From a virus: a stretch of DNA of 46,495 nt. Position 1 is the first letter of the stretch; each line of letters starts with the position of its first letter. Shown here in pieces: positions 1 through 46,495 of this stretch. The notes under the pieces are model-generated. The model saw only the letters and a list, made by a program, of their open reading frames with translations. It searched no databases and was not told the DNA's origin. Where the stretch lies: positions 1 through 46,495 of the IMG/VR virus record IMGVR_UViG_3300044737_000123. One strand, given 5' to 3'. A program made the translations under genes and the position numbers.

Positions 1-273
1 CGCGTGGTAGGGCGGCTCGTCGCCCCACCAGCCGCGCCAGTCCTCATCCCAGCCGCCGCGAATCGGGCCGAACATGTTGCGGCCCATGACGTACGCGCCG
101 CGAGGACGCATCAGCCAGTCGCGCGCCTTGACGTCCGCCGAGTCGGTGATGTCGCCGAGATGCCATCCGTGGACGTCGATGCCGCCGACGCCGAGCGGGT
201 GCTCGCGGCTCTGGTCGGGGCCGGCGACGAAGCCGTCCAGCGAGATGGACATGTGACAGGTGGTCTGGGTCAT
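1..273 (-). CDS. Dihydrofolate reductase / RibD C-terminal family protein, N-terminal 91 residues only
   Basis: The minus-strand reading frame is open from an ATG at 273 to the window edge, so the gene is cut off by the window rather than broken. Its start (MTQTTCHMSISLDGFVAGPD) carries the signature 'SLDGFVAGPDQS' of the RibD C-terminal/DHFR-like family, and 'YVMGRNMFGPIRGGW' matches the following family segment. These proteins are NADPH-dependent reductases, but most members have no assigned substrate. A GAGGAG ribosome-binding sequence lies about 14 nt upstream. It is an ordinary chromosomal gene outside the prophage. Seen: the motifs and the open frame. Known from the family: the reductase fold. 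Confidence 0.85.
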   Translation of the reverse strand, partial: MTQTTCHMSISLDGFVAGPDQSREHPLGVGGIDVHGWHLGDITDSADVKARDWLMRPRGAYVMGRNMFGPIRGGWDEDWRGWWGDEPPYHA

Positions 274-361
274 GGCGGCAAAGACTCCTCGGCCGGCGGG
301 GATTCATCGGTCGTCGCCAGCCGACGTTACGCGCGGCGCGCCGCGAACACGTTGCCGACGC

Positions 362-393
362 CGTAGACGTAGCCGCAAGCGGCTACGTCTACG
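362..393. terminator. Strong 15-bp hairpin between chromosomal genes
   Basis: A perfect inverted repeat (362-376 pairing with 379-393) with only AA between the arms lies between the 3' end of the frameshifted minus-strand ORF and the start of the reductase gene. It could terminate transcription or stabilise an mRNA end. There is no clear T tract, so the terminator call is tentative. Confidence 0.5.
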
Positions 394-409
394 CCCGGTC
401 CGGCGGGGC

Positions 410-1200
410 TTATGGGTCACGGCGTCGCTGGGCGATCCGAGCGGCAGCCGCCTCATCGCGCAGGGCGACGAACCCGCCGTAGGGCCGCATCGCTGGCTCG
501 TGCGTCGCGTCCAGATTCCGACGCACGTACTCCCGGTACAGCTCGCGTACCGGGAGGAGGCCAGACGGAAGCTGGTCGAGGAAGCCGTCGAGGCTGGCTC
601 GGCTCCGCCCGCGTGTGTGACCGCGTAGTGCGGGCACCCGGTAGTGCTCCGGGATGCGCTCAGGGTCGACGCGCTGGCAGTAGTCGGGCTGCTGATCACG
701 CGGAGGCGGCTTGAGCGGGGTGTCCAGGCCGCGTGCGTTCCGTTGCTCGATGAGCTCGGCCATCCGCTCGTCCGGGCTGGGCAAGGGGCGCGCGTAGGCG
801 AAGCGCAGGTCGTTGGCCCTAGCGAAGCGCTCGGCCTGCTTGACAGAGGCGAGCACGCCGAAGACCTCCAGGCAGAGGTCCAGCGCCTCGACGGGCGACA
901 GCCCGCGCATGGCGTCGCCGCGCTCGACGGGCGGAGGAGGCTCCATCCCGGCGACCCGCAGGACATCGCCCCAGTCGGGGCCAGCGTGGTAGCGGGCCTG
1001 GGTCAGCGTTGGCAGCTGCGGCACCCGCGCGTTGCGCGAACGTGCGATCTCGCGGAGCAGCCCAGTGGCGCCCCTCCGAGTACTCGCCCTGGCGCAAGGT
1101 CGCGGCCGAGGCGGTGTGCGACCACACGCAAGCTCTCCGCGACCTCGCGCCGGCTGAAGCTCTCGTGCTCCCAGCGGCCGTGTTCGTCGTGCCTGGTCAC
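410..1200 (-). pseudogene. Frameshifted ORF resembling homing-endonuclease-repeat/HTH proteins
   Basis: Two good coding stretches lie in different minus-strand frames. A GTG at 1200 opens a start that looks real (TRHDEHGRWEHESFSRREVA). This frame becomes implausible near 1090, while another frame is convincing from about 1065 to its stop at 410. The second part contains 'TLTQARYHAGPDWGDVLRVAGM', shaped like the W-x2-(A/V)L-x2-AG repeats that accompany HNH proteins. A third frame bridges the two with 'GEYSEGRHW', suggesting two close indels. Either the gene is decayed or the sequence has errors at 1065-1095. The 410 frame could be extended upstream to an ATG at 1216, but that extension is Arg/Pro-rich and looks like shadow coding. 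Function unknown. Confidence 0.5.
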
Positions 1201-1252
1201 GGCGGCAGGGTGACATCGAGTCGGAGACGCGGAGCTACGGTGGTCGCGTCGT

Positions 1253-1843
1253 CTACTCCATGAGGCGGAACCAGTCGCGGACGCTGAGCCGCAGCCGTAG
1301 GACTTCGTCTTCGGCCAGCGGGGTGCAGTGCGCGACGGGACCTCGGAGGGTGTTGAGTCGCGACATCACGCTCTGCACGGCCTTGATGTCGCTGAAGATC
1401 GCGCCGAACAGGTCCCAGTTCGACTTGATGATCTCGCTGAGCTCGCCGAAGGTCGTGAAGTCGATCGGGTCGTCTGAGCGGCGCGTGACCCCGGCTTCGG
1501 TCTCCTTCTTGCGGCGCTTGGCGACTTCCTTCTTGACCTCTTCGGGCACGCGCTCTGAATCCCACCAGCTGTCGCCCTTGTCGGCTTCGAGCTGGTCGGC
1601 CACCTGCGCGCGGATGGTGCGTTCGAGGGAGTAGAAGACCTCGTAGTGGGGCGCCATCTCGGCCGCCTCGGCCCGGAACTGCCGTTCGATCTGCGGGTAG
1701 TAGTCCTGGTCGCCTTCGACGCTGCCACGGTGGCCGCGGTTGAGGTCGATCGCGTGCTCCTGCTCGACGCGATCGAGGTCGTGTTCGAGCAGCTGGTTCG
1801 TGATGCCGAACACCTTGAGCGCTTCCTCGTCGCTCCGGCTCAT
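1253..1843 (-). CDS. Swt1-type HEPN domain protein
   Basis: This 196-residue protein reads like the Swt1-family HEPN proteins. Its C-terminal segment 'SRLNTLRGPVAHCTPLAEDE' holds R167-x4-H172, the R-x4-6-H motif used by HEPN ribonucleases. The middle is charged and helical (residues 95-120 are Lys/Glu/Arg-rich). The start ATG overlaps the stop of the DUF5343 gene (ATGA at 1843), so the two are translationally coupled and probably work together. HEPN RNases are frequent in toxin-antitoxin and anti-phage systems. That role is inferred here from family and coupling. It lies about 1.2 kb from the prophage end. Confidence 0.75.
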   Translation of the reverse strand: MSRSDEEALKVFGITNQLLEHDLDRVEQEHAIDLNRGHRGSVEGDQDYYPQIERQFRAEAAEMAPHYEVFYSLERTIRAQVADQLEADKGDSWWDSERVPEEVKKEVAKRRKKETEAGVTRRSDDPIDFTTFGELSEIIKSNWDLFGAIFSDIKAVQSVMSRLNTLRGPVAHCTPLAEDEVLRLRLSVRDWFRLME

Positions 1844-2532
1844 CAGTCGCGGAGGATGTGTTCCCGCAGGCTCTTGAAGATCGCGTTGAAGACGGCGATG
1901 TCGGACGTAGCGGGAAGCTGCAAGTTGATGGTGTAGCCGAGGTTGATCGAACGATCGCCACCGCCGCCGGCGCGGCCACCGCCGCCACCGCCGCCTCCAT
2001 CGTCGCCCTCGTCACCGTCGCCGCCGTCCGCGTCGGACGCACCTTCACCGGCCGCGGCGTCGAAGTCGGCGAACGCCTGGATGGCGCGGAACGACTTGAC
2101 GATCGCACGCACGGTGCTGGAGGCCTCTTCGAGTCCGGTCGCCTGGACCACGATGCCCTTGAGTTCTTCGTCGGGCGCGTCGTGGGCGTACTCGTTGATC
2201 TCGTACAGCGCCCCGAAGCCAGCCCGCAGTGCCTCAGCCGCAGCGGCCCCGCTCACGGCGGGGTTGCGGAACCGCTTGTACAGCGAGGTGGGACTGCCGT
2301 CGGAGCTGAGGAAGCCGGTGCGCTTGAGGAACGGGATGACTGGCTTGGCGCTGCCGCCCTTGAGCCCGAGCTTCGTGGCCAGGAAGTCCTGGGTGAAGCG
2401 GTCCGGTGTCGACGCGCTCTTGATCTTCTGCAAGGCCTTCGTGATGTTCCCGTAGGCCTGGATGTACGGGACCTTGGCTTCAGGCATCAGCTGGTCGGTC
2501 ACCTTAAAGGAGCGACCGGCGGGTAATGACAT
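1843..2532 (-). CDS. DUF5343-type protein, partner of the HEPN gene
   Basis: The protein has 229 residues from the ATG at 2532; an ATG at 2589 is possible but its extra sequence looks non-coding. Residues about 15-150 resemble DUF5343 proteins: 'KVPYIQAYGNITKALQKI', 'RFTQDFLATKLGLKGGSAK' and 'FLKRTGFLSSDGSPTSLYKR' suggest a winged-helix DNA-binding fold. A very Gly/Asp-rich linker (about residues 168-195) precedes a C-terminal 'YTINLQLPATSDIAVFNAIF' segment. This tail type is shared by several short conserved partners of DUF5343/HEPN pairs. Its stop overlaps the HEPN start. Inferred role: sensor, regulator or antitoxin for the HEPN protein. No Shine-Dalgarno sequence is obvious. Confidence 0.7.
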   Translation of the reverse strand: MSLPAGRSFKVTDQLMPEAKVPYIQAYGNITKALQKIKSASTPDRFTQDFLATKLGLKGGSAKPVIPFLKRTGFLSSDGSPTSLYKRFRNPAVSGAAAAEALRAGFGALYEINEYAHDAPDEELKGIVVQATGLEEASSTVRAIVKSFRAIQAFADFDAAAGEGASDADGGDGDEGDDGGGGGGGGRAGGGGDRSINLGYTINLQLPATSDIAVFNAIFKSLREHILRD

Positions 2533-2625
2533 CTGACTCAAGTCGAGCAACTGTGCGGTCGACGCCCCGCCTCTGCGAGGGACGACCAACGGCCGCCGGC
2601 TCGACTGGCACTGAGACTGCGAGGC

Positions 2626-2862
2626 CTACGGCAGCTTGCCAGCCAAGTAGACGAGCGCCGAAGCCGCGCCGTTCACGGCGGCCGCGGCCTCGTCGAGCTC
2701 GACCTGACGCGGTTGCGCTCCGGCACCGTGGCCGCCGCGCGCGTTGCGGATACGCGCCGCCGGCCGGCCAGTAGCCGGCTCACCGGCGGCCTCTCCTACC
2801 TCAAGACGCAGTCCCGCGGCACCGCCGGCGCGAGCCGCTGCCCGCGGCAGGTCGCCGGCGGC
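2626..2862 (-). pseudogene. Start-less C-terminal gene remnant
   Basis: A minus-strand frame without a start codon ends in 'QVELDEAAAAVNGAASALVY' and then LAGKLP-stop, which looks like a genuine protein C-terminus. Upstream it dissolves into Arg/Pro-rich sequence and meets a stop at 2863. It may be a truncated chromosomal gene next to the integration site. The stretch 2863-2960 holds no gene that I can support. Confidence 0.3.
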
Positions 2863-2966
2863 TCACCGCGAGCGGCCGGGGCCGCGCGTGCCGGCGCGCG
2901 AACACCAGCGAAGTCGCCGGCGGGAGCTTGTGCGCGCCGGCGGAGCCCGCTGACAGGGTGACCGAA

Positions 2967-2999
2967 CTCCCAACTGCCCCTTTTGAGAGCAATTGGGAG
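2967..2999 (-). terminator. Hairpin downstream of the tRNA-type 3' end
   Basis: CTCCCAA (2967-2973) pairs with TTGGGAG (2993-2999), and inner TGC/GCA pairing closes a loop containing TTTTGAGA. It lies 12 nt beyond the tRNA-type 3' end on the same (minus) strand, where a tRNA or tmRNA terminator would be expected. Confidence 0.5.
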
Positions 3000-3010
3000 A
3001 ACAGTCGTCA

Positions 3011-3035
3011 TGGAGACGGCGGGAATCGAACCCGC
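3011..3035 (-). other. attL candidate: T-arm and acceptor end of a tRNA (or tmRNA)
   Basis: Read on the minus strand, the sequence gives GCGGG-TTCGATT-CCCGC, a perfect 5-bp T arm, followed by CGTCTCC and a discriminator A. No matching 5' acceptor (GGAGACG), D arm or anticodon arm exists upstream (3036-3110), so this is only a 3' fragment. Tyrosine integrases commonly insert at such sites and leave one displaced 3' end. GGAGACG/CGTCTCC acceptors are typical of tRNA-Ser. A tmRNA pairing with GGGGACG is also possible. The matching core should follow the integrase beyond 46495. Confidence 0.7.
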
Positions 3036-3065
3036 GCAATGTTTCCGCCACTCGGGGACGGCGTG

Positions 3066-3296
3066 ATGTCAGCGCCCTCCCACGAGAGCAACTTCGTGCA
3101 GCTCACGCTGCGCTCGTTCGACCATGAGCGCGCGCCGCGCGGCTCCCGGCCGGTTTTCGAGTTCGACCTGTTGCCCCACGAGCAGCTCGTCGGCATCGGG
3201 CTCTACTGGACCACCGACTACAGCTCTCGCTCGACGATCGATCATCACGTCAACGTCTGGGTCGCGGTGCACCTCGGCGGCTCGGAGGCAAAGTAG
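3066..3296 (+). CDS. Hypothetical protein, first phage gene
   Basis: A 76-residue protein starts at ATG 3066 (a GTG precedes it directly), about 30 nt inside the attachment fragment. The sequence 'RPVFEFDLLPHEQLVGIGLY' and a following β-rich stretch suggest a small β-sheet protein. Function unknown. Its N-terminus (PSHESNF) is nearly the same as that of the gene at 41425 (PSHESSF). In the circular phage this gene would directly follow the integrase and attP. No promoter is visible in the prophage. Confidence 0.6.
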   Translation: MSAPSHESNFVQLTLRSFDHERAPRGSRPVFEFDLLPHEQLVGIGLYWTTDYSSRSTIDHHVNVWVAVHLGGSEAK

Positions 3297-3518
3297 GTGT
3301 CACCCGAGAGCAACTTCGACCCGGAGAACCGGATCGTGACGGGCGCCATCTGGCGCCACAAGCGCGACCGGTTCCGCCAGGTCGAGATCACCGGGCTCTT
3401 CTCCCAGTACGGCGAGCGCTACGTCGGCGTCTGGCGGAACACCTCACGGCGCCGGCAGGCCATCAAGGAGACCACGCTCCTGCGCGACTACGCCTTCGAC
3501 CGGTTCTCGCGCACATGA
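3297..3518 (+). CDS. Hypothetical basic protein
   Basis: A 73-residue protein with a GTG start directly after the previous stop. It is strongly basic with aromatic β-type segments (TGLFSQYGERYVGVWRN) and could bind nucleic acid, but no family is recognised. Its start again carries 'PESNF', echoing the preceding gene. Its stop overlaps the next ATG (ATGA). Confidence 0.6.
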   Translation: MSPESNFDPENRIVTGAIWRHKRDRFRQVEITGLFSQYGERYVGVWRNTSRRRQAIKETTLLRDYAFDRFSRT

Positions 3519-3748
3519 CGTCGCAACCACGCCAAAGCACCGTGCTGGCCGTGAGCCTTCACGCGAACCTGCGGCTGATCGAGGAGGTGCTCAGCGTCAT
3601 CGCCAAGGACGCACTGCCCAGCGCGGAACTGCTCCGTGCGGACGCCGACCACTGCGAAGACCTCGGTGTTACGGGTGCCGCATTGACGCTCCGCTTTGTC
3701 GCCGACGCGCTCGTCGCTGCATTGCCTGGAGGCCACGATGAGCGATAA
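3515..3748 (+). CDS. Hypothetical small helical protein
   Basis: A 77-residue protein coupled to its upstream neighbour by ATGA. It is predicted to be all helical (ANLRLIEEVLSVIAKDALPS). No recognisable family and no catalytic motif. Confidence 0.6.
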   Translation: MTSQPRQSTVLAVSLHANLRLIEEVLSVIAKDALPSAELLRADADHCEDLGVTGAALTLRFVADALVAALPGGHDER

Positions 3749-3905
3749 CCGCGTCAAGGACGGTCCCGCTTGCCGGGGCTGTGGCCTGCCGAACTACGAG
3801 GGGCTGTGCCCTGTCTGCCGAGGCGATGAGGACGCTGCCCGCCGGGAGGGCATGCCGTACCCATGGCCCGAGGACGACGCCGCCCGGGGGGAGCCGCGCT
3901 CGTGA
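3738..3905 (+). CDS. Small zinc-ribbon protein
   Basis: A 55-residue protein with CRGCGLPNYEGLCPVCRG, a C-x2-C-x9-C-x2-C zinc ribbon at about residues 12-27, followed by an acidic tail. The start at 3738 lies inside the end of the previous gene, and its stop overlaps the next GTG. Inferred role: zinc-stabilised binding protein; target unknown. Confidence 0.6.
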   Translation: MSDNRVKDGPACRGCGLPNYEGLCPVCRGDEDAARREGMPYPWPEDDAARGEPRS

Positions 3906-4294
3906 GCGCCCCGCACGACGACCCGCTCGGCGTGGCGGTGGATGCGTTCCGCGCCGCCGTGTTCGAGAGCACGAGGACGAGGCTCGCGGAGTCGCAGATG
4001 CGACTGGGCCTCAAGGCTGCTCTCGCCGCTCTCGATGCGATGCCCGGCCCTACGTGCTCGAACTGCGCCGGCGACGGAATGGTCTGGACGCACGAGGGCA
4101 ACGTGCCGTGCCCGGCCTGCGATGGCTATGGGACGACGGCCGCTCTCGACGCCCTACACCCCGAGCCCGAGTCGAAGGTCCACCAGCCGACCGTGGAGAA
4201 GATCGTGGACTACCTCGTTTCTCGCGGGGTTCACCTGGCAGCGGCCGAGCGCATCGAGCGCGAGTTCGGCGCGGGGAACGAGGAACGCGGATGA
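3902..4294 (+). CDS. DnaJ-type zinc-finger protein, copy 1
   Basis: A 130-residue protein from GTG 3902. A helical N-terminus is followed by 'CSNCAGDGMVWTHEGNVPCP' and ACDGYG, two C-x2-C-x-G-x-G units as in the DnaJ cysteine-rich domain. No J domain is present, so it is not a full chaperone. A 117-bp segment (4021-4137) recurs at 7424-7540 with two differences. The C-terminal part (PTVEKIVDYLVSRGVHLAAA) is absent from the second copy and looks like a short helical module. Confidence 0.65.
   Translation: MSAPHDDPLGVAVDAFRAAVFESTRTRLAESQMRLGLKAALAALDAMPGPTCSNCAGDGMVWTHEGNVPCPACDGYGTTAALDALHPEPESKVHQPTVEKIVDYLVSRGVHLAAAERIEREFGAGNEERG
4021..4137 (+). repeat. 117-bp duplicated zinc-finger segment, copy A
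   Basis: 115 of 117 bases match 7424-7540 in the same orientation and reading frame. The match ends abruptly at both edges. Confidence 0.95.
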
Positions 4295-4599
4295 GAACCG
4301 ACCATGTCATCTGGAAATTCGTGCTCCGGCCATGGTCGCCCTTTGTCGACGTGCCGCCGAACGCCCAACTGCTCTCCGTCGGCGCCCAAGGCGACGACAT
4401 CGTGGCCTGGCTCCTCTGCGACCCAGACCTGACACGGCGGGTGTCGCGACGCCTCTTCGCCCACCCAACCGGCGCACCCCTCATCCCCGCCATCGTCAAC
4501 TCCGACGCGCAGTTTGTCGGCACCGTCCAAATGGACAACGGACTCGTCTTCCACATCTTCGACGCAGGAGAAACCTGTCGGGGGAGCGAGGAACGATGA
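4291..4599 (+). CDS. DUF7352-like phage protein
   Basis: A 102-residue protein starting at the ATGA overlap. The pattern 'IWKFVLRPWSPFVDVPPNAQ' then 'LLSVGAQGDDIVAWLLCDPD' and 'FVGTVQMDNGLVFHIFD' follows the small DUF7352-type proteins that are common in actinophages. It is a predicted β-barrel-like fold of unknown function. Confidence 0.6.
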   Translation: MRTDHVIWKFVLRPWSPFVDVPPNAQLLSVGAQGDDIVAWLLCDPDLTRRVSRRLFAHPTGAPLIPAIVNSDAQFVGTVQMDNGLVFHIFDAGETCRGSEER

Positions 4600-4841
4600 G
4601 CGCGCACTGCCTCGATTGCGGAGCAGACCTCGTCTACACCGAGAACTACCCGGCGATGGACTGCCCGGTGTGCAGGAGGCGAGACGAGCGCGACAGCATT
4701 CAGCGCCTGTTCAATCGCCTCGACGCAGCCGTGAGCCACCACAAGCGCGACCAGGGGGACACGGCGTTTTGCTCGGACGCCGACGAGCGGCTGTACGCGG
4801 CGCGAGAGCGCATTCTCAAGGACAGCGCAAGGAGGGGCTGA
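4596..4841 (+). CDS. Zinc-ribbon protein with helical tail
   Basis: An 81-residue protein. HCLDCGADLVYTENYPAMDC followed by PVC gives a C-x2-C...C-x2-C ribbon at residues 5-26. A charged helix follows. It is coupled to both neighbours by overlapping stop/start codons. Function unknown; a DNA- or RNA-binding role is only inferred. Confidence 0.6.
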   Translation: MSAHCLDCGADLVYTENYPAMDCPVCRRRDERDSIQRLFNRLDAAVSHHKRDQGDTAFCSDADERLYAARERILKDSARRG

Positions 4842-5614
4842 TGATGGCGTGGGCCAAGCTCGACGACCGCTTCTACGACCACCGCAAGGTCAAGAAGGCG
4901 TGGCTGAGCACGCCCGCGTCGGTGGCCCTCTACGTCATGGCCATCACGTATGCCGCCGCGCACGAGACCGACGGTGCCATCGACCTCGAGTTCGTTAAGG
5001 AGAAGGTGCCCTCCCGTCGTGACCGCGACCGCATGACGACAGCCTTGGTTGACGCTGGCCTGTGGACCGAAACCGAACACGGCTGGCTCATCCACGACTA
5101 CCTCAAGTACAACCCTTCGCACGCGAAACTGGAGGAGAAGCGCGTCAAGGACGCTGAGCGAAAGGCGCTCGGGCGCTCAACGCAGTCCGGGCAACGTCCG
5201 CGTGGACACGACGCGGACTCCAGTGGGATACCTGGTGGACTCCCCCCGGAGTCCGAACGGTATCCAGTGGTCCCGACCCGACCCGTATTTAAAACAGCAG
5301 TTGTTAGCCCTTCCAACGCCAGTGGTCGCGAGCGAGCGGGCGGCAATGGGGCAACAACCACATCAACCGATGAGGAGCTTGCCGAGCACATCCGTGGCAT
5401 GCTCGCTAACGCCGTCGACGGCCTGATGACCACCGAGGGCTGCAAGGCCCCGACCCGCCAAGCGGTCCTCATCGCCCTTCGCCGCCATCACCCCAGCCCT
5501 GCCGTGGCGTTGGACGTGGCAACGAAGGTGCGGTCGATCGTGCAGTCCCAGGACCGTGCTCCGAACATCGTGGGCCTCTACGAGCAGAAGCTCGCCCAGG
5601 CGGTGGCGACGTGA
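4841..5614 (+). CDS. Replisome-organiser-like replication initiation protein
   Basis: A 257-residue protein with a strong GGAGGGG ribosome-binding site. The N-terminal ~90 residues (MAWAKLDDRFYDHRKVKKAW, 'SVALYVMAITYAAAHETDGA', 'VDAGLWTETEHGWLIHDYLK') resemble winged-helix N-domains of phage replisome organisers. A disordered linker (about 105-170) leads to a helical C-terminal domain (about 175-257) that could contact helicase or primase. It probably binds the phage origin and recruits host replication proteins. The family call rests on N-terminal pattern and position. Confidence 0.6.
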   Translation: MMAWAKLDDRFYDHRKVKKAWLSTPASVALYVMAITYAAAHETDGAIDLEFVKEKVPSRRDRDRMTTALVDAGLWTETEHGWLIHDYLKYNPSHAKLEEKRVKDAERKALGRSTQSGQRPRGHDADSSGIPGGLPPESERYPVVPTRPVFKTAVVSPSNASGRERAGGNGATTTSTDEELAEHIRGMLANAVDGLMTTEGCKAPTRQAVLIALRRHHPSPAVALDVATKVRSIVQSQDRAPNIVGLYEQKLAQAVAT

Positions 5615-6195
5615 GCGCCTACCGCCTCTACGACGTTCTCGATGCCGATGGCTACCCGCCGCAGTGGCACGCGACCGTCAAGGATGCGGTCCGTGAGGCG
5701 GCGGGGAACCGCTGCGTTCGATGCGGGCACCCGTACGCGAAAGGCGATGGTGAGTGGTCACCGTGCGACGAGCGTTGCGCACACGGCGGCCCAGTGCGCT
5801 TCCGGCTGATCGGCACCCAGGAGTGGGGTCATCTCGCGGCCGACGAGTTCAGCGGCGACGCGGGCGGCTCATGGATTCGCATCGGCCTCGCGGTTGGCGC
5901 GCACCCGCGAGCCGCATACGAAGCGGAAGCCCGCTGGCGCATCCTCACCGTCCACCATCTCGACGGAAACAAGGCCAACTGCCGCTGGTGGAACCTCGTG
6001 GCCTTGTGCCAGCGCTGCCACCTTCAGATTCAAGGCAAGGTGCAGATGGCGCGCGTGTGGCCGTGGGAACACTCCGACTGGTTCAAGTTCTACGTCGCCG
6101 GTTACTACGCCTGGACCTACCTCGGAGAGGACCTGACCCGCGATGAGGTTCAGGCGCGGTTGGACGAACTGCTCGCATTGGAGAGCGCACCGTGA
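5611..6195 (+). CDS. HNH nuclease-like protein
   Basis: A 194-residue protein. Cysteine pairs at C35/C38 (CVRCGHP) and C123/C126 (CQRCH, after LVAL) flank 'LTVHHLDGNKANCRWWNLVA', the HH-x-D-x-N-x-N-x-W-N core of HNH nucleases. An additional Cys/His group at about residues 51-56 may be structural. It is coupled to neighbours at both ends. It could be a homing nuclease, a recombination nuclease or a phage accessory nuclease. Catalytic residues appear intact. Confidence 0.75.
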   Translation: MSAYRLYDVLDADGYPPQWHATVKDAVREAAGNRCVRCGHPYAKGDGEWSPCDERCAHGGPVRFRLIGTQEWGHLAADEFSGDAGGSWIRIGLAVGAHPRAAYEAEARWRILTVHHLDGNKANCRWWNLVALCQRCHLQIQGKVQMARVWPWEHSDWFKFYVAGYYAWTYLGEDLTRDEVQARLDELLALESAP

Positions 6196-6623
6196 AGTCC
6201 TCGCCCCTGCACCCCGGCGCCAAGAGCCTTAAGCGCGGCTCCACCTTCGCCGCCACTCCCAAGCCCCTCAAGCGCTCACCGCTGCAGTCCAACACCCAGC
6301 GTCCTCGCAAGCCGATCAGCCCAGCCTCACCAGCCCAGCGCGAGGCGGTCGCAGACCGTGCCTGCATCGTTTGTGCCAAGCACCCCTGCCACCCCGCTCA
6401 CGTCATCGACCGCTCCCTGGGAGGCACGGACAACCCCCGCGATGTCGTGGCGCTCTGCCCTACGTGCCACCGCCTCTACGACGACGGCAAGCTCAGCATC
6501 TTGGAGTACATGGAGCCCTACCACCGCGATGAGCTTGCCCGTGCCGTGGAGCTGGTGGGGTTGTTGCGGGCGCTCGAGAGGGTCACGAACTGCCGGTGGG
6601 CTCCTGAGAGGACGGCGGCGTGA
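6192..6623 (+). CDS. HNH-type nuclease with basic N-terminus
   Basis: A 143-residue protein. A Lys/Arg/Pro-rich N-terminal ~50 residues is followed by CIVCAKHPCHPAHVIDRSLG, then GTDNPRDVVALCPTCHRLYD, an HNH-like zinc core with a His-Val-Ile-Asp motif. Small HNH proteins of this kind occur in phage recombination and replication regions and can act like Holliday-junction or ssDNA nucleases. The exact role is not determinable. It directly follows another HNH gene, but the two are not duplicates. Confidence 0.65.
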   Translation: MKSSPLHPGAKSLKRGSTFAATPKPLKRSPLQSNTQRPRKPISPASPAQREAVADRACIVCAKHPCHPAHVIDRSLGGTDNPRDVVALCPTCHRLYDDGKLSILEYMEPYHRDELARAVELVGLLRALERVTNCRWAPERTAA

Positions 6624-7171
6624 GGCTCCTGCGCCCGCAGCTCATCCTCAGCCTTTGCGACTCGACTGGCAACTGGAGCCGCCCCTACGAGGAGGACGGC
6701 TACGAGGTCGTCCGCGTCGATATCAAGCAGGGCCAAGACGTTCGGTTGCTCACGCTGCCCAGCAAGCCCGTGCATGGGATTCTCGCCGCCCCGCCCTGCA
6801 CCGTGTTCGCGAACAGCGGCGCTCGCTGGCCGCGCACCGACGAGCAGATGCGCGAGGGCCTGTCGGTGGTCGATGCGTGCTGTCGCCTGATCCTCGCGAC
6901 CCAGCCTGTGTGGTGGGCGCTGGAGAACCCGCACGGCAAGCTCTCACGCTACCTCGGCCCGCCCCGCTGGACGTTTGATCCCAACGACTACGGCGACGAC
7001 TACACCAAGTTCACCTGCCTGTGGGGGAACTTCCAGCCTCCGACCAAGACACCGGTTCCCGCCACCGCTGGAAGCAGGATGCACCGTCTCTCGCCGAGCC
7101 CGGAGAGGGCAGCTCTGCGCTCGGAGACACCGATGGGTTTCTCTCGTGCGTTCTTCGAGGTCAACCCATGA
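6620..7171 (+). CDS. C5-cytosine-methylase-like protein, short form
   Basis: A 183-residue protein. It starts with an AdoMet-binding-like strand (LILSLCDSTGNWSRPYEEDG), then 'VHGILAAPPCTVFANSGARW' with P-P-C60 at the catalytic-loop position of C5-methyltransferases, and 'VWWALENPHGKLSRYLG' with E-N-P at the ENV motif position. It lacks room for a full target-recognition domain, like other short actinophage methylases. Probable role: modification of phage DNA against restriction. It could instead be an inactive or differently specific relative. Confidence 0.65.
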   Translation: MRLLRPQLILSLCDSTGNWSRPYEEDGYEVVRVDIKQGQDVRLLTLPSKPVHGILAAPPCTVFANSGARWPRTDEQMREGLSVVDACCRLILATQPVWWALENPHGKLSRYLGPPRWTFDPNDYGDDYTKFTCLWGNFQPPTKTPVPATAGSRMHRLSPSPERAALRSETPMGFSRAFFEVNP

Positions 7172-7259
7172 CCGCCGCATGACCCTTCCATCCTCACCCC
7201 TCGCTAGCCTCTCCTCCCCAGAGGGCCTGGGTCATCACTTCGACCGAGAGGAACGAGGG

Positions 7260-7565
7260 ATGGCCCAGACACGCAGGACGCAGGACGCAACGCTGCGCGA
7301 GGTCAGCGAAGAACTGGCGGCTTTCGCGCACTACAGCCGTTCGGTCGTCCATGACGCCGTTGGGCTAACAAGGCTTACGTGGCAGGAGCGAGCCGAATGG
7401 GCAGAGCGCCTTGCAGGCGATGTTCTCGCCGCTCTCGATGCGATGCCCGGCCCTACGTGCTCGAACTGCGCCGGCGACGGGATGGTCTGGACGCACGAGG
7501 GCAACGTGCCGTGCCCGGCTTGCGATGGCTATGGGACGACCAAGGCGAGGAGCGGCAATGGATGA
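7260..7565 (+). CDS. DnaJ-type zinc-finger protein, copy 2
   Basis: A 101-residue protein from ATG 7260, preceded by GAGAGGAACGAGGG. A new N-terminal helical segment (residues 1-50) is joined to the same zinc module as the gene at 3902 (LAALDAMPGPTCSNCAGDGM onward). The near-identical DNA (7424-7540) shows a recent duplication with exchange of the flanking domain. The 88-nt gap upstream (7172-7259) may hold a weak promoter (TAGCCT at 7205), but I see no convincing -35. Confidence 0.65.
   Translation: MAQTRRTQDATLREVSEELAAFAHYSRSVVHDAVGLTRLTWQERAEWAERLAGDVLAALDAMPGPTCSNCAGDGMVWTHEGNVPCPACDGYGTTKARSGNG
7424..7540 (+). repeat. 117-bp duplicated zinc-finger segment, copy B
   Basis: Second copy of 4021-4137, differing at two positions only. 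Confidence 0.95.
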
Positions 7566-7938
7566 GCACGACGACCCGCGGGTGGAGGCCGTGGCGCGTG
7601 TGCTCGACCCGGACGCCTTCACGGGGCACGGCTACACCCCCGAAGCGGCCGCCCAGTCCCGCGACGATGCGCTCGGTATGGCCCAGGAGATCCTCGCCGC
7701 CCTTGATGCCCTGCCCGAGCCGCCCACACTGAGCGATGACACGCATCCGTGCAACGACTGCGGCCTCCCGTACTACGAACGCGTAGGGACCTACTGGCTG
7801 GCCGATGACGCGCTGTGGGCGCGCGTGGTTGGCGACGACTCGATCGTTCTCTGCCCAGCGTGTTTTCGTCGTCGGGCGGTGGCGCTCGGAGTGTCGTTTT
7901 ACTGGCGCGCTGTCGCGGATCGTGAGCCCAGCGCATGA
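7558..7938 (+). CDS. Zinc-ribbon protein, diverged relative of the two DnaJ-finger genes
   Basis: A 126-residue protein overlapping its upstream neighbour by 8 nt. 'AQEILAALDALPEPP' echoes 'LAALDAMPGP' of the two DnaJ-finger genes, and 'CNDCGLPYYER' with a later CPAC gives a zinc ribbon. It appears to be an older paralogue of the same N-helix plus ribbon design. The first 30 residues (DPRVEAVARVLDPDAF) match a linker type often seen in actinophage small proteins. Function unknown. Confidence 0.6.
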   Translation: MDEHDDPRVEAVARVLDPDAFTGHGYTPEAAAQSRDDALGMAQEILAALDALPEPPTLSDDTHPCNDCGLPYYERVGTYWLADDALWARVVGDDSIVLCPACFRRRAVALGVSFYWRAVADREPSA

Positions 7939-8273
7939 TCTTCCCCGAGGACCAGATCAAGCCGACACCGTTGTTCAAGCGGCGCCTGTTCGCGGAATTC
8001 ACCCAGCGCCAACAGGACTTTCTACTGCTCGCCACCACCCAAGGCGTAGCGCTCGACCATGACCTGGCGAGCCCAGCTCGCGTAAAGGCGCTCCTCGATG
8101 CCGGCCTAATCCACAAGCGCACCAGTCGCAAGGGCCGCTCGTCATGGCGGACCACCGACGAGGGTCGAGCCATCGTGATGGCGCACGTCCCCAAGCTGCT
8201 GGCGAGAAGGTCGCAGTACGGCTACACGCACATGCCTCATCGCGCGATGTTCGGTGAGCCCGAGGCGGCATGA
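7935..8273 (+). CDS. Winged-helix-like hypothetical protein
   Basis: A 112-residue protein. 'RQQDFLLLATTQGVALDHDL', 'ALLDAGLIHKRTSRKGRSSW' and 'RTTDEGRAIVMAH' have the order helix, recognition helix, β-wing typical of MarR-like winged helices. It may be a small transcription factor. No family assigned. Confidence 0.55.
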   Translation: MIFPEDQIKPTPLFKRRLFAEFTQRQQDFLLLATTQGVALDHDLASPARVKALLDAGLIHKRTSRKGRSSWRTTDEGRAIVMAHVPKLLARRSQYGYTHMPHRAMFGEPEAA

Positions 8274-8323
8274 TTCTCGTGGAAGACGGTCCCCCCAGGC
8301 TAACCACAGAAGCGAAGGCGTGA
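8270..8323 (+). CDS. Possible 17-residue coupled micro-ORF
   Basis: ATG 8270 overlaps the previous stop (ATGA), and its own stop overlaps the next ATG (TGATG). This perfect coupling at both ends suggests a translated spacer peptide, which would carry ribosomes to the 8323 gene. The peptide (MILVEDGPPRLTTEAKA) has no recognisable motif. Confidence 0.3.
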   Translation: MILVEDGPPRLTTEAKA

Positions 8324-8646
8324 TGAGCTACGAGGTCTATATCGATGTTCGGCACCATCCGCGTCACCTCGAGGACTACGAGCGCCGGCTGAGCGACGCT
8401 GGCAAGTACACCGAGCCCGACGGTGCAGACCCGACTGATGCCGAGCGGATGCGTACGGTCGTTGGTGCGCTCAGGGGCATGGCCGCACAGTACGATCCGG
8501 ACGTGCGCTGCACCCATTGCGGTGCACTCCGACACGAGCACCACGGGTATCCGGCGCGCCTTGTCAACTGCTTCAACCGCTACGGCCCGACGACGCAATA
8601 CTCGTGGTGGGCGGACTCGAACTGCGCTGCCAACGGCGGGGCATGA
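8323..8646 (+). CDS. Hypothetical protein with Cys/His cluster
   Basis: A 107-residue protein starting at ATG 8323. An N-terminal helix-forming half is followed by CTHCGALRHEHHGYPARLVN-C, a possible zinc site, and an aromatic C-terminus (YSWWADSNCA). Function unknown. Confidence 0.55.
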   Translation: MSYEVYIDVRHHPRHLEDYERRLSDAGKYTEPDGADPTDAERMRTVVGALRGMAAQYDPDVRCTHCGALRHEHHGYPARLVNCFNRYGPTTQYSWWADSNCAANGGA

Positions 8647-8864
8647 GCACCCGGGTTGAGATGTCGTCCGGATGCGCTACATTCCCGCGCAGCCGCCCAG
8701 AGCGTGTGAGCACCAGTGCTCTGGACCCGTGCCCCGAGGCGCCAGTTTGCCTTAGCCGCACTGCGCCTTCGTTGCCGGTGAGCCCGGAGCTTCGGGTCAT
8801 CGAGCGTCAGGTGGAGCGCATCGAGCGCAAGATCCGTGAGCAGCACGCAAGGCGGGCGGCGTGA
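8643..8864 (+). CDS. Doubtful small coding frame with helical C-terminus
   Basis: The frame from ATG 8643 to 8864 gives 73 residues. Only the end (ELRVIERQVERIERKIREQH) looks like real protein, a basic helix. A GTG at about 8780 would give just this part. The first 130 nt contains a promoter-like pair (8656-8683) and a 7-bp hairpin near 8697-8722, so the upstream part may be regulatory. Confidence 0.4.
   Translation: MSTRVEMSSGCATFPRSRPERVSTSALDPCPEAPVCLSRTAPSLPVSPELRVIERQVERIERKIREQHARRAA
8656..8683 (+). promoter_or_regulatory. Possible σ70-type promoter
   Basis: TTGAGA (8656-8661) and TACATT (8678-8683) are separated by 16 nt. The spacer contains GTCGTCCG, which also occurs in the spacer of the promoter candidate at 9197. 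It would drive the short-helix gene and the PGDYG gene. Confidence 0.4.
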
Positions 8865-9145
8865 CGCTCACGAAAGGACCCAGCCGGTACCGCAAGAAGC
8901 CGGTGGAGATCGACGCGATGCAGCACGACGGCTCGCAGGCAAGCGCTGACCGTGTAGTGACCTGGGTCGGCGCGGTGGCCGAAGCGATGCGCCAGCCGTG
9001 GAACAACGACTACTGGGACGTCCACATCAAGACGCTCGAAGGGGTGATGACCGCAGGTCCGTTCGACTGGATCATCCGCGGCGTAAAGGGCGAGCACTAC
9101 CCGTGCAAGCCGGACATCTTCGACGCCACATACGAGAAGGCATAG
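8861..9145 (+). CDS. PGDYG-type phage protein
   Basis: A 94-residue protein from GTG 8861. 'RYRKKPVEIDAMQHDG' at the start and 'DWIIRGVKGEHYPCKPDIFD' near the end are the characteristic blocks of the small PGDYG family, widespread in phages. The family has no firmly established activity. It closes the coupled run that began at 7260. A gene-free, structured region follows. Confidence 0.8.
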   Translation: MTLTKGPSRYRKKPVEIDAMQHDGSQASADRVVTWVGAVAEAMRQPWNNDYWDVHIKTLEGVMTAGPFDWIIRGVKGEHYPCKPDIFDATYEKA

Positions 9146-9196
9146 GTCAAATGCTCTTGGCTGACAGGCTTCGCGAACGCCTGGCGCCCATGACGC

Positions 9197-9226
9197 TTGC
9201 CACGTCGTCCGCCACCCCATTACACT
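9197..9226 (+). promoter_or_regulatory. Promoter candidate upstream of a structured leader
   Basis: TTGCCA (9197-9202) and TACACT (9221-9226) are separated by 18 nt. Transcription would start near 9233 and run through the inverted repeats at 9289-9417 before the gene at 9441. Confidence 0.45.
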
Positions 9227-9288
9227 GCTGCCCAGCACACGTGGATGGCGGCCCCAAGATCGCCGCGGCCCAGAAAAGCCTGTGCTCC

Positions 9289-9417
9289 TGCCTGCCCGCG
9301 TTGCCCGAGCAGGCATCCTCTCTCTTGGTCGCGGGGAATCGCGTCGGAGCCCCGGCAGGAGCCCTCAGGGCTGCGCTAAGGGCTCACAGCTTCGACGGAC
9401 GGCCGCGCCCCGCGACC
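9289..9417 (+). ncRNA. Structured leader or small RNA candidate
   Basis: The 295 nt between the PGDYG gene and the gene at 9441 hold a 7-bp hairpin (9289-9295 with 9309-9315), then a perfect 10-bp closing helix (9327-9336 with 9408-9417). Inside it are a 7-bp helix (9359-9365 with 9379-9385) and a competing AGCCC/GGGCT hairpin (9360-9372). This layout, a closing stem around inner hairpins, resembles a folded leader or ncRNA. An ORF spanning 9151-9444 exists but its sequence looks non-coding in its second half. Confidence 0.4.
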
Positions 9418-9440
9418 TTGCACCCGTCAGGCCCGAGACC

Positions 9441-9773
9441 ATGAGGCCACGAGACACGCCATCTCCCTCAACGGCTGCCATTCGAGAGCGCATTGCACTG
9501 CGGATTGCTCCCTGGCTCTACCTGCCCTATCGCGAGGACCGCGAGGAGGCGTTCCGGGATCTTGCTGAGGCCGCGTACGGAGATCGCGACGTCGTGTGGA
9601 CGAGCCCGCGTGTGCTGGTCAAGACAGCCCTCAGGCGCGCTGCCGCAGGGCAACGCCCGGCCGATGCCCAAGAGCCCCGCTGCGGCCCATGGGACGAGCG
9701 CAGCGACGGCGCGTGGGTCTGTCGCAAGTGCGGCGAGGTCGACATCCCCGGCGGCGGACCCGCGGGCTTCTAA
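9441..9773 (+). CDS. Hypothetical protein with C-terminal zinc ribbon
   Basis: A 110-residue protein from ATG 9441. The helical N-terminus (IRERIALRIAPWLYLPYRED) is followed near the end by C-x~13-C-x2-C (CRKCGEVDIPGGG), a partial ribbon. It is the only gene between two structured non-coding stretches. Function unknown. Confidence 0.55.
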   Translation: MRPRDTPSPSTAAIRERIALRIAPWLYLPYREDREEAFRDLAEAAYGDRDVVWTSPRVLVKTALRRAAAGQRPADAQEPRCGPWDERSDGAWVCRKCGEVDIPGGGPAGF

Positions 9774-9795
9774 GCGTCCGTGCAAAGGAACCAGA

Positions 9796-10053
9796 AGCGG
9801 AAAAATCCCCGGATTCTTCCGCTCAATCGTCGGCACGAGGGCAATTTGCTGCCGACTCACAACGACCGGCTTCGGGCCCTCCGACACCGGTCCTCATAGG
9901 CCAGTGGGACCAACGCGTGTCATGGAGGGTCCCTTAGGCGCACAAGAGCGTGCCGGTCCTCGACCGGTCTGGGCTTGAGGGCCGGCACGCGACTACTTCG
10001 ACCTTGCCGCTAACGCGGTAGGTGCCCGCGGGAGCCATCACCTCCCGCGGGCA
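9796..10053. other. Array of five inverted repeats in a gene-free stretch
   Basis: The 327 nt between 9773 and 10101 contain no supported gene. They contain five successive hairpins: 9796-9823 (7 bp plus inner 5 bp), 9829-9856 (7 bp), 9906-9933 (6 bp), 9949-9989 (13 bp with one G·T) and 10023-10053 (11 bp, perfect). Possible roles are tandem terminators, a structured RNA, or a replication or packaging site. The sequence alone does not decide. Confidence 0.55.
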
Positions 10054-10100
10054 GCATCGGACAGTACCCGCCCGGTGATGGTGGGCGGAAAGGACCCGTC

Positions 10101-10934
10101 ATGGCGACGGAGCTCGTCGCTGCGCGCCTCGCCGACTGCGAGGCCGTTATCGAGCGCGGCCTTGCGACCTTCATCGAGGTCGGTCATGCGCTACTGGAGA
10201 TCCGCGACTCTCGGCTGTACCGCGAGACCTACTGCACGTTCGAGGACTACTGCCGCGAGCGTTGGGGCTTCTCCCGCCCGCGCGCATACGAACTCATGCA
10301 CGCCGCCGAGGTCGTGTCTGCAATTGCAGACACCCAGGGGCCTCGAAACGAAGCGGTCGCCCGCGAACTGGCGCCACTCCGGAAAGAGCCTGAGCAACTC
10401 CGAGAGACGTGGGCCGAGGCCATCGAGCAGCACGGCCCACAGCCGACCGCGGCTCAGGTTCGCGAGGTTGTCGAAGAACGACGCAACGGCAAGCTCGACG
10501 TCCACTTCTCATCGGCAACCGACGAGTGGGCCACCCCGCAAGACCTCTTCGATGTTCTCAATGCAGAGTTCGGCTTCACGCTCGATGTCTGCGCGCTGGA
10601 CTCGTCTGCGAAATGCGAGCGCTACTTCACGCCGGAGATCGACGGCCTCGCGCAGGAGTGGACCGGCGCCTGCTGGATGAACCCACCCTACGGCGAGGAG
10701 ATCGGTCGCTGGGTCGCCAAGGCCCATGAGGCAAGCAGGCACGGCGCCACGGTCGTCTGTCTCGTCCCAGCTCGCACGGACACCGGCTGGTGGTGGGAGC
10801 ACTGCTGGGAAGGCGAGGTGCGCTTCCTGCGCGGCCGCCTACGGTTCGGTGAGGCGACCTCCAGCGCTCCGTTCCCCTCGGCGGTAGTCATCTTCGGCGT
10901 GGCCCCGCAGGTCATCCCGTGGGAGTGGCGATGA
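10101..10934 (+). CDS. Dam-type N6-adenine DNA methyltransferase with ParB-like N-terminal helices
   Basis: A 277-residue protein with a GAAAGGA ribosome-binding site. Residues 1-130 are helical ('FEDYCRERWGFSRPRAYELM' resembles a helix-turn-helix module often fused to phage methylases). Residues about 135-270 match phage Dam-type N6A methylases: 'SSATDEWATPQDLFDVLNAE', 'CALDSSAKCERYFTPE', catalytic N194-P-P-Y197 in 'GACWMNPPYGEEIG', and 'LVPARTDTGWWWEHCW'. It transfers a methyl group from AdoMet to adenine, probably protecting phage DNA or marking regulatory sites. All key motifs appear intact. Confidence 0.9.
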   Translation: MATELVAARLADCEAVIERGLATFIEVGHALLEIRDSRLYRETYCTFEDYCRERWGFSRPRAYELMHAAEVVSAIADTQGPRNEAVARELAPLRKEPEQLRETWAEAIEQHGPQPTAAQVREVVEERRNGKLDVHFSSATDEWATPQDLFDVLNAEFGFTLDVCALDSSAKCERYFTPEIDGLAQEWTGACWMNPPYGEEIGRWVAKAHEASRHGATVVCLVPARTDTGWWWEHCWEGEVRFLRGRLRFGEATSSAPFPSAVVIFGVAPQVIPWEWR

Positions 10935-11347
10935 CCTCCTACCGCCCAGAGTTCGACCTAGCCCGTCTTCGCGGCGAGGAAGCCGAGCAGATGGTGCGCA
11001 CCATGAGAAGCGCGATGCTCGTAGGAGACATCGAGGTCAAACGCGACGACGAAGCACGCACCTACGGCAACGTCTACTTCGAGTACCAGTGCCGAAGCAA
11101 GGCGGATGGGCTCTATCACCCGAGCGGGCTCGCCATCACCAAGGCGACGACGTGGGCGCACTGCATCGATGGCGCGATCGTGTTCATGCCCACATGGGTC
11201 GTAAAGCTCATCGCCAAGCAACACGGCGTTAAGCGCGAGTGCGTCCACGGAGGCAATCCGACCCGCGGACTCGTCGTGCCACTCGCCAAGCTTCTACCCG
11301 CAGCCGTCGCCGTCATGAACGACTCAGCGACCAAACGCGCCGCCTAG
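10931..11347 (+). CDS. PD-(D/E)XK nuclease-like phage protein
   Basis: A 138-residue protein coupled to the methylase. The segment 'LVGDIEVKRDDEARTYGNVY' shows D33-x-E35-V-K37, followed by E51-Y-Q53 in 'FEYQCRS', as in the PD-(D/E)XK nuclease core. 'THATTWAHC'-like text further on (ITKATTWAHCIDGAIVF) fits the rest of the domain. It may process DNA ends or act like a restriction-type nuclease with the adjacent methylase. The pair is an interesting but unproven modification-restriction arrangement. Confidence 0.55.
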   Translation: MTSYRPEFDLARLRGEEAEQMVRTMRSAMLVGDIEVKRDDEARTYGNVYFEYQCRSKADGLYHPSGLAITKATTWAHCIDGAIVFMPTWVVKLIAKQHGVKRECVHGGNPTRGLVVPLAKLLPAAVAVMNDSATKRAA

Positions 11348-11350
11348 GTC

Positions 11351-11518
11351 ATGACAACCCACGCTCCCTCAAAGCCCTTCTACCGAAAGCCCCCAAGGCG
11401 TCGCCCCGTAGACAACGCCTCCAAGGCCGTAGCAGCCCACCGTCACAAGCTCCTAGACGCAGAGCTGGACGACAGGGTGGGACGCGAGGGGCTGAAGCAA
11501 GCCAAGGGTGCTGCCTGA
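11351..11518 (+). CDS. Small basic protein (55 aa)
   Basis: ATG 11351 to the stop at 11516-11518, whose last base begins the next ATG (TGATG). The protein starts MTTHAPSKPFYRKPPRRRPV and is rich in Arg/Lys/Pro, then helical. Function unknown; nucleic-acid binding is plausible. Confidence 0.55.
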   Translation: MTTHAPSKPFYRKPPRRRPVDNASKAVAAHRHKLLDAELDDRVGREGLKQAKGAA

Positions 11519-11751
11519 TGGCCCAGACATGCGTCGGCCTCGCCCAAGTGATCTACGACGTCCACATCGATGACTACGCCCGCGACTATGCCAACGGTGT
11601 CACTGGCAGCGAGTTCGTCAATCGGTTACGGGGCCGAGAGCACGACCAAGAGCAGTGGCAGAACGCCTACGACGACTTCCGCGAACGCGTCGACACGCCC
11701 GAGAAGCTCATGAAGTGGTCTGTGGCTCGGTACGGTCCCGAACCCCGTTGA
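11518..11751 (+). CDS. Hypothetical helical protein
   Basis: A 77-residue protein rich in Asp, Tyr and Arg (IDDYARDYANGVTGSEFVNR), predicted to be helical. Coupled by TGATG to its upstream neighbour. No family recognised. Confidence 0.55.
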   Translation: MAQTCVGLAQVIYDVHIDDYARDYANGVTGSEFVNRLRGREHDQEQWQNAYDDFRERVDTPEKLMKWSVARYGPEPR

Positions 11752-11764
11752 TGACTACCTACCG

Positions 11765-12052
11765 GTGAAGCGAGTCCACGTCTGCCCGCACATCGGCTGC
11801 CCCGAGCTCGCCCCCTGCCCCAAGCACTCCCGCCCCAAGAACGCCCCATGGTCTGAGGGCCGAGACACGAAAGCTCATCTCGCCCAACGCCGTGCCCTCA
11901 TCAAGCAGCGCGGTCCAGTCTGCCAGCGCTGCGGTTGGAGCACAGACCACACCGGCCGCGGCCTTCAGATGCACCACACGGGACCTCGAGGCGATGACGT
12001 GGTGCTGCTCTGCCGCTCGTGTCATAAGGAGATCGACGTACATGCCCGCTGA
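11765..12052 (+). CDS. HNH endonuclease near the terminase genes
   Basis: A 95-residue protein from GTG 11765. 'CQRCGWSTDHTGRGLQMHHT' followed by GDDVVLLCRSCHKEID gives the C-x2-C, H-H and C-x2-C-H arrangement of a complete HNH domain. Many phages with HK97-type or P22-type packaging carry a small HNH gene close to terminase that assists DNA cleavage during packaging. Here it sits about 1.3 kb upstream of the small terminase gene, so that role is plausible. Confidence 0.75.
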   Translation: MKRVHVCPHIGCPELAPCPKHSRPKNAPWSEGRDTKAHLAQRRALIKQRGPVCQRCGWSTDHTGRGLQMHHTGPRGDDVVLLCRSCHKEIDVHAR

Positions 12053-12281
12053 GCCGCTCCTAATCGGACGAGAGGCCGCGATACCTGTCGCCATCAGCGG
12101 CGTGGATGGCCACGGAACCATGGCTCTTGACCTGTTCGAGCCGTATGGCCTGCGCTTCAGGATCAACGACCAACGGTTCGTCGTCGGCATCGACGCACTT
12201 CAAAGCCTGCTCGATGCGTATCGCGAAATGCAAGCACGGACCGCAGCGCTCACGCACGATGACGGTGCCGATCCTCGCTGA
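12042..12281 (+). CDS. Hypothetical protein
   Basis: A 79-residue protein overlapping the HNH gene by 11 nt. An N-terminal β-rich part (PVAISGVDGHGTMALDLFEP) is followed by a helix. No family recognised. Confidence 0.5.
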   Translation: MPAEPLLIGREAAIPVAISGVDGHGTMALDLFEPYGLRFRINDQRFVVGIDALQSLLDAYREMQARTAALTHDDGADPR

Positions 12282-12471
12282 CATCCAGGCCGCTGTGCCT
12301 CGCTGCCTACACACCCCAGGCACCCGAACCATAACCGGCCTACAGCGCGCCAGCGCCCAGCAGTGCTGCGCTTCGCTTGAGTACGTGGAGCGCTTCAACT
12401 CGTGGCGGTGCCCGAAGTGCGGGCACCGTGTTGCCGGCGAGCTGGTCGGCTCGCAGCGCCAGGCGGCTTGA
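12259..12471 (+). CDS. Small zinc-ribbon protein
   Basis: A 70-residue protein overlapping its neighbour by 23 nt. 'QQCCASLEYVERFNSWRCPK' then CGH suggests a paired-cysteine ribbon. Function unknown. Confidence 0.5.
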   Translation: MTVPILADIQAAVPRCLHTPGTRTITGLQRASAQQCCASLEYVERFNSWRCPKCGHRVAGELVGSQRQAA

Positions 12472-12506
12472 ACCAACGGGCGTTTGCCCAGGAAGGGACA
12501 GAAGCG

Positions 12507-12743
12507 ATGACCGAACCCAAGATCGTGCGCGAACGCCAAGAGGACGTGGTGCGCGCACTACAGGAACACCTGCTCGCCGTCCCTCACGGCAAGGGCAACA
12601 TCGCGTCCTACTCAGGCCACATCAAGGACGTGTCGATCGCTCTCGGCGTCGCGATCGACAAGCTTGCGGTGCTAGACGGGTGCGGCATGAACAGGAAGGT
12701 ACGCCTGCGTCCCCCCTTCCGACCACTCGGCCCCGACTCATGA
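12507..12743 (+). CDS. Hypothetical protein, possible winged helix
   Basis: A 78-residue protein with a clear GGAAGGGA ribosome-binding site 11 nt before ATG 12507. 'YSGHIKDVSIALGVAIDKLA' could be a helix-turn-helix. Coupled to the next gene by ATGA. Confidence 0.55.
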   Translation: MTEPKIVRERQEDVVRALQEHLLAVPHGKGNIASYSGHIKDVSIALGVAIDKLAVLDGCGMNRKVRLRPPFRPLGPDS

Positions 12744-12856
12744 GCAAGCGGCGCTACCAGCTCATGACGCGTCTGACGAATCTCGTCTGGAACTTCGCGA
12801 TCGTCCGCGAGTGGCTTTGGCTCTGCCGCCTGGCGGACAGGCTCAACCGGCGATGA
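12740..12856 (+). CDS. Small basic, aromatic protein (38 aa)
   Basis: ATG 12740 overlaps the preceding stop and the stop overlaps the following ATG. The peptide (MSKRRYQLMTRLTNLVWNFA onward) could form an amphipathic or membrane-associated helix. Function unknown. Confidence 0.45.
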   Translation: MSKRRYQLMTRLTNLVWNFAIVREWLWLCRLADRLNRR

Positions 12857-13185
12857 CCGACCACGCCAAGATCAGACGCGACCTCAAACTACGCGAGGTC
12901 TGGGGCAAGCTCATCGCCGGTGGCATGGACCCCATCAGAGCAGCCACGACCTACGAGTTCCGCTGCGGCATCTGCGACGACCGCGCCTACGCAGACGCAG
13001 CAGGAGGCGTGCTCGTCTTTGAGCACTGCACCCACCACAAGAAGGCTGGCAGCCAACACGACCTTCACGTGACCGCGTTCTTCGCCGGCCAAGTCGAACG
13101 GATAGGCACGATGGCCAGCCTCGAAGGGAAAGGCCCGAAGCCGAAAGCCCCATGGTCAGTCACACCATCGAGCACCGACACATGA
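12853..13185 (+). CDS. Zinc-binding hypothetical protein
   Basis: A 110-residue protein. A helical N-terminus is followed by 'FRCGICDDRAYADA' and 'FEHCTHHKKAGSQHDLHV', giving C-x2-C and C-x2-H-H groups suited to zinc. Function unknown. Confidence 0.55.
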   Translation: MTDHAKIRRDLKLREVWGKLIAGGMDPIRAATTYEFRCGICDDRAYADAAGGVLVFEHCTHHKKAGSQHDLHVTAFFAGQVERIGTMASLEGKGPKPKAPWSVTPSSTDT

Positions 13186-13343
13186 CCACCACCAACCCCG
13201 AAACCCCAAAGCCCCTAAGCCCAAGCCACATTCCCACCTACGTTCAGGCAGGGGGGGAGGGGCGTCAGCGCCATGCGGGCGCGTCCTTGCGAACCCGGAA
13301 CGGGCTGCATCGCGGTGTGTACGGGTTTCGACTGGTCTTCTAA
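13182..13343 (+). CDS. Doubtful 53-residue ORF before terminase
   Basis: It is coupled upstream (ATGA) and downstream (TAATG), which supports translation. However, the sequence after residue 20 crosses a run of seven G and looks low in information. The G run is a place where a frameshift, real or artefactual, could hide. Confidence 0.4.
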   Translation: MTTTNPETPKPLSPSHIPTYVQAGGEGRQRHAGASLRTRNGLHRGVYGFRLVF

Positions 13344-13861
13344 TGCCTAGAGGACCGCTTCCCAAGCCCGACAGCAGGCGCCGTAATGCGCCGACCATTC
13401 CTGGCTCGGTGCTTCCGCATGCTGGCCGGGAGGGCGCTGTTCCCGAGTGCCCGTTGGAGCTTGGTGAGCCTGGGGCGCGTTGGTGGGCGTGGGCGTGGGG
13501 GCTTCCGCAGGCTGCGAAGTGGGACGCGGGCACGCTCTACTTCGTTGCTCGCCGTGCGGTGCTCGAGGATCATGCGGCCGCTCTGAGCTTTCCGGATCCG
13601 CTGGACGTCGGCGACCTCTTCGACGAGGGCAATAAGGAGGCGGCCAGGCGAGTTGAGTGGGCGTTGAACCTGCTCCGTCGGAGTGCGACTGGCGAGGTCA
13701 CGCTGATGCGCGAGATGCGCGAGCTCGACAACCGCCTTGGGCTGAACCCGAAGGCGATGGCGGATCTACGGTGGTCGGTTGGGGAGGAGGAGGCCCCGGA
13801 GAAGAAGGCCGCCGAGGTTCGCAAACTGCGGGTGGTCACTCAGGACACTAAGGCGGGTTAG
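13343..13861 (+). CDS. terS: Terminase small subunit
   Basis: A 172-residue protein. The basic, Pro-rich start (PRGPLPKPDSRRRNAPTIPG) is typical of actinophage small terminase subunits. A W-rich block (WWAWAWGLPQAAKW) and a long charged helical region (about 75-150) follow, suited to oligomerisation. It recognises the packaging site and delivers DNA to the large subunit. It is coupled directly to the large subunit gene (TAG/GTG overlap at 13861). Confidence 0.8.
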   Translation: MPRGPLPKPDSRRRNAPTIPGSVLPHAGREGAVPECPLELGEPGARWWAWAWGLPQAAKWDAGTLYFVARRAVLEDHAAALSFPDPLDVGDLFDEGNKEAARRVEWALNLLRRSATGEVTLMREMRELDNRLGLNPKAMADLRWSVGEEEAPEKKAAEVRKLRVVTQDTKAG

Positions 13862-15507
13862 TGCCCTGGCGCGGTCCGGAGTATCCGGGCGAGTTCCCGA
13901 CGCTTGGCTATGTCGTCGCTGGGTGGATACAGGACCTGTGCGTGGTCCCGGATCGCGACTTCCGCGGCATGCCGTTCGTCTTGACCGATGAGCAGCTTCG
14001 CTTCCTGCTCTTTCACTACCGCTTGACCACGGAGGGGCGGTGGTTCTACCCCCGCGGCTCGCAGCTCGTGCGCCCGCAGAAGTGGGGCAAGGGTCCTCTC
14101 GCTGCGGCGTGGGTGTGCGCGGAGGCCGCGGGCCCAGTGCTCTTTGACGGCTGGGATGCTCGTGGCGAGCCGGTGGGTCGGTCGTGGGCGACGCCGCACA
14201 TCCAGATCACGGCGTGCTCGGAGGATCAGACCGACAACACGTGGCGGGCCTTGCAGCCGATGATCGAGCTCGGGCCGTTGGGCAACGACTTCATTCCCGA
14301 CACGGGCCTGACCCGCATCAACCTTCCGGGTGGTGGGCTGATCGAGCCGGTGACCGCCTCCGCTAGGTCCCGGTTGGGTCAGCGGATCACCGGGGCGGTG
14401 CAGGACCAGTCGGAGTCCTGGGTGAAGTCCAACAACGGCTGGATGCTCGCCGACAACCAGCGTCGTGGCTTGGCGGGCATGGGTGGGCGGTTCCTCGAGA
14501 CGTGCAACGCCCCCGACCCGGTGGAGCAATCGGTGGCCTCCCGGACGCCTTCGGAGCCCGGGGTGTTCATCGACGACGTCGACGGTGGCCCGGGGTCGAT
14601 TCGCAACAAGGCCGAGCGGCGCAAGGTGCTCAAGCGCGTCTACGGCGACTCGGCGGGGCAGGGCGGCTGGGTTGACCTTGACCGCATCGACGCTGAAATC
14701 GAAGCGCTCCTGGAGCACGATCCTGCTCAGGCGGAGCGGTTCTTCCTCAATCGCAAGCTCGCGTCGGAGGGTGCGGCGTTCGACATCGAGAAGTGGCGCA
14801 CGCTCGGCAAGCGAAAGACGGTTGAGGCGCTGGCGACGATCGTGCTGGGAATCGACGGGGCGCGTCACGACGACGCGGTCGCGGTCATCGCCACGGAGGT
14901 CCGCACCGGCTATCAGTGGGTCGTCGACATCATCGAGCGTCCACCTAACGCCGACGAGGACTACGAGCACGACATGGACCGTCTCGACGGTGCCGTCTCT
15001 GACGTCTGCGAGCGCTACCACGTCTGGCGGGCCTACTGCGACGAGCACTATCTCGAGCACGTCATCGAGAAGTGGCAGAACCGCTACGGCGAGAAGAAGT
15101 TCGTGGTGTGGCGCACGAACCGCAACCTGCACATCGCCCACGCGGTGCGCGCGTACACGGAGGCGATCAGCGCCGGTGACCTGACCCACGACGCCAACGA
15201 GACGTTCACCGAGCACATCCGAAACTCTCGCCGGCGCAAGCTGACGGTCCTAGATGACAAGGAGCGCCAGATGCACACCTTGTCCAAGGACGCCCACCGT
15301 TCGCCGCGTAAGATCGACGCCGCGATGGCAGGGGTCCTCAGTTGGACCGCGCGTGGTGACTGCATTGCTGAGCAGGCGGTGCACATGGGCGTCATCGAGG
15401 ACCCGCCAGAGCCCCCGGAGCCTGAGCGCTGGAAGCCCGGGCACGCGCCGCGTGTCGAGTACCTGCAGCCCTTGGCCCCCGTCGGGCCGATGGGCGACAT
15501 GTCCTGA
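13861..15507 (+). CDS. terL: Terminase large subunit (packaging ATPase-nuclease)
   Basis: A 548-residue protein from GTG 13861, a normal length. 'LVRPQKWGKGPLAAA' (about residues 70-83) is the Walker-A-like loop. 'QITACSEDQTDNTWRALQPM' follows as in related terminases, and 'GVFIDDVDGGPGS' is an acidic strand. In the C-terminal nuclease domain, 'IVLGIDGARHDDAVAVIATE' supplies conserved aspartates and 'VWRAYCDEHYLEHVIEKWQN' a further acidic site of the RNase-H fold. It pumps DNA into the prohead and cuts it at the end. All key regions are intact. Confidence 0.92.
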   Translation: MPWRGPEYPGEFPTLGYVVAGWIQDLCVVPDRDFRGMPFVLTDEQLRFLLFHYRLTTEGRWFYPRGSQLVRPQKWGKGPLAAAWVCAEAAGPVLFDGWDARGEPVGRSWATPHIQITACSEDQTDNTWRALQPMIELGPLGNDFIPDTGLTRINLPGGGLIEPVTASARSRLGQRITGAVQDQSESWVKSNNGWMLADNQRRGLAGMGGRFLETCNAPDPVEQSVASRTPSEPGVFIDDVDGGPGSIRNKAERRKVLKRVYGDSAGQGGWVDLDRIDAEIEALLEHDPAQAERFFLNRKLASEGAAFDIEKWRTLGKRKTVEALATIVLGIDGARHDDAVAVIATEVRTGYQWVVDIIERPPNADEDYEHDMDRLDGAVSDVCERYHVWRAYCDEHYLEHVIEKWQNRYGEKKFVVWRTNRNLHIAHAVRAYTEAISAGDLTHDANETFTEHIRNSRRRKLTVLDDKERQMHTLSKDAHRSPRKIDAAMAGVLSWTARGDCIAEQAVHMGVIEDPPEPPEPERWKPGHAPRVEYLQPLAPVGPMGDMS

Positions 15508-15537
15508 AACCCACGGCCCTAGGAGGTCGATCCACGC

Positions 15538-15984
15538 ATGGCAACACGCACCAAGATCAGCGACGAGGCCAAGGAGCGCCTTGGTCCCGCCGCAGCGAAG
15601 GCAGCCCAGAAGGCCCCGGCCGGCGACACCGAGCTCTCGGGCGCCGCGCCCGGCATCAAGGCCGAGGAGCAGGGACCCGACGAGGTCACGCCGTTCGAGA
15701 AGCCCAAGGCGACCGAGCGCGCTGAGCGCGCGTCGGACAAGCGCGCCGACGAGGTTCGCGAGATCCAGCTCGACGTGCATCGCCGTCAGGTGACGAGCGT
15801 TCCTTCGGAGAACGTGCGCACCGTCTACTCCACGCCCCAGGACGGCAAGGACCCCGAGTCGATCACCTTCCAGCAGGTCGGCAACACGGTGCTGGTGACC
15901 GCGACGGCCAAGGAGATGGAGTTCAGCCGGGAGGACTTCCTGGGCTTCGTGCGTCACACCAGCCAGATCGGGCCGACGCTGTGA
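15538..15984 (+). CDS. Hypothetical protein in the head module
   Basis: A 148-residue protein with an AGGAGG ribosome-binding site. The first ~75 residues are Ala/Glu/Lys-rich and probably disordered. The second half is β-rich (ESITFQQVGNTVLVTATAKE). No family recognised; position suggests a head-associated role. Confidence 0.65.
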   Translation: MATRTKISDEAKERLGPAAAKAAQKAPAGDTELSGAAPGIKAEEQGPDEVTPFEKPKATERAERASDKRADEVREIQLDVHRRQVTSVPSENVRTVYSTPQDGKDPESITFQQVGNTVLVTATAKEMEFSREDFLGFVRHTSQIGPTL

Positions 15985-16325
15985 GCGCCACCGACCAGGA
16001 AGAGACGATCGCTGTGCTCCAGGCCAAGCTCGACGCCGCCAACTCCAAGGTCGCGCAACTGTCCGGCGGCCTGGTCGGCGGCGACAAGGACGGCTTCGCT
16101 GAGTGCATGACCCCGGAGTGCGAGGAGTACAAGGCGCTGAAGCCGATCCCGATCACGGTCGAGGTCGTCGAGCGCCGCTACCCGCCCGGCAGTCAGGTCC
16201 ACGGCATCGAGTCCTCGACGCAGTTCGTGTTCGCCAAGGTCGAGTCCGACATGACGTGCCCGCAGTGCGGCGGGCCTCGCAGCGTGCTCGAGGACGCGCC
16301 TCGCAAGATCCCGAGGGCCACCTGA
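15981..16325 (+). CDS. Coiled-coil/zinc protein in the head module
   Basis: A 114-residue protein from GTG 15981. A short coiled coil (IAVLQAKLDAANSKVAQLSG) is followed by a C-x4-C site and, near the end, CPQCGGPRSV. The cysteines could bind one zinc ion. Function unknown. Confidence 0.6.
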   Translation: MSATDQEETIAVLQAKLDAANSKVAQLSGGLVGGDKDGFAECMTPECEEYKALKPIPITVEVVERRYPPGSQVHGIESSTQFVFAKVESDMTCPQCGGPRSVLEDAPRKIPRAT

Positions 16326-16687
16326 TGCGCGAGGTCGACCGGCCCGTCAAGCGCCCGATGCACTGCGCTGCCCTGCCGTATGTCGGGCAGTCAAACCGCG
16401 GGGAGCGCTGGGTCGACACGGGCTCAGAGCTTCCGGGTGGCTTCGACAACCACGTCTACCTGTCGGGCTCGGCGGTCAGGGCGGCGATGGACGCTCTGGG
16501 CTGGCCGACCCCCGGCGAGTTCCGCGAGATGCGCGCAGAGCGCGACCTACTGGCAGAGCAACTCGCGCAGGCCCAGGAGGAGCTGGCAGAGCTTCGCAAG
16601 CTGCGCGACGGCATCGACGTGATCGAGAGCGCCGGGTTTCGCGCGCGTCGCAAGCCCGGACGCCCGCCGAAGGAGATGGTCGCGTGA
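16325..16687 (+). CDS. Coiled-coil hypothetical protein
   Basis: A 120-residue protein. The C-terminal half is a strong coiled coil (REMRAERDLLAEQLAQAQEE) ending in a basic 'RARRKPGRPPKEM', an AT-hook-like GRP core. Function unknown. Confidence 0.6.
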   Translation: MREVDRPVKRPMHCAALPYVGQSNRGERWVDTGSELPGGFDNHVYLSGSAVRAAMDALGWPTPGEFREMRAERDLLAEQLAQAQEELAELRKLRDGIDVIESAGFRARRKPGRPPKEMVA

Positions 16688-16953
16688 GCAAGACGAGCGC
16701 TGGCGGGACGGTCGGGATCGACGTGCTCGTGACCGACACGGTGGTCCTGCCGCTGAACGTGGGGCGCCGCGAGGTCACGATCGTCAACGACGGCGCGAAC
16801 ATCGTCTACCTGTCCTTCGGCGTCGCGGCGACCGCCAACAGCGGGGTACGCCTGAACGCCTCCGGCGGCTCCTACACCACCAACAACTGGCAGGGCAAAA
16901 TCAACGGAATAGCCCTGACCGGGACCACGCACGTGACCGTGTGCGAGTTCTGA
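16684..16953 (+). CDS. Small β-rich structural candidate
   Basis: An 89-residue protein from GTG 16684. 'LNVGRREVTIVNDGANIVYL' and 'GVAATANSGVRLNASGGSYT' look like a β-sandwich, as in phage head-decoration or fibre-base proteins. Role inferred from composition and position only. Confidence 0.55.
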   Translation: MSKTSAGGTVGIDVLVTDTVVLPLNVGRREVTIVNDGANIVYLSFGVAATANSGVRLNASGGSYTTNNWQGKINGIALTGTTHVTVCEF

Positions 16954-17021
16954 TGGCGGCCAAGGCCCACAACGACAAGAAGATCGGGCGCCCCGGCAAG
17001 GCGGGAGTCAGCAACCCGTGA
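16953..17021 (+). CDS. Possible 22-residue basic peptide
   Basis: ATG 16953 overlaps the previous stop (TGATG), and the stop overlaps the next GTG. The peptide (MAAKAHNDKKIGRPGKAGVS plus two residues) is strongly basic. Coupling at both ends supports translation. Confidence 0.4.
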   Translation: MAAKAHNDKKIGRPGKAGVSNP

Positions 17022-17368
17022 TCTACATCGCGGCCGCCCAGCTCATCCTCATCGCGTTCCTGCTGTGGGACAAGCGCTTCGAGCGCGAGCATGGAGCTCA
17101 GGTGCTCGCGGACTTCGTGCTGCAGGCCCGTCAGGAGCGAGAGGCGCTCGTTCGCCGCGACGTCACCCCGGACCTCACTGCCCTAATCGACCTCGTCGAC
17201 CGCCTCTGCCAGCGCGTGCAGGCCCCCGAGCGCGCGATCAACGAGCACACCCAAGGAGTCGTGGTCCCCGAGTCCCCGCCGGCGGTGGACATGTTCGACG
17301 ACGAGGAGTACTGGGAGCCCAAGGAGAACCTTGCCGAGCGCGAGTACGAGGCCGAACTGAATGGCTGA
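17018..17368 (+). CDS. Membrane-anchored hypothetical protein
   Basis: A 116-residue protein from GTG 17018. One N-terminal transmembrane helix (IYIAAAQLILIAFLLW) is followed by a charged, helical cytoplasmic part and an acidic C-terminus. It overlaps the portal gene by 8 nt. Function unknown. Confidence 0.6.
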   Translation: MIYIAAAQLILIAFLLWDKRFEREHGAQVLADFVLQARQEREALVRRDVTPDLTALIDLVDRLCQRVQAPERAINEHTQGVVVPESPPAVDMFDDEEYWEPKENLAEREYEAELNG

Positions 17369-19394
17369 CGGGACCCTCGGACTGCCGGTCCCCCCCAAGG
17401 TCACCGACCGCACGACGCGCGGGCGCAAGCGCATGAAGCGAGACGCCCCCAAGCGCCGACTGTGCATCCGCTTCGAGCGCGGCGACACCTACAGTTGGAT
17501 CACCGAGAAGAACGTCCTCTTCGCCCAGCCGACGGTCACCTACGCCAGCGGCGGCGGCAAGCCCTCCCACCGCCAGCGCAACTCCTACAACTTCATCCGC
17601 CCGCTCGTCGAGGACAAGGTGTCCGCCTCGACGCAGAGAGTGCCCGGCTACGAGGTCGTCCCCACCACATCGGACCCCGAGGACCTCGGCGCTGCCAAGC
17701 TCGCAGAACTCGTCGCGCTGTACGGCTATGACCAGTTCGGGGTGCGCCGCGCGAGCGTCGACACGGTCAAGACCGCCATCGCTCACGGCGGCGCCGGGTT
17801 CGCGATGCCCTACTGGGAGCCCAACGTCGGCCCGTACGTCAACGTCGACGGCGAGTGGGTCGGCCAGGGCGACGTCAAGATCCTCACGCTCAACGGCAAC
17901 GAGGTCTACTGGGAGCCCGGGTCCAAGTTCGAGGACTCCCGCTGGTGGTGCATCGAGCGCGCCCGACCGCTTGAGGAGATCTACGAGCTTCCGGGCTACG
18001 TCGGCGGTGTGTTGACCGCGGACGCCCAGACCTCCGACATCCCGACCGATAGCCAGGAGAAGGACAACCTGGCGATGACGACCGAGTACTTCGAGCGTCC
18101 ATGCCCGAAGTATCCCGACGGACGATGGTTGACGATCGCCGCCGGCCGGCAGATCGTCGACAACCGCCTGATCGACCCGACCTCTCAGGACCCCGCCCAG
18201 CCCTACCCGCTGCGCGACGCCGACGGCCAGGTCATCGACGAGCCGCTGATCCACCGCCTCGTCTACACCCACGACCCCGACTGCGATCAGGACTTCGGGC
18301 TGGTCTGGCAGCTCATCGACTTCCAGCGCACCGCCCAGGACTGCCTCAACAAGATCCTGGAGTACAAGAACCGTGGGCTGAACCTCCAGATGCTCGCGCA
18401 GAAGGGGTCGCTGATCGACCGTCCCAACGACATTCCCGGAGCGATCCGCTACTACCGCCAGGGCTTCGACAAGCCCGACTGGGAGCACGCCCCTGACCCG
18501 GCGATCCTCAACGGCCTGATCTCGATCTTCAACCTGACGCTCGAGCAGATGCGCTTGGTCGCCGCCTACGAGGACATCCACGCCGACCCCAACGTCGCGG
18601 CCAAGACCACGGCAGCGGTCATCGAGCAGTCTCTCGCGCGCTGGCAGTCCTTCCTCGGCGACCTCGCCGAATGGCACTCCCGGGTGATGCGCCACTGCCT
18701 CGTGCTCGTCGCGCGCTACTACCGTGAACCCAGGCTGCTGCTGATTCGCGGCTCGCGTGGCTGGGAGTCGATCGCGGACTTCCGCGGCGCCAAGCTGATG
18801 ACGCAGGTCAACGTGCGCGTCAACGCCGGCAGCCTGGAGTACCTGTCCAAGGATCAGATCTTCCAGCGGGTGCAGTACTACGCCGCGATGGGCTGGGTCA
18901 ATCGCGAGCAGGGCATGGCCGCCATCGAGAACGGCACCGCCGCCAAGCTCATCGAGTCCTACGAGCTCGACGTCGCCCGGGTCAACCGCGTCATCCAGAA
19001 GATCCGCGACGGCAGCGTCATGGACATGCCCACGCGCACCGAGACGGTCACCGTCACCGACCCGGTGACAGGGCAGACCCAGCAGGTGCCCCAGGAAGTC
19101 CCGACGTGGATGCCCTCGGACTGGGACAACCTCGATGTGTGGCAGCAGGAACTCGCGTCGTGGATGAAGACCCCTGACTTCGAGCAGTTCGACCCGTCGA
19201 TGCAGGCGGTCGCCAAGGAGATGTGGAAGGGCATCCAGGACCTCCAGGCCCAGCACGCCCAGCGCCAGATGGACCAGATGACCGCGGTCGCTGGGGACAT
19301 GGGCATGCGCAACGCCGCGCGGCCGCAGAGCCCGGCGCAGCTTCCCTCCGTGCCCGGCGCCGCCAACGGCGCGCAGACACCTTCGCCCGCCTAG
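17361..19394 (+). CDS. Portal protein (P22-like, long type)
   Basis: A 677-residue protein located between terminase and scaffold. 'QRNSYNFIRPLVEDKVSAST' resembles the N-terminal portal wing, and 'DFQRTAQDCLNKILEYKNRG' followed by 'YEDIHADPNVAAKTTAAVIE' fits the central clip/stem region. A Gln-rich helical C-terminus (LQAQHAQRQMDQMTAVAGDM) may form part of the barrel. Twelve copies would form the DNA channel and the docking site for the short tail. A very long antisense frame across this gene is a codon-bias shadow. Confidence 0.85.
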   Translation: MADGTLGLPVPPKVTDRTTRGRKRMKRDAPKRRLCIRFERGDTYSWITEKNVLFAQPTVTYASGGGKPSHRQRNSYNFIRPLVEDKVSASTQRVPGYEVVPTTSDPEDLGAAKLAELVALYGYDQFGVRRASVDTVKTAIAHGGAGFAMPYWEPNVGPYVNVDGEWVGQGDVKILTLNGNEVYWEPGSKFEDSRWWCIERARPLEEIYELPGYVGGVLTADAQTSDIPTDSQEKDNLAMTTEYFERPCPKYPDGRWLTIAAGRQIVDNRLIDPTSQDPAQPYPLRDADGQVIDEPLIHRLVYTHDPDCDQDFGLVWQLIDFQRTAQDCLNKILEYKNRGLNLQMLAQKGSLIDRPNDIPGAIRYYRQGFDKPDWEHAPDPAILNGLISIFNLTLEQMRLVAAYEDIHADPNVAAKTTAAVIEQSLARWQSFLGDLAEWHSRVMRHCLVLVARYYREPRLLLIRGSRGWESIADFRGAKLMTQVNVRVNAGSLEYLSKDQIFQRVQYYAAMGWVNREQGMAAIENGTAAKLIESYELDVARVNRVIQKIRDGSVMDMPTRTETVTVTDPVTGQTQQVPQEVPTWMPSDWDNLDVWQQELASWMKTPDFEQFDPSMQAVAKEMWKGIQDLQAQHAQRQMDQMTAVAGDMGMRNAARPQSPAQLPSVPGAANGAQTPSPA

Positions 19395-19434
19395 CGGGCT
19401 TTCGGCAGGACACACCCCGCGAGGGGTCCCTGCC
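19385..19434 (+). other. Two hairpins between portal and scaffold genes
   Basis: A 6-bp hairpin contains the portal stop (19385-19399) and is followed by TTT. A second hairpin (19404-19434) has GGCAGG/CCTGCC outer pairing and an inner stem capped by a GCGA tetraloop. They fill the first half of the portal-scaffold gap, the largest gap since terminase. They could attenuate transcription or set mRNA ends. Confidence 0.5.
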
Positions 19435-19481
19435 TTCTCAACAGCGGACACGCCCACGGGCCCCGCAGAAAGGACCGCTCC

Positions 19482-20177
19482 ATGAGCGAACAGGCCCCTG
19501 CGCCGCAGGAAACGCCTGAGGTTGCCGGCCCCGAAGGGACACCCGGCCCCGCCGAGCCCACGCAGCAGGAGATCGACTACCGCAAGCGCTACGACGATCT
19601 TCACCCCGAGTACACCCGAGTCACCCAGGAGGCGGCGCAGTTGCGCCAGCGTCAGGAGCTCTACGACCTGATGATCTCCTCCGAGGACGCGGACACTCGC
19701 AGGCAGGCTGCCGAACAGCTCGGCTACCAGCTCGACGACGACGAGCCCGACCCCAACGTCTACGCCGACCCTGTCGAGGAACTGCGCCAGCGCCAAGAGC
19801 GCCTGGAGCAGGCCCTCTCCCAGCGCGACCAGCAGGCCCAGGAAGCTCAGTACGCCGCCCAAGTGCGGGCGGTCGTCGATGAGCGCCTGAGCCACATGGA
19901 CGGGCTGGACAAGGCCGACCAGGACTGGGTTCTGGCCTACGCGATCAACGCGCTACCCCCGACCCAGGAGGGCCTGCCCGATCTCGATCAGGCACACCAG
20001 GTCTTCCAGGCTCGAGAGCTCAAACGCCAGAAGGCATGGGCGCAGAGCAAGCGCGCTCCTCGCATCAGTCCCGTCGGCCAGGCAGCAACCGGGCAGCCCA
20101 ACCTCAACGAGATGACTGACCAGCAGATCCTTGACTGGCAGACCAACCGTCTCGCTGAGCTGAACGCCGACGACTAG
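19482..20177 (+). CDS. Scaffolding protein
   Basis: A 231-residue protein with an AGAAAGGA ribosome-binding site. It is acidic and Gln/Glu-rich: 'PVEELRQRQERLEQALSQRD' and neighbouring segments predict long coiled coils, with a Pro/Ala-rich disordered N-terminus. This composition and the position between portal and major capsid are diagnostic of phage scaffold proteins, which guide prohead assembly and are then lost. No protease motif is seen, so it is probably released intact. Confidence 0.85.
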   Translation: MSEQAPAPQETPEVAGPEGTPGPAEPTQQEIDYRKRYDDLHPEYTRVTQEAAQLRQRQELYDLMISSEDADTRRQAAEQLGYQLDDDEPDPNVYADPVEELRQRQERLEQALSQRDQQAQEAQYAAQVRAVVDERLSHMDGLDKADQDWVLAYAINALPPTQEGLPDLDQAHQVFQARELKRQKAWAQSKRAPRISPVGQAATGQPNLNEMTDQQILDWQTNRLAELNADD

Positions 20178-20231
20178 CTCGTCGGCGCGGGCCGCCTTTC
20201 CTCATCAGCGATAGAAAGGAACACGGCCCGC
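20166..20231 (+). promoter_or_regulatory. Tandem hairpins; the second buries the capsid ribosome-binding site
   Basis: The first hairpin (20166-20173 with 20179-20186, 8 bp perfect) contains the scaffold stop codon. The second joins 20187-20194 to 20224-20231 (8 bp perfect). Inside it 20195-20200 pairs with GAAAGG at 20214-20219, which is the Shine-Dalgarno sequence of the capsid gene, whose ATG is at 20233. Translation or mRNA processing of the capsid may depend on opening this structure. Confidence 0.6.
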
Positions 20232-20232
20232 A

Positions 20233-21489
20233 ATGGCACAGACCGTTGCGAACCTCGCCAGCGTCCTCAAGGACGCGTGGACGAGCGATCGCCTCGCCAA
20301 GCAGTTCTACAACAAGAACCCGCTGCTGGACTGGATGAAGCAGATCAGTCCGACCATGATCGGCCTGCAAGCACAGGTCCCGATCCACAAGGGTCGCGCC
20401 GGCGCTGAGACGTCGACCGGCCCCGGTGGCGGCATCCTCAACCCGGCCGACAACCAGAAGACCGACCAGGCGCTGTACACCATGGTCTACCTCTGGCGTC
20501 AGGTCGGCCTGGAGACAGCAGCGCTCAACCAGTCCGGTTCGACGTCGCAGTCGATCATCGCGGCCAAGAACCTCGAGATCAGCGGCGCCATCGACGACAT
20601 GTCGGCGTCGGCGTCACGCCAGCTCGCCAACAACGGTGACGGCTTCATCGCGCAGTGCACCACGGGTGGTGCGTCGGCGACGGTGAACCTGCTGCCCCAG
20701 GCGTCGGGAGGCATCGGCTACGACGCGATCGTTCGCGGCTGGTTCGTGATCGGTCAGCCCGTCGACGTCGGGACCGCGGGTGACTCGGATCTCCTCGCGA
20801 CAGGGTCGGTGATCGTGGACGTCGTCGAGGACCCGGTGACGCCGCAGTTGGTGATCTCCAACTCGATCACGACCACGAGCTCGCACTTCGTGAGCATCGC
20901 CAACCCCAACTCGGCGACCGCGACCAACCCGGAACTCAACGGGCTTCGCAACATCGCCGGGTCCAACGGCACCCTGGGCGGCATCAACCCCGCCTCGGCA
21001 GGAGAGTCCTACTGGAAGCCCGCCCTGGTGGACTCCACCACGACGTCCTTCAGCCTGGACCTCGCGCTGAACATGCAGCGCGCGGCGTGGCAGAAGACCG
21101 GTGACGTGATGTCCTACGTCATCACCTCAGGCAAGCAGCTCAGCAACTTCTACTCGCTGCTTCAGAACCAGGTTCGCTTCAACGGCGACAAGGGCCTGGG
21201 TGCCGGTGGCGTCGGGAACATGGACGGCCTGACGTGGAACAACGTCGGGGTCAACGCCTGGCAGCAGATCGTCGACAAGGAGTGGTACCACATCGGCTCC
21301 AAGGACGATTTCGTTCGGATCGTCGGCAACTACGACAAGCCGACGTGGACCAGCGAGGTCGAAGGCGGAGGCGAAGGCCTGCGCTGGGTGCAGGGACAGA
21401 CCGGGTTCGTCGAGGGTCTGTTCTTCGGCCTTCAGACCGGCGTGCAGCGTCGTAACGGCCTGGCCGCCGCGACGAACCTCGTGGCGTAG
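20233..21489 (+). CDS. Major capsid protein
   Basis: A 418-residue protein directly after the scaffold gene. 'NKNPLLDWMKQISPTMIGLQ', 'SASASRQLANNGDGFIAQC' and 'VMSYVITSGKQLSNFYSLLQ' are typical of P22/N4-like-type coat proteins with an HK97 fold. Composition is rich in Gly, Asn and Thr with few Lys. Several hundred copies would build the icosahedral head. Full length, no visible damage. Its high expression is probably governed by the hairpins just upstream. Confidence 0.9.
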   Translation: MAQTVANLASVLKDAWTSDRLAKQFYNKNPLLDWMKQISPTMIGLQAQVPIHKGRAGAETSTGPGGGILNPADNQKTDQALYTMVYLWRQVGLETAALNQSGSTSQSIIAAKNLEISGAIDDMSASASRQLANNGDGFIAQCTTGGASATVNLLPQASGGIGYDAIVRGWFVIGQPVDVGTAGDSDLLATGSVIVDVVEDPVTPQLVISNSITTTSSHFVSIANPNSATATNPELNGLRNIAGSNGTLGGINPASAGESYWKPALVDSTTTSFSLDLALNMQRAAWQKTGDVMSYVITSGKQLSNFYSLLQNQVRFNGDKGLGAGGVGNMDGLTWNNVGVNAWQQIVDKEWYHIGSKDDFVRIVGNYDKPTWTSEVEGGGEGLRWVQGQTGFVEGLFFGLQTGVQRRNGLAAATNLVA

Positions 21490-21504
21490 AGCCGGAATCC
21501 GGTG

Positions 21505-22035
21505 TTATGCTGCTTTGGGCTGGCCTGCTACACGGTGGGCCAGCCCGTGGTGGCGCTTACAGAGCCACGTCACGTCCAACGGAAGGGCGTAGTCGTGGTG
21601 GTGAGCTTCGCTTCGCGGGTCGTCGCAGAACAAGCACGGCTCGCGGGTGAGATCGCCGCGCTGGATGGCGAGCGTTAGGAGCTTACGGGCTTCCATCTTT
21701 TCAGCGTTGGCCGCACGATACGCGGTACCCGCTGCCGCGATCTGCTCGCGGTTTGCGGCATAGTGCTCACGTTTCTGGGCTCGTAGACGCTCGGCGTTCT
21801 CAGCCCAGTACTCGTTGAGCCGAGCGGCCGCCTTTTCGCGGTTGGCGTAGTGCCGTGCGCGTAGGTCTGCCTTGACCTCCTCGTGGTGCTCGGCGACGTA
21901 CTCACGTCGGGCCGCTCGGATGCACTCCTTGCAGCCCGCAGTAAGCCCGTCCTTGGAGTGCTTCCACTTGTAGAACTCGCTGAGGGGCTTGGAGGCCCCG
22001 CACCGGGTGCAGGTCTTAGACTCGTCGGCTGGCAT
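21505..22035 (-). CDS. HNH/endonuclease-VII-like protein inserted in the late operon
   Basis: A 176-residue protein on the strand opposite all neighbouring structural genes. N-terminal zinc segment 'CTRCGASKPLSEFYKWKHSK' with CKEC, then a long helical region with repeated 'REHYAANRE'-like units, then 'CLFCDDPRSEAHHHDYALPL' and DVTWLCKRHHGLAH, a C-x2-C/H-H/HH nuclease-like site. Such proteins are common mobile nuclease cargo in phages. It has its own AGGAGAGG ribosome-binding site, preceded by a strong hairpin. A promoter-like TACGAT lies at about 22107. It appears to be a later insertion. Confidence 0.75.
   Translation of the reverse strand: MPADESKTCTRCGASKPLSEFYKWKHSKDGLTAGCKECIRAARREYVAEHHEEVKADLRARHYANREKAAARLNEYWAENAERLRAQKREHYAANREQIAAAGTAYRAANAEKMEARKLLTLAIQRGDLTREPCLFCDDPRSEAHHHDYALPLDVTWLCKRHHGLAHRVAGQPKAA
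21517..21546. terminator. 9-bp hairpin after the capsid gene
   Basis: GGGCTGGCC (21517-21525) pairs perfectly with GGCCAGCCC (21538-21546), loop 12 nt. It lies 28 nt after the capsid stop and inside the last codons of the convergent HNH gene, so it could end both transcripts. There is no T tract. Confidence 0.45.
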
Positions 22036-22058
22036 GGGAGGGTTCCTCTCCTGTGTCC

Positions 22059-22089
22059 GGCCCCGGGGTGTTAGCGCACCGCCGGGGCC
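22059..22089. other. Strong hairpin at the 5' end of the HNH gene
   Basis: GGCCCCGG (22059-22066) pairs with CCGGGGCC (22082-22089), and GGTG/CACC extends the stem inside. It lies just upstream of the minus-strand ribosome-binding site. It could insulate the inserted gene or serve as a terminator on either strand. Confidence 0.45.
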
Positions 22090-22146
22090 ACTTGGTTGGC
22101 GGGTGAATCGTACCTCCTCGTCGCCTAGCCGCGACCTGACGGAGTG

Positions 22147-22177
22147 GGCCGGGGGCAGACCGCTCCCGCCCCCGGCC
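22147..22177 (+). other. 10-bp perfect hairpin upstream of the next structural gene
   Basis: GGCCGGGGGC (22147-22156) pairs with GCCCCCGGCC (22168-22177), 11-nt loop. It lies 38 nt before the gene at 22215, repeating the pattern of a strong hairpin before major structural genes. Confidence 0.5.
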
Positions 22178-22214
22178 TCACCGTTCTCCCTCCACAGAGA
22201 AAGGCAGCAACCCT

Positions 22215-22565
22215 ATGGCCCCTGCATTCGCCAAGGTGTCCTCACCGGGCAACCCGAACACGACGGTGTCCAACAAGCGCCTGCGCGTGGTGGACGTCAC
22301 GCTGGACAACTCCTACCCGACCGGCGGCTACGCGATCACGCCCGCGCAGCTCGGCTTCAAGGTGCGCATCGAGACGGTCTTCGACGCGACCGCCAAGAAC
22401 GCCGCCGGCACATCAGCGGTCCCGTGCCGCTGGGACCCCGCCAACCAGAAGCTTCAGTGCTACCGCTACGACGGCGCCTCGGCCGGCAAGGCGTTCCTGG
22501 AGGAGGTCGTCAACGCCGTGGACCTCTCGACGTTCACCGTCCGCCTGACCGCGCTGGGGGCCTAG
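22215..22565 (+). CDS. Probable head structural protein
   Basis: A 116-residue protein with a GAAAGG ribosome-binding site. β-rich (KRLRVVDVTLDNSYPTGGYA, 'AVDLSTFTVRLTALGA'), as in decoration or minor capsid proteins. It follows the capsid gene after the HNH insertion and would be adjacent to it without the insertion. Family not certain. Confidence 0.65.
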   Translation: MAPAFAKVSSPGNPNTTVSNKRLRVVDVTLDNSYPTGGYAITPAQLGFKVRIETVFDATAKNAAGTSAVPCRWDPANQKLQCYRYDGASAGKAFLEEVVNAVDLSTFTVRLTALGA

Positions 22566-23074
22566 TGGGCCTGCTGCTCCCCGCCAGCGTGGTCCGCGAC
22601 GTTCGCGGCGAGCGCATGCGCGAGATCGAGATGGCTCACCGCACCGACGTGTGCGCCCGGTTCACCAAGGACCTCGCGCTCATCGAGCCGGGCCTGGAAC
22701 TGGTCTGGTGGCCCCAGCACGCAAGCGCCCCGGGGTTCGTTCCCGGGCGCTACCACATCATCTGGCACAACCCCAACGGCCTGGGGTCCGTCGAGCCGGT
22801 CGTCGATGAGTTCGGCGGCTACCGCGAACCGGACTCCGGGCTGTTTGAGTTGGTGCGCCGCTCGGACATGTGGGACGACCGGGTAGTGCGCGATCGCAAG
22901 CGCATCACTCAGGCTGCCCTGGATGCCAAGGCGCGCGCGCAGCAGCGAGAGCGCGAGGAGATCGACGAGGAGGTCTACGAGCGCTTCAAGGCGGCGACGC
23001 AGACCAGCGTGAGTATGAACCGCGACACGCCGTGGAGCCAGAACGCGGCGGGGCGCAGGGGCGCTAAGCGGTGA
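22565..23074 (+). CDS. Head-module protein of unknown function
   Basis: A 169-residue protein from GTG 22565. N-terminal helices are followed by 'GRYHIIWHNPNGLGSVEPVV' and 'DMWDDRVVRDRKRITQAALD', with a charged helical C-terminus. Similar proteins occur at this position between capsid and adaptor in several podovirus-like actinophages. Role unknown. Confidence 0.65.
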   Translation: MGLLLPASVVRDVRGERMREIEMAHRTDVCARFTKDLALIEPGLELVWWPQHASAPGFVPGRYHIIWHNPNGLGSVEPVVDEFGGYREPDSGLFELVRRSDMWDDRVVRDRKRITQAALDAKARAQQREREEIDEEVYERFKAATQTSVSMNRDTPWSQNAAGRRGAKR

Positions 23075-23679
23075 ACCTCAACGACTTCCTCAACGACCTC
23101 TACGGAGCCTTCGCGTACCTGCAGACCGACACCAACGGCCCGGCGAGAGCGACACGCTGGGTCAACCAGGCCTACCAGGAGATCTGCGACCTGGAGGACT
23201 GGCCGTTTCTGGAGACCACCGCCACCGGAACGGCGCCGCTGACGGTCGCTGATCTCGGCGAGGTCGAGTCGGTGCTCGACGCCACGAGCAAGACCAAGCT
23301 CGAGCAGGCCGACTGGCGGTCGCTGACGGACACCTACGCCGATCTCACCATCACGGGCGCTGCGGTCTTCTTCTACATCACCGCCGGCTCGGTCATCAAC
23401 GTGTTCCCAGCGAACACGACCGTCACCTTGAGCGTGCGCTACTACAAGAACCCCGCGGATCTCGCGAACGCCTTGGACACGCCGGTGGTCCCGGCGGCGT
23501 TTCACGACGTCATTCTGCTCGGCGCTTTTCGCCGCGCGTACCTGGAGGACGGTGCTGGCGCGGACTATCAGATGGTCGCCGCGGAGTTCGACCGTCGCGT
23601 GAACGTCATGCGCACAGCGCTGCTGGTCGATCCTGAGGCGCAGGTCATCACGGCCGGAAGCCAGGACGGATGGCTGTAG
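23071..23679 (+). CDS. Head-to-tail adaptor (gp4-position protein)
   Basis: A 202-residue protein from GTG 23071. Helical N-terminus (ATRWVNQAYQEICDLEDWPF) is typical of phage adaptor proteins that line the portal exit. A β-domain (TVTLSVRYYKNPADLANALD) and 'LLGAFRRAYLEDGAGADYQM' follow. In P22-like phages the gene after coat encodes the adaptor gp4, and this agrees by position and pattern. No transglycosylase motif is visible. Confidence 0.7.
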   Translation: MNLNDFLNDLYGAFAYLQTDTNGPARATRWVNQAYQEICDLEDWPFLETTATGTAPLTVADLGEVESVLDATSKTKLEQADWRSLTDTYADLTITGAAVFFYITAGSVINVFPANTTVTLSVRYYKNPADLANALDTPVVPAAFHDVILLGAFRRAYLEDGAGADYQMVAAEFDRRVNVMRTALLVDPEAQVITAGSQDGWL

Positions 23680-25232
23680 CGGTCCCTGCGCTTGCGATGG
23701 TGCGCTTCCCCGGCTTCGGGGGCGGCATCAACCTGCGCGACCAGCCAAACCAGGTCGATCCCACGCAGGCCATCGACCTGCTCAACGTGGTGTTCACTGA
23801 GCGCGGCGCGTTGAAGGGCCGCGACGGCTACGCGAAGTTCACGAGCAGCGCGGGCACCAACCGCTACGACTCGCTGACGGCGTACTACACCACTGCCGCA
23901 ACGACGCAGCTCGTGGCGGGCGCTGGCAACCGCCTGGAGGGCATTTCCACCGCTGGGGCTGTGGTGGCTTCGACGACCCTTCCGACCGCGAGCCCGCATT
24001 TCTTTGCTCGCTATGGCGACCCCGCCAACCAGCTCATCTACGCCGCGAACGGCACCGACCAGTTGCGCACGTGGAACGGCGCGGCGTTCGCTACGCCGGC
24101 GTGGACGGGGACCGCTCCGACGGGGAAGTTCGTGGCGGTCACGTCCTGGGACAACCGCCTGGTCAACGCGCGCCGGGCCGGCACGACGCTCGGTGACAAC
24201 CCTTCGACGGTGCGCTTCTCTGACCCTGGGGTGCCGAACACGTGGCAGGCCAACAACTTCGTGGACTTGACGCCCGGCGACGGCGAGCAGATCCAGGCGA
24301 TGGTGTCGTGGTTCAGCTACCTGTTCGTGTTCAAGGAGAGCAAGTTCTTCGTGCTCAACGGCACCGGCGGCTCCACTGCGGGAACCCCGGTCTGGCAGTT
24401 TCGCGGCGTCGACAACAAGGCCGGGCTGGTCAGTCCCAGGGCGATTGCGGTCGGCCGCGACGGCGTGTACTTCCTCACGCGCACCGGCGTCTACAAGACG
24501 ACGGGCTCAAATCCCGAGCTCGTCTCTCCGCTGCTTGACCCGTTGTTCTATGGCGTCACGCCGGACTTCTACACCGGCGGCGTGCTCAACCAGACGCAGA
24601 TCACGCAGGCCGCGATGACCTTTCATCGCGAGCAGATCTACCTGGCGTTCCCGTCGGGCGCGAGCACCACCAACAACCGCTTGCTCGTGCTGGACCCGCG
24701 CTTTGGCTGGTGGACGCTCTACGACATTCCCGCCGCGGCGATGACCCCGTTCACCGTGACCTCCCAACCGGACCTGATCTTCGCGTACGCCGCCGGGACC
24801 AACGACCTCGGGCGCCACGGCATCGGCCAGGTCACGGACGCCGGCGCCACGATCAACGCCTACTGGAAGTCGGGCTGGTGGGACATGGGCATTCAGTCGC
24901 GCAAGACGGTGCGCGAGAGCTTGCTGTGGGGGCGCGGGAAGCTGCGAATGGGGATCCGCTCGAACTTCGGCGCCGTGGCGAACACCCAGAACATCGACTT
25001 TGGCGCGGCTGACACGTGGGGCGACGGAACCAACGCGGCAGACAAGTGGTCTGACGGCACGAACCCCAACGACAAGTGGGCGGCCGCCGCGGCGCTCGCC
25101 CCGCGCTACAACCGCATGGCGGCTCGCGGCGGGGTGTTCAGCATGCAGATCTCAAACTACGACGCCACGGCGTGGGCGCTGTATCGCATGACTCACAGCT
25201 TGCGCTCGTCGACCGGATCGAGGCAGTTCTGA
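23670..25232 (+). CDS. Tail-hub/DNA-stabilisation protein (P22 gp10-like position), β-propeller type
   Basis: A 520-residue protein overlapping the adaptor gene by 10 nt. 'FGGGINLRDQPNQVDPTQAI' at the start and repeated blade-like segments ('QLIYAANGTDQLRTWNG', 'SYLFVFKESKFFVLNGT', 'AIAVGRDGVYFLTRTGVYKT') suggest a β-propeller. In P22, gp10 follows gp4 and plugs the tail after packaging. A C-terminal segment repeats 'W-(G/S)-DGTN' (TWGDGTNAADKWSDGTNPND). Assignment is by gene order and fold impression, not sequence identity. Confidence 0.7.
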   Translation: MAVAVPALAMVRFPGFGGGINLRDQPNQVDPTQAIDLLNVVFTERGALKGRDGYAKFTSSAGTNRYDSLTAYYTTAATTQLVAGAGNRLEGISTAGAVVASTTLPTASPHFFARYGDPANQLIYAANGTDQLRTWNGAAFATPAWTGTAPTGKFVAVTSWDNRLVNARRAGTTLGDNPSTVRFSDPGVPNTWQANNFVDLTPGDGEQIQAMVSWFSYLFVFKESKFFVLNGTGGSTAGTPVWQFRGVDNKAGLVSPRAIAVGRDGVYFLTRTGVYKTTGSNPELVSPLLDPLFYGVTPDFYTGGVLNQTQITQAAMTFHREQIYLAFPSGASTTNNRLLVLDPRFGWWTLYDIPAAAMTPFTVTSQPDLIFAYAAGTNDLGRHGIGQVTDAGATINAYWKSGWWDMGIQSRKTVRESLLWGRGKLRMGIRSNFGAVANTQNIDFGAADTWGDGTNAADKWSDGTNPNDKWAAAAALAPRYNRMAARGGVFSMQISNYDATAWALYRMTHSLRSSTGSRQF

Positions 25233-25411
25233 TGGACCGTCTCATCGTTCCCGGCCAGTCCGCTTTCGATCACGTGGTTGGGCACACGCTGACGGGCTAC
25301 AGCATCGACGGGGAAGGCCTGTCGTTGCGCTTCGGGTCCAGGCGGCTGCTCATCGTTCCCGACGCTGATGTCAGGGCGTACGTCGAGGTTCCCAGCGAGG
25401 AGGCAGCCTAA
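25232..25411 (+). CDS. Small hypothetical protein (59 aa)
   Basis: ATG 25232 overlaps the previous stop, and its stop overlaps the next ATG (TAATG). β-type sequence (GHTLTGYSIDGEGLSLRFGS). Function unknown; a minor virion component is possible. Confidence 0.55.
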   Translation: MDRLIVPGQSAFDHVVGHTLTGYSIDGEGLSLRFGSRRLLIVPDADVRAYVEVPSEEAA

Positions 25412-26136
25412 TGGGACTGCTGGTCTACCCGGTCACCCTCACTGCCGGGACCAACGAGAACGTCAACGACCTGAACTCCAACCTGACGCAGATCGCGACG
25501 GTGCTCAACGGCGGCATCGACGCGGCGAACATCACCAACAACGTCATCACGGCTGACAAGCTCACGACGACCGTCGCGCAGCAGCTCGGCCTCAACAACG
25601 CCGCGAACATCGGGCGTGGCGTGTCCGTGATCGCGACGAATGAGTCGCGCTCAAACGTTGCGTACGGGACGTTGACGACACCGGACCAGGTCGCAAACGT
25701 CGTGCTCCCGACGAACGGGCTCATCAAGATCCGTTTCCAAGCGACGTGGCTGGAGTCCGTCGCGCTCGCCGCGCGCGCAGCGATTTTCATCGGCCCTACG
25801 CAGCTCAAGCGCGTCGCGGCGGTGGGAGCTGCCCCGGCGGTGCAGGAGGTCAACACGCAGTCCGCGGGTACGGTGGGCACCGGAATGGCGATCGGCTCGG
25901 GTTCCGGCGGGCTCTACTCGATGGCCGTGAACGTCGCCTATCCGGGTGACGTGACGACCGGCCAGGTAGTCGGCGTGCCGGGTGGCAACGACTCGCTTGG
26001 TATCCCGGTGGGCTGGGGGCCGTGCGAGGCGTGGGCTGCCGCCGGGACGTACACGATCTCGATTCAGTGGAAGGCGAGCTCCGGTTCGGTGAGCGCTCTG
26101 AACCGCAAGCTGTGGGTCACGACCGAGGGCTTCTAG
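25411..26136 (+). CDS. Fibre-like virion protein
   Basis: A 241-residue protein. N-terminal 'NLTQIATVLNGGIDAANITN' and 'VITADKLTTTVAQQLGLNNA' form the Asn/Thr-rich heptad-like stretch common at the start of trimeric phage fibres. The C-terminal ~150 residues are a β-sandwich-like domain (IKIRFQATWLESVALAARAA onward). It may be a tail or head fibre contacting the host surface. There is no recognisable receptor-binding family. Confidence 0.6.
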   Translation: MGLLVYPVTLTAGTNENVNDLNSNLTQIATVLNGGIDAANITNNVITADKLTTTVAQQLGLNNAANIGRGVSVIATNESRSNVAYGTLTTPDQVANVVLPTNGLIKIRFQATWLESVALAARAAIFIGPTQLKRVAAVGAAPAVQEVNTQSAGTVGTGMAIGSGSGGLYSMAVNVAYPGDVTTGQVVGVPGGNDSLGIPVGWGPCEAWAAAGTYTISIQWKASSGSVSALNRKLWVTTEGF

Positions 26137-26326
26137 TCGGCGGCCACCGATGCAGCCTGCCGTCCACATACACCCGGCTATGGCGACGCCCCTGCACCAC
26201 ATGATGCCCGCAGCGGGAGCACGGGTACATCAGCAGCCCACCGAGGTCCTGCGGCACCCAGCGGTGGCCGATCACGAAGCAGGTCAGGCGTCTCCGGAAC
26301 GAGCTGATGGCCAGTAAGTACAGCAA
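26117..26326 (-). CDS. Small zinc-binding cargo protein, DUF1660-like design
   Basis: A minus-strand gene between, and overlapping the ends of, two late genes. 'LTCFVIGHRWVPQDLGGLLM' then YPCSRCGHH gives a C-x4-H...C-x2-C-x-H site like that of the small prophage DUF1660 type and like the minus-strand gene at 36590. The start is uncertain: TTG 26326 is annotated; TTG 26338 or an internal GTG are alternatives. The plus-strand gap 26137-26306 holds no other gene, which supports this call. Confidence 0.5.
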   Translation of the reverse strand: MLYLLAISSFRRRLTCFVIGHRWVPQDLGGLLMYPCSRCGHHVVQGRRHSRVYVDGRLHRWPPTRSPRS

Positions 26327-27311
26327 ACCTCCGGCCAAGACAACACTCGCTGTTCAGGACGACAAAGTACTCGCGACTCCGGGTACGGTCCGCGACCGCC
26401 TGCTCGCGCAGATGGCCAAGGGTGGCGCGAAAACCGTCCGCTACAACGTCATCTACGGCCAGACCGCCGGGGGCACGAACCTCCAGGGCCTCGACTCGGT
26501 GATCGACGCGGCCAAGCGCTACGGCATGACCGTGCAGCCGACGCTGATGGCCGACCCGCGCTACGCGCCACCGGGTGGCGGGCTCACCTACGCCAACAAC
26601 GACCCGAAGCTGTGGGCACAGTTCGCGCAGAACGTCGCTCAGCGCGAACGCGGGAGGGTGCGCCGCTACGAAGTCGGAAATGAGCCCAACTACCCCGCGT
26701 TCGTCGCCGGCGCCGACAAGAACCCGAGGGCCGCAGGACGCACCTACCGCCAGCTCTACCGCGCCACCTACGGAGCGTTGAAGGGCGTCGACCCCTCCAC
26801 GCAGGTTCTGCTCGGAAGCGTCACGTCCGGTGGCGGGGACCCCCGTCAGTTCCTCCAGGGCCTGTTGGGCGGCAAGCCGCTTCACGCCGCCGGGTTCTCC
26901 TACCACCCCTATGACAATCAGATGGGGCGCTGGGACATCAACACTCTCGGCGCGTTGCAACAGACCCTCGGCCGCTACAAGCGCCAAGGCCAGCTTCAGA
27001 CCGCCAAGGGCCAGCAGGCGCCGCTGTATCTCACCGAGATGGGCTACCAGCGCGGGTCGATGCCCGAAGCTCAGCGCCTCGCTCTCTCAGCGCAGGCGTA
27101 CGCCAAGGCTCAGAAGGCGGGGGCCAGGCAGTTTGTGCAGTACCAGCTCACCGACAAGACCGGCACCCAGCAGGGCCCAAGCGGCTACGGGCTCACGCCC
27201 GGCCCGCGCTCAGCAGCAACCGACGGCGGCGGATGGGACACGAGCGTCGGGAGCGCCAGCGGCGACCTGTCGGGCTACCTCAAAGCGCTTCGCAAGTACA
27301 CCAAGCGATGA
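26307..27311 (+). CDS. Clan GH-A-like glycoside hydrolase in the virion module
   Basis: A 334-residue protein with TIM-barrel features. 'RYEVGNEPNYPAFVAG' places E126 in the N-E-P motif of the acid/base catalyst at β-strand 4. 'AGFSYHPYDNQMG' has the H-P-Y seen before β6. 'PLYLTEMGYQRGS' gives E244 as nucleophile at β7. It has no signal peptide. Given its position it probably acts in or on the virion, cutting host capsular or wall glycans during adsorption or injection. Substrate unknown. It differs from the usual lysozyme-type enzymes. Confidence 0.75.
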   Translation: MASKYSKPPAKTTLAVQDDKVLATPGTVRDRLLAQMAKGGAKTVRYNVIYGQTAGGTNLQGLDSVIDAAKRYGMTVQPTLMADPRYAPPGGGLTYANNDPKLWAQFAQNVAQRERGRVRRYEVGNEPNYPAFVAGADKNPRAAGRTYRQLYRATYGALKGVDPSTQVLLGSVTSGGGDPRQFLQGLLGGKPLHAAGFSYHPYDNQMGRWDINTLGALQQTLGRYKRQGQLQTAKGQQAPLYLTEMGYQRGSMPEAQRLALSAQAYAKAQKAGARQFVQYQLTDKTGTQQGPSGYGLTPGPRSAATDGGGWDTSVGSASGDLSGYLKALRKYTKR

Positions 27312-28102
27312 CCTCCTTCTTCACCAGCTTCGCCAGGCCGGGCACTTTCGGGCGTCCCCCGACGACCCCGTACGCCAAGCCGGGACCGGCGACACATCGC
27401 CAGCAGCCGACGAGCAGCCCTCGTCCGCGGCGTATCGGCATCGGCGCCAGCAACAGCCCGACTCGTCCCGTTGCGCCGCCAGCCCCGACACCGGTCTCTC
27501 CTCCTGTCGCCCCGGCCGCTGATCCGAACGTCCTTCCCCCGGACGCGACCTACGAGCAGCAGGTCGGCGCGTACGCGCGCAACCGTGACACCACGCAGGC
27601 GGGCCTGACCGCTCAGCGCTCCCAGGGGCTACTGGACTTTGGCTACAACGAGGGCGCTGGCGGGGCGCTGAGCTTCGACCCGAACAACCCGTTCAGCCGC
27701 GCCGCGCTGATGAAGCAGTCCTACGACCGCTCGCGCGCGCAGTCGGGGATCAGCATGGCCAACTCCGGCCAGCTCTACGCCGGCTCCTACCAGAACTCCC
27801 AGGACTTTCTCAACCAAAACCAACTCCAAGGCGAGGACAGCCTTCAGAAGTCGCTGATCCGCTTCCTCGCCGGCAACGCGCAGGCCCAGGCGAAGGCCGG
27901 CACCGACTACGAGCTCGGCGCAGGACAGGCGTACGGCGACCGTGTGAACCGCGCGGCGTCCAACCCGCTGTACACGCCGACCGCGGACCTTCCTTCCGCG
28001 CCCGCCGCGATGGCGCCGGCGGCTCCCGCTCCTCCGGGGTTGCCTCGCCGCCCGTTCTCCCAATTCGCCCGCCCCGGGACCTTCGGCCGACCCAAGAGGT
28101 AA
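27308..28102 (+). CDS. Internal virion/ejection-like protein with matching termini
   Basis: A 264-residue protein coupled to the hydrolase gene. The ten-residue string FARPGTFGRP occurs at residues 7-16 and again just before the C-terminus. A Pro-rich disordered region (about 20-75) leads to a Gln/Asn/Ala-rich helical core (SYQNSQDFLNQNQLQGEDSL). Composition and location resemble the small ejection proteins of short-tailed phages (P22 gp7/gp20 class). No homology claimed. Confidence 0.6.
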   Translation: MTSFFTSFARPGTFGRPPTTPYAKPGPATHRQQPTSSPRPRRIGIGASNSPTRPVAPPAPTPVSPPVAPAADPNVLPPDATYEQQVGAYARNRDTTQAGLTAQRSQGLLDFGYNEGAGGALSFDPNNPFSRAALMKQSYDRSRAQSGISMANSGQLYAGSYQNSQDFLNQNQLQGEDSLQKSLIRFLAGNAQAQAKAGTDYELGAGQAYGDRVNRAASNPLYTPTADLPSAPAAMAPAAPAPPGLPRRPFSQFARPGTFGRPKR

Positions 28103-28105
28103 CGC

Positions 28106-28354
28106 ATGGCCCGTCTGACAGCCGCCCAGCGCAATGCCCTGCCGGATTCGGCGTTCGCCGGACCCGGGCGAAGCTACCCGATCAACGACCCCTCCCACGC
28201 CCGCAACGCCCTGTCGCGAGCCGCCCAACACGCGACCCCCAGCGCGAAGGCGAAGATCAAGCGCAAGGTCCATCGCCGCTACCCCGCGATCGGCAAGCCC
28301 AAGGACAAGCGCGATCAGATGCTCGCCGCGTTCATGAAGAGCCATGGCTCGTAA
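28106..28354 (+). CDS. DUF6582-like small basic protein
   Basis: An 82-residue protein with an AAGAGG ribosome-binding site. 'TAAQRNALPDSAFAGPGRSY' then 'PINDPSHARNALSRAAQHAT' is the pattern of small phage and prophage proteins grouped under DUF6582-like names. These proteins have no established function. It overlaps the next gene by 11 nt. Confidence 0.65.
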   Translation: MARLTAAQRNALPDSAFAGPGRSYPINDPSHARNALSRAAQHATPSAKAKIKRKVHRRYPAIGKPKDKRDQMLAAFMKSHGS

Positions 28355-29699
28355 GGTCGTCAAAGCACCCCTCGCTACGCGCGCCGCGCATGACCCGGCG
28401 CTGCTTCGCCGTGCGCTCGCGAACCCCGGCCTGCGAAGCAAGCTCCCCGACAACCTCCTCAGTCCCGCTCAGCGCCAGCAGCGCGGCCAGAACGCCTACA
28501 ACAACGCGCCGGTCGTTCCCGGGTCGAGCCTCACCAACCGTCAGGCCGACACACAGGCCCAGACCGCTACGCAGGTGCAGTATGGCCCTCAGGAAGCGGC
28601 GTTGAAGGGCATCGCCCGTGACACCCCCGGCTGGTATGACCAGTACCTCGGTGCGCTGAACGACCACACGCGCAACGTGCAGGCCTACCAGGCCGGCGCC
28701 CAGGCCGCCCTGCAGAACACCCAGGCGGGGATCACAGGGCTCTCTCAGCAGGGGCTCTCAGACCTTCAGGGCCAGGCACAGGCCAGCGCTGCCCCGAGGG
28801 GCGCCACTCCCGCCGATCAGTCCCAGATGGCGTCGAATGCCACCGCGATCCGACAGGCGCTGATGGGGTCCTTCATGGCTCAGCAGAGCTCGCAGGGCGC
28901 GAGCGCGAACACGTACGCCGACACGCTGGCGAACGTCGTCGCTCCGACGCAGAAGTTCTCCGCGATCGCTGCGTCTCGCGGCAAGCTGTCGGACCTGTCG
29001 CGCCAGGAGGGCGCGTTCAAGCAGTCTCAGCGCGACACGATCGCTCAGAACGAGTCCAAGAACGTGCTCGCTGGGCAGGCGTTGGGGATCAACGCCGGCA
29101 AGGCTGCCCAGGACGCCAAGAATGCCGCCGCGAACATCGACCTCAAGCGCGGTGTCGACCCGGTGACAGGCCAGCCGCTGCCTCAGAAGGCACCGACCGG
29201 CTACGGCCCCGGCGCTCCCGGCATGAACAAGTACGGGTTCACCTACGACCAGTGGACCGCGATGGACCCCAAGGCCCAGGCAAAAGTGCGCGACGGCAAG
29301 GGCAGGAACGGTGCCGGCGCCGGGCCGAAGTGGCTGCCCAACTCGCAGATGGGCGAAGGGCTCACGCAGTTGACCAAGCTCAAGGACTTCGCCAACCGCG
29401 CGAAGTCCGGTTCCCCGTTCCTCGCCGGCCATGGTGAGCAGTCGCCCCTGGACCGTGCAGCGGCCGGGCAGAAGATCCTCGCCGCGGCGCCGTCGCTGAA
29501 GGACCCGGTCCTGCTCACTGCCGCCCTGGACGCCATCTACGACCAGCACCTTTCTGCTTCGACGGTGAAAGCACTCATCGCTGCCGGCTACATGCCCAGC
29601 AAGGTCGCTCGGACACTCGGCGTGCCGACGGCCTCCGGGTACAAGCCGACCAAGCCGCGCCTCCCGCCGCTCAAGCTCAGGCCTCTCAAGCACGTCTGA
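28344..29699 (+). CDS. Gln/Ala-rich internal virion protein
   Basis: A 451-residue protein. Long Gln/Ala-rich helical region (residues about 45-260: 'AYQAGAQAALQNTQAGITGL', 'GSFMAQQSSQGASANTYADT'), then a compact C-terminal domain with 'YGFTYDQWTAMDPKAQAKVR' and 'HLSASTVKALIAAGYMPSKV'. It sits where P22 has its ejection proteins and has the same low-complexity helical character. It probably enters the host with the DNA. Role inferred from position. Confidence 0.6.
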   Translation: MARKVVKAPLATRAAHDPALLRRALANPGLRSKLPDNLLSPAQRQQRGQNAYNNAPVVPGSSLTNRQADTQAQTATQVQYGPQEAALKGIARDTPGWYDQYLGALNDHTRNVQAYQAGAQAALQNTQAGITGLSQQGLSDLQGQAQASAAPRGATPADQSQMASNATAIRQALMGSFMAQQSSQGASANTYADTLANVVAPTQKFSAIAASRGKLSDLSRQEGAFKQSQRDTIAQNESKNVLAGQALGINAGKAAQDAKNAAANIDLKRGVDPVTGQPLPQKAPTGYGPGAPGMNKYGFTYDQWTAMDPKAQAKVRDGKGRNGAGAGPKWLPNSQMGEGLTQLTKLKDFANRAKSGSPFLAGHGEQSPLDRAAAGQKILAAAPSLKDPVLLTAALDAIYDQHLSASTVKALIAAGYMPSKVARTLGVPTASGYKPTKPRLPPLKLRPLKHV

Positions 29700-32600
29700 T
29701 GGCTGTCGGCGGAAACACCGGTGGCGCCGGTGGGGCGAAGAACATCGCTCGTGCCCAGAAGAAGATCAAGCTGCCGAAGGTCAAGGCGCCCGTCAGCGAC
29801 GTGCAGTCCTCCGGCGCGAGTTACGGCGTACCCAAGGCCCGCAGCTTCAACGAGGCTCAGGCGGGTAAGGCCCAGGCCCAGCAGTACGTCTCCCAAGGCC
29901 AGGCCGTCGCAAAGGTCGCGGCACAGCAACAGCACGACCAGCCGATCGCCGCGGCCAGGCGCGTGATCCATCAGCAGGACCACTCCAACCCGGCGTTGCT
30001 CGACACGCTCGAGCGCCAAAAGCTCATACGGCGCTACAGCAAGGGCGGCATCATCTACCCGAGCACCAGTCTCGCCGCGGTGGAGAAGATGGGTACTCCG
30101 GGGGCCGCCCCGGCGTTGAAGATCCTTGACCAGACGACCCGCCCCCTGCATGCCATCGCTGGTGCTGCTGATGCGGCGGTCACTGGCAAGCCGATCGGCC
30201 CGGCTGCGCTGCGGGGCCTTCAGAACAAGGACCGCACCACGTTCTCGACGGTCCTCAAGCACGCCGGCGTCAAGGGGCCGCTAGCGAACATCGGTGGCGC
30301 CGTCCTGGACGTCGGCGCCGACCCAACGACATACCTCACGCTCGGCGCGGGGTCGATCGCGGGTCATGCTGCCGAGAAGGCGGCAACGGATACCGCCAAG
30401 GCCGCCGCGCGCGCGGGCATGTCCGAAGCGGGCGGGCAGACCGTTGCTCGTGCGGCAGCCAAGCGGGCCGCCACCAGCGCTCCTACGGGCAAGGGGCTGA
30501 CGGTCAAGCTCGCGGGCAAGGAACTCCCGGGCGTCAGACGAGCTACTGCGGCTACCACGCGCGCGGTGAAGCTGCCCGTCGCAAAGATCGCTCCACAGGC
30601 CGCGCAGGCGCTCCCGGGCAAGGCGCGCGACCTCGTGCGCGAGGTGCGTCCTCTGGTGCGTCCCGGTGGCGTGAACGAGACGGAGTTTCAGGGCGCGCGT
30701 CAGGCCGCACGCCAGTCTCGTGCCACCGTCAACAACGCGGAGGCCAAGGCCACCAGGCTGGCTACGCACCTTCACCGCACCCTGCCCACCGAACAGCACC
30801 AGGTGGTCATTGACGCCATCGAACGCAACGACCTGTCCAAGCTCCCCGCTGAGCTCGCTAGGCCCGCGCACGACTTGCGCTCCGCGCTGAAGGGCGCCGA
30901 GCGTGCTCGCAGGCGCGCGGGGGTGTCCTCGGGAAGTCGAGTCGGCCAGAACGCCGAGTACCTGTCCTCCGCGGACCTCAAGCGGCTGCGACGGACGGTG
31001 AACGCTGAGCCCGCCGTCAGGCAGCGCTCTCTCGTCGCCGCGCAGAAGAAGGCGATGCACGCTCAGGGCCGCGCAGAGATCGCGGTGAAGGCCGCGCCCT
31101 TGGAGGCGCCGCAGGCGTTGGCGCGCCTCGAGCGAAAGCGCGCTGATGTCCAGTTCGCCGAGCAGCACCTGCAGGCCGCCAAGAACATCCCGTCGCGCGG
31201 CATGACCGAGACGCATGAGCAGTACGCCAAGCGCCTGGTCTCCTACGCGCGCACGCACGATCTGAAGCTGCTGGAGAACCGCGCGACAAAGCTGCTTGCC
31301 GCCAAGCCCACGAACCTGGCCAAGGGCTACTTCCCTCGGGACTTCGAACAGCGCGCGCTCAAGCAGCTCGGTCTCACCGCTGACGAAGCCGGAACTCGCG
31401 TGGTGCGCACCGGTACTGCGCCGTCAAGGGCCGTGGGGGCCATCACGAGCGGCTTCAAGCGCTCAGAGAACCGTGTGCTGAGCACCGTCAACCCGGAACG
31501 CGAAGCTGCGGGGAAGGTCCCGTTCTCGACCAACGTTCCGCTCGTTGCGCTCAACCAGCTCAAGCAGTCAGCGAAGGCCGTCTCCCAAGGCGAGTTCGCC
31601 AAGAGCATGGCCCGCGTCGGAAGGCCCATCAAGGACACCGCTGAGCTTCGCCCGGGAGAGGGCCTCTACAAGCTCGGCTACCGCGGCGGCCAGTTCGGAC
31701 TTCACGAGGTCAAGGGCATTCCCGGCAAGCCGACCAAGGGCGGCCAGTACGTCGCGTTGAACCGCACGCTGCTCGACGAGATGCAGGGCGCCACTCGCCA
31801 GGTCCGCGCCGGCTCACAGACCGGCCGAGGCTTCGACAAGCTCACCGGTGGATGGAAGCGCCTAGCGACCGCCACACCGGGCTTTCACATCCGCAACCTG
31901 CTCGGCGACACCCAGCAGGCGTATCTCGCTGCTCCCGGCCAGCAGTTGCCGCGCAACATCGCTCAGGCTGGCAAGGCGATCCGCCGCGCCAATGAGCAGG
32001 CCAAGAGCATCCGGCCTTCCGCGACCGACAAGACGCTCAAGGTCGCCGGTCAGCGGGTGCACATCGACGAGTTCCTCAAGGGCGCCCGCGAGAACGGAGT
32101 CATCGACAGCGGCTACATCGGCCGCGAGCTACGAGACCTGACCGGCCAGGCCGCCGAGAAGGCCACGCGCGCCACCAAACGCGGCACGAGTCGTGCCGGC
32201 CAGACGGTCGAGCGGTGGATGGCCAACCGCGAGAACCTCATGCGCCTGGCGACCTACAAGGCGGGGCTCGACCACGGCATGACCGCCGCGCAAGCCGCCG
32301 ACCACGCCAACCTCTTCCACGTCGACTACGGCGAGCTGTCGGACTTCGAGCGCAAGGTGCTTCGCCGGGCGCTGCCGTTCTACACGTGGACGGCCCGATC
32401 GCTGCCCGTCACCGCCAAGACGCTCGTCACCAAGCCCGGCAAGTTCGCGAACATCGAGAAGGTCCGCGAGGACGTCGGGCAGGCCTCGACCGGCCAGAGC
32501 GAGGATCAGCAGCGCTCGCGCATGACGGCAAACCAGCAGCGCCAGCTACCGTTCGTCATCAAGATCGGCAAGGGCGCCCAGGCCGTCAGCGCCTCGTTGC

Positions 32601-33304
32601 CGGCGATGCTGCTCAACGAGCTGCCCACCGGGACGTCGACTAAGGATCTCGGTGCTTACCTCGACGAGCTCGGCCGCTTCGGCTTTCAGATGCTCAACCC
32701 GGCGTTCAAGACGCCGATCGAGCTTCGCACCGGCGTCAGCACCTACACCCGCCAGCCGATCGAGAATCCGCAGCGCCCGCTGGTCGCCGCGCCGGCGTGG
32801 GTGCGCTACCTCCCCGACCAGGTCAAGCGCCAGCTCGAGGTCACCCCGGACTACGTCGACAAGCGCACCGGCAAGAAGGCGTGGGGGTGGCGGGGGCGCG
32901 CCGACTACGCCTACCACCTGATTCCCGGCGCCCCAGCGCAGGTCGGGCAGATCGCTTCCGGAGGTCGTCCCGGGCAGCCTAACTCGCCGGCGGCGGCACT
33001 CGCCGGGGCTCTGGGTGTCCGCGTGGACTCGTTGAGCGATCAGGCCGCTGCGCACGCGCAGAACACGCAGGTCTACAAGCGCCTAGCTGACCTCAACCGA
33101 CGGGCCGCAGAGCTCAACCAGCAGGGCATCAGTCACGACCACCCGACGCGTGAGTACACGGTGCTGCGCACGCAGATCAACGCTTTGACCGCGCAGGTGA
33201 GTCCGCGTAAGCGCAAGGCCCGCACGAGCGACATTCTCGGCCAGACGGGTCCGTCGACCGACATCCTGTCCCACAAGGGCGGGTCGGTCGACATCTTGAA
33301 GTAG
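29699..33304 (+). CDS. Large internal virion / ejection protein (1201 aa)
   Basis: The largest gene in the window. The N-terminal 500 residues are Ala/Lys/Arg-rich and helical. 'TPGFHIRNLLGDTQQAYLAA' and, later, 'DHANLFHVDYGELSDFERKV' with LRRALPFYTWTARSLP are blocks seen in very large phage proteins carried inside the head or delivered with DNA. The C-terminus repeats 'DIL' three times (SDILGQ, TDILSH, VDILK-stop). It is highly basic, consistent with packing against DNA. No peptidase or lysozyme motif is recognised. The last codons form one arm of a terminator hairpin. Confidence 0.65.
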   Translation: MAVGGNTGGAGGAKNIARAQKKIKLPKVKAPVSDVQSSGASYGVPKARSFNEAQAGKAQAQQYVSQGQAVAKVAAQQQHDQPIAAARRVIHQQDHSNPALLDTLERQKLIRRYSKGGIIYPSTSLAAVEKMGTPGAAPALKILDQTTRPLHAIAGAADAAVTGKPIGPAALRGLQNKDRTTFSTVLKHAGVKGPLANIGGAVLDVGADPTTYLTLGAGSIAGHAAEKAATDTAKAAARAGMSEAGGQTVARAAAKRAATSAPTGKGLTVKLAGKELPGVRRATAATTRAVKLPVAKIAPQAAQALPGKARDLVREVRPLVRPGGVNETEFQGARQAARQSRATVNNAEAKATRLATHLHRTLPTEQHQVVIDAIERNDLSKLPAELARPAHDLRSALKGAERARRRAGVSSGSRVGQNAEYLSSADLKRLRRTVNAEPAVRQRSLVAAQKKAMHAQGRAEIAVKAAPLEAPQALARLERKRADVQFAEQHLQAAKNIPSRGMTETHEQYAKRLVSYARTHDLKLLENRATKLLAAKPTNLAKGYFPRDFEQRALKQLGLTADEAGTRVVRTGTAPSRAVGAITSGFKRSENRVLSTVNPEREAAGKVPFSTNVPLVALNQLKQSAKAVSQGEFAKSMARVGRPIKDTAELRPGEGLYKLGYRGGQFGLHEVKGIPGKPTKGGQYVALNRTLLDEMQGATRQVRAGSQTGRGFDKLTGGWKRLATATPGFHIRNLLGDTQQAYLAAPGQQLPRNIAQAGKAIRRANEQAKSIRPSATDKTLKVAGQRVHIDEFLKGARENGVIDSGYIGRELRDLTGQAAEKATRATKRGTSRAGQTVERWMANRENLMRLATYKAGLDHGMTAAQAADHANLFHVDYGELSDFERKVLRRALPFYTWTARSLPVTAKTLVTKPGKFANIEKVREDVGQASTGQSEDQQRSRMTANQQRQLPFVIKIGKGAQAVSASLPAMLLNELPTGTSTKDLGAYLDELGRFGFQMLNPAFKTPIELRTGVSTYTRQPIENPQRPLVAAPAWVRYLPDQVKRQLEVTPDYVDKRTGKKAWGWRGRADYAYHLIPGAPAQVGQIASGGRPGQPNSPAAALAGALGVRVDSLSDQAAAHAQNTQVYKRLADLNRRAAELNQQGISHDHPTREYTVLRTQINALTAQVSPRKRKARTSDILGQTGPSTDILSHKGGSVDILK

Positions 33305-33324
33305 GCGCTACTTGAGGATGTCGA
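33288..33324. terminator. Bidirectional terminator built from two C-terminal coding ends
   Basis: 33288-33304 pairs with 33308-33324 (17 positions with one G·T and one mismatch), loop GCG. Each arm is the final codons of one convergent gene, so both proteins end in D-I-L-K-stop. A second repeat (GTCGACCGAC at about 33253 with GTCGGTCGAC at about 33283) would form a competing upstream hairpin. Confidence 0.65.
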
Positions 33325-33484
33325 GCGGCTTAACTTTCACGCCGTGAAACTCGCCGTTGTTCCATGGCAGCACCGAACACGCTTCTAGCCCTTCGCGGAT
33401 GCAGTTGGAGCGGTGCATCTCGCCCGCGACCCATAGCAGCGGCAAGGCGAGGATCAGCGCTGCGAGTAGAGCTGTCTTCCTCAT
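33308..33484 (-). CDS. Small secreted or membrane cargo protein (58 aa)
   Basis: Minus strand, ATG 33484. '[20 protein letters not shown]' is an ideal signal peptide or membrane anchor. Two cysteines (residues 28 and 36) follow in a short hydrophilic tail. It has its own GGAC/AGGACGG ribosome-binding sequence. Its expression in lysogens (cargo type) or its action in the envelope is possible but unproven. It lies between the ejection gene and the transglycosylase gene, both on the other strand. Confidence 0.55.
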
Positions 33485-33523
33485 AGCCGTCCTATCGGCG
33501 CAGCATCCCACGCACCTGAGCAC

Positions 33524-34462
33524 ATGGCTAGTCCCAACCCAGACACAGCGGCACGCAAGTACCGCGTCGACCCCAAGATCTTCCGCGCTCTGGTCAAGCA
33601 GGAGAGCGGAGGCAATCAGGGCGCGCGTTCCCCTGCGGGCGCGATCGGCCTGACGCAGCTCATGCCGGGCACCGCCCGGTCGCTGGGTGTCAACCCCCAG
33701 GATCCCCAGCAGAACCTCGATGGTGGCGCGAAGTACCTGCGCGAGCAGCTCGACCGCTTCGGTGGCGACTACCACAAGGCGCTTGCCGCCTACAACGCAG
33801 GCCCCGGAGCGGTACAGAAGTACGGCGGCATCCCGCCGTACAAGGAGACCCAGAACTACGTCAAGTCGATCCTCGCCAACGCGGGGACCTCGGGCACAAC
33901 GAGTCCTTCGGCGCCGTCATCGCGCAGTGTCACCACGACCACGCCGGGCGTCGACAACAGCGGCGCGCGAGCCTCGCTGATTCAGTCTTTCCTCGGGCAG
34001 AAGGGCTCTGACCCGGTGAGTTTCGCCATGCAGATCCGGGCGCTTCAAGACACTCCGGCGACGTCGAAGACCACCACGGCGCAGACGGCGTCGGCGGCCT
34101 CCCCAGCGTTTGCCAAGGGCCACTCGCGTCTGCTGGAACTCATCCACAACACCGGCTCGGGTCCGGGCTTCGCGGTCAAGAACGGCCAGAAGGTCAACGG
34201 CCCGCAGTTCTACTCAGCGGTCTGGGCGGGCCATCAGAACCACGTTCATGTCGCCGCCGGCCCCAAGACGGTCGTGACGCTCGGCAAGCTTGCTCAGCAG
34301 ATGGGACTTCACGTGGGGGAGAACCCCCATTTCGGTGGGGTGCATCCGGTCCACGCTCCCGACTCGTACCACTACAAGGGCGAGGCGATCGACGTGAGCG
34401 GCAACGCCAAGGCGATGGACCGCTACGCCGCGGAGGTCCAGCGGCTTTACGGGATCAGGTAG
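33524..34462 (+). CDS. Lytic transglycosylase with second wall-related domain
   Basis: A 312-residue protein. The N-terminal SLT domain: '[20 protein letters not shown]' with catalytic E27, '[20 protein letters not shown]' and '[20 protein letters not shown]', all intact. After a Ser/Thr-rich linker (about 125-150), the C-terminal part has '[13 protein letters not shown]' and '[17 protein letters not shown]', His/Asp patterns like M15-type peptidases. It probably degrades peptidoglycan, during injection or lysis. No signal peptide. Confidence 0.8.
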
Positions 34463-34466
34463 GCGT

Positions 34467-34892
34467 GTGTCGCCCAACAGTCCAGAGTCCAGGTTGCTAG
34501 CGCTCGAACAGCAAGCCGCCGAGGCACGCGCCGAACGCAGAGCCTTCGAACGGCAGCTCGCGACGTTCGGGCCGATCGCCACGCAGATCCTCGATGCCGC
34601 CAACGACCTCAAGCACCTCACCGAGGACTTCCAAGAGCTCAAGGTGGCAAACAACGAGGATCACCGCCGCCACGACTCCCAGATCGCGGCGTGCGCGCAC
34701 ACGGTCGGGAAGCTCGACAACAGCCTCACCCAGTTGCGCACCGACTACAACGAGGACGCCGCGGGCCGCGCGGAGGAACGCAAGGACCTGCGCACCGCCC
34801 GGCGCAATTTCGGTGTCGCGATGATCGGCTCGCTGGGCGTGGTGCTCGCAGCGCTCATTGGCGCGATCGCGACGGTCCTCGGAGCGCACTAG
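34467..34892 (+). CDS. Coiled-coil protein with C-terminal membrane helix (XhlA-like design)
   Basis: A 141-residue protein from GTG 34467. A long charged coiled coil (LLALEQQAAEARAERRAFER and on) is followed by one C-terminal transmembrane helix (VAMIGSLGVVLAALIGAIAT). This is the layout of XhlA-type lysis helpers and of some spanin-like proteins. Lysis-cassette position supports a role in membrane disruption. Confidence 0.6.
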   Translation: MSPNSPESRLLALEQQAAEARAERRAFERQLATFGPIATQILDAANDLKHLTEDFQELKVANNEDHRRHDSQIAACAHTVGKLDNSLTQLRTDYNEDAAGRAEERKDLRTARRNFGVAMIGSLGVVLAALIGAIATVLGAH

Positions 34893-35624
34893 ATGCGCCG
34901 CTTCCCGGTCCCCACGAGCACCAAGGCGCTCGGCGGGCTCGCCGCCCTGCTCGTGCTCCTTATCGCCGCGGTCGTCATCCTCTTGGTCGTCGCCGGCCAT
35001 CACGCCGGCAACCAGTCCGGCGACTCCCTGAGCAAGAGCAAGGACGCCACCCACCAAGCCCAGAACGCCAACGCGAAGGCCACCAAGGCATCCGGGCAGG
35101 CGGTCAAGGCGCAGCAGCTCAACGCGACGCTCGTCAGATGCCTCACAAAGCGCAGCCGCGCCGCCGCTGCCAAATGCCTCAAAGCGCAGCCCGGCGCCCC
35201 CGGCCAGCCCGGAGCACCCGGATTGGCGGGAACACCCGGGAGTCAGGGCGGCCGTGGCTTGCCGGGCTTGCAGGGGCCTGCCGGATTGCCGGGCAAGGAC
35301 TCCACGGTGCCGGGGCCGGTCGGTGAGCAGGGGGCCCCTGGACAGGACTCCACTCTCCCTGGACCGCCTGGCAGGCAGGGCGCTGATTCCACTGTTCCGG
35401 GACCGCCTGGCCCACCCGGGGCCGACTCGACCGTACCCGGCCCGCAGGGCCCCCAGGGGCCGCCTGGAGCGGACTCGACTGTTCCTGGGCCCCAAGGCGC
35501 TCAGGGGCCCCAGGGAGCTACGGGCCCGGAGCCGACGTCGTTCACGTTCACTGACGCCACGGGGTTGACGCAGACCTGCAGCGACCCCGATCAAGACGGC
35601 AACTACGCGTGCGCCCCTAGTTAG
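34893..35624 (+). CDS. Membrane-anchored collagen-like protein
   Basis: A 243-residue protein starting directly after the previous stop. One transmembrane helix (GGLAALLVLLIAAVVILLVV, about residues 14-35) is followed by a helical linker with two cysteines and then about 100 residues of G-x-y collagen repeats (residues about 105-208). Within them the unit DSTVPGP (or DSTLPGP) recurs five times. A short globular C-terminus (FTFTDATGLTQTCSDPDQDG) ends the protein. Type II topology would display the collagen-like trimer outside. Possible roles: stalk, surface change in lysogens, or envelope spacer. Function unproven. Confidence 0.75.
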   Translation: MRRFPVPTSTKALGGLAALLVLLIAAVVILLVVAGHHAGNQSGDSLSKSKDATHQAQNANAKATKASGQAVKAQQLNATLVRCLTKRSRAAAAKCLKAQPGAPGQPGAPGLAGTPGSQGGRGLPGLQGPAGLPGKDSTVPGPVGEQGAPGQDSTLPGPPGRQGADSTVPGPPGPPGADSTVPGPQGPQGPPGADSTVPGPQGAQGPQGATGPEPTSFTFTDATGLTQTCSDPDQDGNYACAPS

Positions 35625-35670
35625 CGCGCGGGCCGTTTCGCTAGTCCATCTCAACCCCTTGGGGGAACCC

Positions 35671-36087
35671 ATGCTCGAACCCAACCGTCCGGCTTTGACG
35701 CCGGCCATGGTCAGCGGCGCGCTGCTCGCGCTCGTGGGACCGCTCGCAGAGGCCCTCAGCGCCTTCGGCGTCTACCACGTCTCACCGGCCCAGCAGTCAG
35801 CGGTGAACCATCTCATCGTGGCCCTGACGGGCTTCGCGGTGGCGCTGGTGGCCGCCGACGCCTACCTGCGCGGCAAGCGCAACGACGCTCATTCGCAGGC
35901 CCTCCATGCCGAGGCGTTCACACACCAGATCCCCGCGCAGTCCCCAGTGTTCGAGACGCCCAGCGGCAACACGCCCGAGGACGCCGACACCGACCTCCCC
36001 GCCGAGCTGCACGACACGCCGCCGGCGGACCCGAGCTCCATCCCGCCCGACAAGGGCGACGCCGGCATCAAGGCGGTGAAGTCGTGA
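35671..36087 (+). CDS. Holin candidate with two membrane helices
   Basis: A 138-residue protein with a GGGGGAA ribosome-binding site. Two hydrophobic segments (AMVSGALLALVGPLAEALSA and LIVALTGFAVALVAADAYL) are separated by a short loop; the C-terminus is polar and acidic. It directly precedes the endolysin with a stop/start overlap, which is the classic holin position. Confidence 0.7.
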   Translation: MLEPNRPALTPAMVSGALLALVGPLAEALSAFGVYHVSPAQQSAVNHLIVALTGFAVALVAADAYLRGKRNDAHSQALHAEAFTHQIPAQSPVFETPSGNTPEDADTDLPAELHDTPPADPSSIPPDKGDAGIKAVKS

Positions 36088-36584
36088 GCGTGTCCGGGCT
36101 CTCGCGTGAGCATCGAATTCGCGCACGCGACCGAGCAGTCTCGGCCGCCACGCTCGGACTGCACCACGCCCCGGCGATCCACTACACCCAGGGCGCACGA
36201 CGCTGGGACGGCATCCGCCTGCACAAGAACGCGCGCCTGGGCGAGTACCCGCTGTACGCGGACTGCTCGGCGTTCGTGACGTGGTGTCTGTGGAACGGCC
36301 TGCACCTGGGCTTCAACGCCACCGACCACGTCAACGGCGCCAACTGGACGGCCGGGTACACCGGGACGCTGCTCAGCCACGGCGTCAAGGTCCAGCACGT
36401 CTCCAACGTCCAGCGCGCCGACGTCGTGCTCTACGGCAACGGCTTCCCCGGCGAGCACACCGCTCTAGTCGTCGGGGTGCACGGCGCCAAGCCCATGGTC
36501 ATCAGCCACGGCTCGGAGGCCGGGCCGTTCTACCTGCCCTACGACTACCGAAGCGACGTGATGGAGTTCCGTCGCTTCATCTAG
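36084..36584 (+). CDS. Endolysin, NlpC/P60-like cysteine peptidase
   Basis: A 166-residue protein from GTG 36084, coupled to the holin candidate. 'YPLYADCSAFVTWCLWNGL' has C61 in the D-C-S-x-F motif of NlpC/P60 enzymes, and 'GNGFPGEHTALVVG' supplies H125, with H142 as a candidate third residue. It probably hydrolyses peptidoglycan peptides at lysis. No signal peptide, so release would need the holin. Confidence 0.8.
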   Translation: MSVSGLSREHRIRARDRAVSAATLGLHHAPAIHYTQGARRWDGIRLHKNARLGEYPLYADCSAFVTWCLWNGLHLGFNATDHVNGANWTAGYTGTLLSHGVKVQHVSNVQRADVVLYGNGFPGEHTALVVGVHGAKPMVISHGSEAGPFYLPYDYRSDVMEFRRFI

Positions 36585-36589
36585 GGGAC

Positions 36590-36802
36590 TCACGCCCCCA
36601 GAGAGAAGGACACGGGTTGGGGTTCGTCGTGGCCCTTAGGAAGCTCGAACACGAACGTGTGGCCAAGACGATGAAGCTCGCCGCAGCGCGTGCAGTAGGC
36701 CACGTTCACCGAAAAGCCCACGTTCACGCCATCCCGCTCGATTTCCACGAGGTTGTGGCGCCCACGACGGCACAACCAACGCCCGATCCAGTAGCGCAGC
36801 AT
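36590..36802 (-). CDS. Small zinc-binding cargo protein (DUF1660-like design)
   Basis: Minus strand, 70 residues from ATG 36802; a TTG at 36841 would add 13 residues. 'RWLCRRGRHNLVEIERDGVN' and 'VAYCTRCGELHRLGH' give C-x4-H...C-x2-C. Same design and strand as the gene at 26117. TAGACT lies 7 nt before the ATG, a -10 position for a leaderless transcript, but the -35 is weak. It converges with the endolysin gene. Confidence 0.6.
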   Translation of the reverse strand: MLRYWIGRWLCRRGRHNLVEIERDGVNVGFSVNVAYCTRCGELHRLGHTFVFELPKGHDEPQPVSFSLGA

Positions 36803-36833
36803 TAGGTCAAGTCTATTCCCAAGGGAGGCATCC

Positions 36834-36932
36834 ATGTTCAAGTCCGAGTACGGTCAGTACGACCCGCTGACGCTGCTGGTGTTCGTGCTGGTCTTGGTCA
36901 TCCTGGTGTTCGTGCTGCTGCGCCTGACGTGA
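36834..36932 (+). CDS. 32-residue membrane protein
   Basis: ATG 36834 with a good GGGAGG ribosome-binding site 6 nt upstream. A polar start (MFKSEYGQYDPLT) is followed by one long transmembrane helix made mostly of Leu, Val and Phe. The next gene starts directly at its stop. It diverges from the minus-strand gene at 36802, leaving only 31 nt for signals of both. It may be a lysis helper or inhibitor. Confidence 0.6.
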   Translation: MFKSEYGQYDPLTLLVFVLVLVILVFVLLRLT

Positions 36933-37121
36933 GTGCCTGACGACCCGATCCAGTGGCAGCTCGTCTGCCGCTTCGATCCCACGGTCAGCTCATGGCCGCT
37001 CTTGCAGTTCGCGATCAACCATGTCCTGAGCGCGCTCGAGGACTCCCCGGTGAAGTTCACCGCGAGGGTGGAGGCGGTCAGAGAGGGCGACGAGTGGCCG
37101 GGGGAAACGGAGGGCGGCTAA
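36933..37121 (+). CDS. Hypothetical protein
   Basis: A 62-residue protein from GTG 36933, immediately after the membrane peptide. It has mixed helix and strand (SSWPLLQFAINHVLSALEDS). No family recognised. Confidence 0.5.
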   Translation: MPDDPIQWQLVCRFDPTVSSWPLLQFAINHVLSALEDSPVKFTARVEAVREGDEWPGETEGG

Positions 37122-37135
37122 GAGCCAGTGGCTCT
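37121..37135. terminator. Hairpin between convergent genes
   Basis: AGAGCC pairs with GGCTCT around a 3-nt loop, starting at the stop codon of the gene at 36933 and facing the minus-strand gene that ends at 37156. Probable shared transcription end. Confidence 0.45.
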
Positions 37136-37155
37136 CGCCGCCCCCTGGAAGCGAA

Positions 37156-37353
37156 CTAGCTGCTGGCGGGAAGTCTACGGGCTGCCTCGGCGTCGAGCAC
37201 GAACACGTCGATCTGGCATCCGCGTTCGCCATCGGGGCCGTACTCGGGCAGCGTCTTGATAAACGCTGCGGCTGCCTCGCGTGTCGAGAACACCGCACGG
37301 TTCTCCTCAGCGAACACGTTGTAGACCACGTAGATCTGGGTCTCTGCGGCCAT
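37156..37353 (-). CDS. Hypothetical small α/β protein
   Basis: Minus strand, ATG 37353, 65 residues. 'IYVVYNVFAEENRAVFSTRE' then 'AAAAFIKTLPEY' and 'CQIDVFVLDAEAA' look like a β-α-β fold similar to small phage proteins of unknown role. It lies directly downstream of the tRNA on the same strand. Confidence 0.6.
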   Translation of the reverse strand: MAAETQIYVVYNVFAEENRAVFSTREAAAAFIKTLPEYGPDGERGCQIDVFVLDAEAARRLPASS

Positions 37354-37380
37354 GGTGTCCCCAGTCTACGCCCCTCAAAA

Positions 37381-37453
37381 AGCGGCCAGTGGGGCTTGAA
37401 CCCGCAACCTCCACGTTGGCAACGTGGTGCTCTACCAATTGAGCTATAGCCGC
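37381..37453 (-). tRNA. tRNA-Gly (anticodon GCC)
   Basis: The minus strand folds as a full cloverleaf of 73 nt: acceptor GCGGCTA/TGGCCGC (one G·T), D arm GCTC/GAGC, anticodon arm CCACG-TTGCCAA-CGTGG with anticodon GCC, 5-nt variable loop, T arm GCGGG-TTCAAGC-CCCAC with one C·A mismatch. Discriminator T; no encoded CCA. A TATAAG box lies about 20 nt upstream. It lies inside the element, far from both ends, so it is phage cargo, not the integration target. Confidence 0.9.
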
Positions 37454-37485
37454 ATTCGCTGCCTCGACAGCTTATACGTACGCGC

Positions 37486-37519
37486 GCGATGCCCCGGTGA
37501 CCCCCCGCCGGGGCATCGC
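37486..37519. terminator. 12-bp perfect hairpin before the tRNA
   Basis: GCGATGCCCCGG (37486-37497) pairs perfectly with CCGGGGCATCGC (37508-37519). It lies just after the stop of the minus-strand membrane gene (37524) and just upstream of the tRNA promoter region, so it probably ends the membrane-gene transcript. Confidence 0.6.
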
Positions 37520-37523
37520 TCGT

Positions 37524-37676
37524 TCAGCGCCACACGTCGAGGTTCACGCCGAGCGCCAGCAGGATCGGTGCCACGATGAGCACCGCAATGGCGCAGAGGG
37601 CGTAGATGGTCAGGACGCCCCAAGCAATGAAGGCGGGTATGGGCTCGCTGTCGTCCTGCTCTGGCTTGTCGCTCAT
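37524..37676 (-). CDS. 50-residue membrane protein
   Basis: Minus strand, ATG 37674-37676. Acidic start (MSDKPEQDDSEPIPAF), then one or two hydrophobic segments (IAWGVLTIYALCAIAVLIVA and PILLALGV). It lies between the repressor and the tRNA on the repressor's strand, so it may be made in the lysogen. Possible superinfection exclusion factor by location only. The 118 nt from 37677 to 37794 hold short direct repeats (GCCAACAC twice) but no gene. Confidence 0.55.
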   Translation of the reverse strand: MSDKPEQDDSEPIPAFIAWGVLTIYALCAIAVLIVAPILLALGVNLDVWR

Positions 37677-37794
37677 GAGCGCGGCGCATCATTGCTCAGG
37701 GCTTCGGTGTGTTCAACCGTCGTCTAGGCACGAGCCGTTCGACCGCCAACACGCCAACACGCGAACGGTCCCGTGCAAAGCCTGTGCACCTACC

Positions 37795-37824
37795 TTGCGT
37801 GGGGGACCAGAGCCCTGGTAGATA
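37795..37824 (+). promoter_or_regulatory. Promoter candidate facing the repressor gene
   Basis: TTGCGT (37795-37800), 18-nt spacer and TAGATA (37819-37824). The spacer contains the inverted repeat ACCAG/CTGGT. It resembles the Cro-side promoter (TTGCAT, 18 nt, TAGAGT). It would transcribe the ORF at 37862 and make RNA antisense to the repressor mRNA. Confidence 0.5.
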
Positions 37825-37861
37825 CGGAAGCTTCGCACGCCCAGGGGGAAGGGAGTCGGTC

Positions 37862-38026
37862 ATGGAGGAGCATCCGACTGAGGTCGCGCGCAAAGCGCTT
37901 ATCGCTGCCGCTTTGGCCGAGGGGGAGCCGTGGCGCGCGTTGCTGCTTCGGATTGCGCGAGCGCTTCCGCGTCGGGCCCCGCTTGGCGAAGCTCAGCCTC
38001 AGCCACGCGCTCACCTAGCTGGGTGA
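37862..38026 (+). CDS. Small ORF overlapping the repressor 3' end
   Basis: A 54-residue frame with an AGGGAG ribosome-binding site and a promoter candidate upstream. The helical part 'EVARKALIAAALAEGEPWRA' looks protein-like. It overlaps the repressor gene by 128 nt on the opposite strand, so either it is spurious or this is a real sense-antisense pair. Confidence 0.45.
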   Translation: MEEHPTEVARKALIAAALAEGEPWRALLLRIARALPRRAPLGEAQPQPRAHLAG

Positions 38027-38399
38027 CGGCGATAAGGACGGCCTCGAGCTTGGTCTCGATGCGGTCCAACTGCGGCAGCAGGTCCGGGTCATCGGCGATT
38101 CCGTTGTCGCCGATCAGGAACTCGGGCTTGACACCAAAGAACGATGCGAGCTTCTCGAGGTTGTCCCACTCGGGCATCGTTCCAGCCTCCCACGTCTGGT
38201 ACGTGCGGTAGGCGATCTGTAGCCGCTCGGCCATCGCCTGCTGCGTGAGTCGCTTGCGCTTGCGCAACTGAGCGATCCGCTGTCCACGTGCCTTTTCCGC
38301 GAGAGCCATCTGGAGCTCAGCAAGGCTATGGACGATTCGTGGTCCTGTCGTCGTATCGTGCGCGTACCGCGTCTTCGTGATCAGTGCGTGCGCTTGCAT
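37899..38399 (-). CDS. XRE-family phage repressor without protease domain
   Basis: Minus strand, 166 residues from ATG 38399. An upstream extension to 38615 would run through the Cro-like gene and is rejected. Helix-turn-helix at about residues 40-98: 'RIAQLRKRKRLTQQAMAERL', 'QIAYRTYQTWEAGTMPEWDN', 'LEKLASFFGVKPEFLIGD'. The C-terminus has a coiled coil (LDRIETKLEAVLIAVTQLGE) for dimerisation. No S24/LexA-type Ser-Lys protease is present, so RecA-triggered self-cleavage is unlikely. Its start codon region serves as -35 of the opposite promoter. Confidence 0.8.
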   Translation of the reverse strand: MQAHALITKTRYAHDTTTGPRIVHSLAELQMALAEKARGQRIAQLRKRKRLTQQAMAERLQIAYRTYQTWEAGTMPEWDNLEKLASFFGVKPEFLIGDNGIADDPDLLPQLDRIETKLEAVLIAVTQLGERVAEAELRQAGPDAEALAQSEAATRATAPPRPKRQR

Positions 38400-38435
38400 T
38401 GCGTGGACAGTACGTGTTAGAGTGCGCGCATGCAA
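38394..38435. promoter_or_regulatory. Symmetric divergent promoters of the lysogeny switch
   Basis: Plus strand: TTGCAT (38394-38399), 18 nt, TAGAGT (38418-38423), then 6 nt to ATG 38430. Minus strand: TTGCAT (complement of 38430-38435), 17 nt, TACTGT (complement of 38407-38412), then 7 nt to ATG 38399. Each -35 is the complement of the other gene's ATGCAA start. Both mRNAs would be leaderless, and CTTGCAT/ATGCAAG forms an inverted repeat suited to dimeric repressor binding. Confidence 0.6.
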
Positions 38436-38675
38436 GACGCAGCGACGCCTATCTTCCAGCCGCGGCGGCTCTACGCAGCGGCTAAGGAAGCAGGGCTGAC
38501 GCAGCAGGACATCGCGATGCGTCTGGGCATGTCGATGCGCGCGGTACAGAAGTGGTTCCTCGGTGAGTCCACCCCAGGTGGGGACAAGCTCATCGCCCTC
38601 GCGCGTCTGCTGCACATCGAGCCGGCCGCGCTCTTCGAGCCCGTGCCGAACAGCAACGGTCGGGAGGCCGCATGA
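38430..38675 (+). CDS. Cro-like XRE helix-turn-helix protein
   Basis: An 81-residue protein, ATG 38430. 'LYAAAKEAGLTQQDIAMRLG' and 'MSMRAVQKWFLGESTPGGDK' form a standard XRE helix-turn-helix, followed by 'LIALARLLHIEPAALFEP'. It is divergent from the repressor and heads the right-hand operon, as Cro does. It probably represses the repressor gene and its own promoter. Its ATGCAA start is shared with the repressor's -35 element. Confidence 0.8.
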   Translation: MQDAATPIFQPRRLYAAAKEAGLTQQDIAMRLGMSMRAVQKWFLGESTPGGDKLIALARLLHIEPAALFEPVPNSNGREAA

Positions 38676-38911
38676 GCCTCCACCTCAGCCTGAGCGTTCT
38701 CCCCTTCCTCGCGGTCCTCCCCTTCATCGCCGCCTTGTGCATCTTGGCCTGGGCGTTGTGGACCGACGAGGACGAGTCGTGGGGTGACGAGAGCGTGAGC
38801 GGCGTGGTCAGTGAGCCCGTCGCTTGTGGGGAGCCGCTTGCGCTCTCGTCACCGCGCAGCGACGTCGATGGGCTGGTGGCCGAGTGCATGCGCAGGGGGC
38901 TACTGCGGTGA
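38672..38911 (+). CDS. Membrane protein of the early operon
   Basis: A 79-residue protein. One hydrophobic segment (LSVLPFLAVLPFIAALCILA) is followed by an acidic tail (WTDEDESWGDESVS). Coupled to neighbours on both sides. Function unknown. Confidence 0.55.
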   Translation: MSLHLSLSVLPFLAVLPFIAALCILAWALWTDEDESWGDESVSGVVSEPVACGEPLALSSPRSDVDGLVAECMRRGLLR

Positions 38912-39108
38912 AGCTCGCTTCGCTCATCGACCTTCGGTGCTCGACCTGCGAGAGCGAGGGCTCGGGCACCTACCGCACCACGGCGAACTGCCCGAACTGC
39001 GGGTGGTCCGGCGAGGCCCTCCATTCTCGTGGCCATGAGAAGCACGGCTGCTTCGCCGAGTGCCCGCAGTGTGGTTGCTGGCGCGTGCAGATGGGTCACG
39101 CGCTATGA
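38908..39108 (+). CDS. Double zinc-ribbon protein
   Basis: A 66-residue protein from GTG 38908. CSTCESEGSGTYRTTANCPN-C and GCFAECPQCGCW give about seven cysteines, enough for two small zinc sites. Overlapping start and stop codons with neighbours. Function unknown. Confidence 0.6.
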   Translation: MKLASLIDLRCSTCESEGSGTYRTTANCPNCGWSGEALHSRGHEKHGCFAECPQCGCWRVQMGHAL

Positions 39109-39479
39109 CCCTCACCTTCCACCTCGACGACGACGCCCAGCGCAACATCGACTACGAGCGCGAGTGCACCGAGGTCGCAGCCGAGCGCGAGCTTCACGAC
39201 GCGGAGTACGCGTCCACGCCGCTGTCGCTTCGCAGGTGCCCGAAGTGCGGTCACCCGGGCGGTCTGGTGCGTTGCCCTCGGTGCCATGGATCGTCTGCGG
39301 CTTCCGTGCTCACCACGACCCTGGGAGGCGTTGGGGTCGTGGTGAGCAGGGGTGCCGAATCTTCCACCGCTTCCCCGAACAGGGGAAGGACCCAGGCCCT
39401 CTCCTGCTCTCCTGCCTCGCTGGGCTCTGACCCCGGCGAGGCGGGTGGGGGAGGCCCCGACGCAATGGAGAACCGATGA
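39105..39479 (+). CDS. Zinc-ribbon protein with doubtful C-terminal half
   Basis: A 124-residue frame. Residues 1-62 look real: acidic helix (DDDAQRNIDYERECTEVAAE) and RRCPKCGHPGGLVRCPRCHG, a C-x2-C-x8-C-x2-C ribbon. Residues 63-124 are low-information, and their DNA is dominated by hairpins (39307-39445). The frame nevertheless remains open to an ATGA overlap with the next gene. Confidence 0.5.
   Translation: MTLTFHLDDDAQRNIDYERECTEVAAERELHDAEYASTPLSLRRCPKCGHPGGLVRCPRCHGSSAASVLTTTLGGVGVVVSRGAESSTASPNRGRTQALSCSPASLGSDPGEAGGGGPDAMENR
39307..39445 (+). other. Three-hairpin cluster inside an ORF end
   Basis: 39307-39320 pairs perfectly with 39335-39348 (14 bp), 39370-39376 with 39382-39388 (7 bp, loop GAACA), and 39411-39420 with 39436-39445 (10 bp, one G·T). 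A coding sequence would rarely keep this; a regulatory or structured RNA element is likely. Confidence 0.5.
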
Positions 39480-39646
39480 CCGGAATCGTCGCCATCAAGC
39501 ACTACTTCGAGGCCGACCCGCACGGGCGCAAGGTCACGCTCGACGAACTCAAGGAGCTCAGCAAGGTCGAGCGTCGCGAGCTCGGGCAGATGGCCTGCGA
39601 CGCCTTGGGCCAGCCCTACGACGAACCGCTGGACCGCGCCGCCTGA
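39476..39646 (+). CDS. Hypothetical protein (56 aa)
   Basis: ATG 39476 overlaps the previous stop, and its stop overlaps the next ATG (TGATG). β-start (MTGIVAIKHYFEADPHGRKV) then a helix (LDELKELSKVERRELGQMAC). It resembles small actinophage proteins of unknown function. Confidence 0.6.
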   Translation: MTGIVAIKHYFEADPHGRKVTLDELKELSKVERRELGQMACDALGQPYDEPLDRAA

Positions 39647-39855
39647 TGAACGGCATTCGCGTCACCGCCGAGGACCTAGAGACCGGTGAGAAGGAGACCC
39701 AGGAGATCACCGACGACTACGTGATCATCACCGCTGGCTCTTGCTACGTCGACGGCATCCAGACCTACCCGGGAACGGGCACCCACGTGCTCACGGTGAA
39801 GCGAACAGGTCCCGACAACAACGCGGCGGCCCGGTCCACACCGGCCGCCGCTTGA
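39646..39855 (+). CDS. Small β-barrel-like phage protein
   Basis: A 69-residue protein. 'GIRVTAEDLETGEKETQEIT' and 'DDYVIITAGSCYVDGIQTYP' followed by GTHVLTVKR match a type of short all-β protein frequent in actinophages. Function unknown. Confidence 0.6.
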   Translation: MNGIRVTAEDLETGEKETQEITDDYVIITAGSCYVDGIQTYPGTGTHVLTVKRTGPDNNAAARSTPAAA

Positions 39856-39860
39856 CCCAG

Positions 39861-39878
39861 CCGAAGGAGCAACTTCGG
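39861..39878 (+). promoter_or_regulatory. Hairpin covering the ribosome-binding site
   Basis: CCGAAG and CTTCGG (39861-39866 with 39873-39878) enclose GAGCAA. The AAGGAG Shine-Dalgarno sequence lies half in the stem, and ATG 39880 follows directly. It probably lowers translation of the next gene unless opened. Confidence 0.45.
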
Positions 39879-39879
39879 G

Positions 39880-40158
39880 ATGAGCACAGAGAACCTACAC
39901 CCAGCACCCGATATCACCGAAGCCGTCCAGCGCATCGCTGATCGGATGGTCTGGTGTGAGCGCACCGCTCACTACGCGCTCACCCACGCTGCGCACCAGT
40001 CCGTGGCCGACAAGATGCTCGCCCGCGCCACGGGACTGGGTGACGCCTACGCCCTCATCTCCGGTCGTTGCCGGGACTGCGGCGCCGAGCTGGGTGAGCA
40101 TCACATCGGCCGGGCGTGCCGTTCGGCGTTCACGTATGTGGGCGGGGTGGGCGGCTGA
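39880..40158 (+). CDS. Zinc-binding helical protein
   Basis: A 92-residue protein. Helical first 60 residues (ITEAVQRIADRMVWCERTAH), then CRDCGAELGEHHIGRACRSA, a C-x2-C...HH...C site. Function unknown. Confidence 0.6.
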   Translation: MSTENLHPAPDITEAVQRIADRMVWCERTAHYALTHAAHQSVADKMLARATGLGDAYALISGRCRDCGAELGEHHIGRACRSAFTYVGGVGG

Positions 40159-40274
40159 TGGACAGCAGTCACGACCCTCACCGAATCGTTGCTCTAGCGA
40201 TGGGCCCAGGCGGGAGTGCCTATCGAGGCAAGGCCGGCTGCACCAACCCGACCATGCACGCGCATGGGCATTGA
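40158..40274 (+). CDS. Possible 38-residue ORF
   Basis: ATG 40158 overlaps the previous stop (TGATG). The sequence is His/Gly-rich (GCTNPTMHAHGH at its end). It overlaps the Cys-rich ORF that follows by 11 nt. Evidence is coupling only. Confidence 0.4.
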   Translation: MDSSHDPHRIVALAMGPGGSAYRGKAGCTNPTMHAHGH

Positions 40275-40374
40275 CATGGGTGCCTGCTACGGCTGGCACT
40301 GCCTGTTCTGCGACGCCCCGTCCAACTGCCAGGGCGACTGCTCGAACTCGGAGTGCCCGGGAGTTCAGTCATGA
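40264..40374 (+). CDS. Cysteine-rich micro-protein (36 aa)
   Basis: ATG 40264 (or ATG 40276). Six cysteines within 36 residues (ACYGWHCLFCDAPSNCQGDC then SECPG), and its stop overlaps the next ATG. Probably zinc-bound or disulfide-rich. Function unknown. Confidence 0.5.
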   Translation: MGIDMGACYGWHCLFCDAPSNCQGDCSNSECPGVQS

Positions 40375-40742
40375 CCTCCCACGCCTATCAGGTAGACGCC
40401 AAGCTCGCTCAGCGCCTCAGCGCGCTGGAGAAGGCCAACGAGCGGCGCAAGGTGATGTTCGCCTACGAGCGCGCCCTGCGCTCGGGCGAGCTGAGTCTCG
40501 ACAGCGTGATGGCCGACCCGCCCCAGGCCCTTTGCCACCTCGCGCTCATCGACCTCATTCGCATGGCCCGCACGTTCAGCGTCAAGGGCCGCGGTCATCG
40601 CGAGGTGTGGGTGGAGCGTCTTGGCCGCCGTGCGGTACTGGACAACATCAACCTCTGCATCCCCTTGGGGCGCGCGTCGATGCGCTCGAGGTCATGGGTG
40701 GCTGAGAACACCCCGTGGAACCACCGGAGGGCTGCGCGATGA
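40371..40742 (+). CDS. Phage mIHF-like DNA-binding protein
   Basis: A 123-residue protein. 'ALEKANERRKVMFAYERALR', 'SGELSLDSVMADPPQALCHL' and 'ERLGRRAVLDNINLCIPLGR' follow the helix, 'SG-x-S-L-x2-V', helix-hairpin-helix order of the actinobacterial integration host factor family (mIHF). Such proteins bend DNA and assist integration or replication. Here it directly precedes the ERF recombination gene. The match is by pattern only. Residues after 105 differ from the family. Confidence 0.5.
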   Translation: MTSHAYQVDAKLAQRLSALEKANERRKVMFAYERALRSGELSLDSVMADPPQALCHLALIDLIRMARTFSVKGRGHREVWVERLGRRAVLDNINLCIPLGRASMRSRSWVAENTPWNHRRAAR

Positions 40743-41425
40743 CCGCCATCGAGCACCAGCTCTACGCCAAGCTCGCGCAGGTCGCAGGCGAGGTCAGCGG
40801 CGTGGGGAAGGACGGACGCAACGACTTCCACAAGTACGACTACACGACCGCCGAGGCGATGCTGCGAGCCATCCGCGGGCCGCTCATCGAGCGCGGCGTC
40901 GTACTCATGCCCTCGGTCACCGCGGTCACCGAGCGCGAGATCTCGACCAACAACGGCAAGGCGTCGACCGTCACGACCGTCCACGTGGACTTCACGTTCG
41001 TCGATGCCGAGTCCGGCGCGATGCACAAGTGCTCGTGGGCCGGCCAGGGCGACGACCCCGCCGACAAGGGTCTGGGGAAGGCGTACACCAACGCGATCAA
41101 GACGTTCCTGCGCGAGGCGTTCCTGTTGCCGATGGGCGATGACCCCGAGGCCGACAAGAGCACCGACGAACGTGCCTCTCAGCGCACGGCCAGCAACGGC
41201 ACGAGCGGGCCGCGTATCACCGAGGATCGCGCGTGCGCGCTCGAGGCCGGGCTCAAGATCCTCAAGGACTCCGGGACCTGGACGGGCGCCAAGCTCAAGT
41301 CCCAGCTCGTAGCGGCCGGTGCTCGTGACACGTCGTCGGTGGGCAAGGCGATTCGTTCGCTGAGCAGTGCTCAGGCGGATGCGCTTGAGCAGGCGATGAG
41401 CGAAGCGGCGGGGGTGACGGCGTGA
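40739..41425 (+). CDS. erf: ERF family single-strand annealing protein
   Basis: A 228-residue protein. 'YAKLAQVAGEVSGVGKDGRN', 'DFHKYDYTTAEAMLRAIRGP' and 'ADKGLGKAYTNAIKTFLREA' are the core blocks of ERF-type annealing proteins. A Thr/Ser-rich linker leads to a C-terminal helical domain (about 165-228). ERF proteins pair complementary single strands for phage recombination and genome circularisation in P22-like phages. It works with the nuclease two genes downstream. Confidence 0.88.
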   Translation: MTAIEHQLYAKLAQVAGEVSGVGKDGRNDFHKYDYTTAEAMLRAIRGPLIERGVVLMPSVTAVTEREISTNNGKASTVTTVHVDFTFVDAESGAMHKCSWAGQGDDPADKGLGKAYTNAIKTFLREAFLLPMGDDPEADKSTDERASQRTASNGTSGPRITEDRACALEAGLKILKDSGTWTGAKLKSQLVAAGARDTSSVGKAIRSLSSAQADALEQAMSEAAGVTA

Positions 41426-41634
41426 TGCCTGGGCCTTCCCACGAGAGCAGCTTCCGCGAGCGCGACGAGCTGCGCCAGGCGGCCATTCAGTTGGCACGCG
41501 CAGAAGATCACCTCGGGTGCGCGGCAAGGGTGCTCGTGGGCACCACGCGCCAGGATTGGGCGTCGACGGCGGATCGCCTGATGAGCGAGTGCGTCGACCT
41601 CCGAGAGGCCATCGACACAAGGCCGGCCGCATGA
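41425..41634 (+). CDS. Hypothetical helical protein
   Basis: A 69-residue protein, ATG 41425 (GTG 41422 is also possible). Helical (RDELRQAAIQLARAEDHLGC). Its start PGPSHESSF is nearly the same as that of the first phage gene, at both protein and DNA level. It lies between ERF and the nuclease, so it may modulate recombination. Confidence 0.55.
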   Translation: MPGPSHESSFRERDELRQAAIQLARAEDHLGCAARVLVGTTRQDWASTADRLMSECVDLREAIDTRPAA

Positions 41635-42512
41635 CGTCGCGACCACGACCAATGCCCCACGAGAACGGCAACGGCACCGGCGAGGTCGTCGAGCGCGCCA
41701 TCGAAGGTGTCGGCTTGCTGCGCTTCGAGAACTTCGGCCCCGGTGAGTGGCTGACCCAAAAGGGTGAGCCCGCGAAGGTCAGCCGCCGACGCTACCTGCT
41801 CGATGGCGACGAGTACGACTCCGTGTCGTCGGTCGTGGACACGCTCTCAAAGCCCGGCCTGTACCCGTGGTATGAGAACGGCGGGGTTCAGGGTGGCGTC
41901 AAGGCGCAGCGCATGGGCGAGCTCGACGACGTGCCCGAAGAGGACTGGCCCGAGCGCGTGCGCCTGCTCAAGCTAGGCGCGACCGCCCAGCGTGACGAGG
42001 GCGCCGAGCGCGGCACGGCAGTCCACGTGGGCCTTCACACCTTCGCCACCACAGGCGAGCCGCCCAACCCGGCCGACTACCCCGGCGTGTGGCATCCGTG
42101 GCTTCAGGGCTCGATGCGTGCGGCCCTGGCCCTGGGGCTCTCGCCCGACACGCTCATCGAGGCCGAGCAGATCGTCTGTCACCCCGAGCACAAGTACGCC
42201 GGTCGTTTCGACCTCTACGCGATGCTCGACGCCAAGCGCACGCTGATCGACTACAAGAGTGGCCGCGGGAAGATCTTCGACCAAGGTCACTATCAGACGC
42301 GGGGCTACGCCGAGTGCTTCGAGCCGTGTGGGCTCGAACCCCCCGAGCGCATTCTCATCGTCGGAATCGACGATGACGGCGGCTTTCAGATCGTCGAGTG
42401 TGAAGCGATCCTTCTCGACTGGATGGCCCTGCTTCACACCTTCCGGAGTCGGAAGCGCATCAACGCCGGGATGGCGGCCCAGCGCAAGGCGGCCCGGAAG
42501 GCGGCGGCATGA
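41631..42512 (+). CDS. PD-(D/E)XK exonuclease, RecB/Cas4-like
   Basis: A 293-residue protein. H132 in 'ERGTAVHVGLHTF', G191-R-F-D194 in 'HPEHKYAGRFDLYAMLD', D207-Y-K209 in 'RTLIDYKSGRGKIFDQGHYQ' and Q222 form the full RecB-type nuclease motif set. It probably resects DNA 5'-to-3' to provide single strands for the ERF protein. This ERF plus nuclease pair is the phage recombination system. Confidence 0.82.
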   Translation: MTSRPRPMPHENGNGTGEVVERAIEGVGLLRFENFGPGEWLTQKGEPAKVSRRRYLLDGDEYDSVSSVVDTLSKPGLYPWYENGGVQGGVKAQRMGELDDVPEEDWPERVRLLKLGATAQRDEGAERGTAVHVGLHTFATTGEPPNPADYPGVWHPWLQGSMRAALALGLSPDTLIEAEQIVCHPEHKYAGRFDLYAMLDAKRTLIDYKSGRGKIFDQGHYQTRGYAECFEPCGLEPPERILIVGIDDDGGFQIVECEAILLDWMALLHTFRSRKRINAGMAAQRKAARKAAA

Positions 42513-42934
42513 ACCCCTCGCCCTGGACCTTCGAGCAGGCCCAGCAGCACGCCTCCCAGGCGCGTGAGGCTCAGCGTCAGGCCGAGCAGTTCATCATCGA
42601 CGCTGCCCGCGACTACGCCACCAAGGAGCGCGCGTACCGAATCGCGCTGGCGCGTCGTATCACCGAGCTTCACGCCGATGGCGTGGCGTGGTCCTCCACG
42701 AGCGACCTGGCCCGCGGCGATGAGCACGTCGCCATGCTCAAGTTCGAGCGCGACGTTGGGGAGGGAGTGCGCGAGGCCGCCACGCAGGCGTCGTGGCGCG
42801 CGGCCGGCTACCGACGTGAGGTCGAGCTTCACGCCACGTGGTCGATGCGCCGCGAGCTGGCAGAGGGCGGTGGTCACGGCCCGCAGCCCGACTGGTCCAG
42901 CGAGCCCGTGATCGGCCGGAGGGCTGCGGCGTGA
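42509..42934 (+). CDS. Conserved-looking helical protein next to recombination genes
   Basis: A 141-residue, largely helical protein. 'DLARGDEHVAMLKFERDVGE' and 'RAAGYRREVELHATWSMRRE' look like conserved blocks of actinophage proteins found beside ERF or RecT genes. Function unknown; an accessory role in recombination is inferred. Confidence 0.6.
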   Translation: MNPSPWTFEQAQQHASQAREAQRQAEQFIIDAARDYATKERAYRIALARRITELHADGVAWSSTSDLARGDEHVAMLKFERDVGEGVREAATQASWRAAGYRREVELHATWSMRRELAEGGGHGPQPDWSSEPVIGRRAAA

Positions 42935-43779
42935 GCGCTCCGAAGCATCGCACTGCCCAGCCGCGCGAGATCCTCGCCCGCGAGGCTGCTGCGCTGCGCG
43001 CTGAGGGGCTCAACGGCATGCGAATCGCCGAGCGCCTGCGGATCTCACGGTCCTACGCCTACGAGCTTCTGAGCGACCCGACCGGGGATCTCGAGCGCGA
43101 GCGCAAGGCGCGCTATTACGGAACGTGTGAGGAGTGCGGCGCCCAGACGTCCTACAGGACTGGCGGCTGCGCGGAGTTGTGTCGAAGCTGCGCCGTGGAC
43201 GAGCGAACCATCTGGACTGCGGACGCCATCGTCTACGCCATCCAGGAGTTCGCTGACGAGAGCGGCGGCATCCCGCCGACGGCAACCGAGTGGAACTTCA
43301 CCCTGGCGAAGGCTCGGGGACTGGCTGGCCCTGAGCGCGACTTGCGCTGGCCCCTTACGCAGACGGTTGTCAACAGGTTCGGGACGTGGAACGCGGCCAT
43401 CGCCGCTGCCGGCTTCGAACCTCGCAGCGTCGGTCACTACGGCCGTGACGGTGAGGACCCAGCGGTGATCGACGAAACGATCGCACTCTATCGCTCTGGG
43501 ATGGAGCTGCGTCAGGTCGCTGCGCATATGGACTGTTCCTACGAGACAGTGAGGCACCGCATCGCCCGCGCCGGCGAGCCTCTGCGCATCAGCATGCGGT
43601 CTGTGAGGGCAGCCGAGCGTCGTGCTGCGATCTGTGAGATGTGGGCTGATGACTGCCCGCTCAGCGACATCGCAGAGCAGCTAGGAACGACGGTCGGAAG
43701 CATCGCAAGCACGATCGCCCAGATGCGCGCGCAGGGCTACGACCTGCCCTATCGCAACCCCAGGAGCCTCGCCGCATGA
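42931..43779 (+). CDS. Multi-HTH protein with homing-endonuclease-associated repeat
   Basis: A 282-residue protein from GTG 42931. In order: HTH (LNGMRIAERLRISRSYAYEL), zinc ribbon (CEECGAQTSYRTGGCAELCR), a 'VVNRFGTWNAAIAAAGFEPR' repeat of the type accompanying HNH homing enzymes, and two further HTHs (ELRQVAAHMDCSYETVRHRI; LSDIAEQLGTTVGSIASTIA). No catalytic HNH core is seen, so it is probably a DNA-binding regulator derived from homing-enzyme parts. Confidence 0.65.
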   Translation: MSAPKHRTAQPREILAREAAALRAEGLNGMRIAERLRISRSYAYELLSDPTGDLERERKARYYGTCEECGAQTSYRTGGCAELCRSCAVDERTIWTADAIVYAIQEFADESGGIPPTATEWNFTLAKARGLAGPERDLRWPLTQTVVNRFGTWNAAIAAAGFEPRSVGHYGRDGEDPAVIDETIALYRSGMELRQVAAHMDCSYETVRHRIARAGEPLRISMRSVRAAERRAAICEMWADDCPLSDIAEQLGTTVGSIASTIAQMRAQGYDLPYRNPRSLAA

Positions 43780-43878
43780 CCATCGTCAAGTTACGTCCCT
43801 CGGTGCATCGTGTGCATGGAGCCTCGTGAGGCACGGGCGTATCCGGTGTGCCCGAAGTGCAGCGGGAGGCATCGGTGA
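43776..43878 (+). pseudogene. Frameshifted mini zinc-ribbon gene
   Basis: ATG 43776 (ATGA overlap) leads to 17 codons and a stop at 43829. The next frame, from 43801 to the stop at 43878, encodes 'RCIVCMEPREARAYPVCPKC' and overlaps the next ATG as genes here do. Removing one base in AAGTTAC at about 43790 would join both into a normal 33-residue ribbon protein. Possible sequencing error, decay or programmed frameshift. Confidence 0.45.
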
Positions 43879-44171
43879 TGTGCGACTACGGCTACCCGCC
43901 GGAGGTCGGCGCCCACCTCTCTCAGCCCGGCCGGAACCCAGCCGCCCAGCCAATGATCGTCTTCCTCGTAACACGCTTCAAAGGTCACTACCCCGTGGGA
44001 ACGAGCGCGATCGTCTACGCGCACGACCGCGAGGAGTGCAAGCGCGTCCTCCGAGCCAAGCTCCGCGAGCAGGGCCTAGGCAGTGACGACCCCGACCACT
44101 GGACCATCGAACCACTGACGCCTGTGCTCTCCACGCCCTCTGTTCGCGTAGTTCAGACCGGGGACTACTGA
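43878..44171 (+). CDS. Hypothetical α/β protein
   Basis: A 97-residue protein, ATG 43878. 'MIVFLVTRFKGHYPVGTSAI' followed by 'VYAHDREECKRVLRAKLREQ' has a β-α order. Coupled at both ends. Function unknown. Confidence 0.6.
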   Translation: MCDYGYPPEVGAHLSQPGRNPAAQPMIVFLVTRFKGHYPVGTSAIVYAHDREECKRVLRAKLREQGLGSDDPDHWTIEPLTPVLSTPSVRVVQTGDY

Positions 44172-44416
44172 TGATGACGCAAAGGCAGAAGCAGGTGTTG
44201 TGTGCTGTCGACTACTTCGAGAGCGAGGTCGGTCGCCCAGCCTACGAGGATGACGTTTGGCGAATCGGCCTATGGCGCCGCCAATGGCCCGCGCAGACCA
44301 CGTTGTACGGCCATCTCAAGAGACTGGCTGACAAGGGTCTACTGAACCGTCTCGGTAAGCGGGGCGGCTACAGCTACACGCTGACCGCCGATGGGCGCGA
44401 GGCGATTGGCACATGA
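44171..44416 (+). CDS. Winged-helix protein
   Basis: An 81-residue protein. 'MTQRQKQVLCAVDYFESEVG', 'TTLYGHLKRLADKGLLNRLG' and 'KRGGYSYTLTADGREA' give the helix, recognition helix and wing of a MarR/LexA-N-like winged helix. Possible transcription regulator of the integrase end of the operon. Confidence 0.65.
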   Translation: MMTQRQKQVLCAVDYFESEVGRPAYEDDVWRIGLWRRQWPAQTTLYGHLKRLADKGLLNRLGKRGGYSYTLTADGREAIGT

Positions 44417-44619
44417 CCCTCCTCTCCATCATCGCCATCGCCTACTTCTCCCTCACTGCCCTGCTGTTGGGTGCCCTGGGGTTCGTGCAGTGGCTGGGCG
44501 ACCACCGTGACGACGCTCAGTGCAAGTGCCTTCAGGCCCGCTTGGACGAGGACGCCTGGGTCGCTCACTGGGAGACCGTGCTGAGCCTGCCGTGCCGTGA
44601 CCGGGGGAGGACGGGATGA
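44413..44619 (+). CDS. Single-pass membrane protein
   Basis: A 68-residue protein. N-terminal hydrophobic helix (LLSIIAIAYFSLTALLLGAL), then a charged tail with three cysteines (CKC and SLPC). Function unknown. Confidence 0.55.
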   Translation: MTLLSIIAIAYFSLTALLLGALGFVQWLGDHRDDAQCKCLQARLDEDAWVAHWETVLSLPCRDRGRTG

Positions 44620-44876
44620 GCACTCCCGTCGACTGGGTTGACCCCGGGCACGACCTCCCCGAACCCGGCACCTACCGCGAACTGACCGCTTGGGTGACGA
44701 GCGAAGGCAAGGTGTACGTCGGCCAGCGCGGGATCGAAGTGCTCCCTGCCACTGACTTCACCGACGAGTACAGGCTCGGTCACGATGGAATTGCGAGTTC
44801 CCCGCCGTCGCCTCGCGATCGTCCCTGCTCGCGCTGGGTGCGGCTCGTCGGACCGTGGAAGAGGGTCGAGTCGTGA
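44616..44876 (+). CDS. Hypothetical β-rich protein
   Basis: An 86-residue protein coupled by ATGA. 'PGTYRELTAWVTSEGKVYVG' suggests a small β-sheet. The C-terminus is Pro/Arg-rich. No family recognised. Confidence 0.5.
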   Translation: MSTPVDWVDPGHDLPEPGTYRELTAWVTSEGKVYVGQRGIEVLPATDFTDEYRLGHDGIASSPPSPRDRPCSRWVRLVGPWKRVES

Positions 44877-44989
44877 TCCACCTCTTGCAGCTCACGTTCC
44901 CGGTCGTCCCGCCCGTCATCGCCGCGGTCATCTTCGCCGGCTGGTGGCAGCGTGAGCGCGTCGTGCTCGCACGTAGGGGGCGGCGATGA
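44873..44989 (+). CDS. 38-residue membrane peptide
   Basis: GTG 44873 overlaps the previous stop. A hydrophobic segment (LTFPVVPPVIAAVIFAGWW) is followed by a basic end (QRERVVLARRGRR), a simple membrane-anchor pattern. Coupled to the next gene by ATGA. Confidence 0.5.
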   Translation: MIHLLQLTFPVVPPVIAAVIFAGWWQRERVVLARRGRR

Positions 44990-45177
44990 CCTGGAGCGAC
45001 AAGCGCAAGGCAAACTGCCCTAACCGGGAGCAGCACACTGACTGCCCGTCGGGCTACTTGGAGTGGTTCGACTGGGCCGCCAACATGGCCTCCACTCACC
45101 GCGCGGAACTCTGCGAGGGCTGTGGTCTGTATGTCATCTGGACGCAGTTGCAGCCCGAGGAGCAGAGCGCCCAATGA
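44986..45177 (+). CDS. Small cysteine-containing protein
   Basis: A 63-residue protein with CPNREQHTDC and CEGCGLYVIW, possibly one zinc site. Function unknown. Confidence 0.55.
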   Translation: MTWSDKRKANCPNREQHTDCPSGYLEWFDWAANMASTHRAELCEGCGLYVIWTQLQPEEQSAQ

Positions 45178-45470
45178 CCTTCTCCTGGCAGATCTTCCTC
45201 TGGGACGACCGCCCCCTGTTGTCCCTCACCCGTGCCCCCCACGACGCCGGACGTGCGAGCAGCCCTGCCCCCGGGGATGACTCGCGTGGCCCCAAGACAC
45301 GCGAGCTGGGCTCGCCGTCCGGCGTCACGGTAGAGGGGGAGCCCAACAACGTGCGCCGTGAGCTGGGTGCCGCCCGGCGCATCACGGATCGGCCGGGGCC
45401 GAGCCTTACCACCTCGGCTCCGAGCCGGTCCCCTCTCAAGGGGCCTACCGCCGACGGGGAGGCGGCGTGA
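45174..45470 (+). CDS. ORF with doubtful C-terminus upstream of integrase
   Basis: A 98-residue frame. The first ~25 residues (MTFSWQIFLWDDRPLLSLTR) may be coding. The remainder is Pro/Ser/Gly-rich, and the DNA holds hairpins at 45281-45305 (8 bp), 45398-45418 (6 bp) and 45430-45443 (4 bp). It parallels the ORF at 39105. The frame ends in overlap with the integrase start. Confidence 0.4.
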   Translation: MTFSWQIFLWDDRPLLSLTRAPHDAGRASSPAPGDDSRGPKTRELGSPSGVTVEGEPNNVRRELGAARRITDRPGPSLTTSAPSRSPLKGPTADGEAA

Positions 45471-46495
45471 TGACCGGCCCCGCTCAGATCCTCGCCTTCC
45501 CCGACGGGCTCGATGCGTTGACCGTGGCGCAGGCCGCACGGATCATGCGCGAAGTGCGCGATAAGTCCTACCAGCTCTTCCCGCTCGGTCAGGACGCCGC
45601 CGCCTACCTGCGCGTCAAGCGCAAGCGCCTGACCGCCTCGTCCTACCGCGACTACGAATCCTCGCTGGACAAGCTCGCGCGCTACTTCTGCGACCTGCAC
45701 ATCGAGGACTTCGAGCCGCCGCTCGGCGCCAGTCGCTTGGAAGAGTTCCTCGACGCCCAGTGGGGCGGGGCGTCGCCGCGCACCTACAACAAGAACCTGT
45801 CGATCGTGCGCGACTTCTTCAAGCACCAGATCCTTCGCGGCCACCTGCACGGCGACCCGACGATGGCGATCGAGCGCGCCCGCAAGCAGGACCCCTACCG
45901 CACGACGTTCTCACCCGACCAGCGCCGTGCCATCATCGCCGCTCAGGACGACCGCCGCGACCGCCTCGCCGTGCGCCTGCTGCTCGACTACGCCCTTCGC
46001 AAGGGCAGCCTGCAAGCCATCCAGTTTCGCCACTTCGACCATCAGCGCCGGCGCCTGACGGTGTTCCTCAAGCGCGGCAAGGTCCGCGAGCTGCCTATCC
46101 CCGAGCCCGCGTTCTGGCTGGACCTCGAGCGCCTGATCCTCGACACGAGCGCCCAGCCCCATCATCACCTGCTGCCGGGCCGTAAGGGCAACCAGTACAC
46201 GGTCACCCTCTCCCCCGCTCGCCCGTTGAGCGCTCACGGCGCGCACGACTGGTGGTATCGCTGCCTCGCGCGGGCCGGCGTCACGGCGACCGGACAGACC
46301 AGCGGCGAGCGGATGCACAAGGCCCGTCACACCGCTGGGCAGCGGATGCTCGACCACACGAGCAACCTCAAGGCGGTGCAGAAGCTCCTGGGCCACGAGT
46401 CGATTCAGACGACCGCCGATATCTACGTGGATTGGGACATTCAGCAGCTCTCAGACTCGCTTGCTTCGATGCTCTTACAGGAGGACACGGAATGA
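45470..46495 (+). CDS. int: Tyrosine integrase
   Basis: A 341-residue protein from ATG 45470 with GGGGAGG 7 nt upstream (GTG 45467 is possible). The N-terminal SAM-like core-binding domain (about 40-140) is followed by the catalytic domain: Arg in 'LDYALRKGSLQAIQFRHFD', the H-x-x-R box in 'RMHKARHTAGQRML', His in 'KLLGHESIQTTADIY' and Tyr in 'ADIYVDWD'. It catalyses site-specific integration and excision at the tRNA-type attL seen at 3011. The stop is the last codon of the window. Confidence 0.9.
   Translation: MTGPAQILAFPDGLDALTVAQAARIMREVRDKSYQLFPLGQDAAAYLRVKRKRLTASSYRDYESSLDKLARYFCDLHIEDFEPPLGASRLEEFLDAQWGGASPRTYNKNLSIVRDFFKHQILRGHLHGDPTMAIERARKQDPYRTTFSPDQRRAIIAAQDDRRDRLAVRLLLDYALRKGSLQAIQFRHFDHQRRRLTVFLKRGKVRELPIPEPAFWLDLERLILDTSAQPHHHLLPGRKGNQYTVTLSPARPLSAHGAHDWWYRCLARAGVTATGQTSGERMHKARHTAGQRMLDHTSNLKAVQKLLGHESIQTTADIYVDWDIQQLSDSLASMLLQEDTE

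Follow-up and report, generated by a model that had tools for sequence, protein, structure and literature searches.

In phage lambda, the cI mRNA from PRM is leaderless and the cro mRNA carries a leader, with the PRM and PR start sites lying approximately 80 bp apart. The locus described here resembles lambda in its divergent repressor and Cro-like genes and in a repressor mRNA predicted to be leaderless, but its start sites are predicted to be only ∼30 bp apart and both of its mRNAs to be leaderless, in place of the ∼80 bp and the cro leader of lambda. In phage PY54, the leaderless cI and cro mRNAs were both mapped by RACE in a study that also cites the leaderless cI mRNA of lambda (PMC4488713). 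Leaderless mRNAs of divergent repressor and Cro genes are proved in PY54 and predicted here, although PY54 infects enterobacteria and its intergenic region is longer, with as much as 40 bp between the cro promoter and OR3 (PMC4488713). The Pc/Pr conjugation switch of pLS20 has overlapping divergent promoters, as predicted for this locus, at which polymerase excludes the other direction, and a regulator that binds across both, but it belongs to a Bacillus plasmid, uses one regulator and DNA looping, and has Pc far from its first gene (PMC4207663). The bidirectional promoters of Warman and Grainger resemble the locus in their opposed −10 elements and in binding polymerase in one orientation at a time, as is predicted here; they differ in having a shared −10 and start sites that are most often spaced by 10, 18, or 23 bp (PMC12825309). 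In Mycobacterium tuberculosis, an actinobacterium, prpD and Rv1129c are adjacent, divergent, and both leaderless, but these are host metabolic genes with no phage switch (PMC3898074). The present locus is a lambda-type switch in very compact form, of a kind known from PY54 and pLS20, and not a new type of switch; what is novel is its compactness and the sharing of bases.

The window, that is, the whole stretch of DNA analyzed, is a 46.5-kb virus record (46,495 nt) with a G+C content of 65 to 69%. Its terminase large subunit matched 1965 phage records, and the host groups named in those records were almost all actinobacterial genera, including Mycobacterium, Gordonia, Streptomyces, Arthrobacter, and others. 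The genes relevant to lysogeny were as follows.

37899 to 38399, minus strand, repressor gene (166 aa; Pfam HTH_3, E = 1.9e-10)
38430 to 38675, plus strand, Cro-like HTH gene (81 aa; Pfam HTH_3, E = 6.5e-12)
40739 to 41425, plus strand, Erf annealing protein, early lytic arm, same direction as the operon of the Cro-like gene
41628 to 42512, plus strand, exonuclease, early lytic arm, same direction as the operon of the Cro-like gene
45467 to 46495, plus strand, tyrosine integrase (Phage_integrase, E = 3.7e-20), right end of the window

Because a tyrosine integrase is present, the phage was considered temperate. The lysogeny switch would be expected to lie at the divergent HTH pair beside the early genes. 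As in CI/Cro-type switches, two divergent HTH_3 regulators were found to share one control region in an integrase-bearing phage, and the Cro-like gene, presumably the first gene of the early operon, heads the early lytic genes, with the Erf and exonuclease genes forming a block to its right (40739 to 42512). The repressor comprises an N-terminal extension (residues 1 to 38), the HTH_3 domain (42 to 95), and a C-terminal QLDRIETKL segment; a peptidase domain was not matched in it by Pfam. Elsewhere in the window, a tRNA-Gly (GCC) gene (37381 to 37453, minus strand) is flanked by the lysis-side genes and the repressor and may be cargo or related to an attachment site, and a collagen-like Gly-X-Y repeat protein is encoded downstream of the tail region (34893 to 35624, plus strand).

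The start codons at 38430 (plus strand) and 38399 (minus strand) are separated by 30 nt, and both genes begin with ATGCAAG. The frequency of this heptamer in the window (3 copies against 2.6 expected) is unremarkable alone, while an inverted pair at such a distance occurred once in the window and in 0 of 100 shuffles, for a pattern that was picked after the fact. Codon 2 is the Gln codon CAA in both regulators, compared with 26 of 425 Gln codons (6%) across the genes of the window. Second codons are often AT-rich anyway, so this bias is suggestive only. The Cro-like start at 38430 is forced, because an in-frame stop codon (TAG, 38418 to 38420) lies within its −10 box and the HTH has no alternative start codon before it. 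Support for the repressor start comes from the N-terminus, which reads MQAH in the window and MHAH in L019 (IMG/VR 3300031452_000170), the single close relative found and the most useful one, so that MxAH is kept; a more distant relative, L012, also has the extension.

Between and over the two starts, the following promoter elements were assigned.

38418 to 38423, plus strand, TAGAGT, −10 box of the Cro-like gene, 6 nt before its ATG (L019 counterpart, TGG-TACGGT-6 nt-ATG)
38415 to 38417, plus strand, TGT, extended −10 (TGN) of the Cro-like gene adjoining TAGAGT, with TGN kept in L019
38407 to 38412, minus strand, TACTGT, −10 box of the repressor, 7 nt before its ATG (TACTTT in L019, 11 nt before ATG)
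38430 to 38435, minus strand, TTGCAT, candidate −35 of the repressor, on the start codon and codon 2 of the Cro-like gene (same hexamer and 17-nt spacer in L019)
38394 to 38399, plus strand, TTGCAT at the repressor start, put forward as −35 of the Cro-like gene, probably not real (GTGCAT at 22 nt in L019)

On the plus strand, the order is TTGCAT (38394 to 38399), an 18-nt spacer, TAGAGT (38418 to 38423), 6 nt, and ATGCAAG (38430 to 38436); on the minus strand, it is TTGCAT (38435 to 38430), a 17-nt spacer, TACTGT (38412 to 38407), 7 nt, and ATGCAAG (38399 to 38393). The −10 boxes 6 to 7 nt before their own ATG and the paired ATGCAAG starts, on which a sequence-only reading of this DNA had built its proposal, are thus present as described. 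That reading had also proposed interlocked divergent promoters, and an overlap of the two is implied by the geometry, with start codons 30 nt apart and −10 boxes that stand back to back, separate, with 5 bp between them. By this separation, the locus falls outside the class of bidirectional promoters with a shared −10. The predicted transcription start sites are 30 to 31 bp apart.

The two strands of the window contain 922 ATGs, only 5 of which have a TANNNT ending 6 to 7 nt before them; 2 of these 5 are the switch starts, and from these rates the joint chance of both spacings was estimated at ∼3e-5. A strict sigma-70 scan found no promoter. In the Shine-Dalgarno energy test, the repressor start scored +0.5 kcal/mol, equivalent to none, and the Cro-like start scored −2.4 kcal/mol, at the random level (random median, −2.6). 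For comparison, the following gene (start, 38672) scored −10.3 kcal/mol. Several other genes of the window were likewise without a Shine-Dalgarno sequence. Leaderless genes of actinobacteria are marked by a TANNNT approximately 12 bp upstream of the start codon (PMC3160421, PMC3898074), and in M. tuberculosis leaderless genes make up about one-quarter of those whose primary start has been mapped (PMC3898074). At the switch, the first T of TANNNT lies 12 nt (plus strand) and 13 nt (minus strand) before the ATG, with no Shine-Dalgarno sequence at either start. The spacing could in principle be a coincidence, with both genes having ordinary leaders and no Shine-Dalgarno sequence, as might be suggested by the many window genes lacking one in the energy test. 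This was considered very improbable given the joint probability above, the retention of both −10 boxes in L019, and a comparable, separate layout in L012. The best reading inferred from these features is that two promoters, overlapping and excluding one another, give leaderless or near-leaderless transcripts. Near the switch, an ORF at 36802 (minus strand, to ∼36590) encoding 70 aa with a CxxC motif has TAGACT 7 nt before its ATG and is possibly another leaderless gene.

The L019 phage had no terminase match, and it and the window phage are otherwise unrelated. Their repressor and Cro-like proteins have 36 to 44% of residues in common, while the switch DNA is 80% identical over 61 columns, aligning as a single block.

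38388 to 38443, no strand assigned, DNA block common to the window and L019 (blastn, E = 7.5e-8)

The identity runs across a frame-changing 1-nt indel within the first codons of the Cro-like reading frame, and hence it is the DNA and not the protein that is kept. Substitutions inside both −10 boxes of L019 (TACGGT and TACTTT) hit N positions of TANNNT only, and the start-site separation stays near 30 bp. With the repressor −10 lying 11 nt from the ATG, the L019 repressor mRNA is predicted to have a leader of ∼5 nt. In this alignment, conservation extends to the promoter geometry but neither to strict leaderlessness of the repressor nor to the interlock on the Cro-like side. The leaderless mRNAs originally proposed for both −10 boxes are supported, as predicted leaderless or near-leaderless transcripts, by the spacing, the lack of a Shine-Dalgarno sequence, and L019, but the strict form does not extend to the L019 repressor.

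The same alignment bears on whether the Cro-like mRNA alone is leaderless, with the repressor expressed from a promoter further upstream, inside cro (compare PRE in lambda), or from the ATG at 38309 with a leader. The −10/ATG distance of the Cro-like gene is the same in L019 and that of the repressor differs, as this arrangement would have it, and in PY54 cI is served by a second, strong promoter (P2) at the 5′ end of cro (PMC4488713). It was nevertheless judged unlikely, as the N-terminal extension is kept (MQAH/MHAH) and is present in L012, the ATG at 38309 has no Shine-Dalgarno sequence (−1.9), and TACTGT/TACTTT is conserved together with TTGCAT at 17 nt.

The two −35 assignments fared differently. 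It had been claimed that the −35 of each promoter is the start codon of the opposite gene, and for the repressor this is supported by the TTGCAT hexamer with its 17-nt spacer, kept in L019. For the Cro-like gene, the assignment is not supported, since in L019 TTGCAT is changed to GTGCAT and the spacing goes from 18 to 22; the extended −10 would fit the Cro-like promoter better than a −35 on the repressor start. TTGCAT matches TTGACA at 3 of 6 positions, making these weak −35s.

The operator proposed with this geometry, a CTTGCAT/ATGCAAG repeat, is no longer paired in L019, where the right arm is altered and displaced. Direct repeats of AGTACGTGG were found, 11 bp apart in the window, with two copies 11 bp apart at the same place in L019.

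38382 to 38416, plus strand, three 9-nt direct repeats, CAGTGCGTG at 38382, CATTGCGTG at 38397, and CAGTACGTG at 38408, candidate operator half-sites
38421, plus strand, weaker copy AGTGCGCG, candidate operator half-site

Three copies were reached by 17 of 1,000 shuffles and 21 of 1,290 genome windows, a marginal excess (∼2%). Judged on sequence, the direct repeats are better operator candidates than CTTGCAT/ATGCAAG. A palindromic operator, ACA-N5-TGT (38407 to 38417), was also considered and was dropped because it is absent from L019. The proposal in its original and complete form, with both −35s on the opposite start codons and the inverted repeat as operator, accounts for the exact geometry of the window, the CAA codon 2 in both genes against 6% usage, and the conserved repressor −35. 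It has become improbable, since the Cro-like −35 is conserved neither in sequence nor in spacing and the right arm of the repeat is changed in L019. Moreover, M. tuberculosis shows no −35 consensus (PMC3898074). A viral scan for any ATGCAA/ATGCAA divergent pair with both −10 boxes returned at least 143 matches, and among the matches listed the window alone has two HTH genes, with no second divergent HTH pair of this form.

The reading preferred here, to which a probability of roughly 70% was assigned, is a CI/Cro-type switch with back-to-back housekeeping-sigma promoters that are mutually exclusive, both mRNAs being leaderless, and with direct-repeat operators. It builds on the observed anatomy, the rarity of the −10/ATG spacing, the lack of Shine-Dalgarno sequences, and conservation in one relative; from these, the start sites, mutual exclusion, and operators are inferred. 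In a high-GC actinobacterial host, the switch would be compressed to the 30 nt between the start codons. Rightward transcription of the Cro-like and early genes would come from TAGAGT with its TGN extension, and leftward transcription of the repressor from TACTGT and a TTGCAT spaced 17 nt from it, each transcript starting at the AUG or within ∼1 base of it, which would make both mRNAs leaderless. Because the predicted start sites are 30 to 31 bp apart, RNA polymerase on one promoter would cover the other, so that one direction would initiate at a time, and the repressor or Cro-like protein, bound to direct repeats lying between and over these −10 boxes, would favor one direction over the other. 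If this is true, the locus is a very small lysogeny switch, with ∼30 bp between start codons and no 5′ untranslated regions, whose direction is chosen by whichever promoter polymerase occupies. It would then offer a natural and easily tested case in which promoter occlusion decides a bistable outcome, and it would aid the annotation of repressor start codons in actinobacterial phages. A bolder version, which we regard as tentative and rather doubtful, is that start codons, start sites, and the repressor −35 are the same bases; that promoter competition and leaderless translation, not cooperative operators, set the lysogeny decision; and that the layout recurs in actinobacterial phages (the window, L019, and L012) with starts 27 to 34 nt apart.

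In the more distant repressor relative, L012/L020, TAGGGT lies 6 nt before the repressor ATG, the start codons are 27 nt apart, and a divergent ribbon-helix-helix-like gene (named by eye from the sequence) has TACACT 11 nt upstream. TA is common to the two −10 boxes, and 23 bp separate the predicted start sites; by sequence, L012 would belong to the 23-bp class of shared −10 bidirectional promoters and looks like such a promoter serving as a phage switch. A 12-bp palindrome, ACTACCGGTAGT, is located beside the TA-sharing −10 boxes of this pair (L020, 2914 to 2940; L012, 4914 to 4940). In another distant relative, L011, no TANNNT was found near either start; (T)TCTGCGC direct repeats ∼12 bp apart (4940 to 4985), between divergent HTH genes, are a direct-repeat operator candidate there.

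A search with the switch DNA pattern returned the L019 contig as its sole match, and no prophage relative emerged when genome contigs were scanned with two alignments of the repressor. Loci L003 to L010, L021, and L144 were set aside as having generic HTH motifs only or low GC, and the Erf relatives L013 to L017 contained no relative of either regulator. Among named phages, similarity searches detected no close homologue of either the repressor or the switch DNA. For comparison, 8 divergent pairs near annotated or likely regulators were inspected in 7 actinobacterial phages (Giles, Charlie, Adephagia, Tweety, R4, Nyceirae [two pairs], and Kromp), and none had −10 boxes 5 to 8 nt before both starts or a gap so short. 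One-sided leaderless-looking genes did occur, namely, the Charlie repressor (TAACGT, 8 nt) and, in the Gordonia phage Nyceirae (L146), gp37 (10258, minus strand; 7 nt) and gp39 (11046, minus strand; 6 nt), the latter two with TANNNT before the ATG.
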